This document shows, piece by piece, positions 1 to 48,879 of a stretch of 48,879 nt of DNA (position 1 is its first letter; each line of letters starts with the position of its first letter). The stretch is from the NCBI GenBank assembly GCA_013001975.1, contig JABDKX010000234.1:1-48879 (forward strand). The letters are read 5' to 3'. The DNA is from Saprospiraceae bacterium (GTDB taxonomy: Bacteria; Bacteroidota; Bacteroidia; Chitinophagales; Saprospiraceae). The notes under the pieces were generated by a model. That model was not told the DNA's origin and did not search any database. It saw only the letters and a list, made by a program, of their open reading frames with translations. The position numbers were made by a program, and so were the translations under genes.

Positions 1-1180
1 CATATTCATACATAGTAATTGGTAAGAATGCGGAGAAATGTTTGGTTTCATAAACACCAGAAAAAGACAAACTATTAGGCCTTCTGATTTGATTATCACC
101 AAGCTCCACCCTGTGAACCCAATGACCTTCTACACTCCAATGTCGGTCGATGCTCTTTTGATATTGGAAAGAAAGTGCGGTAGGTAAAATCATTGTGTAC
201 GACTCGGTACTATCGATTCTGAAACCATCTTGTATCATCTGACCAATTTGTTGATCAATCGTTGTTACAAAGTCATAATCAGGATAAAGAATAGATTGTC
301 CAGCTTCATAGTCTATAAGATAATCTTTGCCATTCATGTTGACCCAACCTAAATCAAGAATACTGATACCTAGAAATGATCCGTCATTGTTATTAATATT
401 AATCCCAAGGTCAATACCAAATCCAGAACCTACAAGATCAATGTCATCATCTTCTAATTCTGAATATCTGAAATGTGTTTGACCTTTGTCTAAAGCCATT
501 AATGTGTCGGCACGTTCTACATAATCTATACCCATGTTATTGTCAATTGAAAATGCTTTATAACCATTTAAGTATTTTAATGATGCACCAATATTTAAAT
601 TCGGCAATATTTGTTGTGCATAATGTAAAGCATATTCTGACCAAACCATGGCATTACTTTGAAAAGGATTTAGTTCGAAAATTGAGTCCGTAGGCAAATC
701 AATGACATTATAATAATTTAAAGAAGACGGAATGTCTCTTGCGGTAAAAAAAGAACGCAATTTGGTGCTGACACCCAGAGTTAATTTATCGTTGATATTG
801 ACATAACCACCTGGCCCCAACACTTCTGCTTTAAGGTCAACAAAAGTTTTTTGATTCTTTGAATTAAATATGACATCTAATGGTTGTGCATTTATATTAT
901 CATCATATGCTCTATCAGAAACTATGACGCCTTCAATGTTTTGTAAGATATTTATCATATTGGATTGATAAATGCCAGCATAATCATTTTCGAAATAGAT
1001 ATGCGCACCTGCCAACTGTACTTCCCAAAGATTCGAAGATTTGAGCAAATAACTAGGGTTAATTTTGCTCGCGTTCAAACCATTATACTTACCATAAATT
1101 AATCCAGCACCTTCTTGAGCAACCAATGAAATTGACATTATAGTAATCAATAGGATAGGTGAAACGAATCTAAAAATCAT
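1..1180 (-). CDS. Partial outer-membrane protein, DUF5723-like (3' end beyond window)
   Basis: The leftward reading frame opens with ATG at 1180 and stays open to the window edge, giving 393 codons without a stop; the C-terminus is missing. The first 21 residues form a signal peptide (hydrophobic run PILLITIMSISLVAQ). The mature part starts EGAGLIYGKYNG, followed by an INPSYL motif, and then alternates short hydrophobic strands with polar turns. This resembles the DUF5723 family of Bacteroidota outer-membrane proteins, which share an NPA/NPS-type motif near the N-terminus; that assignment is by memory of the family pattern. A structural or channel role in the outer membrane is inferred. It lies downstream of the DUF3078 gene but beyond a terminator, so it is probably a separate transcript. 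Confidence 0.6.
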   Translation of the reverse strand, partial: MIFRFVSPILLITIMSISLVAQEGAGLIYGKYNGLNASKINPSYLLKSSNLWEVQLAGAHIYFENDYAGIYQSNMINILQNIEGVIVSDRAYDDNINAQPLDVIFNSKNQKTFVDLKAEVLGPGGYVNINDKLTLGVSTKLRSFFTARDIPSSLNYYNVIDLPTDSIFELNPFQSNAMVWSEYALHYAQQILPNLNIGASLKYLNGYKAFSIDNNMGIDYVERADTLMALDKGQTHFRYSELEDDDIDLVGSGFGIDLGININNNDGSFLGISILDLGWVNMNGKDYLIDYEAGQSILYPDYDFVTTIDQQIGQMIQDGFRIDSTESYTMILPTALSFQYQKSIDRHWSVEGHWVHRVELGDNQIRRPNSLSFSGVYETKHFSAFLPITMYEY

Positions 1181-1269
1181 ATAGATGTAATGTTAAACAG
1201 TATTAACGCAAATAATTACAATCAATTGTATGCGCCAAAAACAGCGCCAAGTTTTGGATAATTAAATAT

Positions 1270-1295
1270 CCTTGAGAGGTCAAAGACCTTCAAGG
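1270..1295. other. Imperfect hairpin in the intergenic gap
   Basis: CCTTGAGAGGTC, loop AAA, then GACCTTCAAGG form an 11-bp stem with one bulged base. No T-tract follows on either strand, so this is more likely a leader or processing structure of the downstream leftward gene than a terminator. Confidence 0.3.
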
Positions 1296-1350
1296 CGGCG
1301 TACTTTAGGTTCAATTTTTGGATTAAGGCTATGAAAATTTAAACCAAAAA

Positions 1351-1384
1351 AAAGCCCGATCAATTTAATGATCAGGCTTTTTCA
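1351..1384 (-). terminator. Rho-independent terminator of the sigma/MscS/DUF3078 operon
   Basis: AAAGCCCGATCA and TGATCAGGCTTT form a 12-bp stem with one mismatch around a 6-base loop. It is flanked by A-runs on the left and T-runs on the right, so it can act in both directions. It lies 17 bp past the stop of the DUF3078 gene. Confidence 0.85.
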
Positions 1385-1400
1385 TTTATTATTCTATTGC

Positions 1401-2333
1401 TTAGAATCCGTAAGATAATCCTAATGCTGTATAGCTTTGTACATCATCTGATTCAAATTCAGAATTTCTAAGACCCCATCCAACACCTACTCCAATACCA
1501 TTCCATACTTCGAAATTAAGCATGTTAATCCATTGGTAATTGAATAGCTTTGGTTCACCTTCTTCTGCTTTACTGTAAGGAGCAAAAGTTGTTAAAGTAG
1601 ATGTCCACTTAACAGTTTTTCCACCTATATTAAAATCTTGAAAGTAATCAGCTCTTACTTTAGCGCCAACACTTCCTTCGCTATCTACATTATCAATTCC
1701 TGAAAATGCAATATGATAATTAAAAGGGTGAATCACAACCGTTAAATTAGATGAAGGTAACCATGTTGCACCTACACCTATATCAAATGTTCCTGGACTC
1801 AAGAAATTTTCAACGGATGTATTTATTTCGCCAAGTCCTGACAAAGCAAAATTATCAGAGATTTTATATCCACCTAGCGATGAAATATTTAAGATATCTT
1901 TAGTACCGTTATCAAAAAGATTATCATCGTCAGCTCCAGAATCTGCAGAACTTAAATCGACGTCAGACCAAGACTTTGTGACAAATCCCTTGTTATGCCA
2001 AAATACTTTTTCTTTGTCCATAAGTGCATATGCATTCAAGTCAATATTAAGCGAAGAAGAAGATGCATCAGGGTTAGGGTTAGCGACCCAACCATTAGAT
2101 TTATTCCAGTCAAATCCCAGCATTCCTGAAAAGCCTTTTCTCCAGCCACTTAATTTATCTATTTCTGCTTGTAACGCATTAACCTCAGCTTGAGCAGCAC
2201 CGGCCTTTGCTTGAAAATCAGCAGCAACAGCAGCTTTATCAGCTTGCATCGCCTTTAGTTCATCAATCGATTGCGCATTTGAAAAGGATAAGAATCCGAT
2301 TAAAATAAATGAAAGTAAAAATTTAAGTTTCAT
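1401..2333 (-). CDS. DUF3078-type outer-membrane protein with N-terminal coiled coil
   Basis: This 310-residue protein has a signal peptide (residues 1-20, ending SNAQ). Residues about 24-65 are Ala/Lys/Glu-rich and predicted coiled coil. The rest is a beta-rich domain typical of DUF3078, with KGFSGMLGFDWNKSNGW, a WHNKGFVTKSW segment, NFALSGLGEINTS and a terminal aromatic strand ending in YGF. DUF3078 proteins are Bacteroidota outer-membrane proteins of unknown function; the strand pattern and terminal Phe fit a beta-barrel. It is the last gene of the operon, 30 bp after the MscS gene and just before a strong terminator. The context suggests an envelope or osmotic-stress role, which is inference. 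Confidence 0.75.
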   Translation of the reverse strand: MKLKFLLSFILIGFLSFSNAQSIDELKAMQADKAAVAADFQAKAGAAQAEVNALQAEIDKLSGWRKGFSGMLGFDWNKSNGWVANPNPDASSSSLNIDLNAYALMDKEKVFWHNKGFVTKSWSDVDLSSADSGADDDNLFDNGTKDILNISSLGGYKISDNFALSGLGEINTSVENFLSPGTFDIGVGATWLPSSNLTVVIHPFNYHIAFSGIDNVDSEGSVGAKVRADYFQDFNIGGKTVKWTSTLTTFAPYSKAEEGEPKLFNYQWINMLNFEVWNGIGVGVGWGLRNSEFESDDVQSYTALGLSYGF

Positions 2334-2363
2334 AGTGAATTATTATTATTTAGTTTAATGATA

Positions 2364-3188
2364 TTAATTGTGAATTATAATATTTGTTTGATTTAATCTG
2401 CTTAAGGGAAACAATACTTTTTCTCCAGATTCCTGGACTATGGTTAAAGTAGATTTGTCAATTTCTGTTACTTTTCCTTTTAAATCGTCTAAGGTAATTG
2501 TTTGGCCGATATTAACTTTATTTTTAATATAAAAAGAAGCTAAAAAATTAGCCATCGTATTTTTAGATGCCAACCCATATCCGATAGCGAAAGCCAAAAC
2601 AATACCTCCGATAAGCAAATGAATATTTTGAGCAAGGAAATCTGTATCTACTTTAGCTTGGCTCAATGCACTGATTATTATATTTATAAAAAGGAAGTAA
2701 AATACCAAACTGGATATCATTCTAGCAGATGGTATTCCAAGAGATTCTAATGTTGATTGCGCTAAAGCACGTAATAAATCAGCAAGTAATGTTCCAACTA
2801 TCAAAATGATACCTGCAACAATAATATTAGGGACAAGATTGAAAATGTCAGAAACCAAATTAGAAACAGCAGGCATGTCTAAGGTATCGGCTGCGGCAAC
2901 GAAAAAGAACAGTAACAGGAAGTAGTAAACGACCTTACTGACGATCGCACTAATTTTAATATTCATCTTGGACTTAGCAACAATGTCAATTTCATTGAGC
3001 TTCTCACCAATTTTATCAATATTAATTTTAGTAAGTACTTTCTTAATCGAAGAGCTGAAGATTCTTGAAATGACTAATCCTATCAGCGCAATTAAAATAG
3101 CACCAAAAACCTTAGGGAAAGCATCGATAAAATTCGAAAGCATTTCTCTCAAAATTCCAGAATCTAAGAATAAGAATAACTTGTTCAT
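2364..3188 (-). CDS. MscS-like mechanosensitive ion channel family protein
   Basis: The protein has 274 residues and about five membrane segments (roughly 24-46, 80-100, 120-140, 158-176 and 190-207). The first segments match the conserved TM-helix of small MscS relatives. The last helix runs into LASKNTMANFLASFYIKNK and then a short beta domain (GQTITLDDLKGKVTEID, PLSRLNQTNIII), the position of the MscS beta domain. The large C-terminal vestibule of E. coli MscS is absent. Such proteins act as tension-gated solute release channels or, in CmpX-like cases, as envelope regulators. It sits between a 64-residue protein and the DUF3078 gene in one operon led by a sigma factor. Channel activity is inferred from the family. 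Confidence 0.8.
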   Translation of the reverse strand: MNKLFLFLDSGILREMLSNFIDAFPKVFGAILIALIGLVISRIFSSSIKKVLTKINIDKIGEKLNEIDIVAKSKMNIKISAIVSKVVYYFLLLFFFVAAADTLDMPAVSNLVSDIFNLVPNIIVAGIILIVGTLLADLLRALAQSTLESLGIPSARMISSLVFYFLFINIIISALSQAKVDTDFLAQNIHLLIGGIVLAFAIGYGLASKNTMANFLASFYIKNKVNIGQTITLDDLKGKVTEIDKSTLTIVQESGEKVLFPLSRLNQTNIIIHN

Positions 3189-3199
3189 GTTAAAGTATT

Positions 3200-3394
3200 T
3201 TATTTGTCTAATTTGTCAGAGCTGCCACCTGAAAGGTTGATCATACATTGAATAAGTTTAGTAATGTATGTTTCAATCAGGCCAGTAAAAATGCCGATGA
3301 CTCCTAAGTTGCCTTCAATACTACTTTTAATACCTAAGAGATTGTCTTTGTATTGCTCTTCTTGTTCCTCTTGTAACTTTTTAAAATTGTTCAT
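3200..3394 (-). CDS. Small protein (64 aa) between sigma factor and MscS genes
   Basis: The frame runs longer upstream, but the extra part lies inside the sigma-factor gene. The start at 3394 (MNNFKKLQEEQEEQ) is 2 bp past the sigma stop; a start at 3403 (MINMNNF) would overlap that stop. The first 20 residues are polar and helical. Residues about 25-50 (GNLGVIGIFTGLIETYITKL) form an amphipathic to hydrophobic segment that could lie on or in the membrane. The tail is Ser/Gly/Lys-rich. No family is recognised. The position directly after an ECF sigma gene and before a channel suggests a regulator or channel partner, but nothing in the sequence proves it. Confidence 0.6.
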   Translation of the reverse strand: MNNFKKLQEEQEEQYKDNLLGIKSSIEGNLGVIGIFTGLIETYITKLIQCMINLSGGSSDKLDK

Positions 3395-3395
3395 A

Positions 3396-3992
3396 TTAAT
3401 CATCTTTATATTTATCGTAATAAACAGTTTGAAATTTCTTCTTTGCTCTTTTGATTTGCATTTTAATAGCACTTTCTGATTTGTCTAGAATTCCACTAAT
3501 TTCTCTTATAGACATATCATCTTGATACTTCATCAAAAGGATAGATTTGTCTCCAGAAGGTATTTCGTTGAGGATTACTTTTAGTCTTTTTACATTTACT
3601 TCAGTAATAAATGCATCATTCACTTCTTCTTCAATATCTAAGTTTTCAATAAAATCATCTACATAAACACTTGGGTCTTTCTTTTTTCGTCTTATAAAAT
3701 CTATACAATAATTATATGTGATTGAATAGATCCAAGTTGAAAAACGGCTTTTGCCACTAAACTTAGAAAGGTTAAGTAATATTTTCATCATGACATCTTG
3801 CGTTGCATCATGAGCTTCACTTTCACTTTTTAATAATGACAATGATTTACCAAATATTTTTCCTGAATAACGTTTATACAGGATATTAAAGTAGGCTACA
3901 TTTTGTGTATCTAAATATAGTTTTACGACCTCTTCATCAGATATATTGCTTGAAATATCAGATGCCAGCAGTGGGTATAATAGATTGATCAA
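3396..3992 (-). CDS. ECF-type RNA polymerase sigma factor
   Basis: This 198-residue protein has the two domains of ECF sigma factors. Region 2 lies at about 27-95 and includes AYFNILYKRYSGKIF, AHDATQDVMMKIL and the RFSTWIYSITYNYCIDFIRR block. Region 4 lies at about 135-190, with DKSILLMKYQDDMSIREISG and SAIKMQIKRAKKKF as the helix-turn-helix. It directs RNA polymerase to a subset of promoters. It leads an operon with a 64-residue protein, an MscS-like channel and a DUF3078 protein. No classical anti-sigma gene is adjacent; the small protein or the channel may fill that role, which is speculation. The start at 3992 is the furthest ATG and leaves a 20-residue N-terminal extension. Confidence 0.9.
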   Translation of the reverse strand: MINLLYPLLASDISSNISDEEVVKLYLDTQNVAYFNILYKRYSGKIFGKSLSLLKSESEAHDATQDVMMKILLNLSKFSGKSRFSTWIYSITYNYCIDFIRRKKKDPSVYVDDFIENLDIEEEVNDAFITEVNVKRLKVILNEIPSGDKSILLMKYQDDMSIREISGILDKSESAIKMQIKRAKKKFQTVYYDKYKDD

Positions 3993-4322
3993 AATACGCT
4001 ACTTTTATAAAAGCTTGAGGTTAACTAAAATATTATATTAAGTTACTTCCATTTATATAAAATATGGAGGTAGTTCAATACTTGAAATTATCAAAATAGT
4101 TTTAATTTGCCTCATAGCAACAAACTTTAGACGTAAAAAATCAGAAAAGTAACTTTTTTATAAAAAAAATGAGGTAATGCATGGCACTACCTCAACCCTA
4201 ACCAAATGAAACCATTTTTGAATTGTTAAAATTCAAAAAAAGAAAATTAAATAAATAGTTGATAAACAGCAATTTACTTGATGTTTATTTCAAAATAATT
4301 AGAATTCATCAAATAAAATCTA
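3993..4322. other. Divergent intergenic region (330 bp) without a coding gene
   Basis: This gap separates the leftward sigma-factor operon from the rightward M28 peptidase gene and should carry both promoters. It is very AT-rich. The one clear structure is a leftward terminator-like hairpin at 4162-4194. No open frame longer than a few codons is convincing. Confidence 0.6.
4162..4194 (-). terminator. Leftward hairpin plus T-run with no gene upstream of it
   Basis: Read on the minus strand, TGAGGTA, an 11-base loop and TACCTCA are followed by eight T. This is a canonical intrinsic terminator shape. It lies about 170 bp upstream of the sigma-factor start, so it either ends a short non-coding RNA starting near 4320-4200 or acts as a leader terminator of the operon. 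Confidence 0.55.
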
Positions 4323-5705
4323 ATGATTAAGTCTTTAAAATTGATATTATTTATTACAATTTGTTTTACTCAACAACTCATTTCGCAAGATGAAGAGGCA
4401 TTTTTTATCAAAGATATTTATGAATATACCTTGTCAGATGGCATTTGTGACCAATGGTTGTCATTTTTATCAGACTCAATAGGTGGTCGTTTGGCAGGTT
4501 CTCAGAATGCACTGGATGCCGTTGATTATACATTAAATGAGCTCAAAAAAATAGACATCGTAGATACAGTATACAAACAAGAATGTATTGTTCCAAAATG
4601 GGAGAGGGGAGAAAAAGAAGTGGTAAAGATATTTTATGATAATGAAGAAATGGAATTAAATGCTTTGGCGTTAGGTAATTCTAAAGGCACAGGAGAAAAT
4701 GGCTTAACAGGTGAAATCATCGAAGTGTTTGGATTGGATACACTCAATATGTTAGGTCGCGAAAAATTAGAAGGTAAAATTGTGTTTTTCAACAGACCGA
4801 TGAATCCAAAACGTATCAATACAGGCTATGCTTACGGAGAAGCAGTCGACCAACGTGTGCATGGTGCATCGCGTGCATCTTTGTATGGAGCGAAAGCTGT
4901 TCTTGTCAGATCGGTAACTACTCAAAGTGATGATCTTCCGCATACGGGCGTACAAACATATCAAGAAGATGTCGAACCTATACCATCTTTAGCTATCAGT
5001 ACCAACGATGCCAACAAGTTAGGAGTATTATTGGATTCGAAAAAGGTAATGGGTTATATTCGAAATACATCACAAATTTTACCTCCAACAACTTCTTACA
5101 ATGTCGTTGCTGAAATAAGAGGACAGAGTAAGCCTGATGAAATTATTTTAGTTGGAGGACATCTTGATTCTTGGGATGTTGGTGGAGGTGCCCATGACGA
5201 TGGTTCTGGTTGTGTGCATTCAATGCAAGTGATTCATACTTTATCTAATTTAAACTACAAACCAGAAAGAACATTGAGATGTGTTTTGTTTATGAACGAA
5301 GAAAATGGATTAGGAGGTGCTTTGGCATATGCTAAGGAATCAAATAGGAAAGGGGAGTTTCATTTAGCTGCTATTGAATCTGATAGTGGCGGTTTTACCC
5401 CTAGAGGATTTACTTGTACAGGAGAACCCTCTGTGTTACCAAAGTATTTGGCCAACCTTCAAAAGTTTGATGTCTTTTTGGATCCCTATGATTTATATTT
5501 AAAACCCGGAGGTGGAGGCGCTGATATCAATCCACTGAAATCTCAAAAGGGACTATTGATTGGGTTTAAGCCAGATGGCCAGCGATATTTTGATTTTCAT
5601 CACACAGAAGCTGATGTTTTTAAAAACGTCAACGTAAGAGAACTAAAGTTAGGAGCCGCTTCCATTACAAGTTTAGTATATTTAATAGATCAACGCGGAT
5701 TATAG
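4323..5705 (+). CDS. Secreted M28 family zinc peptidase with PA domain
   Basis: The protein has 460 residues. A signal peptide covers about 1-21. A protease-associated (PA) domain lies at about 115-250 (KIVFFNRPM, GASRASLYGAKAVLV). The M28 catalytic domain follows from about 265. Zinc and catalytic residues are visible in VGGHLDSWDVGGGAHDDGSG (His280, Asp282 and the Asp pair near 292), FMNEENGLGG (Glu pair) and FDFHHTEADV (His). The closest functional type is carboxypeptidase Q-like exopeptidases that cleave dipeptides or N-terminal residues outside the cytoplasm. Its stop codon shares one base with the GTG start of the phosphoribosyltransferase gene, so the two are translationally coupled although their functions seem unrelated. 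Confidence 0.9.
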   Translation: MIKSLKLILFITICFTQQLISQDEEAFFIKDIYEYTLSDGICDQWLSFLSDSIGGRLAGSQNALDAVDYTLNELKKIDIVDTVYKQECIVPKWERGEKEVVKIFYDNEEMELNALALGNSKGTGENGLTGEIIEVFGLDTLNMLGREKLEGKIVFFNRPMNPKRINTGYAYGEAVDQRVHGASRASLYGAKAVLVRSVTTQSDDLPHTGVQTYQEDVEPIPSLAISTNDANKLGVLLDSKKVMGYIRNTSQILPPTTSYNVVAEIRGQSKPDEIILVGGHLDSWDVGGGAHDDGSGCVHSMQVIHTLSNLNYKPERTLRCVLFMNEENGLGGALAYAKESNRKGEFHLAAIESDSGGFTPRGFTCTGEPSVLPKYLANLQKFDVFLDPYDLYLKPGGGGADINPLKSQKGLLIGFKPDGQRYFDFHHTEADVFKNVNVRELKLGAASITSLVYLIDQRGL

Positions 5706-6247
5706 TGGATATCATTACATACAATGAAAAAGTTTTCAGCCCTTTTCTTTCAAAAGAAGAAATAGATGGCATCGTCGGTGGATTGGCGACACAAATTAAT
5801 GCTGACTATTCAGATATTGAGGAAGATGTTGTGTTGGTGAGTATTTTGGATGGTTCATTTATTTTTATGGCGGACTTGGTGCGAAAGCTGACATTTCAAT
5901 TTGAAGTTGAGTTTGTTAAAATAAGATCCTACAATGGATTCGAAAGTGAGGGTGAAATTGAGCTAATTTTAGATTTACATAAAGACATCAAAGGCAAACA
6001 CATCATTGTGATTGAAGATATCGTAGATACAGGCCTGACCATCGAGAAATTTATTGAGCAATTACAGGCATTAAATCCAAATTCCGTTAAGGTATGTAGC
6101 TTATTAAGTAAGCCAGATGTCCATAATGATATTATAAATATAGATTACGTAGGAAAAGAGATTCCTCCTGTTTTTGTGATAGGATATGGGCTTGATATCG
6201 ATGGAAAGGGTAGGAACCACCATGGTATATACCAGCTCGAAGTCTGA
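5705..6247 (+). CDS. hpt: Hypoxanthine phosphoribosyltransferase
   Basis: This 180-residue type I phosphoribosyltransferase converts hypoxanthine or guanine and PRPP to IMP or GMP in purine salvage. The PRPP-binding motif IVIEDIVDTG is at about 101-110, with flexible-loop residues KIRSYNG at about 72-78 and the C-terminal FVIGYGLDIDGKGRN purine-pocket segment. The length fits the family. The start is GTG at 5705, overlapping the TAG of the upstream peptidase by one base; no better ATG exists before the conserved core. A weak inverted repeat follows the stop, but no convincing terminator was found. Confidence 0.93.
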   Translation: MDIITYNEKVFSPFLSKEEIDGIVGGLATQINADYSDIEEDVVLVSILDGSFIFMADLVRKLTFQFEVEFVKIRSYNGFESEGEIELILDLHKDIKGKHIIVIEDIVDTGLTIEKFIEQLQALNPNSVKVCSLLSKPDVHNDIINIDYVGKEIPPVFVIGYGLDIDGKGRNHHGIYQLEV

Positions 6248-6346
6248 GAAAATCTCTAAAGAGTTGACTTTTATTCTATTACAGATATAAATGAATAAAA
6301 TATCTATAAAATGAGCGAAGGTGTTTCGTAGAATTTAGAATTATTA

Positions 6347-6354
6347 TATTTTTG
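6347..6354 (+). promoter_or_regulatory. Probable -7 element of the tRNA-Gln promoter
   Basis: TATTTTTG matches the Bacteroidota -7 consensus TAnnTTTG. A TTTC at 6324-6327, 19 bp upstream, stands where the -33 TTTG would be. The tRNA begins 40 bp downstream. Confidence 0.5.
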
Positions 6355-6393
6355 CGTTCCGAATTAAAAGAAACTAAAGAGTTTCAAATATTC

Positions 6394-6464
6394 TGACCCA
6401 TAGTGTAATGGTAACACTACGGTTTTTGGTACCGTCATTCTAGGTTCGAGTCCTAGTGGGTCAA
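6394..6464 (+). tRNA. tRNA-Gln (anticodon TTG)
   Basis: All four arms can be drawn by hand. The acceptor is TGACCCA paired with TGGGTCA, the D stem is GTGT/ACAC, and the anticodon stem ACGGT/ACCGT carries loop TTTTGGT with anticodon TTG. The T stem is CTAGG/CCTAG with loop TTCGAGT. The discriminator is A and CCA is not encoded. Its 3' end (TCCTAGTGGGTCAAC) is repeated at 7260. Confidence 0.95.
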
Positions 6465-6465
6465 C
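6451..6465 (+). repeat. attL-like copy of the tRNA-Gln 3' end
   Basis: TCCTAGTGGGTCAAC covers the end of the T stem, the acceptor 3' strand, the discriminator and one base beyond. An exact 15-bp copy is at 7260-7274. This is the usual signature of tyrosine-recombinase integration into a tRNA gene. Confidence 0.6.
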
Positions 6466-6472
6466 TTGATTT

Positions 6473-6512
6473 AACCCTAACTTATTGTTAACCAATTTGT
6501 TAGGGTTTTTTC
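6473..6512 (+). terminator. Terminator after tRNA-Gln
   Basis: AACCCTAAC at 6473-6481 and GTTAGGGTT at 6499-6507 form a perfect 9-bp stem followed by a T-run. It would end the tRNA transcript. Confidence 0.8.
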
Positions 6513-6519
6513 TTTTATT

Positions 6520-6542
6520 GAGGTGTTGTCAGAGGTGTTGTA
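6520..6542 (+). repeat. Short direct repeat next to the attL-like site
   Basis: GAGGTGTTGT occurs twice, separated by two bases. Its position just inside the putative element suggests recombinase arm-type binding sites, but that is inference. Confidence 0.35.
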
Positions 6543-6603
6543 TTTCAAAAGGATCAACCAAAAATTAATGATTGAACCTAAATAAATAATGTGTATTCGT
6601 TAT

Positions 6604-7068
6604 CTACCAGTCACTAGATTCTTTTTTCATATATGTTTCAAATTCATCGATTATAGCATCCGCAGATGTATTAAACATTAGTGGAGTGAATCCAAGTTCT
6701 TTTCCATACATTTTTTGAGAATAAAATTTACCAACTGGGGATATTTCAATTTTAGACGCATTTTCTTTCACCCTAATGGTTATTATAGCAAAATAATCCT
6801 TTGTCTCAGGAACATATTGTGTTCGTGCTTGACCTTCTTTCATTAAGTATTTTCCTTTAATAATTCCTTCATCTTTATCAGAAAATTGAATTACACTTTT
6901 TGCACTACCAAAGGTTGTTACCATCCATTCATTTGCTTTTATATATAGTTTATCTTTGGTATCATTTAATTCAATAACTTCTATTGTATCTTTTGGAGAT
7001 TCAAAATGGGTGACAGCACAAGAAGTCATAAAGATGGAGGCAACAGCTAACATTAAAAACTTGTTCAT
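6604..7068 (-). CDS. DUF4468-type lipoprotein
   Basis: This 154-residue protein has a lipoprotein signal peptide (hydrophobic 4-15, lipobox MTSC with the acylated Cys at about 17). The mature part matches DUF4468 with a TBP-like fold: KDKLYIKANEWMVTTFG, an SVIQFSDKDEGIIKGK strand pair and a VPETKDYFAIITIRVKENA strand pair, then a C-terminal helix. DUF4468 proteins are common in Bacteroidota and have no known function. It is the only gene between the two copies of the tRNA-Gln 3' end, so it may be cargo of a small integrated element. No integrase is present with it. Confidence 0.8.
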   Translation of the reverse strand: MNKFLMLAVASIFMTSCAVTHFESPKDTIEVIELNDTKDKLYIKANEWMVTTFGSAKSVIQFSDKDEGIIKGKYLMKEGQARTQYVPETKDYFAIITIRVKENASKIEISPVGKFYSQKMYGKELGFTPLMFNTSADAIIDEFETYMKKESSDW

Positions 7069-7259
7069 TTTTTTTTGGTTTTAGTAATTTTTTTTAAATA
7101 TCAGATTGAAAATCTGATTTAACGTACTTTTTAAGATAATCAACTAAGACTTTAACTTATGATAATAAGAGTAATAAAATTATAAAGTGTTACCCTTAGA
7201 ATTGATTTATAATCAATAAAACATTTTAGACTGCATTCTATTAAGTGCTTCATACGTTA

Positions 7260-7274
7260 TCCTAGTGGGTCAAC
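7260..7274 (+). repeat. attR-like second copy of the tRNA-Gln 3' end
   Basis: TCCTAGTGGGTCAAC is identical to 6451-6465. The bases to its left do not match the tRNA, so this is only the 3' end. A terminator follows 7 bp later, as would be expected for the tRNA's original downstream flank. Confidence 0.6.
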
Positions 7275-7281
7275 AAAGTTG

Positions 7282-7309
7282 AGGCCGCCTGAATAAGGTG
7301 GCCTTTTTT
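7282..7309 (+). terminator. Intrinsic terminator, probably the ancestral one of tRNA-Gln
   Basis: AGGCCGCCT, loop GAATA and AGGTGGCCT form a 9-bp GC-rich stem with one G-T pair, followed by TTTTTT. It has no gene of its own directly upstream, which fits displacement from the tRNA by an insertion. Confidence 0.8.
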
Positions 7310-7444
7310 CGTTTAGAAAAAACAGGAATTCCTCGCCTAAATCCTTTCATTTTACACCTATAATTTATTGAAATAGCCATAAAAAACTAAATATAATCAC
7401 TTGTAAATGAACTATTTACGTATTTGATTCGTTATATAAGTTGT

Positions 7445-7935
7445 ATGAATTATAAAAGATTAAAAATCAAAGAGGTTTCTTTAATCAAGTTTCTTCCTTT
7501 TACTAAAAAGCAAATGATTAAGAAAATTACGAATAGTGAGCCCTTCAATATTCGCAAAAACAGATCCCTGAAACATTTAAGGGTCACTATGTCAAAGTAA
7601 ATAAGGCAATAGATCAATCCAAAATCGTTTATGATTATCTGGGTAAACAAGGTAAAACGATTGGTTGGTCAAAATCTCAATATAAATCGCTTAATCCAAA
7701 AAGTGAACCTGTATTTAATGCAAACATTTTCAATGCAAATGGTACATGTATTTGGTGGGGCGATTTAGATATTTTAAAAGATGGAAAAAAACTTTGTTGG
7801 TGTTCGAAAGACATAGATCAAAATCTTTTTGTATTCCATCAGGCTGATGTTTACAACAAAAATTTAGAAGACATAAAAAAATATGCTCATAAATATTATG
7901 AGATAACCCCAAGAACGATTTTGAAACGTAATTAA
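7445..7935 (+). pseudogene. Frameshifted gene of unknown function (about 163 codons if repaired)
   Basis: ATG at 7445 opens a frame (MNYKRLKIKEVSLIKFLPF...) that stops after 52 codons. The -1 frame is then open from 7540 to TAA at 7933-7935 with no start codon of its own and clearly protein-like content (GHYVKVNKAIDQSKIVYDYL, GTCIWWGDLDILKDGKKLCW, NLFVFHQADVY). Adding one A to the five-A run at 7556-7560 joins both into one protein of about 163 residues, rich in Lys and aromatics. It is either a real inactivating or phase-variable slip in a homopolymer, or a sequencing error. No family is recognised. It is followed by a 53-codon gene and a shared terminator. Confidence 0.6.
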
Positions 7936-7959
7936 TTACTTAATTAAAAAAAATTACAT

Positions 7960-8121
7960 ATGGTACCTACAATTAAAATTTTAAGCGTAAACGGAAAATG
8001 GGCAAATATTCTTTATTCTTCGTCTAATGCCAGATCTAGACAAAAAATAGAAAATATCAAAGAAGATTATAATAAAGGAATCATTAATGTAGTCAATCCT
8101 GCCAACTTAGATTTGGATTAA
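7960..8121 (+). CDS. Small protein of unknown function (53 aa)
   Basis: ATG at 7960 to TAA at 8119-8121 encodes 53 residues: a short beta-like start (MVPTIKILSVNGKWANILYS), a basic helical middle (SNARSRQKIENIKEDYNKG) and an acidic end. It lies 24 bp after the frameshifted gene, on the same strand, and just before a strong terminator, so the two look like one transcript. No family is recognised. A two-gene unit next to a tRNA integration site could be a toxin-antitoxin-like or phage-derived cassette, but no motif supports that. Confidence 0.55.
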   Translation: MVPTIKILSVNGKWANILYSSSNARSRQKIENIKEDYNKGIINVVNPANLDLD

Positions 8122-8145
8122 ATAAACAGGGTTTTTATTATATCA

Positions 8146-8203
8146 ATCGCATTTAATGATCAAACCTTTTAATTGAGGTTGATCATCTGAATGCGATTTT
8201 TTT
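8146..8203 (+). terminator. Long hairpin terminator of the 7445-8121 unit
   Basis: ATCGCATT pairs with AATGCGAT at the base, and ATGATCAAACC with GGTTGATCAT above it, giving about 18 bp with small bulges. Seven T follow. Confidence 0.85.
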
Positions 8204-8296
8204 ATTTCCCATTATACTGATTGAAATCGAAGTGCTATTTATAAATGCAAGAAAGAAGTAATTATCATTATTAAGAACCAACTAATTTAGTTTAAA

Positions 8297-8333
8297 CAAA
8301 AAAAATTCCCCTAATATAAATTAGAGGAATTTT
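8297..8333 (-). terminator. Terminator of the duplicated-domain lipoprotein gene
   Basis: Read leftward, AAAATTCCTCTAAT and ATTAGGGGAATTTT form a 14-bp stem with one mismatch, followed by a T-run. It lies 32 bp past the stop codon at 8365. Confidence 0.8.
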
Positions 8334-8364
8334 GTATTAACCAACCTTAAATTACTAATTATTT

Positions 8365-9348
8365 TTATCTGGCAAACACACCTAATATTACATAGGTAGT
8401 TGGATCTACCGTCGTTATGCCTTGAAGAGGATCATGGATTACAAAAAACCCATTATAATTGGTTGTAATTTCAGTATAGCTCATATCCGAAACAAATGAT
8501 TTTCCTGCTGTTCCACCATTACCAACAATTGGACTGGCAAAAACCATCGCATTTGGTGATTCATTATAAGGCGTACCGTTAGGAGTTGTAGTAGGATCTG
8601 CCATATCATGAGCATGTGTATGATACGTTTGACCTTCCATACTGTTATCAATCATCACAGTTATTCTACTTTTATTATCAGCCAACTCAGTCACATTTAT
8701 TCTTGCGCCTAGGTCTGAACTGTGAGATCCTGCATAAGCAAAAGCTGAGGCAACTTGTCCTGTATTAAAAGCGTAACTGAAATCAGAGCTTTCGTAAGTA
8801 GTATTTGATTGCATTCTTGCAAAACTTCCTACAACTAAGTAAGTTGTGATATCGGCAGTATTAATAGGTTGCAATGGATCATGTACAACGAAAAATCCTT
8901 CATAGCTTGATGTTAAATCATCAAAACTCATATCTGTATCTTGTGATACTGACACAGTTCCTCCGTTACCTGTTACGTTTTGAGCAAGGATATCGACATT
9001 TGGTGATTCACTATATGGTGTACCATTGGGTGTCGTGGAAGCATCTGCTGCATCATGAGCATGAATTCTATATGTCTCCCCATCCATAGTATTCATTAAG
9101 GTAACCGTAATTCTTGTTCCTCCATCTTCTAATTCTTCTAATGCAAGATTAGCTGAAAGATCACCTGAGTGAAGTCCAGTATAAGGTGCAGACGGAACTG
9201 TTTGACCATTATGAAATGCGTAATCAAAATTAGCATCTAATAAAACAGTATTTTCATCATCACTGCAAGATGTTATTGTAATTGTTGCTATTAAAGCAAA
9301 AAAAGATAGTAAGCGCATCGGCTTAAAATTTGAAATTAATTTTTTCAT
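8365..9348 (-). CDS. Lipoprotein with two tandem CHRD-like domains
   Basis: This 327-residue protein carries a lipoprotein signal (Cys28 in TITSCSDD). It then has two clearly homologous repeats of about 140 residues, roughly 38-178 and 187-327. Each has a (F/S)YAFNTGQ-like start, a GLHSGDL/GSHSSDL segment, a (V/M)xxNxMxGxTYxxHAHD motif, a TTPNGTPYxESPN motif, an (F/Y)xGFFVxHDPLQ motif and an ending GxFAR. The HAHD and HDP histidines are kept in both copies and could bind metal. The layout recalls CHRD or Cu/Zn-SOD-like beta domains, but no assignment is firm. Surface location is inferred from the lipobox. It is a single-gene transcript with its own terminator. Confidence 0.7.
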   Translation of the reverse strand: MKKLISNFKPMRLLSFFALIATITITSCSDDENTVLLDANFDYAFHNGQTVPSAPYTGLHSGDLSANLALEELEDGGTRITVTLMNTMDGETYRIHAHDAADASTTPNGTPYSESPNVDILAQNVTGNGGTVSVSQDTDMSFDDLTSSYEGFFVVHDPLQPINTADITTYLVVGSFARMQSNTTYESSDFSYAFNTGQVASAFAYAGSHSSDLGARINVTELADNKSRITVMIDNSMEGQTYHTHAHDMADPTTTPNGTPYNESPNAMVFASPIVGNGGTAGKSFVSDMSYTEITTNYNGFFVIHDPLQGITTVDPTTYVILGVFAR

Positions 9349-9452
9349 GTGTATTTAAATTTTTAGTTCACCATAAGCTACGTGTGCAAATAAGATTTTG
9401 GATTTAAATATTTGAAATTATTTTTCTAGCGGTAGTAAAATCAAGAAAATTA

Positions 9453-9488
9453 ACAGCAGCTCTGACTGGAAAGCCAGTAAGCTGCTGT
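9453..9488 (-). terminator. Terminator of the HtrA gene
   Basis: ACAGCAGCT/AGCTGCTGT and ACTGG/CCAGT nest into a long stem-loop. On the minus strand it is followed by a T-rich tract (TTAATTTTCTTGATTTT). It lies 48 bp past the protease stop. Confidence 0.75.
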
Positions 9489-9535
9489 CAAATAAAGTAT
9501 TAAAAAAGTTCAATAGTTATTAAGTTAGCATATAA

Positions 9536-11062
9536 CTATAAACCAAAAGCATAATAATATTCGCCTGGAATATCTTTATAGACACCTTCTAACATGACGC
9601 CACCCTTTTTCTTTTCCAAAGCGTTAATTAAGTCTTCTTTTGACTTTACTTTTTTACCATCAAGGTGGGTTATAATAAAACCCTCTCTGATTTGAGTGTG
9701 TTTTCTTAACTTACCTGGATAAAGCTTAGTTACTTCGACACCATGATCTATATCAAGTTTTTTAGCTTCTTCTTTATCCAAGTCTTTCAGATCTGCACCC
9801 AGTATATTTAAAATTTCAACATTTTCCTTGCTGGTAAGAGCTTTATTTCCGTCTCTATTATTAAGTACAACCTTAAAGACATTTTCTTTCCCTTCACGAT
9901 TTATTAGTAACTCAACAGTTTCACCTGGTCTGTACCTGGCAATCATTCCCTGCAATTCAGGAGAAGATTTAATTTCTACATCATTGACCTTAAGGATAAC
10001 ATCTCCCACTTTAATTCCAGCATCTTTTGCTGCACTTGTTTGCATGAGACTGTCAACATAAACACCACTTATTATATCTAGGTCTTTGTCTTTTGCGAGA
10101 TTACCATCGACGGTCCGAATCATAATACCTAAAACGCCTCGCTGGACGACGCCATATTTAAGCAGATCTTCCATGACTTTAGCGACAATATTACTTGGGA
10201 CAGCAAATCCATAACCACTGTATACGCCAGTAGGACTAGCAATGGCCGTATTAATACCAATTAACCCACCATCTAAATTAACCAATGCTCCGCCACTATT
10301 TCCTGGGTTAATAGCTGCGTCTGTTTGAATGAAATTTTCAACGGCATATTGCTCTTTTAATATATTGATGTTTCTACCTTTTGCACTGACAATTCCAGCG
10401 GTGATTGTAGAATTTAAACTAAATGGATTTCCTACAGCCAAAACCCATTCGCCAATTTTGACTTTATCTGAGTCGACAAATGAAATTTTTGGCAAATTCT
10501 TTTCTTTAATTTGAACAAGCGCTAAATCTGTCGTTGGATCGGTTCCAATAACGGTTGCTTTATAAGTTCTGTTATCATGCAAGGTGACTTCGATATCATC
10601 AGCATCTGCAATAACATGATTGTTGGTAATAATATAACCGTCCTCACTAACAATTACTCCAGAACCTGACCCAACTTTTGTCGGTGGTTTATTAGACTTC
10701 ATGTTTGGAGATTCAAACTTGTAATTTGGTCCAAAAAACCTATTGAAGTTGTCTCCAAAAAAATCTCTGAATGGGTCTGGAATATTTCTATACTGAAAAT
10801 TTTGTTTATTGTTATTATTATAAATGTGCGTAGACCTAATATGTACAACGGCATCTACAACTTCATCAGCAGTTTTAGTAAAATCTAACGGAATGATTTT
10901 GTCATTCTCATCAAGCGTAAAAACTGCTTTAGATGCAGGCGTTTTTGTTATATGTTCAATTTTGAAAGTTTTGTTCGAATTTTGTAATAGATTAATAGCT
11001 CCAACACAAGTGAGACTTACCACTAAAGCTACTAATCCAGAATAAATGAAATTTTTATTCAT
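9536..11062 (-). CDS. degP: HtrA/DegP-family periplasmic serine protease with two PDZ domains
   Basis: The protein has 508 residues. An N-terminal hydrophobic anchor or signal covers about 7-26. The trypsin-like domain has the full triad: His149 in IITNNHVIAD, Asp179 in DPTTDLALV and Ser256 in INPGNSGGAL. Two PDZ domains follow, at about 300-395 (RGVLGIMIRTVDG, AAKDAGIKVGDVILKVNDVEI) and 420-505. It degrades or refolds misfolded envelope proteins. The small heat-shock gene lies directly upstream on the same strand, 71 bp away with a hairpin between, so the two may respond to the same stress. The gene name follows the family; DegP, DegQ and DegS types are not separated here. Confidence 0.93.
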   Translation of the reverse strand: MNKNFIYSGLVALVVSLTCVGAINLLQNSNKTFKIEHITKTPASKAVFTLDENDKIIPLDFTKTADEVVDAVVHIRSTHIYNNNNKQNFQYRNIPDPFRDFFGDNFNRFFGPNYKFESPNMKSNKPPTKVGSGSGVIVSEDGYIITNNHVIADADDIEVTLHDNRTYKATVIGTDPTTDLALVQIKEKNLPKISFVDSDKVKIGEWVLAVGNPFSLNSTITAGIVSAKGRNINILKEQYAVENFIQTDAAINPGNSGGALVNLDGGLIGINTAIASPTGVYSGYGFAVPSNIVAKVMEDLLKYGVVQRGVLGIMIRTVDGNLAKDKDLDIISGVYVDSLMQTSAAKDAGIKVGDVILKVNDVEIKSSPELQGMIARYRPGETVELLINREGKENVFKVVLNNRDGNKALTSKENVEILNILGADLKDLDKEEAKKLDIDHGVEVTKLYPGKLRKHTQIREGFIITHLDGKKVKSKEDLINALEKKKGGVMLEGVYKDIPGEYYYAFGL

Positions 11063-11091
11063 GGTTAAATAAGTTTAATGAATGAGTATAA

Positions 11092-11116
11092 GCCGACTAC
11101 AAAATTTGTAATCGGC
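11092..11116 (-). terminator. Hairpin between hsp20 and the HtrA gene
   Basis: GCCGACTACAAA and TTTGTAATCGGC pair over 12 positions with one G-T. It lies 17 bp after the hsp20 stop. The T-tract is weak, so it may be a partial terminator or an mRNA-processing structure. Confidence 0.55.
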
Positions 11117-11133
11117 CTATATTGAAAATATTA

Positions 11134-11574
11134 TTATAAAATTTTAATTTGTCGAGCAGGCTTTTCTTTGGCCTCCTCTTTTTTAGCAATAGTAAGACGT
11201 AAAATACCATCTTGATATTTCGCCTCTATTTTAGAGTCATCCACAACGTTATCATTTATATTGAAAGATCTTTGAAAGAATTGATAGTTAAATTCTCTGC
11301 GAGCATAACTTTTATCATCCACTTTCTTCTCATCTTTCATTTCACTTTTGATCGTCAATACATTGTTGTGTAACTCAACGTGAAAGTCTTCTTTTTTCAT
11401 TCCGGGAGCTGCTACTTCTACAATGAAGTTGTCAGCATTTTCCAAAATGTTTACAGAAGGTAGTGTTGATTGGTTTGAAGAAAAATTTCCATTCGTCCAA
11501 TCGAATAAATTGTTCCAATCGTCATCGAAAAATCTTGAGACTTTTGGAAGCAAAGATGTTTTTACTGGTAACAT
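11134..11574 (-). CDS. Small heat-shock protein, Hsp20/alpha-crystallin family
   Basis: This 146-residue protein has an N-terminal arm (about 1-40, with FFDDDWNNLFDW) and then the alpha-crystallin domain. Recognisable parts are NILENADNFIVEVAAPGMKK, DFHVELHNNVLTIKSEM, the YARREFNYQFFQRSF strand and AKYQDGILRLTIAKKE (the GxL motif). The C-terminal tail contains the IKIL-type I-x-I motif used for oligomer assembly. It is an ATP-independent cytoplasmic holdase. A possible sigma-54-like promoter lies 49-63 bp upstream. Confidence 0.93.
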   Translation of the reverse strand: MLPVKTSLLPKVSRFFDDDWNNLFDWTNGNFSSNQSTLPSVNILENADNFIVEVAAPGMKKEDFHVELHNNVLTIKSEMKDEKKVDDKSYARREFNYQFFQRSFNINDNVVDDSKIEAKYQDGILRLTIAKKEEAKEKPARQIKIL

Positions 11575-11622
11575 TTGCTCAAAATTTTTAGGTTAAACAA
11601 TTAAAAAGATACTTACTAATTA

Positions 11623-11637
11623 TCAAATTTTTTGCCA
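11623..11637 (-). promoter_or_regulatory. Possible sigma-54-like promoter of hsp20
   Basis: On the minus strand TGGCAAAAAATTTGA has TGGCA and TTG with the spacing of the -24/-12 class (GG, ten bases, then GA instead of GC). Upstream on the plus strand are TGTCA at 11650, TTGACA at 11658 and TGACA at 11679, which could be activator sites. This is pattern matching only. Confidence 0.3.
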
Positions 11638-11813
11638 CCATAAAAATTGTGTCAGATTGACAGAAAAATGTGAAAAAATGACAGAATTTTACCACGCTCC
11701 ATGACGATCACGTTAGCTAAACAAAAGATAATGTCACAAAACAATTGTGGGCAATATGCTGTAATTATACAGATAGATAAATACAGCCAATTTATGCTAA
11801 TTTCAATGCCAGA

Positions 11814-12110
11814 CTAATCTTCTGCTTCTTCTAATTCGTCTTCTAGTTTCTCTATCGCCTCTACTGTCAGATTGCCATCGTCATCGTAATCATCATCTTC
11901 TTCGATAATTTGTTGGGCTTCTTTTATGGTCATTCTAATCAGATAATAATAGGTTTCTGTTTCGAATGGTAAGGCACTAACAAGTTTACCTTCTTTGTTT
12001 TTGAAGAGGATTAATTTTTTCTCAAATCCATAAGGATACTCTAACTTAATTTGAGCAAGCACCTCATCAGTTAGTTTTTCAAAATCTTTTACAATTCTTG
12101 GCTTATTCAT
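11814..12110 (-). CDS. Conserved acidic small protein (98 aa)
   Basis: Residues 1-65 form an alpha/beta-like body (KPRIVKDFEKLTDEVLAQIK, FEKKLILFKNKEGKLVSALPF, ETYYYLIRMTIKEAQQIIE). The last third is very acidic (EEDDDYDDDGN, ELEEAED). I have an impression of similar proteins in many Bacteroidota genomes, with no known function. Its ATG overlaps the TGA of the upstream 49-codon basic gene (ATGA), so the pair is translationally coupled. An acidic protein paired with a very basic one could form a complex; that is speculation. It is the last gene of the polyamine operon. Confidence 0.75.
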   Translation of the reverse strand: MNKPRIVKDFEKLTDEVLAQIKLEYPYGFEKKLILFKNKEGKLVSALPFETETYYYLIRMTIKEAQQIIEEDDDYDDDGNLTVEAIEKLEDELEEAED

Positions 12111-12256
12111 TCTTCTTCGTTTAAATAATTGTTTTTGTATTTCGGTTGTTGTTTGTCTGTCGGGTTTAGTTTACCCTTTTTGTGTTTGGGCTTTTTTTCG
12201 ATTCTTTTTGAATCACGTTTTGAAATTTCATCTTTAAATTTTTTGTGCTTTTTCAT
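12107..12256 (-). CDS. Very basic small protein (49 aa)
   Basis: ATG at 12256 opens a 49-codon frame (MKKHKKFKDEISKRDSKRIE...) ending in TGA that overlaps the next start by 4 bases. It starts 4 bp after the stop of the DHS-like gene. About a third of the residues are Lys or Arg, and no hydrophobic core is visible, so it is probably disordered and may bind RNA or another polyanion. The tight spacing on both sides supports translation. No family is recognised. Confidence 0.6.
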   Translation of the reverse strand: MKKHKKFKDEISKRDSKRIEKKPKHKKGKLNPTDKQQPKYKNNYLNEEE

Positions 12257-12260
12257 AATA

Positions 12261-13238
12261 TTACCAATTTAAAACATAAGCAAAAATGAGCGGTGCTACA
12301 ATGGTAGCATCCGATTCTATAACATATTTAGGTGTTTCTGGCAGTAGTTTTCCCCATGTTATTTTTTCATTTGGAACGGCTCCTGAATATGAACCATAAC
12401 TTGTCGTGCTGTCACTTATTTGGCAGAAATAAGACCACATCGGAACGTCATTTAATTCTAAATCTTGATGTAACATAGGAACGACACAAATTGGAAAGTC
12501 GCCCGCAATTCCACCACCGATTTGAAAAAAACCAACACCAGCATCTTTGGTGTTCTTTTCATACCACTTTGATAGAAACATCATATATTGAATACCAGAC
12601 TTCATCGTTGTTGGTACAATATCTTTTTGAATACAATAAGAGGCAAAGAAATTACCACATGTTGAATCTTCCCATCCTGGGACAATTATGGGAATGTTTT
12701 TTTTAGCTGCAGCTAATAACCAACTGTCTTTTGGATCTATTTGATATTTGCCTTCGAGTTCGCCACTTAGTAGAATTTTATAAAAGAATTGGTGCGGAAA
12801 ATAGCTTTCACCTTTATCGTCTGCATCTTTCCAAACTTTATATAGGTGTTCCTCTATTGCTCTCATTGCTTCGGCTTCTGGTATACAAGTATCTGTTACT
12901 CTATTGAAATGATTATCCAATAATTCTTTTTCTTCTTGTGGAGAAAGGTCACGATAATTAGGAATTCTTTTATAATGATCATGGGCAACAAGATTAAAAA
13001 CATCTTCCTCCAAATTTGCACCTGTACATGTGATAATATGTACTTTATCTTGACGGATCATTTCAGCCAATGATTTACCTAACTCAGCTGTGCTCATCGC
13101 ACCTGCTAGTGTAACCATCATTTTGTTACCATCATTAAGTTGTTGTTTATATTCTTGAGCTGCATCTACTAAGCTAGCCGCATTAAAATGTAGAAAATGC
13201 TTTTTTAGAAATTCAGTGATATGACTTTGATTTTTCAT
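12261..13238 (-). CDS. Deoxyhypusine synthase-like protein (polyamine aminobutyl transferase)
   Basis: This 325-residue NAD-dependent enzyme belongs to the deoxyhypusine synthase fold. Visible features are AGAMSTAELGKSLAEMIRQD, the TCTGANLEEDVFNL segment, the PGWEDSTCGN segment, IGGGIAGDFPICVVP, and the catalytic lysine in ITWGKLLPE (Lys297), followed by ESDATIVAPLIFAYV. Bacteria lack the eIF5A substrate of true deoxyhypusine synthase. Bacterial homologues are thought to transfer the aminobutyl group of spermidine to small amines, for example to make homospermidine or guanidino polyamines. The operon with arginine decarboxylase and agmatinase supports a small-molecule polyamine role. Its start overlaps the DUF155 gene stop by one base. 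Confidence 0.85.
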   Translation of the reverse strand: MKNQSHITEFLKKHFLHFNAASLVDAAQEYKQQLNDGNKMMVTLAGAMSTAELGKSLAEMIRQDKVHIITCTGANLEEDVFNLVAHDHYKRIPNYRDLSPQEEKELLDNHFNRVTDTCIPEAEAMRAIEEHLYKVWKDADDKGESYFPHQFFYKILLSGELEGKYQIDPKDSWLLAAAKKNIPIIVPGWEDSTCGNFFASYCIQKDIVPTTMKSGIQYMMFLSKWYEKNTKDAGVGFFQIGGGIAGDFPICVVPMLHQDLELNDVPMWSYFCQISDSTTSYGSYSGAVPNEKITWGKLLPETPKYVIESDATIVAPLIFAYVLNW

Positions 13239-14026
13239 TATATTATTTTTTCAATTATAACATGGATTACTTCAAAAAGAATAAGGATGATTATAATCCA
13301 TTCTAACTTGCTGCTATGTTGGTGCAAATTCAAATCTTTAAAATGATCCAAGTTTTCCTTTACAATATTTAGTTGTTCTTTGATAGCATTGTATCGATAT
13401 TTTAATTCCAGATCCTCATTTAAAAGTTGATCTACTTTATTGATGTTTTGATCATCCCAAGCAAGCGTGGGTGTTTCAAAAATATAAAGATGTTCAGATA
13501 TTTTATTTTTTAAATTTAAAGCTGCACCGATAAACTTCATGAGTTTTTTCCGTCCTAAAGAGACATGGCCTTTCAACTCTAATTCGGATGTATATTTTTG
13601 AGTGTCTTCCAATAAACCACTGGATAGATTTTGATATTGAAATAGGGCTGCTGATTGTGAAAGGTTTAAACAAATGATGTGGACATAATCCAAAGTAATT
13701 TGTGGTATAACTAATTCGTCGAAAGTTGCATTTATTGGCTCTTCATTTGAAATTCTTATAGATAGCGTTTCTTTAAAAGAGGTAAGATGGGTTTGGCATA
13801 TAGTGCAGATATATTGATTAATCTTTTCTATATGTTCTGGGAAAATATTAAAATGTACAATGCCGCCATAATTTTTTATATACAAATATCCCTTGGCTTC
13901 AATTTCATATAATAGAAAGCTGGGTTCTTTTCTAATTAATTTTCCAGTGTTGAAAGATGCTTGGATATTACCCAACGCAATCTTATTTTGAGTTATAAAT
14001 GCCTGGACCAACATTGGTTTGATCAT
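13238..14026 (-). CDS. DUF155/RMD1-YagE family membrane-anchored protein
   Basis: The 262-residue protein follows the DUF155 pattern: an N-terminal alpha/beta half (LLYEIEAKGYLYIKNYGGIV), then LSQSAALFQYQ, LGRKKLMKFIGAALNLKNKI, TPTLAWDDQNINKVDQLL and ELKYRYNAIKEQLNIVKENL. It ends in LEWIIIILILFEVIHVIIE, a C-terminal membrane segment preceded by the conserved LEW. Eukaryotic relatives (Rmd1, RMND1) are mitochondrial proteins linked to translation; the bacterial function is unknown. Its start overlaps the agmatinase gene by 4 bp and its stop overlaps the DHS-like gene by 1 bp, so it is embedded in polyamine synthesis. A role in polyamine handling is inferred from this position only. Confidence 0.75.
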   Translation of the reverse strand: MIKPMLVQAFITQNKIALGNIQASFNTGKLIRKEPSFLLYEIEAKGYLYIKNYGGIVHFNIFPEHIEKINQYICTICQTHLTSFKETLSIRISNEEPINATFDELVIPQITLDYVHIICLNLSQSAALFQYQNLSSGLLEDTQKYTSELELKGHVSLGRKKLMKFIGAALNLKNKISEHLYIFETPTLAWDDQNINKVDQLLNEDLELKYRYNAIKEQLNIVKENLDHFKDLNLHQHSSKLEWIIIILILFEVIHVIIEKII

Positions 14027-14880
14027 GAGAACTTATATGTTAACATTTTATAATATAGTTTTGCCGTAAGATATTGAGGTGCAGACAGCCCATCAATGGG
14101 AGCAAGTTCTACAATATCAAATCCGACAACATTTTTTTCTTGAAATACCTTTCTCAAATAATTTGTGACAGTATACCAATTGAGACCCCCTGGTTCAGGT
14201 GTTCCAGTAGAAGGCATTATTGAAGAATCGAAAGCATCTAAGTCAAGTGTTACGTATACATTATTACTCATTTGCGCTATTGACTTTTCAACCCAATCTT
14301 GTTTGGACTCGATTTCATGAGCAAAATAGACCTTTTGTAGATCCATATTTTTTTTCTCAGAAATATCCATACTTCTAATTCCTACTTGAATAAGGTTACA
14401 GTTTTTTCGTGCATCTGATAGAGCACAGGCATGGTTATAAGGTGTGCCTTCATAAGTTGGACGCAAATCAGCATGTGCATCTATTTGGAGGACAGTTAAA
14501 TTTTGAATCGCCTCATAATAAGCTTTTATTATGCCGATACTTATGGAATGTTCCCCTCCAAAAAAAGTGATGAATTTATTGCTTGTAAGCAGTTCTTTTG
14601 CTCTTTGATATGTTTTATTAAACATATCTTCTGGCGAATCGAAATCGGTAAGTTTGCTATTTAAATATATACCTTCTTTGTATACTTCTGTATCCATTTC
14701 TATATCGTACAACTCCATATTTTCGGCGGCATCCAAAAAAGCATCAAAACCTTTATCTGCTCCTTTACCCCATGTACTTGTTCCATCATAGGGAATCGAT
14801 TGAAGAATAATTTTTGATGTTTCCCAAGAAGCATATTTATCTTCAATTCCTGCAAATGTTTTATTGCGCATCGCTTCCAT
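14023..14880 (-). CDS. speB: Agmatinase
   Basis: This 285-residue ureohydrolase hydrolyses agmatine to putrescine and urea. The dinuclear manganese site is visible in FFGGEHSISI, VLQIDAHADLRPTYE (two Asp and a His) and YVTLDLDAFDSSIMPSTGTP, followed by EPGGLNW. Length and motif order fit the arginase/agmatinase family. The reading frame starts at 14880; an internal Met at 14871 (MRNKTFAG) is also possible. It overlaps the arginine decarboxylase gene by up to 20 bp, which fits the two-step arginine to agmatine to putrescine route. Confidence 0.92.
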   Translation of the reverse strand: MEAMRNKTFAGIEDKYASWETSKIILQSIPYDGTSTWGKGADKGFDAFLDAAENMELYDIEMDTEVYKEGIYLNSKLTDFDSPEDMFNKTYQRAKELLTSNKFITFFGGEHSISIGIIKAYYEAIQNLTVLQIDAHADLRPTYEGTPYNHACALSDARKNCNLIQVGIRSMDISEKKNMDLQKVYFAHEIESKQDWVEKSIAQMSNNVYVTLDLDAFDSSIMPSTGTPEPGGLNWYTVTNYLRKVFQEKNVVGFDIVELAPIDGLSAPQYLTAKLYYKMLTYKFS

Positions 14881-16288
14881 TTTTATATCCTAATATTGAG
14901 AGCATTTCATCTACAGTTTGTTCGTTTCTATATACATTGTCAACAAAGTTTCCTTTTTCATCTCTATCAATTATTATCAGCTTAGGAGATGGTATCAAAC
15001 AGTGTTTAATGCCACCATAACCACTAATAGAATCCTGATAAGCGCCAGTGTGAAAGAATCCAATATATAAGGGTTCTTTATCGCTGTTATTATACTCAGG
15101 TAATAACAATTGCTGATTAAAGTCTTCAGAGTTATAATAATCAGAATGATCACAGCTTATTCCACCAATATTGACTTTGGTATACTTATTTTCCCATTTA
15201 TTAACTGGAAGTAGGATGAATTTTTCAAGTATAGACCAAGCATCAGGAATAGTATTCATCAAGCTGTTATCAACCATATACCAGATTTCTCTATCGTTTT
15301 GTTTTTTTTGTTCTAGTACAGAAAATATGATGGCACCACTTTCTCCAACAGTATATTTTCCGAATTCTGTAAAGATATCGGGCTCTTCAATGTTTGACTC
15401 CTGACAAGTGGTTTTGATATTTCTTACTATCTCATTGATTATATATTCGTAGTCATATTCAAAACCCAGATTATTTCTAATAGGGAAGCCTCCACCTAAA
15501 TTAAGTGCTTTCAGTTCTGGACATTCTTTTTTTAATTCAGCAAATAATTTTAAAGCTTTTTGAAATTCTCCCCAATAATAAATATTGTCTTTAATTCCTG
15601 AATCAATAAAAAAGTGAAACATTTTCAAAGAAATCGAAGGATTGCCTTTGATTTCTTTGTTGTACAAATCCATAATTTCTATAGGACGAATACCAAGTCG
15701 TGAAGTATAATAAGAAGATTGGGGCTCTTCATCGATCGCCATCCTTATCCCAATTTTAAGAGGTTTATCTAATTGTGCAGCATATTTTTTGACTCGTCGG
15801 ATTTCTGTTTTTGAGTCCAGAACCAGAATTGAGTTTTTAAATCCTATTTGGTTGAGTTTTATTATTTTTTCGAGGTATTGTTCAGTTTTATATCCATTGT
15901 GTACAACTATTGTAGATTTCTTGACTTGTCCTTCTTCTAGTAATTTTAATATCAAGTCAATATCAAAAGAAGATGACGTTTCAAGATGGACGCCTTCTTT
16001 TAGAGCAGCCTTTACAACATGGGAAAAATGACAACATTTTGTACAATAACAGTAATTGTATTTGCCTTGGTAGTTATTTTTTTTAAGTGCTCTATTGAAT
16101 AGGTTTTTAGCTCTCTTTATTTGTTCTCCAATTCTTGGGAGATAAAGAAGTTTAAAAGGAGTACCGTATTTTTTTATTAAATATTTTAAGGAAATGCCAT
16201 GAAAGGAGAGGTAATTGTCTTTCAAATCAAAACCATCTTGAGGAAAGTAATAGCTTTGATCTATAAGATCGAAATAAGTGTTTTTCAT
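14861..16288 (-). CDS. speA: Biosynthetic arginine decarboxylase, Bacteroidota type
   Basis: The 475-residue protein is a fold-III PLP enzyme. The N-terminal barrel contains YCYCTKCCHFSHVVKAAL, whose Lys is the expected PLP Schiff-base residue, HLETSSSFDIDLI, and the glycine-rich LNLGGGFPIRNN phosphate-binding loop. The C-terminal beta domain contains NIGGISCDHSDYYN with the Cys and Asp of the second active-site half. It converts arginine to agmatine. It is shorter than the E. coli SpeA type and looks like the form usual in Bacteroidota. It is the first gene of the polyamine operon. The 243-bp gap upstream should hold the promoter; no leader peptide or riboswitch was recognised. Confidence 0.9.
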   Translation of the reverse strand: MKNTYFDLIDQSYYFPQDGFDLKDNYLSFHGISLKYLIKKYGTPFKLLYLPRIGEQIKRAKNLFNRALKKNNYQGKYNYCYCTKCCHFSHVVKAALKEGVHLETSSSFDIDLILKLLEEGQVKKSTIVVHNGYKTEQYLEKIIKLNQIGFKNSILVLDSKTEIRRVKKYAAQLDKPLKIGIRMAIDEEPQSSYYTSRLGIRPIEIMDLYNKEIKGNPSISLKMFHFFIDSGIKDNIYYWGEFQKALKLFAELKKECPELKALNLGGGFPIRNNLGFEYDYEYIINEIVRNIKTTCQESNIEEPDIFTEFGKYTVGESGAIIFSVLEQKKQNDREIWYMVDNSLMNTIPDAWSILEKFILLPVNKWENKYTKVNIGGISCDHSDYYNSEDFNQQLLLPEYNNSDKEPLYIGFFHTGAYQDSISGYGGIKHCLIPSPKLIIIDRDEKGNFVDNVYRNEQTVDEMLSILGYKNGSDAQ

Positions 16289-16531
16289 AATCGTCAGTAA
16301 AAAGATAAAAGGATTAAAATCATGATTTAATTATTTTATTATTAATACAAGGTATGTTTTTATTTATTAATAAACTTATACTTTTTAAAAATTTATTTAG
16401 GCCTTTTTTATAGCTTTTAATTTCCATAATTAGGGGATGGACGTCAAAACAAACTGCTTTATTTAATGCTTATTTGAGTAAGAAATGAGTCTTTCAGCTT
16501 GCCATATCAAAATTAGATTATATATACATTA

Positions 16532-17335
16532 TTAAAAATCAAGTAACATAATTGGAATCGAAATTTGTTCACTGATTATTTCTTCCTTAGATTTTAAATA
16601 TTGATTATGCCAAGTCTTTCTTGTCTTAGATAATACCAAAAAGTCAACTTCATTATCTTTAGCGAAGAACTCCAATTCTCTACCATTGGCATTTTCTACA
16701 AGTTCAAAATTGATAACATCTTCTAAGATATGACCTTCAAACAGTTTGTGATAAACACCAATATTGTTTTGAGCCTCAATTTTTGATTTTGCATCTGTCA
16801 CATGAATACAAGTTAGGATAGCATTAAAAGCGTTACAGAATATGAGAAGGTCATATATTTTCTCGATTTCTTTAAATTCAAATTCGAGATTAAAAGCAAT
16901 ATGATTAATATCAATCAACCTAAAGTCTTCAGGCACTATTATGACTGGTGTAGAGATTAGTTCTGACAATCTGATTGAATTACTTTTTATAGGAATCCAG
17001 CTCTCGTTTTTCTTTTTTCCCAATATTATTAAGTCATAATTATCGTCTTCTTTGTATTGAGTTAATCCTTGCACAACAAAATCTGATACGACATCATATC
17101 CGAAATCGACTTCATTAAATCCTACTGCAAATGGGTCTATTAATTTAACTAATTCTTGTAAATGATATTTTTCTGGGTCTTCTTTTTGAGTATTTAAATC
17201 ATCAGCATTAGGGTGGTAGCAATGAAGAAAAGTTAATTGTGCATTTAAATTTTGTGCCAGTTGAAAGCTTAATTTAATGAGTTGGGAGTTACTGACCTTA
17301 AAATCGATGCCAACAAGAATTTTATTTATTTCCAT
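16532..17335 (-). CDS. Universal stress protein with two UspA domains
   Basis: The 267-residue protein is a tandem UspA pair. Domain 1 (about 1-138) begins INKILVGIDFKVSNSQLIKL, with the typical Asp near the strand end. It continues with LTFLHCYHPN and has DLIILGKKKNESW followed by NSIRLSELISTPVIIVP. Domain 2 (about 145-267) is more diverged but ends with DFLVLSKTRKTW and SISIPIMLLDF. Such proteins bind nucleotides or act in stress survival. The full ATP-binding GxxGx9G(S/T) motif is not obvious in either half, so nucleotide binding is uncertain. It is monocistronic between the polyamine operon and a CBS-domain gene on the same strand. Confidence 0.88.
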   Translation of the reverse strand: MEINKILVGIDFKVSNSQLIKLSFQLAQNLNAQLTFLHCYHPNADDLNTQKEDPEKYHLQELVKLIDPFAVGFNEVDFGYDVVSDFVVQGLTQYKEDDNYDLIILGKKKNESWIPIKSNSIRLSELISTPVIIVPEDFRLIDINHIAFNLEFEFKEIEKIYDLLIFCNAFNAILTCIHVTDAKSKIEAQNNIGVYHKLFEGHILEDVINFELVENANGRELEFFAKDNEVDFLVLSKTRKTWHNQYLKSKEEIISEQISIPIMLLDF

Positions 17336-17681
17336 TATAGTGTCCTTTATGAAAGTTTTGCAAGAAAAAAGTACCCTTTCAATATCTCCGAACCTTATTA
17401 AAAAGGTTGGACATATATCCAGGGTACAATATTTTTATAATGTGACATAAAAAAACTTAAATACTAGCTTATTATATAATTCACATACGATATTTCTAAC
17501 CTTGTATTTATCTAATAAATCTTCTCAAATATTTCCTTTTTCAAAAATTTAAAAGTCATTGTTCTTTAAATTTAATGTTTTAATTTTACTTTATCCGAAA
17601 TATTTTCATTGTAGGAAAAATATTAGTTGTGTATTAATTTTAGCTATTTCAGTTTTGTTCAGAAAACGCCTAATTTATAGC
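17336..17681. other. Intergenic stretch (346 bp) with no recognised feature
   Basis: AT-rich DNA between the CBS-domain gene and the universal stress gene, both leftward. It should hold the promoter of the stress gene. I see no convincing terminator, repeat or small gene. Confidence 0.5.
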
Positions 17682-18113
17682 TTAATTTTCCTCATAAATA
17701 TTGATACAAAATTTAAAGAAATCATAAGGTGTCACCAATCCAACAAAAGTTTTGATGTCAATAATTGGAATATAGTATTGACGATGTTCGGTGAAGAATT
17801 CCAAAGCGTCAATAATTTCAGATCTTACAGAAAGGACTTTTACATCTGTCGTCATAAAATCTTCTACCCTCATAGGACTTATATCAACCAACTGTTTATT
17901 TACCTTTATTAAAAACTTGTTAGTCTTCTCAATTGCCTTAAAAGTTTGTTTAAATAGTATGCCTTTTAATTCATGATTAGAAACAACAGGCAAAATTTTT
18001 CTATCTGTTTGTTGAAATATTATTTGCGCATGCTCAATCGAATCTTTAGGATGTAAAGTCCTGATTTTTTTATTGACAATGTCGATAATTTTTGTATTTA
18101 AATTTATATTCAT
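17682..18113 (-). CDS. CBS-domain pair protein
   Basis: The 143-residue protein consists almost only of two CBS motifs. The first (about 8-65) has KKIRTLHPKDSIEHAQIIFQ and KILPVVSNHELKGILFKQ. The second (about 82-140) has VEDFMTTDVKVLSVRSEIID, YYIPIIDIKTFVGLVTPYDF and a final helix. CBS pairs bind adenosyl ligands and regulate partner proteins. No catalytic domain is attached, so it is a stand-alone sensor. It lies 48 bp downstream of the desuccinylase-like gene and could be its operon partner; the link is unproven. Confidence 0.85.
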   Translation of the reverse strand: MNINLNTKIIDIVNKKIRTLHPKDSIEHAQIIFQQTDRKILPVVSNHELKGILFKQTFKAIEKTNKFLIKVNKQLVDISPMRVEDFMTTDVKVLSVRSEIIDALEFFTEHRQYYIPIIDIKTFVGLVTPYDFFKFCINIYEEN

Positions 18114-18161
18114 TTTTTTCTTTTGACTACTGATTAAATAGCGATAAAATAATACAGTACA

Positions 18162-19136
18162 TTATAAAATACCCAAGTGTAATATCCTTCCACCCGATTG
18201 ATTGACTGGACTGATACTTTTTCCTATAACAATGCCATCTTCTGGTGCAAAGAACTCATTAAGTTGAGCACCAAAAATATTTCTTATGGTCGCTATTTTT
18301 TGTCCTTTTTTTACCATATCCCTTAATTCTACATGGATGGTTAATAGGCCACCTCTATCCGTGTATATCCAATATGATTTTTTACAGAGAACTGTTTCTT
18401 TTTCAGATAATTCGATTTCGTCATCAATCATTTTTAAATGACACAATGCATTATGTATGCCTTCTATGCCACTTCGAATAAGTCTTTTTTGGAAGATACT
18501 TGGATTTCCAACTTCAAGTGTAATAGCTGGAATGCCTAGTTCATCTGCAGCACCTCTTAATGTACCATCAGAAGGCGGATTGTGTACAATAATATCTGCA
18601 TTTTGTAATTGTGCCAGTATTTTGGTTGCTTCTTGTCCCATGTCGGCTCTTACGTAATAGGAATTGATACGCCCAAATGAAGCTGTATGCAGGTCGATTA
18701 AAAAATCAAAATGTTTGACCAACCGTTCGATGAACCGATAAGCGTAAATTTGTGATAAATTACCATCTGCCTTACCTGGCATAATGTGATTCAAATCTAC
18801 ACCATCATTGAATCTTCTTTGCTTTCTCATGAATGACGGCACATTAACAACGGGAACACCAATGATAGTTCCCCGCAGCTCTTTTACATCAATTTCATTA
18901 AAGAGTCGTTGAATGACTGGAATACCATTTAACTCGTTACCATGAACGGCGGCGGTTAATCCTAATACGGGTCCTTTCTCTACGCCCCGCGCCACCATCA
19001 AAGGAATACTGATTGGACTTCCGAAACCATCTGAGACGATATTTAACCAAAAGTGTTTAATTGTTCCAACAGGAATATCAGAGATATTAAATTCTGTGAT
19101 ATGTGGAATTTGGTCATTGGTAGTGAACATCTGCAT
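18162..19136 (-). CDS. Succinylglutamate desuccinylase/aspartoacylase family zinc hydrolase
   Basis: About 325 residues of an M14-like zinc deacylase. The zinc ligands appear in TAAVHGNELNGIPVIQ (His, Glu) and in DFLIDLHTASFGR (His). Further family features are NVPSFMRKQRRFNDGVDLN, a conserved GIPAITLEVG segment with the catalytic Glu, and a C-terminal beta domain. Family members remove acyl groups from amino acids (succinylglutamate, N-acetylaspartate). The frame extends to 19154, but the start at 19136 or 19130 reduces overlap with the upstream ATP-grasp gene. Co-transcription with two ATP-grasp ligases suggests it hydrolyses or trims the product those enzymes make; the substrate is unknown. 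Confidence 0.85.
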   Translation of the reverse strand: MQMFTTNDQIPHITEFNISDIPVGTIKHFWLNIVSDGFGSPISIPLMVARGVEKGPVLGLTAAVHGNELNGIPVIQRLFNEIDVKELRGTIIGVPVVNVPSFMRKQRRFNDGVDLNHIMPGKADGNLSQIYAYRFIERLVKHFDFLIDLHTASFGRINSYYVRADMGQEATKILAQLQNADIIVHNPPSDGTLRGAADELGIPAITLEVGNPSIFQKRLIRSGIEGIHNALCHLKMIDDEIELSEKETVLCKKSYWIYTDRGGLLTIHVELRDMVKKGQKIATIRNIFGAQLNEFFAPEDGIVIGKSISPVNQSGGRILHLGIL

Positions 19137-20118
19137 AATTAAATATTTTATCAATTGTCATTTTAATAATAGGTTGCCCTGTTTGTTTTTGAGCTTGAGG
19201 AAATCCTCCGATACTTAAGGCATTAATTTCTGATAAAGTTCTTTTACCACTATCATCAACTAAGGTATCAACACCATAAATTAATATACCTTCCTTATTT
19301 AAAAAAGGGTTAATTCTTTCAATAATCTCAAGTTCATCTTTGTCTGCCTCTGCAGAAACTGATGTCCCTCCCAAGGCAACATTACATAGCCACGAATCCT
19401 CAGAAGGCAATCGTAGTGAAGATGCCAATACCTTTCCTCCAACAACGATAAGTCGTTTGTCTCCTTGAGAAACATTTTCCAAATACTTCATGGCTAATAG
19501 GCCATCTTGAGTGATGGTTGATTCAATACCCGTTAAGTATTCTTGAATATCAACATTCTGGTTGCCATCATTCACAACTTTATTTTTAATGCGCACAATT
19601 CCTTTACCTCCATACTCTCTTAATGGTTTGAGCACAATATCTTGTGTTTCAGAAAACGCCATGATTTCATTTATACTATGGCACAATTTAATGGGTGGAC
19701 AGACATCTTGAAAATTTAGTAAAACAGCCTTACTGCTGCATGTTATGATTCCAGAAGGCTTATTTACAAAACACTTCGAATTAAATTTTAATTCTAATGC
19801 ATTTAAAAAGTCGTCAGTAATTGGTCTTGGAATGCGCAAAAAAATGATGTCAAAATCACTTGGTTTGACTTCGTGTGTTTTTTCATGCAAGTCTTTTTTT
19901 GCATCATCATAATTAAAATCACTGCCCACTGTCAAGCCACATATTTTCTCAAAATTATTATGATAAAAAAACGATGAATTAATATCAGCTGATCGACTAG
20001 CAACGACAATTTCCTTACATTGAGGATGAATAGCCATAGCAGAAGCGATAGCATAGATTGAATTTTCTTTGCTATGTTTATCATGGTCAGTTAGACAAAG
20101 GACGCGATACTTTTTCAT
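19114..20118 (-). CDS. ATP-grasp ligase, glutathione synthetase/RimK-like
   Basis: The 334-residue protein has an N-terminal Rossmann-like part (YRVLCLTDHDKHSKEN, FDIIFLRIPRPITDDFLNAL). The ATP-grasp domain then shows IVLKPLREYGGKGIVRIK with the P-loop-like glycine-rich segment, NVDIQEYLTG, DKRLIVVGGKVLASSLRLPS, the magnesium-binding YGVDTLVDDSGKRTLSEINA, and a closing GGFPQAQKQTGQP. This layout is that of glutathione synthetase GshB and RimK-type carboxylate-amine ligases. No gamma-glutamylcysteine synthetase is adjacent, so glutathione is not an obvious product. It overlaps the 480-residue ATP-grasp gene by 4 bp and the deacylase gene by about 20 bp. Confidence 0.85.
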   Translation of the reverse strand: MKKYRVLCLTDHDKHSKENSIYAIASAMAIHPQCKEIVVASRSADINSSFFYHNNFEKICGLTVGSDFNYDDAKKDLHEKTHEVKPSDFDIIFLRIPRPITDDFLNALELKFNSKCFVNKPSGIITCSSKAVLLNFQDVCPPIKLCHSINEIMAFSETQDIVLKPLREYGGKGIVRIKNKVVNDGNQNVDIQEYLTGIESTITQDGLLAMKYLENVSQGDKRLIVVGGKVLASSLRLPSEDSWLCNVALGGTSVSAEADKDELEIIERINPFLNKEGILIYGVDTLVDDSGKRTLSEINALSIGGFPQAQKQTGQPIIKMTIDKIFNYADVHYQ

Positions 20119-21557
20119 AGCATAATCTCATCTAAAAGCGTAATATCATTGTTTAATGACTTAAACAGCTTCTGCTTAAACTTCCCTTTTGAATTATATA
20201 AATTCTTACACATTTTATCAATAGCGATGGTTGATAAAACCGTTTGAATAAATCCTTCGATTAAGTCATCAAGCCCTAGCCCCAGCTTGTTAAAATCACG
20301 CCTATCCATAAGCATTAACCTATTGGTATCCGACCCCCATTCATTTTCACCTTTTTTAATGGATAAGTTTGTTCCTAACATCGACCATGAATTAGAACCC
20401 TCAGTCAAATGATCTGCTAACGGTTCACTAGCTCTTCTGGAATAAATACACAATGGGCGTATTCCTTTTTCAGTACTGCTAACCATCATTCTGATGTCTG
20501 CAACATAGGTAGAACCGTTATTCGTAGGTATCGTTCCCACATGATAATACTTACCATCCTCACTTCTTGAACTCCAATTGTAGTTTCCGATCAGACTTTG
20601 TACAATATATCTTTCATAATTAATATCTGTTTCCATGAAGGCTTGCAGCTCAGCTTCGTTTGTAATTGTGTATACTCCTTGCCCTGCGTTAGAATATGGA
20701 ATTTTAACTACAGCGTGTCCGCCCATTTTCTGCACCCAAAGAGGAATTTCAGCTTTGCTGATATCCCAAATGGTTTCTGGCATATTGATTTTCAAACCAA
20801 ATTCTCTCAATTCAGAATTGTACATGTCGTAAGCTTTCGCAGCTACCATTTTATTCCTTCCTCCGGCTAGGCATGCAACAATAGGATTTAATATTTTCGT
20901 TTTACAATGCAATGGCAATCTGTTCCAAGGTTTTTGGGTTACATATCGGAATACGGCCCTCATTGGAATCCATTCTCCTTCATACAGTACATGGAGGATG
21001 CCATTTTCAAATTTTACTGTCTCGTTTTCCATACTATCATAATAAGGTATCAACAAGACATCCTCATTAAATACATCAGCAATCACAGCGGCATAACCTG
21101 ATGTTTCCATGTGATTTTTATCATAAATAACACCTAGTTTACCGTTTATTTTGGCGACTCCTTGTTTAGGTTTTATGAAGGGCTTAAACGTCCTTTCTAT
21201 TAACAATCGATAGGATCCATCTTCCTTATTATCGTCCAATAAAGGCATAGACTTTTGACCTGAAGGACAAGAATTGTTTTCTATCACAACCATTTGCCTG
21301 TTGCCGTCTTCCGATGTTGCATTAAATAGGTCGGCTCCTCCCCAAAGAAAATATTTGCTTTTGTAAGCCAATACTTCTCTAAGTTTTTCTCTATCCACCA
21401 TTGGATTTAAATGGCAGTATCTGGATACAATTTTTCTTTCATCTAAATTTAGAAAGAAATTAACCATAGGGTGAATCGTAGCATTCAATGCTTTAGGATA
21501 CCAATGGTTTTCATTGTTGAAAGTTTCTGGTTTTACAAGTACTATTTGGTCTTTCAC
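20115..21557 (-). CDS. Large ATP-grasp-like protein of unknown product
   Basis: The 480-residue protein has an N-terminal region of about 250 residues with MVVIENNSCPSGQKSMPLLD, MRAVFRYVTQKPWNRLP and ILNPIVACLAGGRNKMVAAK. This is followed by an ATP-grasp-type section with GHAVVKIPYSNAGQGVYTI (glycine-rich ATP loop), ERYIVQSLIGNYNWSS, YHVGTIPTNNGSTYVADIRM and a helical C-terminus. The motif order suggests an ATP-dependent carboxylate-amine ligase, perhaps of a permuted type. It is the first gene of a three-gene cassette, coupled to the GshB-like gene by an ATGA overlap. The product is unknown. Confidence is good for ATP-grasp fold, low for substrate. Confidence 0.7.
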   Translation of the reverse strand: MKDQIVLVKPETFNNENHWYPKALNATIHPMVNFFLNLDERKIVSRYCHLNPMVDREKLREVLAYKSKYFLWGGADLFNATSEDGNRQMVVIENNSCPSGQKSMPLLDDNKEDGSYRLLIERTFKPFIKPKQGVAKINGKLGVIYDKNHMETSGYAAVIADVFNEDVLLIPYYDSMENETVKFENGILHVLYEGEWIPMRAVFRYVTQKPWNRLPLHCKTKILNPIVACLAGGRNKMVAAKAYDMYNSELREFGLKINMPETIWDISKAEIPLWVQKMGGHAVVKIPYSNAGQGVYTITNEAELQAFMETDINYERYIVQSLIGNYNWSSRSEDGKYYHVGTIPTNNGSTYVADIRMMVSSTEKGIRPLCIYSRRASEPLADHLTEGSNSWSMLGTNLSIKKGENEWGSDTNRLMLMDRRDFNKLGLGLDDLIEGFIQTVLSTIAIDKMCKNLYNSKGKFKQKLFKSLNNDITLLDEIML

Positions 21558-21950
21558 GTAAATCTTTTTTAGATATTCTGATTAAGACACAAGTTAGGTT
21601 AAAATAGTTCCTAAAAACTGTTTTATTTGTCTAGAAAAAATAAAAAACTTGGAAGAAAATGGAAACGGCAATTATTATAATCCAAACTGTAATATTCCAA
21701 AAAATACTTAGACTTATAAGAGGGCCTTTTTTGATAAGAATTAAACACGAGAATGACAAGATTACCTTCACATGAATCGATTCGGAAGAGTGGTATGTGA
21801 TAAATAGGAGCATAAGAAGGCCTCGCATTAAACTTTAACACGAGACTTCTTTCTTTGAGATATTTGGTTCGATATATTCCTATTTTAGTGAAAAGAGCGT
21901 TACTCAAAAAATGCAACTATGGCTTTATTATTAGGATTATAGTTTAACGA
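21558..21950. other. Intergenic stretch (393 bp) with one copy of a 37-bp repeat
   Basis: It separates the leu operon's 3' end from the ATP-grasp cassette. It holds a 37-bp sequence shared with the ECF sigma-factor promoter region (see 21684-21720). An open leftward frame of 97 codons exists but looks non-coding. No clear terminator for leuB was found. Confidence 0.5.
21684..21720 (+). repeat. 37-bp repeat, copy 1 (possible ECF-type promoter)
   Basis: It starts AAACTGTAATATTCC and ends ATAAG, matching 35 of 37 positions of the copy at 27919-27955 in the same orientation. TGTAAT followed by an AGACT(T/A)AT(A)-like block recalls ECF sigma promoters. No rightward gene follows, so it might drive a short RNA or a transcript antisense to leuB. 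Confidence 0.6.
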
Positions 21951-23042
21951 CTAAATTATAACCCCATAATTTATGTTTTTCTCTGAGTAAATATTTTTCA
22001 CAACCTCATGACCTACTTCGGAACATTGCATTGCAAGTGATTTAGAGATGTCTGAAGTTACGAAACCGTCATTTATACACTTTTCAACTGCGCCCATGAC
22101 ATTATCAGCTTCCTTAATCAGTCCAAAATCTCGCAACATCAATTCAATTGAAAGAATTGCTGCAAAAGGGTTGGCTATGTTTTTCCCCGCAGCTTGAGGA
22201 TATGATCCATGGACGGGTTCGTAAAGACGATATTCATATCCTGCAGAGGAAGACGGAAGCATTCCTAATGAACCTCCAAGAACGCTTGCAAGATCAGAAA
22301 TAATGTCTCCAAACATATTCGAAGTGACTATAACATCAAATTGTAAAGGATTTAAAATCATTTGCATGGCTGCATTGTCGATAAACAAAAAGTCAACAGT
22401 TACTTCTGGATATTCTTCTGCCATTTTAATTATATTATCACGCCAGAGTCTTGAGCTTTCTAAGACATTTGCTTTATCAATAAGACATAATTTTTTACGT
22501 CTTTTTTGTGCTTCTTTAAATGCCAATCTGGCAATTCTCTTGATTTCATAATTAGAATAAATACATAAGTCTGAAGCGGAATCTTTGGTTCTATTTTTCT
22601 CTCCAAAATAGATACCACCTGTCAATTCTCTGTATATTACCATATCCACGTCATCTAAGATATGTGGCTTTAATACTGACAAATGTTTTAAGTCTTTAAA
22701 TATTTTTATTGGTCTGACATTAGCATATAAATCTAAAGCTTTTCTCAGTGCCAATAGGCCTTGTTCGGGTCTAACCAAGAGCTTGGGATCATTGTCATAC
22801 TTAGGATCTCCGATAGCGCCTAAAATGACGGCATCTGATGAAAGGCAAGATTTTAATGTTTCTTCTGGTAATGGATTGCCAGTTGCATCAATCGCTGCGG
22901 CACCTATAAGTTTATTATCAAAAATAAATTCATGATTATAAACATGGGCAATACTTTCTAGCACTTTTAATGCTTGATTTGTAACTTCAGGTCCGATGCC
23001 ATCACCTTTTAAAACTGTTATGTGTTTCAGTTTATTCTTCAA
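21951..23042 (-). CDS. leuB: 3-isopropylmalate dehydrogenase
   Basis: The 363-residue protein oxidises and decarboxylates 3-isopropylmalate with NAD to 2-oxoisocaproate, the last leucine-specific step before transamination. It shows ITVLKGDGIGPEVTNQALKV, the substrate segment RPEQGLLALRKALDLYANVR, IYRELTGGIYFGEK, the DNAAMQMILNPLQFDVIVTS block and YEPVHGSYPQAAGKNIANP, the NAD-site signature. It is the last gene of leuA-C-D-B and overlaps leuD by 4 bp. Confidence 0.95.
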   Translation of the reverse strand: MKNKLKHITVLKGDGIGPEVTNQALKVLESIAHVYNHEFIFDNKLIGAAAIDATGNPLPEETLKSCLSSDAVILGAIGDPKYDNDPKLLVRPEQGLLALRKALDLYANVRPIKIFKDLKHLSVLKPHILDDVDMVIYRELTGGIYFGEKNRTKDSASDLCIYSNYEIKRIARLAFKEAQKRRKKLCLIDKANVLESSRLWRDNIIKMAEEYPEVTVDFLFIDNAAMQMILNPLQFDVIVTSNMFGDIISDLASVLGGSLGMLPSSSAGYEYRLYEPVHGSYPQAAGKNIANPFAAILSIELMLRDFGLIKEADNVMGAVEKCINDGFVTSDISKSLAMQCSEVGHEVVKNIYSEKNINYGVII

Positions 23043-23626
23043 AATATTACTTGTTTATTTTCGAATTCTTTTATCTCATCCATTGAATTCATCAGGTAAT
23101 CAATATCATCTAATCCATTGAGTAAGCAATCTTTTTTATACGCATCAATTTCAAAATTAATTCGTAAATCATCTGCAATAAATAGTTGATCCTCCAAGAT
23201 TACTTCAAAAGTTTGTCGTGAATTATTTTCGATCTTTTTAAAGATTACATCCAATTGTTTTGGACTTACGGTAATAGGCAAAATGCCGTTATTGAGAGCG
23301 TTGGATTTGAAAATATCAGCAAAGAAACTAGAAACGACAACTCTAAATCCATAATCATAAAGCGCCCATGCTGCATGTTCTCTGCTTGATCCACAACCAA
23401 AATTATTTCCAGCAATTAAGATTTTTCCATTGTACAAGTTATTATTTAAAACAAAGTCACCTATTGCATTTTCATTGTTATCATACCGCCAATCGTAAAA
23501 CAGGTTTTCTCCAAACCCATCCTTTGTGGTTGATTTTAAAAATCTGGCTGGAATGATTTGGTCCGTATCTATATTTTCAATATGGATAGGAACGGCTGAT
23601 GATTTTATTCTAGAGATCTTTTCCAT
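23039..23626 (-). CDS. leuD: 3-isopropylmalate dehydratase small subunit
   Basis: About 195 residues from the start chosen at 23626 (MEKISRIKSSAVP), 4 bp after the leuC stop; the open frame reaches 23665, but those codons lie inside leuC. Features of the small subunit are IENIDTDQIIPARFLKS, NFGCGSSREHAAWALYDYGF and VVSSFFADIFKSNALNNGILP. It forms the swivel domain partner of LeuC and isomerises 2- to 3-isopropylmalate. Confidence 0.95.
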   Translation of the reverse strand: MEKISRIKSSAVPIHIENIDTDQIIPARFLKSTTKDGFGENLFYDWRYDNNENAIGDFVLNNNLYNGKILIAGNNFGCGSSREHAAWALYDYGFRVVVSSFFADIFKSNALNNGILPITVSPKQLDVIFKKIENNSRQTFEVILEDQLFIADDLRINFEIDAYKKDCLLNGLDDIDYLMNSMDEIKEFENKQVIF

Positions 23627-23630
23627 AATT

Positions 23631-24998
23631 TTAAATATATTCTCTGACATCAACAATTTCACCATAAACCGCGGCTGCGGCAGCCGTTAGAGGACTCGCT
23701 AGGAGAGTTCTTGATCCGGGACCCTGTCTGCCTTCAAAGTTTCTATTTGAAGTAGAGACACAATACTCACCTTTCGAAATTTTATCTTCATTCATAGCGA
23801 GACAAGCAGAGCAACCGGGTTCTCTCAATTCAAATCCAGCTTCTTCTAAAATTTTATCGAGCCCTTCTTTTTTAACTTGATTTTCAACTTGCTTAGATCC
23901 AGGAACAATCAACGCTGAAATATGATCTGCTTTTCTTTTTCCTTTAATAAAGTTGGCAACAATTCTAAAATCTTCAATTCTTGAATTGGTACAACTACCG
24001 ATGAAAACATGTTGAATTTTTTTCCCAATTAAAGATTGTTTATTCTCTAATCCCATGTAAGTCAAAGATTTTGTATTTGCTTTTTCGGGAATGAAATCAT
24101 TTATTTTTATGCCTTGACCGGGGTTTGTTCCATAAGTAATCATTGGTGAAATATCTGATGCATCAAATGCATATTCATGATCAAAAACTGCATCTACATC
24201 TGAAGCCAAAGTTTTCCAATATGCAACGGCTTCGTCAAATTTCTCTCCTTTTGGTGCGTATTCTTTTCCCTTTATATAATTGAAAGTTGTTTCGTCAGGA
24301 GCGATTAATCCGCCTCTTGCGCCCATTTCAATACTCATGTTGCAGATGGTCATTCTTTCTTCCATAGAAAGTGATTTGATGGTACTTCCAGCATATTCAA
24401 CGAAATAGCCAGTCGCACCATTGACGGTTAATTTTGAGATTATATAAAGGACAATATCCTTAGAGCTGACCCCTTTGCTTAATTGACCATTTACAGTAAT
24501 TCTCATTTTTTTAGGTTTGTTTAAAATGAGACATTGACTTGCCATAACCATTTCTACTTCAGAAGTTCCGATACCGAATGCGATAGAACCAAAGGCGCCA
24601 TGTGTTGAAGTATGACTATCGCCACATACAATGGTCATTCCTGGTTTTGTAATGCCTAATTCTGGACCAATCACATGAACAATCCCGTTTTTTTCATGAC
24701 CTAGTCCAAAATAAGTGATATCATTTTCAAGGCAATTTTGTGTCAACGTATCTACTTGTAATTTTGACAATGGATCTTTAATTGGAAGGTGTTGATTTTT
24801 TGTGGGGACATTATGATCTGCTGTTGCAATCACCTTATCTTTTCTGTAAATGCTTATGTTTCTTTTTTTTAATCCAGCAAAAGCTTGTGGGCTTGTTACT
24901 TCATGAATGAAGTGTCGATCAATGTAAATAACCTCTCTGCCTCCAGGAATTGTTTTAACAACATGAGCATCCCATATTTTGTCAAATAGTGTTTTCAT
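23631..24998 (-). CDS. leuC: 3-isopropylmalate dehydratase large subunit
   Basis: The 455-residue aconitase-family protein carries the [4Fe-4S] cluster ligands in [14 protein letters not shown] and [13 protein letters not shown]. It also has [20 protein letters not shown] and the [19 protein letters not shown] end motif. It works with LeuD in the leucine branch. It follows leuA by 5 bp. Length is a little under the usual 465-470 residues, with no missing motif. Confidence 0.95.
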
Positions 24999-25003
24999 AT
25001 ATT

Positions 25004-26170
25004 CTAAGAAGCGATCGCAGGAAATAATTTTGTTAGTAATAATTGAAGATCATTTTCATTCACTTCTTTTTTTGAGTCTGCCATATTAATGAATTCACCA
25101 TAGGCAATATCTAGTTGATCTTTGTAAAGATTAAACCCGACTTCTTTAGCACGATAGGCCAATGCTGCTCTTCCACTTCTTGCGGTAAGAATGATGGAAG
25201 ATTGATCAACCCCAACATCTCTAGGATCAATAATCTCATAATTTGACCTTTTCTTAATGACACCATCTTGATGAATTCCAGATGAATGAGCGAATGCATT
25301 TTCTCCAACAATAGCTTTGTTCGGTTGCACAGGCATAGACATGCCTTCCGAGACCAACTTGCTGATATGATTTAATCTTTTTGAGTTAATATCAATTGTA
25401 TAAGTATCTGCGAATCGATGTTTCAAAATCATTGAGATTTCTTCTAATGCCGCATTCCCAGCTCTTTCACCAATACCATTAATTGTACATTCAATTTGCC
25501 TAGCTCCGTTTTCTATTCCAGCGATGGAGTTTGAAGTTGCAAGTCCTAAATCGTTGTGACAATGTGTTGAAAGAATAACATTTTCAATCCCCTTTACATT
25601 GTCGATGAGGTATTTTATTTTTTCTCCATATTCATGAGGAAGACAATACCCAGTTGTGTCTGGAATATTGAGAACAGTTGCACCAGCTTTTATAACTTCC
25701 TCGCAGACTTTTGCCAGATATTCATTTTCTGTTCTACCAGCATCTTCAGCATAGAATTCTACATCTTCAACGAATGATTTGGCAAACTTAACGGCAGATA
25801 CTGCGCGTTCAATTATTTTTTCCCTTGTAGAATTGAATTTGTGAAATATATGAATATCTGAAGTACCGATGCCCGTGTGAATCCGTGGCATTTTTGCATA
25901 TTTTAATGCTCTGGCGGTTTCTACAATATCTTTTTCTATTGATCTGCTTAAACCACAAATAGTAGTATTTCGAATTTCTTTTGCAATAAGCTCAACGGCT
26001 TCAAAATCTCCAGGACTTGAAATAGGAAACCCCGCTTCAATCACATCAACGCCTAATGCTTGCAACTCTCTGGCTAGTTTTAGCTTTTGTTGCGGATTTA
26101 GTTTACAACCAGGAACTTGTTCTCCATCTCGGAGCGTCGTATCAAATATGTAAATCCGTTCTTTATTCAT
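25004..26170 (-). CDS. leuA: 2-isopropylmalate synthase, short form without regulatory domain
   Basis: About 388 residues from MNKERIYIF; an upstream Met at 26188 is possible, but family proteins usually begin as here. The TIM barrel has [13 protein letters not shown] (metal Asp), [16 protein letters not shown] written here as [31 protein letters not shown] and [20 protein letters not shown]. It condenses 2-oxoisovalerate with acetyl-CoA, the first leucine step. The C-terminal allosteric domain of long LeuA (total about 520 residues) is absent, so feedback inhibition by leucine through that domain is not possible. A homocitrate-synthase-like enzyme is the main alternative, but the leuCDB context argues for LeuA. 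Confidence 0.92.
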
Positions 26171-26314
26171 ATTGTGTCCTTCTTTCACATTATGAAAATA
26201 TTACTAGAATGATGAAGATGCGAATTTAAATTATAATATATTTACAATTTTCAAAGTAATTTATATTATTATAAATATCTGTTAATCAATTAAATAAATA
26301 TAAAATAACTACAA

Positions 26315-27886
26315 TTGACAAGTATAAAAACACAATATTTAACTGATTTAATTAATGGATTGACAAAAAGTGAAAAACGACATTTCAAACTTTTTTCGAA
26401 TCGGGTAGGCACGTCTGAAAAATTGTATGTACAACTATTTGATTTGTTATCAAAAGATAAAGTATTTATCGAAAAACGTGTTTTGGAGAAAATACCAGAG
26501 ATTAAAAAATCTCAGTTATCAAATTTAAAAGCCAATTTATACAAACAACTATTACGTGCTTTGCGAGATATTAATAAAGAAGACTATGCTGAAATAAAAG
26601 CGCGTGAACTGTTTGATTTTGCAAAAGTTTTGTACGCCAAAGGGCAATATCAAGCGAGTATTGAAATGCTTGAAAAAGTTAAAAATCTGGCAGCTAAAAT
26701 CCATAAACAACCACTAGAATATTTAGCAATTAGTTTTGAAAAACAAATTGAGTCTCAACATGTAACTGGAAGTATGTCACCTAAGGCATTTGTGCTTTCA
26801 GAAAACTCGGAAAAAATAATTAACTCACTTAGAGTTACGGATAGTCTTTCCAATCTTTCACTTTCTCTTTATGGAATTTATTTGCAGAGGGGATATGTAC
26901 GAAATGAAGAAGATTATAATTACTTGAAGAGTTATGTTTTAGAAAAATTACCTGAGGTTGAATTAGACACCCTTGATTTTTATCAATTGCTTCATTACTA
27001 TCAAATTCATGTTTGGTATTATCATATGATTCAAGACTTTCCTTCATATTTTAAATATTCTCAAAAGTGGGTTGACTTGTTTGATCTGTTTCCAGAAATG
27101 AAAAAACCTGAAACCACCGTCTACATAAAAGGTCTTCATAATGTTTTAAATGCTTTGTTTATGTCGGGAAGTCTTGAGAGATTTGATTCAGTACTTTTTA
27201 AATTATCTCATCTGCTTGAAGATTCTAAATATAAATTGAGTCGAAATGAATTGTCTCAATTAGAATTATTTAAATATACGCATGTCATTAATCGGGTTTA
27301 TCTAACGGCTGAATATGATAAAGATTTTACAGAAATAACACTTCTTGAGAAAAAAATAAATGAAGAAGATCATCAATGGGATTTAAATCGAATTCTGGTA
27401 TTTAATTACAAGATTGCTTGTATATATTTTGGAAGAGGAAATCTTGCAACAACAATTAATTACCTAAACCGAATTACGAATTTTAACTATCCGAATTTTA
27501 AAGAAGACATTCAATGTTTTGCACGTATTTTAAATTTAATAGCTCACTTTGAATTGGGTAACGATATATTAGTAAGTTATCAAATAAAATCTGTTTATAA
27601 GTTTCTCCTAAAAATGAAGGAACTCCAAAAAGTTCAAAAGGAGGTTCTCAGATTTATTCGGAAGACACCATCTATGATGGAAAAAGATTTGATTCTTGAG
27701 TTTAAGTTGCTTAAGAAAAAATTGGAGGAAATTGAAACAGAACCTTTTGAGAAACGCCCATTTTTATATCTTGATATTATCTCTTGGTTAGACAGTAAAA
27801 TCAATAAAACAACAATGGTAAAAGCCATTCGAAAGAGATTGAAATCGAAAGGATTTAAGGCAAGACCTAAAAGTGACTTATATTAA
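26315..27886 (+). CDS. Large alpha-helical (TPR-like) protein of unknown function
   Basis: The frame starts with TTG at 26315 and encodes 523 residues; no ATG lies near the N-terminus, and the text (TSIKTQYLTDLINGLTKSEK) looks native from there. The protein has no signal peptide or membrane segment. Its helices repeat in TPR-like style (ARELFDFAKVLYAKGQYQAS, EMLEKVKNLAAKIHKQPLEY, ACIYFGRGNLATTINYLNRI). It ends in a basic tail (RKRLKSKGFKARPKSD). Similar helical proteins seem frequent in Bacteroidota, without a known role. It is divergent from leuA across 144 bp and lies 84 bp upstream of the sigma gene. Confidence 0.75.
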   Translation: MTSIKTQYLTDLINGLTKSEKRHFKLFSNRVGTSEKLYVQLFDLLSKDKVFIEKRVLEKIPEIKKSQLSNLKANLYKQLLRALRDINKEDYAEIKARELFDFAKVLYAKGQYQASIEMLEKVKNLAAKIHKQPLEYLAISFEKQIESQHVTGSMSPKAFVLSENSEKIINSLRVTDSLSNLSLSLYGIYLQRGYVRNEEDYNYLKSYVLEKLPEVELDTLDFYQLLHYYQIHVWYYHMIQDFPSYFKYSQKWVDLFDLFPEMKKPETTVYIKGLHNVLNALFMSGSLERFDSVLFKLSHLLEDSKYKLSRNELSQLELFKYTHVINRVYLTAEYDKDFTEITLLEKKINEEDHQWDLNRILVFNYKIACIYFGRGNLATTINYLNRITNFNYPNFKEDIQCFARILNLIAHFELGNDILVSYQIKSVYKFLLKMKELQKVQKEVLRFIRKTPSMMEKDLILEFKLLKKKLEEIETEPFEKRPFLYLDIISWLDSKINKTTMVKAIRKRLKSKGFKARPKSDLY

Positions 27887-27918
27887 TTGAATAAATTTTA
27901 TTTATTGATTTTTTTTGA

Positions 27919-27955
27919 AAACTGTAATATTCCAAAAAAGACTTAGACTAATAAG
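27919..27955 (+). repeat. 37-bp repeat, copy 2, in front of the ECF sigma gene
   Basis: This copy differs at two positions from 21684-21720. It ends 15 bp before the start codon of the sigma factor. The layout suggests an autoregulated ECF promoter with TGTAAT as the -35 part. Confidence 0.6.
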
Positions 27956-27970
27956 TATATATTCAAGTTA

Positions 27971-28486
27971 ATGAAACCAGATTTTCAGAAAATATTGCAA
28001 GATCACAATGATATTATTTATAAAATATCAAAATCTTTTGCTTTTGAAAATTATCAGGATCTCTACCAAGAAATAGCCATTGAAATCTGGAGAAGCCTTG
28101 AAAAATTCAGAGGAGAGGCGCAAATTAAAACATGGATCTATCGTGTGGCATTTAATACTGCGGTGTCTTATAGTACTAAAGTAAAAAGACAAGTTGTCAA
28201 TAATATTCCAATTGATCCAGCAGAAATAAAAGCCATTCAAGAAAATTATCAAACTTCAAAAGAGCAGGCTGCAGCAAGTAAAACTAAAGTGAACCTATTA
28301 TACCAGTGTATTAATATGTTGGTTCCAGTAAACAGATCAATAATAATCCTGCAATTAGAAGGCCATGACTACGAAGAAATATCTCAAATCACAGGAATAA
28401 AAATTAATACCATTGGCGTAAAACTGAATAGAATCAGAAATCGATTGTTTCAACTTTTAAAAGATAATGGTTATGAAAGATTATAA
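27971..28486 (+). CDS. ECF-type RNA polymerase sigma factor
   Basis: This 171-residue sigma factor has region 2 at about 10-75 (DIIYKISKSFAFENYQDLYQ, EIAIEIWRSLEKFRGEAQIK, TWIYRVAFNTAVSY). Region 4 lies at about 105-165 (LVPVNRSIIILQLEGHDYEE, ISQITGIKINTIGVKLNRIR). It overlaps the next gene, a four-helix membrane protein, by 20 bp; that arrangement is typical of a sigma and its membrane-bound regulator. A 37-bp sequence just upstream also occurs at 21684, which may mark its own regulon. Confidence 0.9.
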   Translation: MKPDFQKILQDHNDIIYKISKSFAFENYQDLYQEIAIEIWRSLEKFRGEAQIKTWIYRVAFNTAVSYSTKVKRQVVNNIPIDPAEIKAIQENYQTSKEQAAASKTKVNLLYQCINMLVPVNRSIIILQLEGHDYEEISQITGIKINTIGVKLNRIRNRLFQLLKDNGYERL

Positions 28487-29066
28487 TATAGAAGACTTAT
28501 GGTTACAAGATGTGGCACCTGAAAGCTCTTTCAAGTTGGATGTTTTACCTAGTAGCGTTACATCAAAATTTAGTGTTTTTAGAGAACTGAAACGGGTTAG
28601 AAATTTATTTTGGTGGCAATGGTCAATGGAAATTATTGGAATATTATTCGCAGGATTCCAATTTATGTTTCATGGAGAAAGTATAACTATTGGCAATGCT
28701 GTAATTGCCATGTTAACGTCCGCAATACCATATTGCTTTTATATCTCATATTTTAGGCGATTTATCAAAAGTATAAATGATAATAAAAGTCAAAACATGA
28801 AAGATTCGCTTCAGTCTTTTTTGGATAGTCTTAATAAGTATATTAAAAATGTGATACGTCTTTTTGTGATAATATTAATTTTTAACATTGCTTTATATGT
28901 TTTAGTATCAATAATTGATTTTGAAAGCATAGGAAGACTCGTTGCCGACTTGATAACGGCAGTTTTGGCTTTTGTAATTACGTATGCTTCAATTGCCGGT
29001 TGGTTTGATTTTATGTACAAAGACAGTGTGACTGAATTAGAAAATGCAATTCGATATCTTGAATAA
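28467..29066 (+). CDS. Membrane protein, probable partner of the ECF sigma factor
   Basis: The 199-residue protein has a cytoplasmic N-terminus of about 45 residues (MVMKDYNIEDLWLQDVAPES...), then four membrane segments at about 52-68, 75-92, 130-150 and 158-180, and a short acidic tail. No zinc-binding anti-sigma motif is visible. The tight overlap with the sigma gene and the soluble N-terminal segment suggest an anti-sigma or sensor role. This is inference from context, not from a recognised domain. The gene converges with ilvA, 15 bp between stops, with no clear terminator between. Confidence 0.7.
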   Translation: MVMKDYNIEDLWLQDVAPESSFKLDVLPSSVTSKFSVFRELKRVRNLFWWQWSMEIIGILFAGFQFMFHGESITIGNAVIAMLTSAIPYCFYISYFRRFIKSINDNKSQNMKDSLQSFLDSLNKYIKNVIRLFVIILIFNIALYVLVSIIDFESIGRLVADLITAVLAFVITYASIAGWFDFMYKDSVTELENAIRYLE

Positions 29067-29081
29067 AAAAGTATCCTTTAT

Positions 29082-30353
29082 TTAAACCAACAATTCAAAT
29101 AAACTGCGATTATAATTGACATGTTGAAAATTGATCTTGGCGGCTTTCATCTTGTTAATGAGCGGCAAGTAATCTTCAGAATTTTTAAACTCAATGCCAA
29201 CGACTGCAGGACCATTGAGTTTATTTGTTTTTTTCATATACTCAAAATGGGTAATATCATCATTAGGACCAAGGATATTTAAAAATTCTCTAAGGGCACC
29301 TGCTCTTTGAGGAAATCGAACAATGAAGTAATGTTTTTTTCCTTCATATAACAACGAGCGTTCTGCTATTTCTTGGGTTCTACTGATATCATTATTACCA
29401 CCACAAATTATGATACCTACATTTTTTCCTTTGATCTCATCTTTGATTTGATCGAGTGCGGCAATTGAAATAGCACCAGCGGGTTCTACAACAATAGCAT
29501 CTTCATTGTAAAGTTCTAAGATGGTAGTACAAATTTTCCCTTCTGAAACTGTTATACATTCATCAACTATTTCACTACAAATTTGATAAGTGAGATCACC
29601 AAGTTCTTTGACAGCAATCCCATCAACGAAAGTATCGATGTCATTAATTTTTACTCTTTCACCTTTCTTAAGAGACTCGGTTAATGCAGGTGCACCTTTT
29701 GCTTCGACAGCTATTAATTTGGTTTGTGGACTTTGCTGCTTCATATAAGAACCCACACCACTTAATAATCCACCACCGCCTACAGCAACAAGTAAAATGT
29801 CTAGTGGTTGTTTTGCTTGCTTCAGTATTTCAGCGGCGATGGTGCCTTGTCCAGCAATAATGTCAGGATCGTTAAAAGGGTGAATAAAAATGGAATTGTT
29901 TTGTTGAGATTCTTTTATTGCAGCTGATTGTGCATCATCATAACTGTCACCTTCTAAAATAATTTCTATCCATTCACCACCAAATAGTTTAACCTTTTTA
30001 AGCTTTTGTTCTGGCGTAGGATTGGGCATAAATATTTGCCCTCTGATCTTAAGTTTATTACAAGCCAAAGCCACACCTTGTGCATGATTACCTGCACTGG
30101 CGCAAATGATACCTCGCGCTTTTTCATTCTCTGATAATTGAGAAATCTTATTATAAGCGCCTCTTATTTTAAATGACCGCACACTTTGCATATCTTCTCT
30201 TTTCAAAAAGATATTACAATCAAACTTCTGCGAAAGATTAAAGTGTTCTAAAAATGGCGTTTCAATAACAACATCTTTTATTCTTTCTTGAGCGTTATGA
30301 ATGGCATCCTCAGAAATCAATAATGAAGCTTTACTATTTACTTTGGTTGCCAT
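29082..30353 (-). CDS. ilvA: Threonine dehydratase (deaminase), biosynthetic
   Basis: The 423-residue PLP enzyme converts threonine to 2-oxobutanoate, the entry to isoleucine. The PLP lysine is Lys62 in SVRSFKIRGAY. Other motifs are CASAGNHAQGVALAC and VAVGGGGLLSGVGSY. The C-terminal part from about 330 (HYFIVRFPQRAGALREFLNI) is one ACT-like domain for feedback control, as in the shorter IlvA forms; long E. coli IlvA has two. Its start shares a base with the ilvC stop. It is the last gene of the ilv operon. Confidence 0.94.
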   Translation of the reverse strand: MATKVNSKASLLISEDAIHNAQERIKDVVIETPFLEHFNLSQKFDCNIFLKREDMQSVRSFKIRGAYNKISQLSENEKARGIICASAGNHAQGVALACNKLKIRGQIFMPNPTPEQKLKKVKLFGGEWIEIILEGDSYDDAQSAAIKESQQNNSIFIHPFNDPDIIAGQGTIAAEILKQAKQPLDILLVAVGGGGLLSGVGSYMKQQSPQTKLIAVEAKGAPALTESLKKGERVKINDIDTFVDGIAVKELGDLTYQICSEIVDECITVSEGKICTTILELYNEDAIVVEPAGAISIAALDQIKDEIKGKNVGIIICGGNNDISRTQEIAERSLLYEGKKHYFIVRFPQRAGALREFLNILGPNDDITHFEYMKKTNKLNGPAVVGIEFKNSEDYLPLINKMKAAKINFQHVNYNRSLFELLV

Positions 30354-31396
30354 CAGTTTTTAGGTCTTAAACTTCTTACTGTTTTTCCAGCTCTCCACAT
30401 TTCTGAATCTTCCAGCTCTTTTAATTCTACTGTTAATTTTTCTCTATAATCTGGCATACTGTTGCTGTCAATTGAAAGTTGAGCCTCATGACCCTTTTCA
30501 ACACTTTCATATAATTCTGCGAAAACTGGTTTGACGGCATCTCTGAATTTCTTCCACCAATCCAACGCTCCTCTTTGTGCCGTTGTTGAACAATTGGCGT
30601 ACATCCAATCCATTCCATTTTCAGCGATCAGAGGATAAAGAGATTCTGTTGCTTCCTCTACAGTTTCGTTAAATGCCTCGGAAGGGGAGTGTCCTTTTGA
30701 TCTTAGCAAGTCATATTGTGCTGCAAACAAACCTTGGATTGCGCCCATCAAAGAACCACGTTCACCTGTTAGGTCGCTGTATACCTCTTTTTTAAATGTC
30801 GTTTCGAATAGATATCCTGAGCCAATACCAATTCCTAAAGCTTTGACTCGTTCAGTTGCTCTGCCAGTGGCATCTTGAAAAACAGCATAACTGGAATTCA
30901 ATCCTTTTCCAGCCAAAAACAATCTTCTTAAGCTTGTTCCTGAACCTTTTGGTGCTGCTAAGATGACATCTATATTATCTGGAGGTATAATGCCTGTTCT
31001 CTCCTTATAAGTTACGCCAAAGCCATGAGAAAAATACAATGCTTTGCCTTCTGTTAAATAGGGAAGGAGTGTTGGCCACACTGCTATTTGAGCTGCATCT
31101 GAAAGCAAGTATTGAATGATCGTTCCTTTTTCAGCGGCTTCTTCAATTGAGAATAATGTTTCACCCGGAACAAAGCCATCAGCAATTGCTTTGTCATAAG
31201 AAGGCGATGGTTGGCGTTGACCAACTATGACGTTAAATCCATTGTCTTTTAAATTGAGTGCTTGTCCGGGTCCTTGAACGCCGTAACCAATAATTGCGAT
31301 TGTTTCATCCTTGAGAACCTCTCTTGCTTTATCAAGAGAAAATTCATCTCTTGTTACTACGTTTTCTTCAGTTCCTCCAAAATTTAATAGTGCCAT
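30353..31396 (-). CDS. ilvC: Ketol-acid reductoisomerase (class I)
   Basis: The 347-residue protein isomerises and reduces acetolactate or acetohydroxybutyrate with NADPH. The N-terminal Rossmann domain has IAIIGYGVQGPGQALNLKDN followed by VIVGQRQPSPSYDKA. The C-terminal knotted domain has SDLTGERGSLMGAIQGLFAA and ENGMDWMYANCSTTAQRGAL, with the Asp and Glu magnesium ligands. Length fits class I. The Gly-Pro-Gly-Gln stretch in the nucleotide loop differs from the common GSQG form; similar variants occur in Bacteroidota to my knowledge. It starts 11 bp after ilvN. Confidence 0.94.
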   Translation of the reverse strand: MALLNFGGTEENVVTRDEFSLDKAREVLKDETIAIIGYGVQGPGQALNLKDNGFNVIVGQRQPSPSYDKAIADGFVPGETLFSIEEAAEKGTIIQYLLSDAAQIAVWPTLLPYLTEGKALYFSHGFGVTYKERTGIIPPDNIDVILAAPKGSGTSLRRLFLAGKGLNSSYAVFQDATGRATERVKALGIGIGSGYLFETTFKKEVYSDLTGERGSLMGAIQGLFAAQYDLLRSKGHSPSEAFNETVEEATESLYPLIAENGMDWMYANCSTTAQRGALDWWKKFRDAVKPVFAELYESVEKGHEAQLSIDSNSMPDYREKLTVELKELEDSEMWRAGKTVRSLRPKN

Positions 31397-31407
31397 TTTT
31401 TTATTTT

Positions 31408-31965
31408 TTAAATATTATTTGATTCTAATTTTTTGTGATTTCGTTTTTTATCAACCGACTTTAAGTGATTGTTTAGCCTTTCCATTGGTTTTACAATAGC
31501 TACTCTTCCTGACCGTGCAAACTCATAAATTCCAATGATTCTTAATTCTTCTAAAAGTGCATTGGTTTCTTCTTTATGCCCTGTTTTTTCGATAACAATA
31601 TATTCAGGCTCAATGCTTAATATGCGTGCGTTATGTCTTCGTAACAATTCTTCTGTATCATCACTTTGAAAAAATGATTGAGTGGCCACTTTGTAAAGCG
31701 CAATTTCTTGATAGACAATTTCACTTGTTTCATAATAAAAAGCCTTGAGGACATCTACTTGCTTTTCTATTTGTAGCGTTAACTTCCTAACTTGTTCATC
31801 TGTAAGATTTAAGACTAAGGTAAACCGATGAATACCTTTCATTGAAGATTCTGAAGCAGCAATACTTTCAATGTTGATATGCCTTTTTGTTATAATAGCA
31901 ACGACTCTTTGCAGCAGTCCTAATTTGTTTTCAGTAAATACTGTTATCGTAAATTCTTTTTCCAT
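31408..31965 (-). CDS. ilvN: Acetolactate synthase small (regulatory) subunit
   Basis: The 185-residue protein starts with an ACT domain (EFTITVFTENKLGLLQRVVA, IITKRHINIESIAASESSMK, GIHRFTLVLNLTDEQ) that binds valine or a related effector. A second IlvN C-terminal domain follows from about 85 to 165 (ARILSIEPEYIVIEKTGHKE, LRIIGIYEFARSGRVAIVKP). It activates the catalytic subunit and confers feedback inhibition. It starts 4 bp after ilvB. Confidence 0.93.
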   Translation of the reverse strand: MEKEFTITVFTENKLGLLQRVVAIITKRHINIESIAASESSMKGIHRFTLVLNLTDEQVRKLTLQIEKQVDVLKAFYYETSEIVYQEIALYKVATQSFFQSDDTEELLRRHNARILSIEPEYIVIEKTGHKEETNALLEELRIIGIYEFARSGRVAIVKPMERLNNHLKSVDKKRNHKKLESNNI

Positions 31966-31969
31966 AATA

Positions 31970-33703
31970 TTAGCTTAAGGCGATTTCATGTACTGCTTTT
32001 CCTGTTGCGATCATTGGAAAAACATTTTCTTCATTTTCTACATTAACGTGAAGGACGTAGGGGCCGTTATATTCTAGCATTTCAGCTATTGATGATTTTA
32101 AATCCTTAGGGTCGGTGATCTGCTTACCTTTTACACCAAAGCCATCAGAGATTTTTATAAAATCTGGATTTTTTAATTCGACAAATGAATATCGCTTTTC
32201 AAAAAACAACTCTTGCCATTGTCTTACCATGCCTAAATAGTTGTTGTCCAAAATAATTATTTTGACTTGGACATCCCATTGATTGCAAACGCCCAATTCT
32301 TGTAAGGTCATTTGAAATCCTCCATCGCCAATTATTGAAACTACTTGTGCATAGGGTTTGGCTAATTTTGCGCCTATTGCTGCAGGCAATCCAAAGCCCA
32401 TGGTGCCAGCGCCACCAGATGAAATCCACTGGTCGTGACCATTGTAGTCATAGTATCTTGCGGCGATCATTTGATGTTGACCAACATCTGTTGTAACGAT
32501 CGCTTTTCCATTTGTTTGGTTTGAAAGTTCCTTGATGACTTTAGCCATTTTTAATTGAGGGCTTGAATCGGATAAATCTTTACTGATGACTTTGTCATGT
32601 TCCATTTGATCACATTGATGAAATTCTTCTAGCCAAGCTTCATATGATTTTTGTTTAACCAGGGGCGTAAGATCTAACAATGCATCTTTTGCATCACCTA
32701 GAATGGCGACATCTGTTTTTACATTTTTATCAATTTCTGAAGGGTCTATTTCAACATGAATAACCTTAGCTTGTTTTGCATATCTTGAAATATCGCCAGT
32801 GACACGATCGTCAAATCTCATTCCAATTGCAATTAACACATCACACTCATTGGTTTTTACATTTGGTCCATAGTTACCATGCATACCTAACATGCCGGTG
32901 TACAATGGATGTTCGTCAGGGATTGCTGATAATCCATGAATAGTGCTGGCTACTGGAATGCCTGATTTTTCAACAAAAGATTTAAATTCTTTTTGTGCTT
33001 TAGCAATATGAATACCATGACCTGCTAGAATTAAAGGTTTCTTTGCGCTGTTAATTAAAGTAGCGGCTTCTTCGACTTTAGATTTATCAATGATAGGGGT
33101 ACAAGTATAACTTCTTATGATTGGATTTTTCTCATAGTGATATTCGCATTCTCCTAATTGGGCGTCCTTGGTAATATCAATCACAACAGGTCCAGGTCTG
33201 CCTGAATTTGCGATATAAAATGCCTTTGCAAAGACTTCTGGAATTTCCGAGGCTTTTGTAATTTGATAATTCCATTTAGTAATCGGTGCAGAACATCCGA
33301 TCACATCTGCTTCTTGGAATGCATCAGAGCCAAGCAAATGACTGTACACTTGACCAGTTACACAAACCAATGGTGTTGAATCCATCATTGCGTCAAGTAA
33401 TCCAGTAAACAGATTGGTAGCACCGGGCCCTGAAGTTGCAAAGACAACACCAGTTTTTCTAGAAGCTCTCGCAAAGCCTTCTGCTGCATGAATGGCTCCT
33501 TGTTCATGTCTGGTTAGAATATGTTGGATTTGATTTTGATAAGAATATAATGCATCATAGATTGGCATTATCGCTCCTCCAGGATATCCAAAAATAGTAT
33601 GAATGTCTTCTTCTAATAGACATTTTAAAACAGCTTCTGCGCCAGTTATTTTCTGAGCTTTTTTTGAAGCTTTAATTTCTGTTTTATTTTCTTGTGCTAT
33701 CAT
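31970..33703 (-). CDS. ilvB: Acetolactate synthase large (catalytic) subunit
   Basis: About 577 residues from [10 protein letters not shown] at 33703, 5 bp after the ilvD stop; the open frame extends to 33733, but only inside ilvD. The thiamine-diphosphate enzyme shows the catalytic-Glu region [10 protein letters not shown] with THE-like [17 protein letters not shown], the FAD domain and the TPP motif [20 protein letters not shown] followed by [11 protein letters not shown]. It makes acetolactate from two pyruvates and acetohydroxybutyrate from pyruvate and 2-oxobutanoate. Confidence 0.95.
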
Positions 33704-33708
33704 AATTT

Positions 33709-35385
33709 TTAATTGAAGTTGTCTGTAACGCATCCTTCGCTTGCGGATGAAACGTTGTTGCGATATTTTCTTAAAAATCCTGTAACAGGTTTATGTAGTG
33801 GTTTCCATTCTTCTTTTCTTTTCTTTAATTCATTATCATCCAAATGAACAAATATTTTGTTGTCTATGGCATCAATAGTTATTTTGTCACCATCGACCAA
33901 AACACCGATTGTTCCACCACAATAAGCTTCTGGTGAAATATGACCAACAACAAAGCCATGTGAGCCTCCGGAAAAACGACCATCGGTTATTAAAGCCACA
34001 TCTGAACCCAGACCACAACCACTGAGTAAGCCAGTAGGTTTTAACATCTCTGGCATTCCAGGAGCACCTTTAGGTCCTGAGTATCTAATGACGATGACAG
34101 TACCTGCTTTGATTTCATTATTTTGTATGGCTTTGTTTGCGGCATCTTCAGAGTCAAAGATTTTTGCAAGTCCAGTAAATATTTCACCTTCTTTACCTGT
34201 TATTTTTGCGACAGCACCATCTTCTGCTAAGTTTCCGAAAAGTATTTGAAGGTGTCCTGTTGGTTTCATTGGTTTGTCAAATGGATAAATGACTTTTTGA
34301 TCTTTAGCAAGTGGCTTGTATTCATCAAGATTTTCTTCAATTGTTTTTCCTGTGACTGTCAAGCAAGAGCCATCTAACAAATCATGTTGAAGCATCAATT
34401 TCATAACTGCAGGGATACCTCCAACTTGATGAAGATCTTGCATAACATATTGACCACTGGGTTTGAGATCTGCTAAAAAAGGTGTGCTATCAGAAATTTC
34501 TTGAAACTCTTTTAATGAGAGTTTTAAATCAAATGATTTGGCAATTGCTAAAAGATGTAATACGGCATTAGTTGATCCGCCCAATACAGTTATTAATCTT
34601 AGTGCATTTATGATTGATGCTTTTTTAACGATTTTTCTAGGAGTGATATCGTGTTCTAATAGATGCTGGATTGCCTTACCAATTCTTTTTGTTTCTTCAT
34701 TTTGTTCAGGACCAGCAGCTGGATTAGATGCATTCATAGGCAATGACATCCCCATTGCTTCGATAGCTGATGACATGGTGTTAGCTGTAAACATGCCGCC
34801 ACACGCTCCAGGGCCTGGACAAGCTTTTTGAATGATATTTTCCAATTCATTATTGTCGATTTCTCCAGCAATATGCTGACCTAAAGCTTCAAAAGTTGAA
34901 ATAATGGTTAAGTCTTTTCCAGCATGACAACCGGGCGCAATCGATCCACCAAAAAATACAATTGATGGTCTGTCTAATCGACCTAATGCCATCATGGCTC
35001 CAGGCATATTTTTATCGCAACCTACAACTGTAACCAAAGCATCATACCATTGAGCAGAAGCTACAGTTTCAATGGAATCCGCAATGATATCTCTGGAGGG
35101 CAAAGAAAAACGCATGCCTGATGTTCCCATTGAAATGCCATCACTCACACCAATAGTATGAAAAATCAAACCCACTAAATCCTGACTAACTACGCCTTTT
35201 TTAATTTCTTTGGCCAGATCATTCAAGTGCATATTACATGGGTTACCTTCCCAACCAGTGCTGACAATGCCTACTTGAGGTTTTTTCAGATCTTCATTTG
35301 TTAATCCTATTGCATGTAACATTGCCCTTGCTGCAGGCTGCGAAGGATCAGAAGTTACATGTTTGCTGTATTTGTTTAATGTCAT
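33709..35385 (-). CDS. ilvD: Dihydroxy-acid dehydratase
   Basis: The 558-residue iron-sulfur enzyme dehydrates the dihydroxy acids to 2-oxoisovalerate and 3-methyl-2-oxopentanoate. Cluster cysteines lie in [13 protein letters not shown] and [15 protein letters not shown], with [12 protein letters not shown] near the N-terminus. [19 protein letters not shown] is the C-terminal signature. It is the first structural gene of the operon and begins 16 bp after the attenuator terminator upstream. Confidence 0.95.
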
Positions 35386-35400
35386 CGCTTGGTTTTAAAT

Positions 35401-35427
35401 AAAAAAAAGCCATTCATAAAGAATGGC
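35401..35427 (-). terminator. Attenuator terminator of the ilv operon
   Basis: On the minus strand GCCATTC, loop TTTAT, GAATGGC is flanked by A6 and followed by eight T. The stem can reach about 13 bp with the A-T pairs. It sits between the Ile-rich leader peptide and ilvD, so it decides whether the structural genes are transcribed. Confidence 0.88.
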
Positions 35428-35446
35428 TTTTTTCATAAAATCAAAT

Positions 35447-35454
35447 ACCATTCA
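35447..35454 (-). promoter_or_regulatory. Antiterminator strand of the ilv attenuator
   Basis: TGAATGGT begins 4 nt past the leader-peptide stop. Its GAATGG(T) can pair with (G)CCATTC, the first arm of the terminator, which would prevent terminator formation. A ribosome at the leader stop codon would cover this strand; one stalled on the Ile codons would leave it free. Confidence 0.75.
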
Positions 35455-35458
35455 ATCG

Positions 35459-35521
35459 TCAGTTCGTAATAATGATGCTGATAATTGATATTGTAATAAT
35501 AGTATTGATGTTTGATTTCAT
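35459..35521 (-). CDS. ilvL: Isoleucine-rich leader peptide of the ilv operon
   Basis: ATG at 35521 to TGA at 35459-35461 encodes MKSNINTIITISIISIIITN: nine Ile in 20 residues, with three Thr and no Leu or Val. Seven of the Ile codons lie in the eleven codons 8-18. It is followed at once by alternative RNA stems and precedes ilvD. This is the classical design of amino-acid attenuation: low charged tRNA-Ile stalls the ribosome, the antiterminator forms and the operon is read. The symbol is by analogy with enterobacterial ilv leader peptides, whose leaders also contain Val and Leu; homology is not implied. Confidence 0.85.
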   Translation of the reverse strand: MKSNINTIITISIISIIITN

Positions 35522-35542
35522 GCTTAAATTTTTCTAAAGAAA

Positions 35543-35550
35543 CAAATGTA
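35543..35550 (-). promoter_or_regulatory. Probable -7 element of the ilv operon promoter
   Basis: TACATTTG on the minus strand matches TAnnTTTG exactly and lies about 22 bp upstream of the leader-peptide start, leaving a short untranslated region. A TTG lies upstream, but the spacing to it is longer than consensus. Confidence 0.5.
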
Positions 35551-35746
35551 TAGATAAAATTATTCTAATAAAAGCAATAAGGCACAATATTTTATTCAAT
35601 TTCTTGTCATTTTGGGTTTTATGCCTATTTTTATTGGACTGTGATATAGATATTTATTTTATGATATCGGAATTAATCCTAAATATATTTAGTTAATTAG
35701 CTGTACCTAATTATTTAGAATTTATAAAACACAAAAGAATTTAGAA

Positions 35747-36634
35747 ATGAACAGCAAGTTTTTATTATTAGTTATTCTCGGATTGTTTTTTTTCAGCTCA
35801 TGTTCAGACGTTGAAAATGAAATTTGGATCAATGAGGATGGATCAGGAAAAATGGAAGTAAAAATAGACATGAGTTCTATGCTAGAAATGGCGTCGATGT
35901 TTGAAGGAATGGGCGATGAAGGCGAAGAAGGAACTGAAGGTGATGATGAAGAGCAGGAAGAGGAATATGAAATTGAAGAAGAAGAATCAAATTCTTTTGA
36001 AGACGCAAAGAGTTTTGATGATATTATGGACGGCATTATGAGTCCTGAAAACATGAGAGATATTGATACAACTTTCAATATGTATGATGTTATGCCAGAT
36101 TCAATTAAAAATCAAGTTTCTAATAGTGAATTACTTAAAAATATTAACATAAGTGTCTTAGCTAACAAAGCTGAGAGTGTTGCTAAGTTTTCTTTACAGT
36201 TTGTTTATAAAAGCCAAGATGAATTGATGGAAATATTTTCTTCTTTGTCTGAACTTGATTCTGATACAAGTGATGAAGAAAAAGAAGCAAGTTTAGATAA
36301 GTTTAGAAGCATGATGACGCAATATGAGGTTGATTTAAAAAATGGAATTTTAACCTTACCTGCTCAAGACTTTAACGATGACTTGTTAGGAGAAGGATTA
36401 GGAGAAGGAGCAGGAGATAAAATGGACAACATGGACGACGAAGCAATGGGAATGATGCAAATGTTATTTGGAGATGCCAGTATAGTAACTAAAATTCATT
36501 TACCAGGTGAAGTAATTTCTTGCGATGATAAAGAAGCAGATATATTTGGAAATCAAATTCGAGTTAAGGATTCTTTTATGGATCTGATGAAAAATAAAAA
36601 GACCAAAGGTCGAGTCATTAAGTTTAAAAACTAA
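35747..36634 (+). CDS. Acidic lipoprotein of unknown function
   Basis: The 295-residue protein has a lipoprotein signal (FFFSSCSD, Cys about 19). It continues with ENEIWINEDGSGKMEVKIDM, then an extremely acidic low-complexity stretch at about 60-90 (Glu/Asp/Gly). A mixed region of predicted strands and helices follows, with a second Gly/Glu repeat (LLGEGLGEGAGD) near 225. The first motif resembles Bacteroidota lipoproteins with a beta-rich domain that begin with an EVxxxIWINxDGSG pattern; no function is known. It is monocistronic with a terminator shared with the convergent prfC. Confidence 0.7.
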   Translation: MNSKFLLLVILGLFFFSSCSDVENEIWINEDGSGKMEVKIDMSSMLEMASMFEGMGDEGEEGTEGDDEEQEEEYEIEEEESNSFEDAKSFDDIMDGIMSPENMRDIDTTFNMYDVMPDSIKNQVSNSELLKNINISVLANKAESVAKFSLQFVYKSQDELMEIFSSLSELDSDTSDEEKEASLDKFRSMMTQYEVDLKNGILTLPAQDFNDDLLGEGLGEGAGDKMDNMDDEAMGMMQMLFGDASIVTKIHLPGEVISCDDKEADIFGNQIRVKDSFMDLMKNKKTKGRVIKFKN

Positions 36635-36640
36635 AATCAG

Positions 36641-36672
36641 AATCCCTGGCAAAATTAATTGTCAGGGATTTT
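36641..36672 (+). terminator. Terminator of the acidic lipoprotein gene
   Basis: AATCCCTGGCAA and ATTGTCAGGGATT form an 11-12 bp stem with a small mismatch, then eight T. It ends 3 bp before the stop codon of the convergent prfC gene. Confidence 0.88.
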
Positions 36673-36674
36673 TT

Positions 36675-38255
36675 TTAGAATTCACTGCTCGTGTGGAAAA
36701 TAATGTCAGGATGATTATCCTGTGCCATTTTTAAGGTCCAAGCAGATTCTGCTAAATAAACCAACTTCCCATCTTTATCAATAGCCAGATTATTTCTACG
36801 TCTCGATTTTAATTCGTCCAGTGCTTCTTCACTTTCGCTGCTTACCCAACATGCCTTATGCATAGCTAAAGACTCATAGGTACATTTTGCGCCATATTCA
36901 TGTTCTAACCTGTGTTGAATAACATCAAATTGCAGGGCACCAACTGTTCCAATAATTTTTCTATTGGAATCTAATTTGGTAAATAATTGTGCAACACCTT
37001 CTTCCATCAATTGGTTAATTCCTTTATTCAATTGTTTCGACTTCATTGGGTCTGCATTATTGATAAACCTAAACTGCTCTGGAGAAAAAGATGGAATACC
37101 TTTAAAGTGTATTTCTTCTCCTTCAGTTAATGAATCACCAATTTTAAAATTTCCCGAATCATAAATACCAACAATATCACCAGGGTATGCATCGTCGACG
37201 ATGTTCTTTTTAGACGCCATAAACATAGTTGGGTTTGAGAATTTCATTTTTTTATCTTGCCTGACATGATAAAAATTGACATTTCGTTTGAATACGCCTG
37301 AGCAAACTCTTAAGAAGGCAATTCTGTCTCTATGCTTTGGATCCATATTCGCATGGATTTTAAAAATAAAACCAGTAAACTTCTCTTCATCTGGTTTGAC
37401 CATGCGCTCTTCGGTTTCTCTGGGAAGTGGCGAAGGTGCAATCTCAACAAAACAATCCAACATTTCTTTGACACCGAAATTGTTAATAGCACTACCAAAA
37501 AACACAGGATTCAATTCCCCTCTTTGATAAGCTTCTTGATCAAACTTGGGATATATTTCATTAATCGTATTAACTTCTTCTCTTAACTCATCGGCAATAG
37601 CTTCTCCCAACATTTCATTTAATATAGGATCGTCTAAATTGCTTATTTCAATAGTATCCTCTTCGAGTTGTTTTCCATGAGCCGCAAAGAGTTTTAATTT
37701 AGACTCATAGATATTATAAACTCCTTTAAATCTTTGTCCCATACCAATCGGCCAACTCAGAGGGCAAGCTTTCATACCTAATTTCACTTCAATATCATCC
37801 AGAAGATCAAATCCATCTTTTCCTTCACGGTCAAGTTTGTTTATAAATACAATCATCGGCGTGCTTCTGGTCCTACACACTTTAACTAGTTTCTCAGTTT
37901 GTTCCTCAACACCTTTGGCAACATCAATAACAACAATAGCACTGTCTACTGCTGTTAAAGTTCGATAAGTATCTTCTGCAAAATCTTTGTGACCCGGTGT
38001 ATCAAGAATGTTTATTTGTTTGTCTCGATATTCAAATGCCATAACGGATGTGGCAACCGAGATTCCCCGTTGTCGTTCGATTTCCATAAAATCAGAAGTC
38101 GCATGCTTCTTTATTTTATTGGACTTAACGGCACCTGCTACTTGAATAGCCCCACCAAAAAGAAGTAGTTTTTCAGTCAATGTCGTCTTACCTGCATCTG
38201 GATGCGAAATAATACCAAATGTTTTCCTTTTATCGATTTCTTGTTGTAAACTCAT
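36675..38255 (-). CDS. prfC: Peptide chain release factor 3
   Basis: The 526-residue translational GTPase recycles RF1 and RF2 after termination. The G1 loop is SHPDAGKTTLTEKLL (about 17-31), switch I RQRGISVATSVMAF, G3 DTPGHKDFAEDTYR and G4 INKLDREGKDGFDL. RF3-specific domains follow (FTGFIFKIHANMDPKHRDRI, GTVGALQFDVIQHRLEHEYG). Length and motifs match RF3 rather than EF-G or LepA. It is monocistronic. Confidence 0.95.
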   Translation of the reverse strand: MSLQQEIDKRKTFGIISHPDAGKTTLTEKLLLFGGAIQVAGAVKSNKIKKHATSDFMEIERQRGISVATSVMAFEYRDKQINILDTPGHKDFAEDTYRTLTAVDSAIVVIDVAKGVEEQTEKLVKVCRTRSTPMIVFINKLDREGKDGFDLLDDIEVKLGMKACPLSWPIGMGQRFKGVYNIYESKLKLFAAHGKQLEEDTIEISNLDDPILNEMLGEAIADELREEVNTINEIYPKFDQEAYQRGELNPVFFGSAINNFGVKEMLDCFVEIAPSPLPRETEERMVKPDEEKFTGFIFKIHANMDPKHRDRIAFLRVCSGVFKRNVNFYHVRQDKKMKFSNPTMFMASKKNIVDDAYPGDIVGIYDSGNFKIGDSLTEGEEIHFKGIPSFSPEQFRFINNADPMKSKQLNKGINQLMEEGVAQLFTKLDSNRKIIGTVGALQFDVIQHRLEHEYGAKCTYESLAMHKACWVSSESEEALDELKSRRRNNLAIDKDGKLVYLAESAWTLKMAQDNHPDIIFHTSSEF

Positions 38256-38490
38256 ATATTAAAATGACTGCAAAAGTATTATTATAAGACATAGAGTCCA
38301 ATTTATCAATCAACTAATTGAATATTATTATTTCTGATCAATTTTGGTTTGAATGAAATAAATAATTAGTAAAAATTCAAGAAGCTTTTATAAACATATT
38401 TTGTTTTGTAGATTCACATTTCACGACAATCTTAGTTTATGTTTATTGTGTGATAAAATGCGTTTAATTAAAAAAGGTCAAGTTTAAAAA

Positions 38491-40179
38491 ATGACATCAA
38501 TCAAAATTTTCTTAAGTTGCTTTTTGCTGCTGGTATGTTCAAATTTCTTACCAGGACAGGATCTTTTATCAAGCATCATAGAAAGGTATGATGAATTTAA
38601 TAAAGAGATAGAAGAAGCTTCGAAAACAGGGTGGCCAAATGTTTCTGACAGCTTTATTGAAAAAAATATTTTGCATCATCAATCATTAATTCAAGCCTTG
38701 TCAAAAGTAAATAAAGCAGAGCTTAATGAAGAGGATCAAATTAATGTTGAGATGTTTAAATTGATTCTTGAAAGTGCATTATTTGATTTAGAATATGGCA
38801 CGCATTTAATGCCACTCAATAGTGAAGGTGGATTTATTATTTCTATGATGTATAATGTCAGAGGAAAAAAATTAAATTCGGATGAGGATATTCAAAATTA
38901 TATTAAGAAGATAAATTCAACAAATCTATACCTAGATGCTCAAATTGCTAATCTAAGAAAAGGTTTAAAATCTGAAATTATACGACCCAAAATTGTCGTG
39001 GAAAATTGTATTCAAATCTTAGAAGATTTATTATCATCTGACGAATTTTTCTTGTTTGTTCCTTTAAAAGGTAAACACACTTTTGAACCACAATTTGAAA
39101 CAGAAATTTTTAATGCATTCAGAAGGTTACATACTTTCTTGAAAAATGAATATTTGCCAAAAGCAAGAATTAAGATTGGTATTAAAGAAAACAAAAATGG
39201 GAAAGCATTTTACGAGCAACGGGTAAGATTTTATACGACATTGGATATGAGTCCGCAAGAGGTATTTGAAGTTGGTAAAAGTGAAGTTGCAAGAATCAGG
39301 TCTGAGATGGAGGCCATTATTGATTCAGTAAATTTTGAAGGCTCCTTTGAAGAGTTTACCACTTTCCTAAGAGAAGATCCTCAATTTTATGCCCAGACTG
39401 ATAAGGAGTTGTTATATTTTGCTTCTTGGTTATCAAAAAAAGCAGAAGCGTTTTTGCCTAGGTATTTTAACAAACTCCCGCGATTGCCATTTACGGTGAC
39501 ACCTGTTCCATTAGCAATAGCACCTAATTATACAACTGGAAGGTATTCTGGTGGTTCGATGAAAGGGCAAAAAGCGGGGCAATATTGGGTTAATACTTAT
39601 AACTTGCCCGCAAGACCACTTTATGTCCTTCCTTCATTAACTTTACATGAAGCGGTTCCTGGACATCACCTTCAAATCAGTTTGGCAAAAGAATTAAAGG
39701 GGTTACCCAAATTTAGGTCACATTACTTAAGTGCCTTTGGAGAAGGTTGGGGACTTTATTCAGAATACTTAGGTAAAGAAGCAGGAATGTATCAAACAGC
39801 TTATGAAGATTTTGGCAGATTAACTTATGAGATGTGGAGAGCTTGCCGACTGGTTGTTGATCCTGGCATGCATTATTTTGATATGACTAAAGAGGAAGCC
39901 ATAGCATTTATGAAAGACAATACTGCATTATCAATGCATGAAATCAATACTGAAATAAACAGATATATTGGTTGGCCAGGACAAGCGGTATCATATAAAA
40001 TTGGGGAGTTGAAAATTAGAGAGCTGCGTAAAAAAGCGGAATTAGAGTTGGGTGATAAATTTGATATTCGCGAGTTTCATGACCTCGTTTTAGCTAATGG
40101 ATCAATTCCGCTTAATACTTTGGAAAGAATTATAAATCAATACATAGAAATTAAAAATTCAGATGTCGAGAAAAATTAG
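38491..40179 (+). CDS. Secreted DUF885 family protein (putative metallohydrolase)
   Basis: The 562-residue protein has a signal peptide (about 1-22). The mature part is helical and fits DUF885. The hallmark is LTLHEAVPGHHLQISLAKEL, an HExxxGHH-type motif, followed by AFGEGWGLYSEYLGKEAGMY (Glu ligand) and GWPGQAVSYKIGELKIRELR. The pattern resembles zinc-dependent carboxypeptidases. Activity is unproven for most members. Its end overlaps the oxidoreductase gene by 17 bp. Confidence 0.88.
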   Translation: MTSIKIFLSCFLLLVCSNFLPGQDLLSSIIERYDEFNKEIEEASKTGWPNVSDSFIEKNILHHQSLIQALSKVNKAELNEEDQINVEMFKLILESALFDLEYGTHLMPLNSEGGFIISMMYNVRGKKLNSDEDIQNYIKKINSTNLYLDAQIANLRKGLKSEIIRPKIVVENCIQILEDLLSSDEFFLFVPLKGKHTFEPQFETEIFNAFRRLHTFLKNEYLPKARIKIGIKENKNGKAFYEQRVRFYTTLDMSPQEVFEVGKSEVARIRSEMEAIIDSVNFEGSFEEFTTFLREDPQFYAQTDKELLYFASWLSKKAEAFLPRYFNKLPRLPFTVTPVPLAIAPNYTTGRYSGGSMKGQKAGQYWVNTYNLPARPLYVLPSLTLHEAVPGHHLQISLAKELKGLPKFRSHYLSAFGEGWGLYSEYLGKEAGMYQTAYEDFGRLTYEMWRACRLVVDPGMHYFDMTKEEAIAFMKDNTALSMHEINTEINRYIGWPGQAVSYKIGELKIRELRKKAELELGDKFDIREFHDLVLANGSIPLNTLERIINQYIEIKNSDVEKN

Positions 40180-41314
40180 AATGGGCATGATCGGCGGCGG
40201 TCGCGGTGCATTTATTGGAAATGTGCACAGGATGGCAGCTGCTTTAGATGGACAAATAGAATTGGTATGCGGCGCATTTAGCAGCAATGCTGAAAAGTCT
40301 AAATTATCAGGTGATGATTTATTTTTAGACGAAAGCAGAGTGTATGGATCCTATGCTGAAATGATTGAAAAAGAGAAAGCATTACCACTAGGTGAAAGAA
40401 TGGATTTTGTTTCAATAGTAACTCCGAATCATGTACACTTTGGTCCTGCTAAAATGGCATTGGAAAATGGTTTTCATGTTGTTTGTGACAAACCTCTTGC
40501 ATTTAATTTGGAGGAAGCAGAGGAATTAGAACGCCTCGTTAATGAAACGGGATTATTGTTTGCATTGACTCACAATTACACAGGCTATCCTATGGTAAAG
40601 CAAGCCAAAATGATGATCCAAAATAATGAGATTGGCAAAGTAAGAAAAGTTATTGTTGAATATCCGCAAGGTTGGTTGTCAACAAAATTGGAGTCTACTG
40701 ATCAAAAACAAGCCGCCTGGAGAACTGATCCGAGTAAGTCTGGAATAGCAGGTGCGATGGGAGATATAGGAACACATGCTGAAAACTTGGCAGAATATAT
40801 TACAGGATTAAAGATTGATGCCATATGTGCAGATATAAGTACGTTAGTAGATGGAAGGTTGCTTGATGATGATGGTAATGTCCTATTGAGATTTGACAAT
40901 GGTGCCAGAGGAATACTGTATGCATCGCAAATTTCAGCAGGTGAAGAAAACGGATTGGCCATTAGAATTTATGGTGAGAAGGGTGGATTGGAATGGCACC
41001 AAATGGAGCCCAATACACTTCTGGTTAAATGGTTGGACAAGCCTTCACAAAACTATAGAACAGGGGTAGGAGAGTTGTATCCAGAGACGCAAGCACATAC
41101 TCGAATCCCTGCAGGACATCCCGAAGGATATCTTGAAGCATTTGCTAATATTTATAGAAATTTTGCAATGTGTGTGAGAGCCAAGTTGGAGAATAAAGAA
41201 GTTGAAAAGGTATATCAAGATTATCCTACAGTGTCAGATGGCGTTAGAGGAATGAAGTTTATTTATAAGGTGATTGAGTCTGGTAAAGCTGATGCTAAAT
41301 GGATTAAGATGTAA
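40163..41314 (+). CDS. Gfo/Idh/MocA family NAD(P)-dependent oxidoreductase
   Basis: The 383-residue protein starts with a Rossmann fold (GMIGGGRGAFIGNVHRMAAA, about 8-27) and has the family motif SIVTPNHVHFGPAKMALENG followed by CDKPLAFNLEEAEEL with the conserved Lys-Pro. The C-terminal alpha/beta domain has GAMGDIGTHAENLAEYITGL with the Asp-His pair expected for catalysis. Such enzymes oxidise or reduce sugars, inositols or similar substrates. No sugar genes are adjacent, so the substrate is open. It is coupled to the DUF885 gene by overlap. Confidence 0.9.
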   Translation: MSRKIRMGMIGGGRGAFIGNVHRMAAALDGQIELVCGAFSSNAEKSKLSGDDLFLDESRVYGSYAEMIEKEKALPLGERMDFVSIVTPNHVHFGPAKMALENGFHVVCDKPLAFNLEEAEELERLVNETGLLFALTHNYTGYPMVKQAKMMIQNNEIGKVRKVIVEYPQGWLSTKLESTDQKQAAWRTDPSKSGIAGAMGDIGTHAENLAEYITGLKIDAICADISTLVDGRLLDDDGNVLLRFDNGARGILYASQISAGEENGLAIRIYGEKGGLEWHQMEPNTLLVKWLDKPSQNYRTGVGELYPETQAHTRIPAGHPEGYLEAFANIYRNFAMCVRAKLENKEVEKVYQDYPTVSDGVRGMKFIYKVIESGKADAKWIKM

Positions 41315-41460
41315 GATGTAGTTTGTAGAGGTTCTGAGCAATTACTCAGTGTTACACAGAGGATATACAGAGATTTTGAATTTTTTTAACTTACCAATAG
41401 GGGTTTGGCTGAAAATAAATGTCCTATAAGTGGATAATGAAAAATGGATTTAACTTTTGT

Positions 41461-41484
41461 AGGCCTTCCCGGACAGGAAGGCTT
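41461..41484. terminator. Hairpin between convergent genes
   Basis: AGGCCTTCC and GGAAGGCTT form an 8-9 bp GC-rich stem with a bulge. T-rich DNA follows on both sides, so it could end both the oxidoreductase transcript and the BlaR1-like transcript. Confidence 0.7.
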
Positions 41485-41491
41485 ATTTTAT

Positions 41492-43558
41492 TTATATACC
41501 AAATAAGGAATTGGACTCTATTTTTTCTTTGTCTTGTGATGATATTTCAAAGAATATTTTAGAACTTTTAGTCAAGCTAATTCCAGTTTGCTTTTCGTAA
41601 ATAGTTTTGTACTTATTCCACAGATTTTTTGGTTGCTTATCTCCATCTATTTTTAAATACTTTCCTGTAATTTCTACTTTGGTTTTACCAGTTTCAGGAA
41701 TTAATCCATCCTCAAGTAATTCTTCTATGATAATATCAGACACTTTTCTATTATGATCGAATAACTTTTTATGATTTTTATTAAAATTTTTATTGTTAAA
41801 AAACTCTCTTTCAACATCTTGCATTTCTCTTTCTAAAAAATTATTGTTTCTATGGAAAAAGTGCTCTTCCATTTTTTTAGGGAATAAATTATTTAATTCC
41901 TTTTCTATTTTTAATTCTGCGATAAGGTCTTCATTAATTTTTCCTTTTTTACCACTTAAAAATTCTTCATATTCTCTCGTGGTTTCAAATAAAGATTTTG
42001 GCATTTTCTGTGGAAATAAATCCCAGATAGAATCAATAAAAATATTTTTGTTATTGTCCCTAAGTTTTCTTTCAAGAACATGGTATTTGATGCTGTCTCT
42101 TATAGTATCAATAGCAAAATCATCAAAGTCTTCGAAAGCATAAGCATAGAAATCTTTTTTATGTGACTCGGGTAAATTAGAATTCTTTTGGCTGTATTTT
42201 TCTATAATTGAATCCATGTTTATAGCGTTTCTACTTAACTTTTCAAGCAAATAAACATTACCGAAATCATCTCCACATTCAGGAAAAAGTGTGATAATAT
42301 CTTTAGAATCATCTGGCATTAATTCAACGATAACATCTTCGTGTTCACTCAACTCTTCCTTAGGGATGTCGGAACCATCAATCTTCAGTTTGGTAATTTC
42401 ACCGTTTTCCATTTCAAGTTCTAACTCTTTATTATTGGTTTTCTTCTTGATATGAAATGAATTTCTCTCTGGAATTGTATCAAGATAATATTTGATATCT
42501 TCCGGGGACTGTGGGCAATCATCAATAATATATATCTCGTAGTTTTCATTAGGAACCTCTTCTGTAACGTGATAGTTTTCAGCACCAACAAATATGGTTG
42601 TAAATAGCAGAAGTGCTGCTAATACCTTATCTCTATAATTGCTTTTAGTATGCGGTTGGTTTATCAAGCGAAGGATTCTATTTTTAAAAGCATTTTTATT
42701 TCCAGAAAAACCTAATGCCGGTTGAATATTATGGATTTTTATTTCCTGTAATTTGATTAATGTTTTAGCATATGAAACACTGTTGCCTGTATGTTGAATA
42801 GCCAAATCATCGCAGCAATTTTCTCTTTCTAACCTGATGCGAGAAGAAATGTACCAGATTGCAGGATGGTAGTAGAAAATTGTTTCCGTAGCGATTTGTA
42901 ATATATTAAATAAGTAATCGTGTCTTTTGATATGGGCAACCTCATGAGCAATGATGGCATTAACTTCTTCAATAGTCAGTTGATTGACTAAGCCCAGAGG
43001 GAATAATATGATTGGCTTAATGTAGCCCATCACTAAAGGAGTAGAAATTTTATTTGATTCCTTGATTTCTATTTTTCTATTTATATCAAATTTGCTTCTA
43101 AATTTATCGAGTGATTTATTGAGAACTTTATTTGAAGCAGATGCATCTTTTATAATTCTTTTTAAATAAACATAGCCAGAAGTAAATTTCAAAAGGAAGA
43201 GAAGTGAACCAATCAACCACGCATTGACAATAGCAAATAGGTATGTATCCATAAATGAAATAAACCCAGCAACTGAACTTTGCAGCATAGGAGTTACATG
43301 AGCCTGATAAATCACAGCTTCAGCTACGCCTTTTGCTTCTGAATCTATGTAGTAAATTGAAAACGTGACTAATGAGATTAACATACATATTCCTAATGCT
43401 CCGAAACCAACAAAATACCTGAATGTTGATTTCTTGTTTTGCATGATTTTCAGAATAAATACGAGCATCAATGCAACAAGTGTAAATTGCCAAATTGAAT
43501 GTATTAATGTCCATGCTAAGGCATAGGCTAAATCATTGGATAGGATTGAATTTATCAT
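41492..43558 (-). CDS. BlaR1-like M56 membrane metallopeptidase with long charged tail
   Basis: The 688-residue protein has four N-terminal membrane segments (about 12-38, 48-70, 95-122 and, after the peptidase part, near 305-325). The cytoplasmic zinc protease motif is HEVAHIKRHDYL (His205, Glu206, His209), followed by HPAIWYISSRIRLERENCCD with the third ligand. BlaR1 and MecR1 cleave the paired BlaI/MecI repressor after sensing. The C-terminal half (about 330-688) is not a penicillin-binding domain; it is a charged, low-complexity extension of unknown role. The signal sensed is therefore probably not a beta-lactam. It starts 3 bp after the repressor gene. Confidence 0.88.
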   Translation of the reverse strand: MINSILSNDLAYALAWTLIHSIWQFTLVALMLVFILKIMQNKKSTFRYFVGFGALGICMLISLVTFSIYYIDSEAKGVAEAVIYQAHVTPMLQSSVAGFISFMDTYLFAIVNAWLIGSLLFLLKFTSGYVYLKRIIKDASASNKVLNKSLDKFRSKFDINRKIEIKESNKISTPLVMGYIKPIILFPLGLVNQLTIEEVNAIIAHEVAHIKRHDYLFNILQIATETIFYYHPAIWYISSRIRLERENCCDDLAIQHTGNSVSYAKTLIKLQEIKIHNIQPALGFSGNKNAFKNRILRLINQPHTKSNYRDKVLAALLLFTTIFVGAENYHVTEEVPNENYEIYIIDDCPQSPEDIKYYLDTIPERNSFHIKKKTNNKELELEMENGEITKLKIDGSDIPKEELSEHEDVIVELMPDDSKDIITLFPECGDDFGNVYLLEKLSRNAINMDSIIEKYSQKNSNLPESHKKDFYAYAFEDFDDFAIDTIRDSIKYHVLERKLRDNNKNIFIDSIWDLFPQKMPKSLFETTREYEEFLSGKKGKINEDLIAELKIEKELNNLFPKKMEEHFFHRNNNFLEREMQDVEREFFNNKNFNKNHKKLFDHNRKVSDIIIEELLEDGLIPETGKTKVEITGKYLKIDGDKQPKNLWNKYKTIYEKQTGISLTKSSKIFFEISSQDKEKIESNSLFGI

Positions 43559-43561
43559 GAT

Positions 43562-43960
43562 TTACTTATTTTGATTTTCAATGTCTTCAATAATTGCTTT
43601 TAATTTTTCTATGTCATCTGCACTTGCTTTTTGTTGTCCTAAAGCTTGCATGACCAATTTCATAGCTGATCCTCTGTATGTCTTTTTTATAAATGAGTTG
43701 AGAAGGTTATGCTGTGTATCTTGTTCTAAAACTTCTGCATCATAAACATGAGTCCTAGAAGAAGTATCTCGAGAGACCAATCCTTTTTCGGTCATTATTT
43801 GCATAATTTTCAAAGTCGTAGTATAACCTACTTCACGTTGTTCGTTTAATAGATTATTGACGAATCGAACGGATGAAGGACCGTGCTGCCAAATTATTTG
43901 TAGGATTTCTAATTCGGATTCAGTGGGCATGTTTTTTCTGTTCAAATTCATATTTATCAC
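43562..43960 (-). CDS. BlaI/MecI/CopY family transcriptional repressor
   Basis: The 132-residue protein is a winged-helix repressor: PTESELEILQIIWQHGPSSV, VGYTTTLKIMQIMTEKGLVS and DTSSRTHVYDAEVL are the helix and wing, then a dimerisation tail (about 85-130). The frame starts at 43960, with internal Met at codons 4 and 11 as alternatives. It is coupled to the BlaR1-like gene. Two identical inverted repeats upstream of its start are likely operators, which implies autoregulation. Confidence 0.92.
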   Translation of the reverse strand: MINMNLNRKNMPTESELEILQIIWQHGPSSVRFVNNLLNEQREVGYTTTLKIMQIMTEKGLVSRDTSSRTHVYDAEVLEQDTQHNLLNSFIKKTYRGSAMKLVMQALGQQKASADDIEKLKAIIEDIENQNK

Positions 43961-43978
43961 ATTTACATTACAAGTATA

Positions 43979-43994
43979 TACGAAACTTGTCGTA
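43979..43994. promoter_or_regulatory. Operator 1 of the BlaI-like repressor
   Basis: TACGA-AACTTG-TCGTA is a perfect 5-bp inverted repeat with a 6-bp spacer, 19 bp upstream of the repressor start. It overlaps a second inverted pair (ACAAGT/ACTTGT). Confidence 0.7.
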
Positions 43995-44008
43995 ATAGCA
44001 AAATATTG

Positions 44009-44024
44009 TACGACTAATTTCGTA
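44009..44024. promoter_or_regulatory. Operator 2 of the BlaI-like repressor
   Basis: TACGA-CTAATT-TCGTA has the same half-sites and spacer length as operator 1. The centres are 30 bp apart, about three helical turns, so two dimers would bind on one face. Confidence 0.7.
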
Positions 44025-44172
44025 TTTTAAGAATGTATTAACATAAATAATCAAGTAGATTTTATATTATGTCAAATATGATTTCCAAAAACACCACATT
44101 AATTTTTCAGTAAAGTTTAGAGGTTTTTATTCAAAAGTGAAATTCTTTGCATGTCCAAAAGAGGGGTAGATA

Positions 44173-44212
44173 TAAAAAAACTAGTGCCGAGTAAGAGATA
44201 CTGCGACACTAG
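44173..44212 (-). terminator. Terminator of the large T9SS-protein gene or of a short RNA
   Basis: On the minus strand CTAGTGTCGCAGTA and TACTCGGCACTAG pair with one mismatch and one bulge, followed by seven T. It is about 200 bp past the stop of the 1202-residue protein gene. Confidence 0.75.
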
Positions 44213-44410
44213 CCAATCATTATAGAACAACTTCCATTAGTACTTTCATAACCAAATGTGGTTAAAAAAAGTTCACTGTTTTTTTCATAAATAAAACTTA
44301 GCTGAAACTTTACCTTCGGTGACGTCAAACAGATTTGTCAGGTAAAAGTCATTTGTGCCATAAAAGGTACTTCAAATAATATTTGCCTATTTAAGAAATA
44401 TATTACATCC

Positions 44411-47400
44411 TTACAGCTTTAAAATTTTCTTCACGCCAAGGAATGTGCCTTCGACTGATAATACTTTAATAAAGTAAATACCCTTAGGAAGAACGGCAAT
44501 ATTGTTTTTTCCAATATTCAGATCTTGTATTTTTAAACCTTCGATAGAAATTAATTTAAAATCTAATTTCATATTTTGAGAATCAGAAATATATACAAAA
44601 TGATTCGTCGGATTTGGATAGAAATTAAGATTAGTTAATACAGACTCTAAAGTGGAAGTTGTAAAGTCAACGCCATCACAATCTTCATCAATTCCATTAT
44701 TTGGAATTTCTTCACCTTCTGGATTAATATCCGGATTAGTATCATCGCAATCTAAATTATTTGTGACATATCCATCTACCTCATCGCAATCAACTACAGA
44801 TTCAAAATCGTTTCCAAATCCATCACCATCTCTATCTTCGTAGTAGGTTTCAAAACTTAAGCCTTCATCAGTATTCTCATCACAATTGTTATCTAAACCA
44901 TCACAAAGCTCTGGTGCTAAGGGATTGATTTCTGGATTAGTATCATCACAATCAAAATTATTAGTGACATAACCCTCTACATCCTTGCAATCAATTACAG
45001 ATTCAAGCTCATTTCCAAAACCATCACCATCTCTATCTTCGTAGTAAGTTTCAAAACTTAATCCTTCATCAATATTGTTATCGCAATTATTGTCAATGCC
45101 ATCGCAAAGTTCAAGAGCTGAAGGATTAATTTCAGGATTGGAGTCATCACAATCTAAATTATTGGTAACATAACCCTCAACGTCTTTGCAATCAACAACG
45201 GACTCAAAATCGTTTCCAAAACCGTCACCATCTCTATCTTCGTAGTAAGTTTCAAAACTTAACCCTTCATCAATATTGTTATCACAATTATTGTCAACGC
45301 CATCGCAAATCTCTTCTGCACCTGGATAGACATTTGGATTATTGTCATCACAATCTTCTTCGAAATGATACCCATCATCATCGAGGTCAATAAAAGGCTC
45401 AGTCTGACAACTGATACAATTTCTAAATGGTTTGCATTCATCGTCAAATACAATTTCTACACAAAGTTCATATACTGTTGCAGGTTCTACATTTGCTAAA
45501 ATAAAATTATTTTCAAAAGTATGTCCTATATTGAAACCATCGAAATAGATGCTGTAATTTCTAGCTAACGAGTTATCATTCCAAGCAATTTCAATAAAGT
45601 CGTATCCCACATCTGAGCAAACAATTGTCGGTGCTTCATGACCTTCAATACCGTCATCAACCAATCCATTGCAATCATTATCTAATTTATCACAAATCTC
45701 TTCAGCTCCAGGATTTACAAATTCATTACTATCATCACAATCCAAATCTGCAAAATATCCGTCATTATCACTGTCAACAAACTTTGGTGCTAACACATCT
45801 GTGATCGTATGAATACTTGTATTGGTTTGAACAAATTCGTTATCATCGAAATAAATGAAGGCGGTGTTTTCGACCGTTGATCCAATAGGGAGGTCTTCAT
45901 TTAATTTTACGACATATTGAAAAAACCCTTTGTTTAAAATGGTGTCTTGCATTATTGATGGTAGTTGAATATCGTCAAAAAACACCTTTAAAGAACGGTC
46001 GCTGTCAATGTTGTACCTTGAAATAATATGTGAAGATTGAATCATGCGGAATGAAGACAAATCATATGCTGATTGTAATGTGTCTTCAATTCTGATGTTA
46101 AAGGCGGTATCGTTTCCTAAGTTTTCAAAACGAATAGTATAGAGCAATTCTTCATCATTTAAAATAGGATTTATATCTCCTCTTTGTGGCTGACCTGTTT
46201 TGTCATTAGGGTCAAAAGGACATCTTAATTCGAAACAATGATCTGTAAATATGTTATCCGAAGAGTTAAACTTAGGATATAAGCAAAACAAATCACCAGT
46301 AAAAGAAGCCGGTGGCATTTTAAGGTTCACCAATATTGATTGACTTTGAAGAGGTTGTTCAAGGTCGATGAGCCATTTAAGTTCACCAGAGGTGTCCTTG
46401 AAAGGTAAAAAATCTATAAATCTAGAAGTTATTAATGAATCAAAATTTAATGTAAACGTATCCCGGATAGGTGTTGTTCCTGTATTGGTTAATTTTATTC
46501 TAAAAGGAATAATCCTATTGCATCTTTCTAGTTGAAGAGCAACAATGTGGATGTCTATATCATTAATGCCAACATCTGGATTTACACAAAGTGCAATATC
46601 TAATTCTAAAGTCCCATCGTTTTCTTCTATTGTAATTGAATCTGGTAAATTTGACGGAATGAATCTCTCATTTAAAAAAGTTAAACCATATGTGCCAGCT
46701 TTGAGTACATAGCATTCTTGCTTTTGATTAAAGATAGCGCTGTATTCGAATGGCTTATCTAGAGAAACAAAATGTTCCGTGATGTTCACAATGTCTTCGT
46801 TGTCATCTTTAATTTGATTCTTGTTTTCATCGATAAAGTAATTTAGCTTAAGCCATTCATCTTGACAGTTTATATTTTCAATTTCTAATTCTTCATCGTC
46901 TATTACTTCACTTATGATCAAATCAAAATTTTCACATAAGTCAATCTGAAAAGTACATTCCGATCCGTCGCAACCACCAACAAATAAATAATAATCTTGA
47001 CCAAGAATTAAATCTGAAACTTCAAAACTGACAGTGCCATCATTATCACAAGACGAGTTTCCTGCGATACAAAAGCCATCATCATCTTCACAAAAATCAA
47101 AGATACCAGCCATAAGACTTTGGTGACCCGTTCTACAAGAAAGTGCAGATATAGTAAAACAAATATTCTGACTTGATGCTACAAATGAAAACCAAGAAAG
47201 ATTGGTGGCATCACCTTCACCATTACATAGTTCTCCTGGCCAAACTATAGTACCAACTTCTTCAGGCGTACAAGAGACATAGCCATTGAGTAATTCAGTC
47301 ATATCACAGAAGTGGCAGTTGGGAAATGTATTACAACTTTCTGTACAGATTTCTGGTCCCGATGAACAGTCATTACAAAGAATATTAACATTGAAAGAAT

Positions 47401-48019
47401 GAGGTGTAATATTACCACATTCATCTTCGATTATGTATTCAATAAGATGGTTTCCAATTGGGAAGTTTTCTGAAGGAGGAATGCCAATGGTGTAGAATTC
47501 AGTTTGATTACATTCATCTATAAACTGTTCATTAAATATAGGTGGATAGTCCCAAGATTCGCCAGTATGTACATTTTCGAAATAGTTATTTGGAAAAAAA
47601 TATCCTCCATTACAATCATCTATATAGACATCAATATCTGTAGGTAAAAAAAGTTCTGAGCCTGAAATCCACACAGGTGGGATTGTATCAACAATAGAAA
47701 TGTTTATTGTTTTTTCCAAATTAAAGCCGCTGCATATTGCTTCAAAAGTGACTTCAAAGTTATCACCACATAAAAAAGTATGCGTAGGGTTAAAACTAAA
47801 GTCATTAAAGAATGTATCCTGAGAACATTGTTCAGATCCAGTTTCATAAATGTCTATACTGTTAACATAATTAGAAATGATCTGGTAAGTAGATTCAGCA
47901 CTATTTTCATTATTGCATTGAACTATCTGATCTGTTGGCTCTATAACCCAATCTATAGGTTGAGCTATAGCAATGAATGCATTAAAAAGCAAAAGTGAAG
48001 TAAGTATCAATTTTTTCAT
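44411..48019 (-). CDS. Large secreted protein with MopE-type repeats and T9SS sorting domain
   Basis: The 1202-residue protein has a signal peptide (about 1-19). The N-terminal half has Ig-like and Cys-rich parts (VQCNNENSAES, NDCSSGPEICTESC). A segment at about 620-750 resembles the DUF11/DUF7619-type region (LLYTIRFENLGNDTAFNIRI). One fibronectin-type domain lies at about 795-870. MopE-type putative metal-binding motifs follow (DSDNDGYFADLDCDDSN, GAEEICDGVDNNCD), with three 67-residue repeats containing DRDGDGFGN. The last 75 residues are a type IX secretion C-terminal sorting domain (NLNFYPNPTNHFVYI ... GIYFIKV). It is probably exported and attached to the surface. Calcium or copper binding is inferred from the Asp-rich repeats. 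Confidence 0.88.
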   Translation of the reverse strand: MKKLILTSLLLFNAFIAIAQPIDWVIEPTDQIVQCNNENSAESTYQIISNYVNSIDIYETGSEQCSQDTFFNDFSFNPTHTFLCGDNFEVTFEAICSGFNLEKTINISIVDTIPPVWISGSELFLPTDIDVYIDDCNGGYFFPNNYFENVHTGESWDYPPIFNEQFIDECNQTEFYTIGIPPSENFPIGNHLIEYIIEDECGNITPHSFNVNILCNDCSSGPEICTESCNTFPNCHFCDMTELLNGYVSCTPEEVGTIVWPGELCNGEGDATNLSWFSFVASSQNICFTISALSCRTGHQSLMAGIFDFCEDDDGFCIAGNSSCDNDGTVSFEVSDLILGQDYYLFVGGCDGSECTFQIDLCENFDLIISEVIDDEELEIENINCQDEWLKLNYFIDENKNQIKDDNEDIVNITEHFVSLDKPFEYSAIFNQKQECYVLKAGTYGLTFLNERFIPSNLPDSITIEENDGTLELDIALCVNPDVGINDIDIHIVALQLERCNRIIPFRIKLTNTGTTPIRDTFTLNFDSLITSRFIDFLPFKDTSGELKWLIDLEQPLQSQSILVNLKMPPASFTGDLFCLYPKFNSSDNIFTDHCFELRCPFDPNDKTGQPQRGDINPILNDEELLYTIRFENLGNDTAFNIRIEDTLQSAYDLSSFRMIQSSHIISRYNIDSDRSLKVFFDDIQLPSIMQDTILNKGFFQYVVKLNEDLPIGSTVENTAFIYFDDNEFVQTNTSIHTITDVLAPKFVDSDNDGYFADLDCDDSNEFVNPGAEEICDKLDNDCNGLVDDGIEGHEAPTIVCSDVGYDFIEIAWNDNSLARNYSIYFDGFNIGHTFENNFILANVEPATVYELCVEIVFDDECKPFRNCISCQTEPFIDLDDDGYHFEEDCDDNNPNVYPGAEEICDGVDNNCDNNIDEGLSFETYYEDRDGDGFGNDFESVVDCKDVEGYVTNNLDCDDSNPEINPSALELCDGIDNNCDNNIDEGLSFETYYEDRDGDGFGNELESVIDCKDVEGYVTNNFDCDDTNPEINPLAPELCDGLDNNCDENTDEGLSFETYYEDRDGDGFGNDFESVVDCDEVDGYVTNNLDCDDTNPDINPEGEEIPNNGIDEDCDGVDFTTSTLESVLTNLNFYPNPTNHFVYISDSQNMKLDFKLISIEGLKIQDLNIGKNNIAVLPKGIYFIKVLSVEGTFLGVKKILKL
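44705..45307 (-). repeat. Three tandem 201-bp coding repeats
   Basis: Units of exactly 201 bp (67 codons) lie in register inside the T9SS-protein gene, with the TCTTCGTAGTA landmark at 44835, 45036 and 45237. The units are highly similar in both DNA and protein, differing at a few codons each, which indicates recent duplication. Confidence 0.85.
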
Positions 48020-48091
48020 AGGAGTTGTTTCAAATATTAAGATACAGAATTTTTGAAATTCGCTGTATTGGCCTTATAAATCAGAGGTCTT

Positions 48092-48879
48092 TTATTCTGA
48101 GAAAGTTATTTCGGCAACTAGAGGCAAATGATCACTTACGCCTTTTTGAGGAATAGTAGAAACGTAATTAACTTCAAATCCTTTGGTAAAAATATGATCA
48201 AGTTGAAATGCTGTTTTAGGAATAGACTTAAGAGTTGGTTTGACACTACTTACGGTTGTGCCAACATCAGCACTTATCCAATTAAATCCATTTTGACTAA
48301 AAGACTTGGCTGTTTCTTCAGATTCAAATGCACCAAAAGTATTAAAATCACCTGTGACGATAACGTAATGTCCTAGCCCTTGAGCATGTGAAGCAATTTT
48401 TTCTGCGAATGCTTTTTTAGTTGAAGTTGTATTTACAGCAGGGGCATGTGTCGTAACAAATGAAACCAAGTTGTTTTTAATATTGATTTGAGCAATAGTT
48501 GCTGTCTTATTAAATTTATAATTTTTTCCTTCAAACATGACTGGATAGCTGCTTGAAAATCCAGTTATAAATTTTTCAGTTTTTGAAATCGGCCACTTAG
48601 ATAAAATGGCATTTCCTACATTTCGTTCATGCTTGGGATGATAAATAGCAGGGTAGTAAACGTAGGACAGTTTGAGATGCTCCGCTATTTTTAAGACGCC
48701 GTTTTCATCCATTTCTTGAAGTAACAAGACATCACAATCCATCAATTCTTGAGATGATAAAAGATCAATAGCACCAGAAATATTTTGAGCAAATTCTATA
48801 TTGAAAGTGACAATTTTAAAAGATGTGGTTTCTTCTGAAATGTGTTGGTCTTGTATGAAACTGCCATTAAAAACAGGTT
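48092..48879 (-). CDS. Endonuclease/exonuclease/phosphatase family protein (5' end beyond window)
   Basis: The frame is open from the stop at 48092 to the window edge, giving 262 codons without a visible start; the annotated N-terminus is therefore incomplete. The EEP fold shows SFKIVTFNIEFAQNI near the visible start, VLLLQEMDEN with the metal Glu, VIVTGDFNTFGAF with the catalytic Asp and Asn, and GVSDHLPLVAEI with the Asp-His pair. Members hydrolyse phosphodiesters in nucleic acids, lipids or nucleotides. The substrate is not clear from the sequence. The region before the core (PVFNGSFIQDQHIS) may be linker or the end of a signal region. Confidence 0.88.
   Translation of the reverse strand, partial: PVFNGSFIQDQHISEETTSFKIVTFNIEFAQNISGAIDLLSSQELMDCDVLLLQEMDENGVLKIAEHLKLSYVYYPAIYHPKHERNVGNAILSKWPISKTEKFITGFSSSYPVMFEGKNYKFNKTATIAQINIKNNLVSFVTTHAPAVNTTSTKKAFAEKIASHAQGLGHYVIVTGDFNTFGAFESEETAKSFSQNGFNWISADVGTTVSSVKPTLKSIPKTAFQLDHIFTKGFEVNYVSTIPQKGVSDHLPLVAEITFSE

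Follow-up and report, generated by a model that had tools for sequence, protein, structure and literature searches.

A probable leader-peptide attenuator with nine isoleucine codons upstream of ilvDBNCA in a Saprospiraceae bacterium, and related units in Bacteroidota

The ilvDBNCA operon of a Saprospiraceae bacterium is preceded by a short, isoleucine-rich ORF and a terminator-like hairpin which, judging from sequence analysis, very probably form a ribosome-mediated (leader-peptide) transcription attenuator sensing charged tRNA-Ile (probability of about 0.88). The element lies in a stretch of 48,879 nucleotides that was analyzed as a whole (hereafter, the window) and was compared with the regions upstream of ilv genes in related genomes. 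This reading had been proposed in a first-pass annotation of the window, and it was supported by conservation of the leader, by covariation of the terminator and by the preference of the segment just past the leader ORF (segment 2) for the terminator arm of its own locus. The element provides sequence and comparative evidence for a Bacteroidota lineage in which stalled ribosomes on a leader peptide control isoleucine/valine synthesis. If true, this would mean that leaders in this phylum are translated soon enough after their transcription for attenuation to operate. Five genes, in the order ilvD-ilvB-ilvN-ilvC-ilvA, were identified by NCBIfam downstream of the leader:

33709..35385, minus strand: ilvD, dihydroxy-acid dehydratase, the first gene of the putatively regulated operon
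31970..33733, minus strand: ilvB, acetolactate synthase large subunit
31408..31965, minus strand: ilvN, acetolactate synthase small subunit
30353..31396, minus strand: ilvC, ketol-acid reductoisomerase
29082..30353, minus strand: ilvA, threonine ammonia-lyase, the isoleucine-specific step

An intergenic region of 361 nt separates ilvD from a divergent neighbour ORF (35747-36634, plus strand). The following features were found within it:

35543..35550, minus strand: TACATTTG, promoter-like -7 element (TAnnTTTG), 29 nt 5' of the leader ATG
35459..35521, minus strand: leader ORF (putative sensor), MKSNINTIITISIISIIITN, 20 codons plus TGA, conserved in relatives as an Ile/Val-rich ORF
35435..35521, minus strand: 1:2 (protector) hairpin, leader ORF with segment 2, -17.3 kcal/mol, z -3.0
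35447..35453, minus strand: segment 2, GAATGGT, antiterminator half, starting 5 nt past the leader stop codon
35421..35433, minus strand: segment 3, AAAAAAGCCATTC, common to antiterminator and terminator
35403..35415, minus strand: segment 4, GAATGGCTTTTTT, 3' terminator arm
35401..35408, minus strand: T8 tract of the predicted intrinsic terminator, six T of which lie within the 13-bp stem

The leader ORF runs on the minus strand from an ATG at 35521-35519 to a TGA at 35461-35459 and, as first described, has nine Ile among its 20 residues and neither Val nor Leu; three residues are Thr, and there is no Trp codon. The stop codon is followed, after a spacer of 4 nt (CGAT), by TGAATGGT (35454-35447, minus strand). 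The terminator hairpin (35433-35421 paired with 35415-35403) is indeed a perfect one, with 13 bp (GCCATTC/GAATGGC and six A:U pairs), a TTTAT loop and the eight T reported (35408-35401). An ORF rich in codons for the product of the pathway therefore lies 5' of the operon, and an intrinsic terminator lies between this ORF and ilvD. On the promoter side, TACATTTG resembles the Bacteroidota -7 element (consensus TAnnTTTG), and this motif was found 10-70 nt 5' of the leader at 10 of 31 loci with 2.2 expected. No clear -33 element could be observed 5' of TACATTTG, and no Shine-Dalgarno-like sequence 5' of the leader ORF.

Three alternative structures could be computed for the leader RNA. Besides the 1:2 hairpin, segment 2 pairs with 35427-35421 and three more base pairs form, giving a 2:3 antiterminator of -8.3 kcal/mol in a transcript ending before segment 4; this stem uses the terminator 5' arm (segment 3) and is mutually exclusive with the 3:4 terminator (-14.9 kcal/mol; z -6.4 for 35403-35432). 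The three stems compete as a ribosome-mediated attenuator requires, although it speaks against the model that the antiterminator is less stable than either of the other two. The whole leader folds at -37.4 kcal/mol into a structure containing 1:2 and the terminator, compared with a shuffle mean of -19.2 (z -5.3). The annotation had correctly described the 2:3 and 3:4 structures, including the ability of TGAATGGT to pair with the GCCATTC arm, and had missed the strong 1:2 hairpin (35521-35435). Across 31 loci, the 1:2 hairpin had a mean z of -2.05 (range +0.26 to -4.03).

The ORF, the three alternative folds, their conservation and covariation and the link to ilv genes are shown computationally. 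From these, we infer that the leader is translated, that the ribosome controls the fold of the RNA, that the hairpin terminates transcription and that the operon responds to isoleucine. In such a model, which assumes tight transcription-translation coupling in Bacteroidota, a ribosome supplied with ample isoleucine would reach the stop codon and cover segment 2, so that segment 3 would pair with segment 4 and transcription would stop before ilvD. Under a shortage of charged tRNA-Ile, stalling at one of the nine Ile codons would hold the ribosome on the 1-half of 1:2; segment 2 would then remain available for pairing with segment 3, and transcription would continue. If the leader were untranslated, 1:2 and 3:4 would both form and transcription would stop. 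With standard ribosome footprints, a ribosome at the stop codon covers most of 35453-35447, and a ribosome held at codon 18, the last one for Ile, or at an earlier codon leaves this segment free.

How often such features arise by chance was examined in the window. When the 361-nt intergenic region was shuffled 300 times, a terminator of equal quality was never obtained, and the combination of an Ile-rich ORF with a terminator occurred once when both strands of the window were scanned. Shuffling the same region gave an ORF with at least nine Ile in 34 of 1000 cases; in DNA this AT-rich, an ORF with so many Ile codons is by itself no more than moderately improbable and thus constitutes weak evidence, which made comparison with relatives necessary. 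The same shuffles speak for an alternative in which the ORF is an accident of AT-rich sequence and the hairpin a plain intrinsic terminator or insulator, and the A and T runs that flank the hairpin on both sides could let it act on either strand. However, since ilvD and the flanking ORF are divergent, there is no upstream gene for the terminator to end. At the level of sequence, the reality of the leader-terminator unit is settled by its conservation in relatives.

For this comparison, ilvD was found in 28 of 60 related genomes searched, and the best 80 loci of a species-genome scan were kept; removal of two duplicates and two sequences that were too short from 110 loci left 106 distinct ilvD upstream regions. 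A unit was defined as a terminator preceded by a leader in which Ile, Val and Leu make up 40% or more of the residues. Such a unit was present at 31 of the 106 regions, including some from genomes titled Saprospiraceae, Neolewinella, Runella and Arcicella and one titled Cellulophaga; none was found at L085 to L110, most of which bear titles of other phyla. In the 28-locus sample (own locus included), the leader frame was kept as a branched-chain-rich peptide followed by a terminator at 15 of 28 ilvD regions, against a shuffled expectation of 0.05. By contrast, of 336 other ORFs in the fetched regions that were 200 aa or longer, only 4 were preceded by a unit. It should be noted that one of these four background units was in fact an ilvD leader that a previous filter had overlooked, and another was an out-of-frame reading of a Cys leader. 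No unit was detected at the remaining 13 of the 28 regions, some of which end at contig ends (for example, L009), nor upstream of the closest IlvD found (L031, 75%).

A composition test on units selected with R1 (the covariance model used in the wider survey below) is partly circular, because units were picked for their Ile, Val and Leu content. ORFs were thus picked solely by their position relative to a strong terminator downstream, which gave 29 loci out of 82 tested. These ORFs contained 26.1% Ile versus 10.3% in shuffles and 17.2% Val versus 5.2%, and Leu was lower (7.0% versus 11.2%). An accidental ORF would explain neither this enrichment nor the contrast between ilvD and other genes, and we consider an accident combined with a plain terminator highly unlikely.

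The structures of the attenuator were also followed across loci. Segment 2 paired with its own terminator arm at a mean of -12.2 kcal/mol, compared with -8.5 when arms were swapped among the 31 loci, and none of 10,000 permutations was as good. This preference is an average one: the own pairing was the best of all 31 arms in 9 of 31 loci only, the window ranked eighth, and weak own pairing was found at L040 (-1.5) and L084 (-3.7). In an alignment of 22 loci, two of them slightly misaligned in the stem, the terminator was the only predicted consensus structure, and eight of its nine pairs had changed on both sides with pairing kept. Covarying stems, which the annotation had suggested looking for, were therefore found for the terminator, together with the own-arm preference of segment 2. 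In a same-genus relative (L015), the Ile run was lost and the terminator stem was mismatched, with segment 2 and the 5' arm remaining; this joint decay fits the Ile run and the terminator stem being used together.

The position of the unit relative to ilvD bears on the possibility that leader and hairpin act on ilvD translation, by blocking or coupling initiation, rather than on transcription. The T tract of the window ends 15 nt before the ilvD ATG (35385) and could hinder initiation, and one report proposes that ribosomes reinitiate downstream of leader ORFs in bacteria, Bacteroidetes among them (PMC4833913). However, the unit lies anywhere from 9 to 260 nt before ilvD in relatives, which fits termination better than start-site occlusion, and the T tract was kept across the aligned loci. 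An action on translation is thus considered unlikely, and transcription attenuation is the preferred reading.

Because the element is structured, contains a terminator and lies in the 5' leader of a biosynthetic operon, it might be no ribosome sensor at all but a T-box or a metabolite-binding riboswitch. Neither type of family was matched at gathering score or among 16 Rfam matches with E up to 5, no conserved fold beyond the terminator appeared on the alignment, and the feature that was kept is the Ile/Val coding content; we regard this option as extremely improbable. More generally, no Rfam family matched the window leader at gathering score, and a permissive threshold gave sub-threshold matches only, the best being a full-length match to Thr_leader (RF00506; 32.7 bits versus a gathering score of 55, E 2.3e-4).

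Like Thr_leader and the enterobacterial thr and ilv attenuators, the window element has a short ORF rich in regulatory codons, mutually exclusive 1:2, 2:3 and 3:4 hairpins and an intrinsic terminator before a biosynthetic operon. It differs from Thr_leader in phylum and in scoring below the gathering cut-off. Whereas Ile, Val and Leu codons all occur in the ilv leader of enterobacteria, the window leader carries Ile and Thr only and precedes ilvDBNCA.

Among Bacteroidetes elements, Bacteroid-trp (RF01692), listed for this group by Weinberg 2010 (PMC2864571) and likened to a Trp leader in a report on F. psychrophilum (PMC6414381), is likewise a predicted leader-type regulator, but it senses tryptophan and lies before trp genes. 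It did not match the window leader at gathering score or up to E 5. In a transcriptome study of Bacteroides, some sORFs are said to recall leader peptides, and the authors of a 2010 survey knew of no demonstration of leader-peptide systems beyond Proteobacteria and Actinobacteria (PMC2965389). In the literature searched, no ilv leader peptide in Bacteroidetes was found, and the predicted Bacteroid-trp element was the one case from this group. Given Bacteroid-trp, leader attenuation in Bacteroidota is not wholly new, and the remark that it is little described in this phylum needs qualifying. A Trp leader is also present in the own genome: locus L305 (contig C18) carries the Trp leader MNLFTNTNWWWLNTDKAYRD and a terminator before a trpE-like gene, with no Bacteroid-trp match at gathering score.

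To survey bacterial genomes more widely, the R1 covariance model was built from 22 loci, window included. Matches were identified in 89 of 199 family genomes (E up to 0.01), in 10 of 198 genomes of the order sample (E up to 1e-4) and in 39 of 395 genomes of the phylum sample (E up to 0.001); those of the window and the 21 other training loci are by construction, and weak matches were often plain terminators. Of 100 R1 regions fetched, 78 contained a unit followed by an ilv-type gene; the fetched regions covered family places up to an E of ~9.3e-4 and the phylum places other than G371, G356, G509 and a single place of G557. Inspection of the remaining 22 regions revealed a leader in six (five before ilvD; L191 was cut by a contig end) and none in ten; L257 has an ilvB gene with no Ile-rich ORF upstream, and the last five are L232 (tandem Ile leader), L225 (Cys leaders) and L239, L256 and L266 (Thr/Ile leaders), all described below. 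The second R1 match in the own genome proved to be a terminator after an atpG-like ORF (named by eye), not a leader unit.

The ilvD leader units averaged 7.2 Ile, 2.8 Val and 0.8 Leu (78-locus set). Val was present in 74 of 79 ilvD leader units, and the window leader was among the five without. The term isoleucine-specific, used in the annotation, thus suits the window leader and not the family: relatives mostly have Ile and Val, and strict Ile specificity is local. Leaders before stand-alone ilvA genes had no Val in eight of eight cases (L236, L238, L244, L245, L248, L251, L253 and L254); since all eight carry one genus label (g148), they count as one evolutionary case. One genome of this genus (G471) has both types: L238, before ilvA, has seven Ile and lacks Val, and L264, before ilvD, has nine Ile and four Val.

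The window has a single unit. Two units in tandem were found at 17 of the 78 attenuated ilv loci (L178, L183, L190, L201, L211, L212, L215, L230, L233-L235, L237, L240, L241, L246, L249 and L250), with three in L237, and L197 is a further two-unit locus missed by the first filter. Each tandem unit has its own leader, segment 2 and terminator. At these loci, segment 2 paired with the arm of its own unit at a mean of -12.8 (35 cases) versus -8.5 with that of the other unit (38 cases), a preference that was not universal, and two of the L237 units are near copies. The tandem attenuators of Salmonella mgtCBR (PMC3641672) are similar in having two short ORFs in one leader with transcription control, but they serve another host and do not precede an amino-acid biosynthetic operon, and the window has one unit only. 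Tandem units in relatives would offer natural material on serial attenuators, which might give a steeper response, lower leakage or two inputs. We lean towards the view that the window represents the single-unit, Ile-only form of a leader-peptide attenuation system that occurs across Bacteroidota, in which self-contained tandem units (two or, in one case, three before ilv operons, and mostly two poly-Cys units before the sulfite/nitrite-reductase-like gene described below) may act as series gates and codon content may track the controlled genes (Ile for stand-alone ilvA, Ile and Val for ilvDBNC, and Thr and Ile for thrA).

At three of the tandem loci (L240, L241 and L249), the Ile-rich leaders precede a small gene with a weak match to the acetolactate synthase small subunit (32-36% identity). 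A tandem Ile leader was also observed at L232 before an ACT-like gene, whose protein start appeared by eye to be similar to that of the small gene.

Leaders for other amino acids were looked for as well. The region upstream of leuA in the window contains no leader, as the annotation had stated, and the 450 nt preceding leuA in each of 23 relatives likewise held no leader unit. Two candidates were set aside: at L278, lenient settings revealed a Leu-rich ORF and terminator at a distance of 453 nt from leuA, which was tentatively taken as chance, and TTGATTAACAG before leuA (window 26280-26290) occurs in this form only in the window among 23 leuA upstream regions. In the own genome, thrA has neither leader nor terminator, and hisG and a sulfite-reductase domain were not found. 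Thr/Ile-rich leaders with terminators were observed before aspartokinase (thrA-like) genes, named by eye, at L239, L256 and L266.

Finally, two poly-Cys leaders were found at L225 before a sulfite/nitrite-reductase-like gene (L225:819-2951; matches below NCBIfam cut-offs). Homologues of this gene were matched in 48 of 120 family genomes, and among the best 30 loci (L308-L337), 22 had at least one Cys leader with a terminator before the gene, 16 of the 22 having two. The 38 Cys units paired with their own arm at -8.3 versus -6.3, and none of 10,000 permutations was as good. A SAM riboswitch was observed downstream of the Cys-leader operon, at L225:6872-6985.
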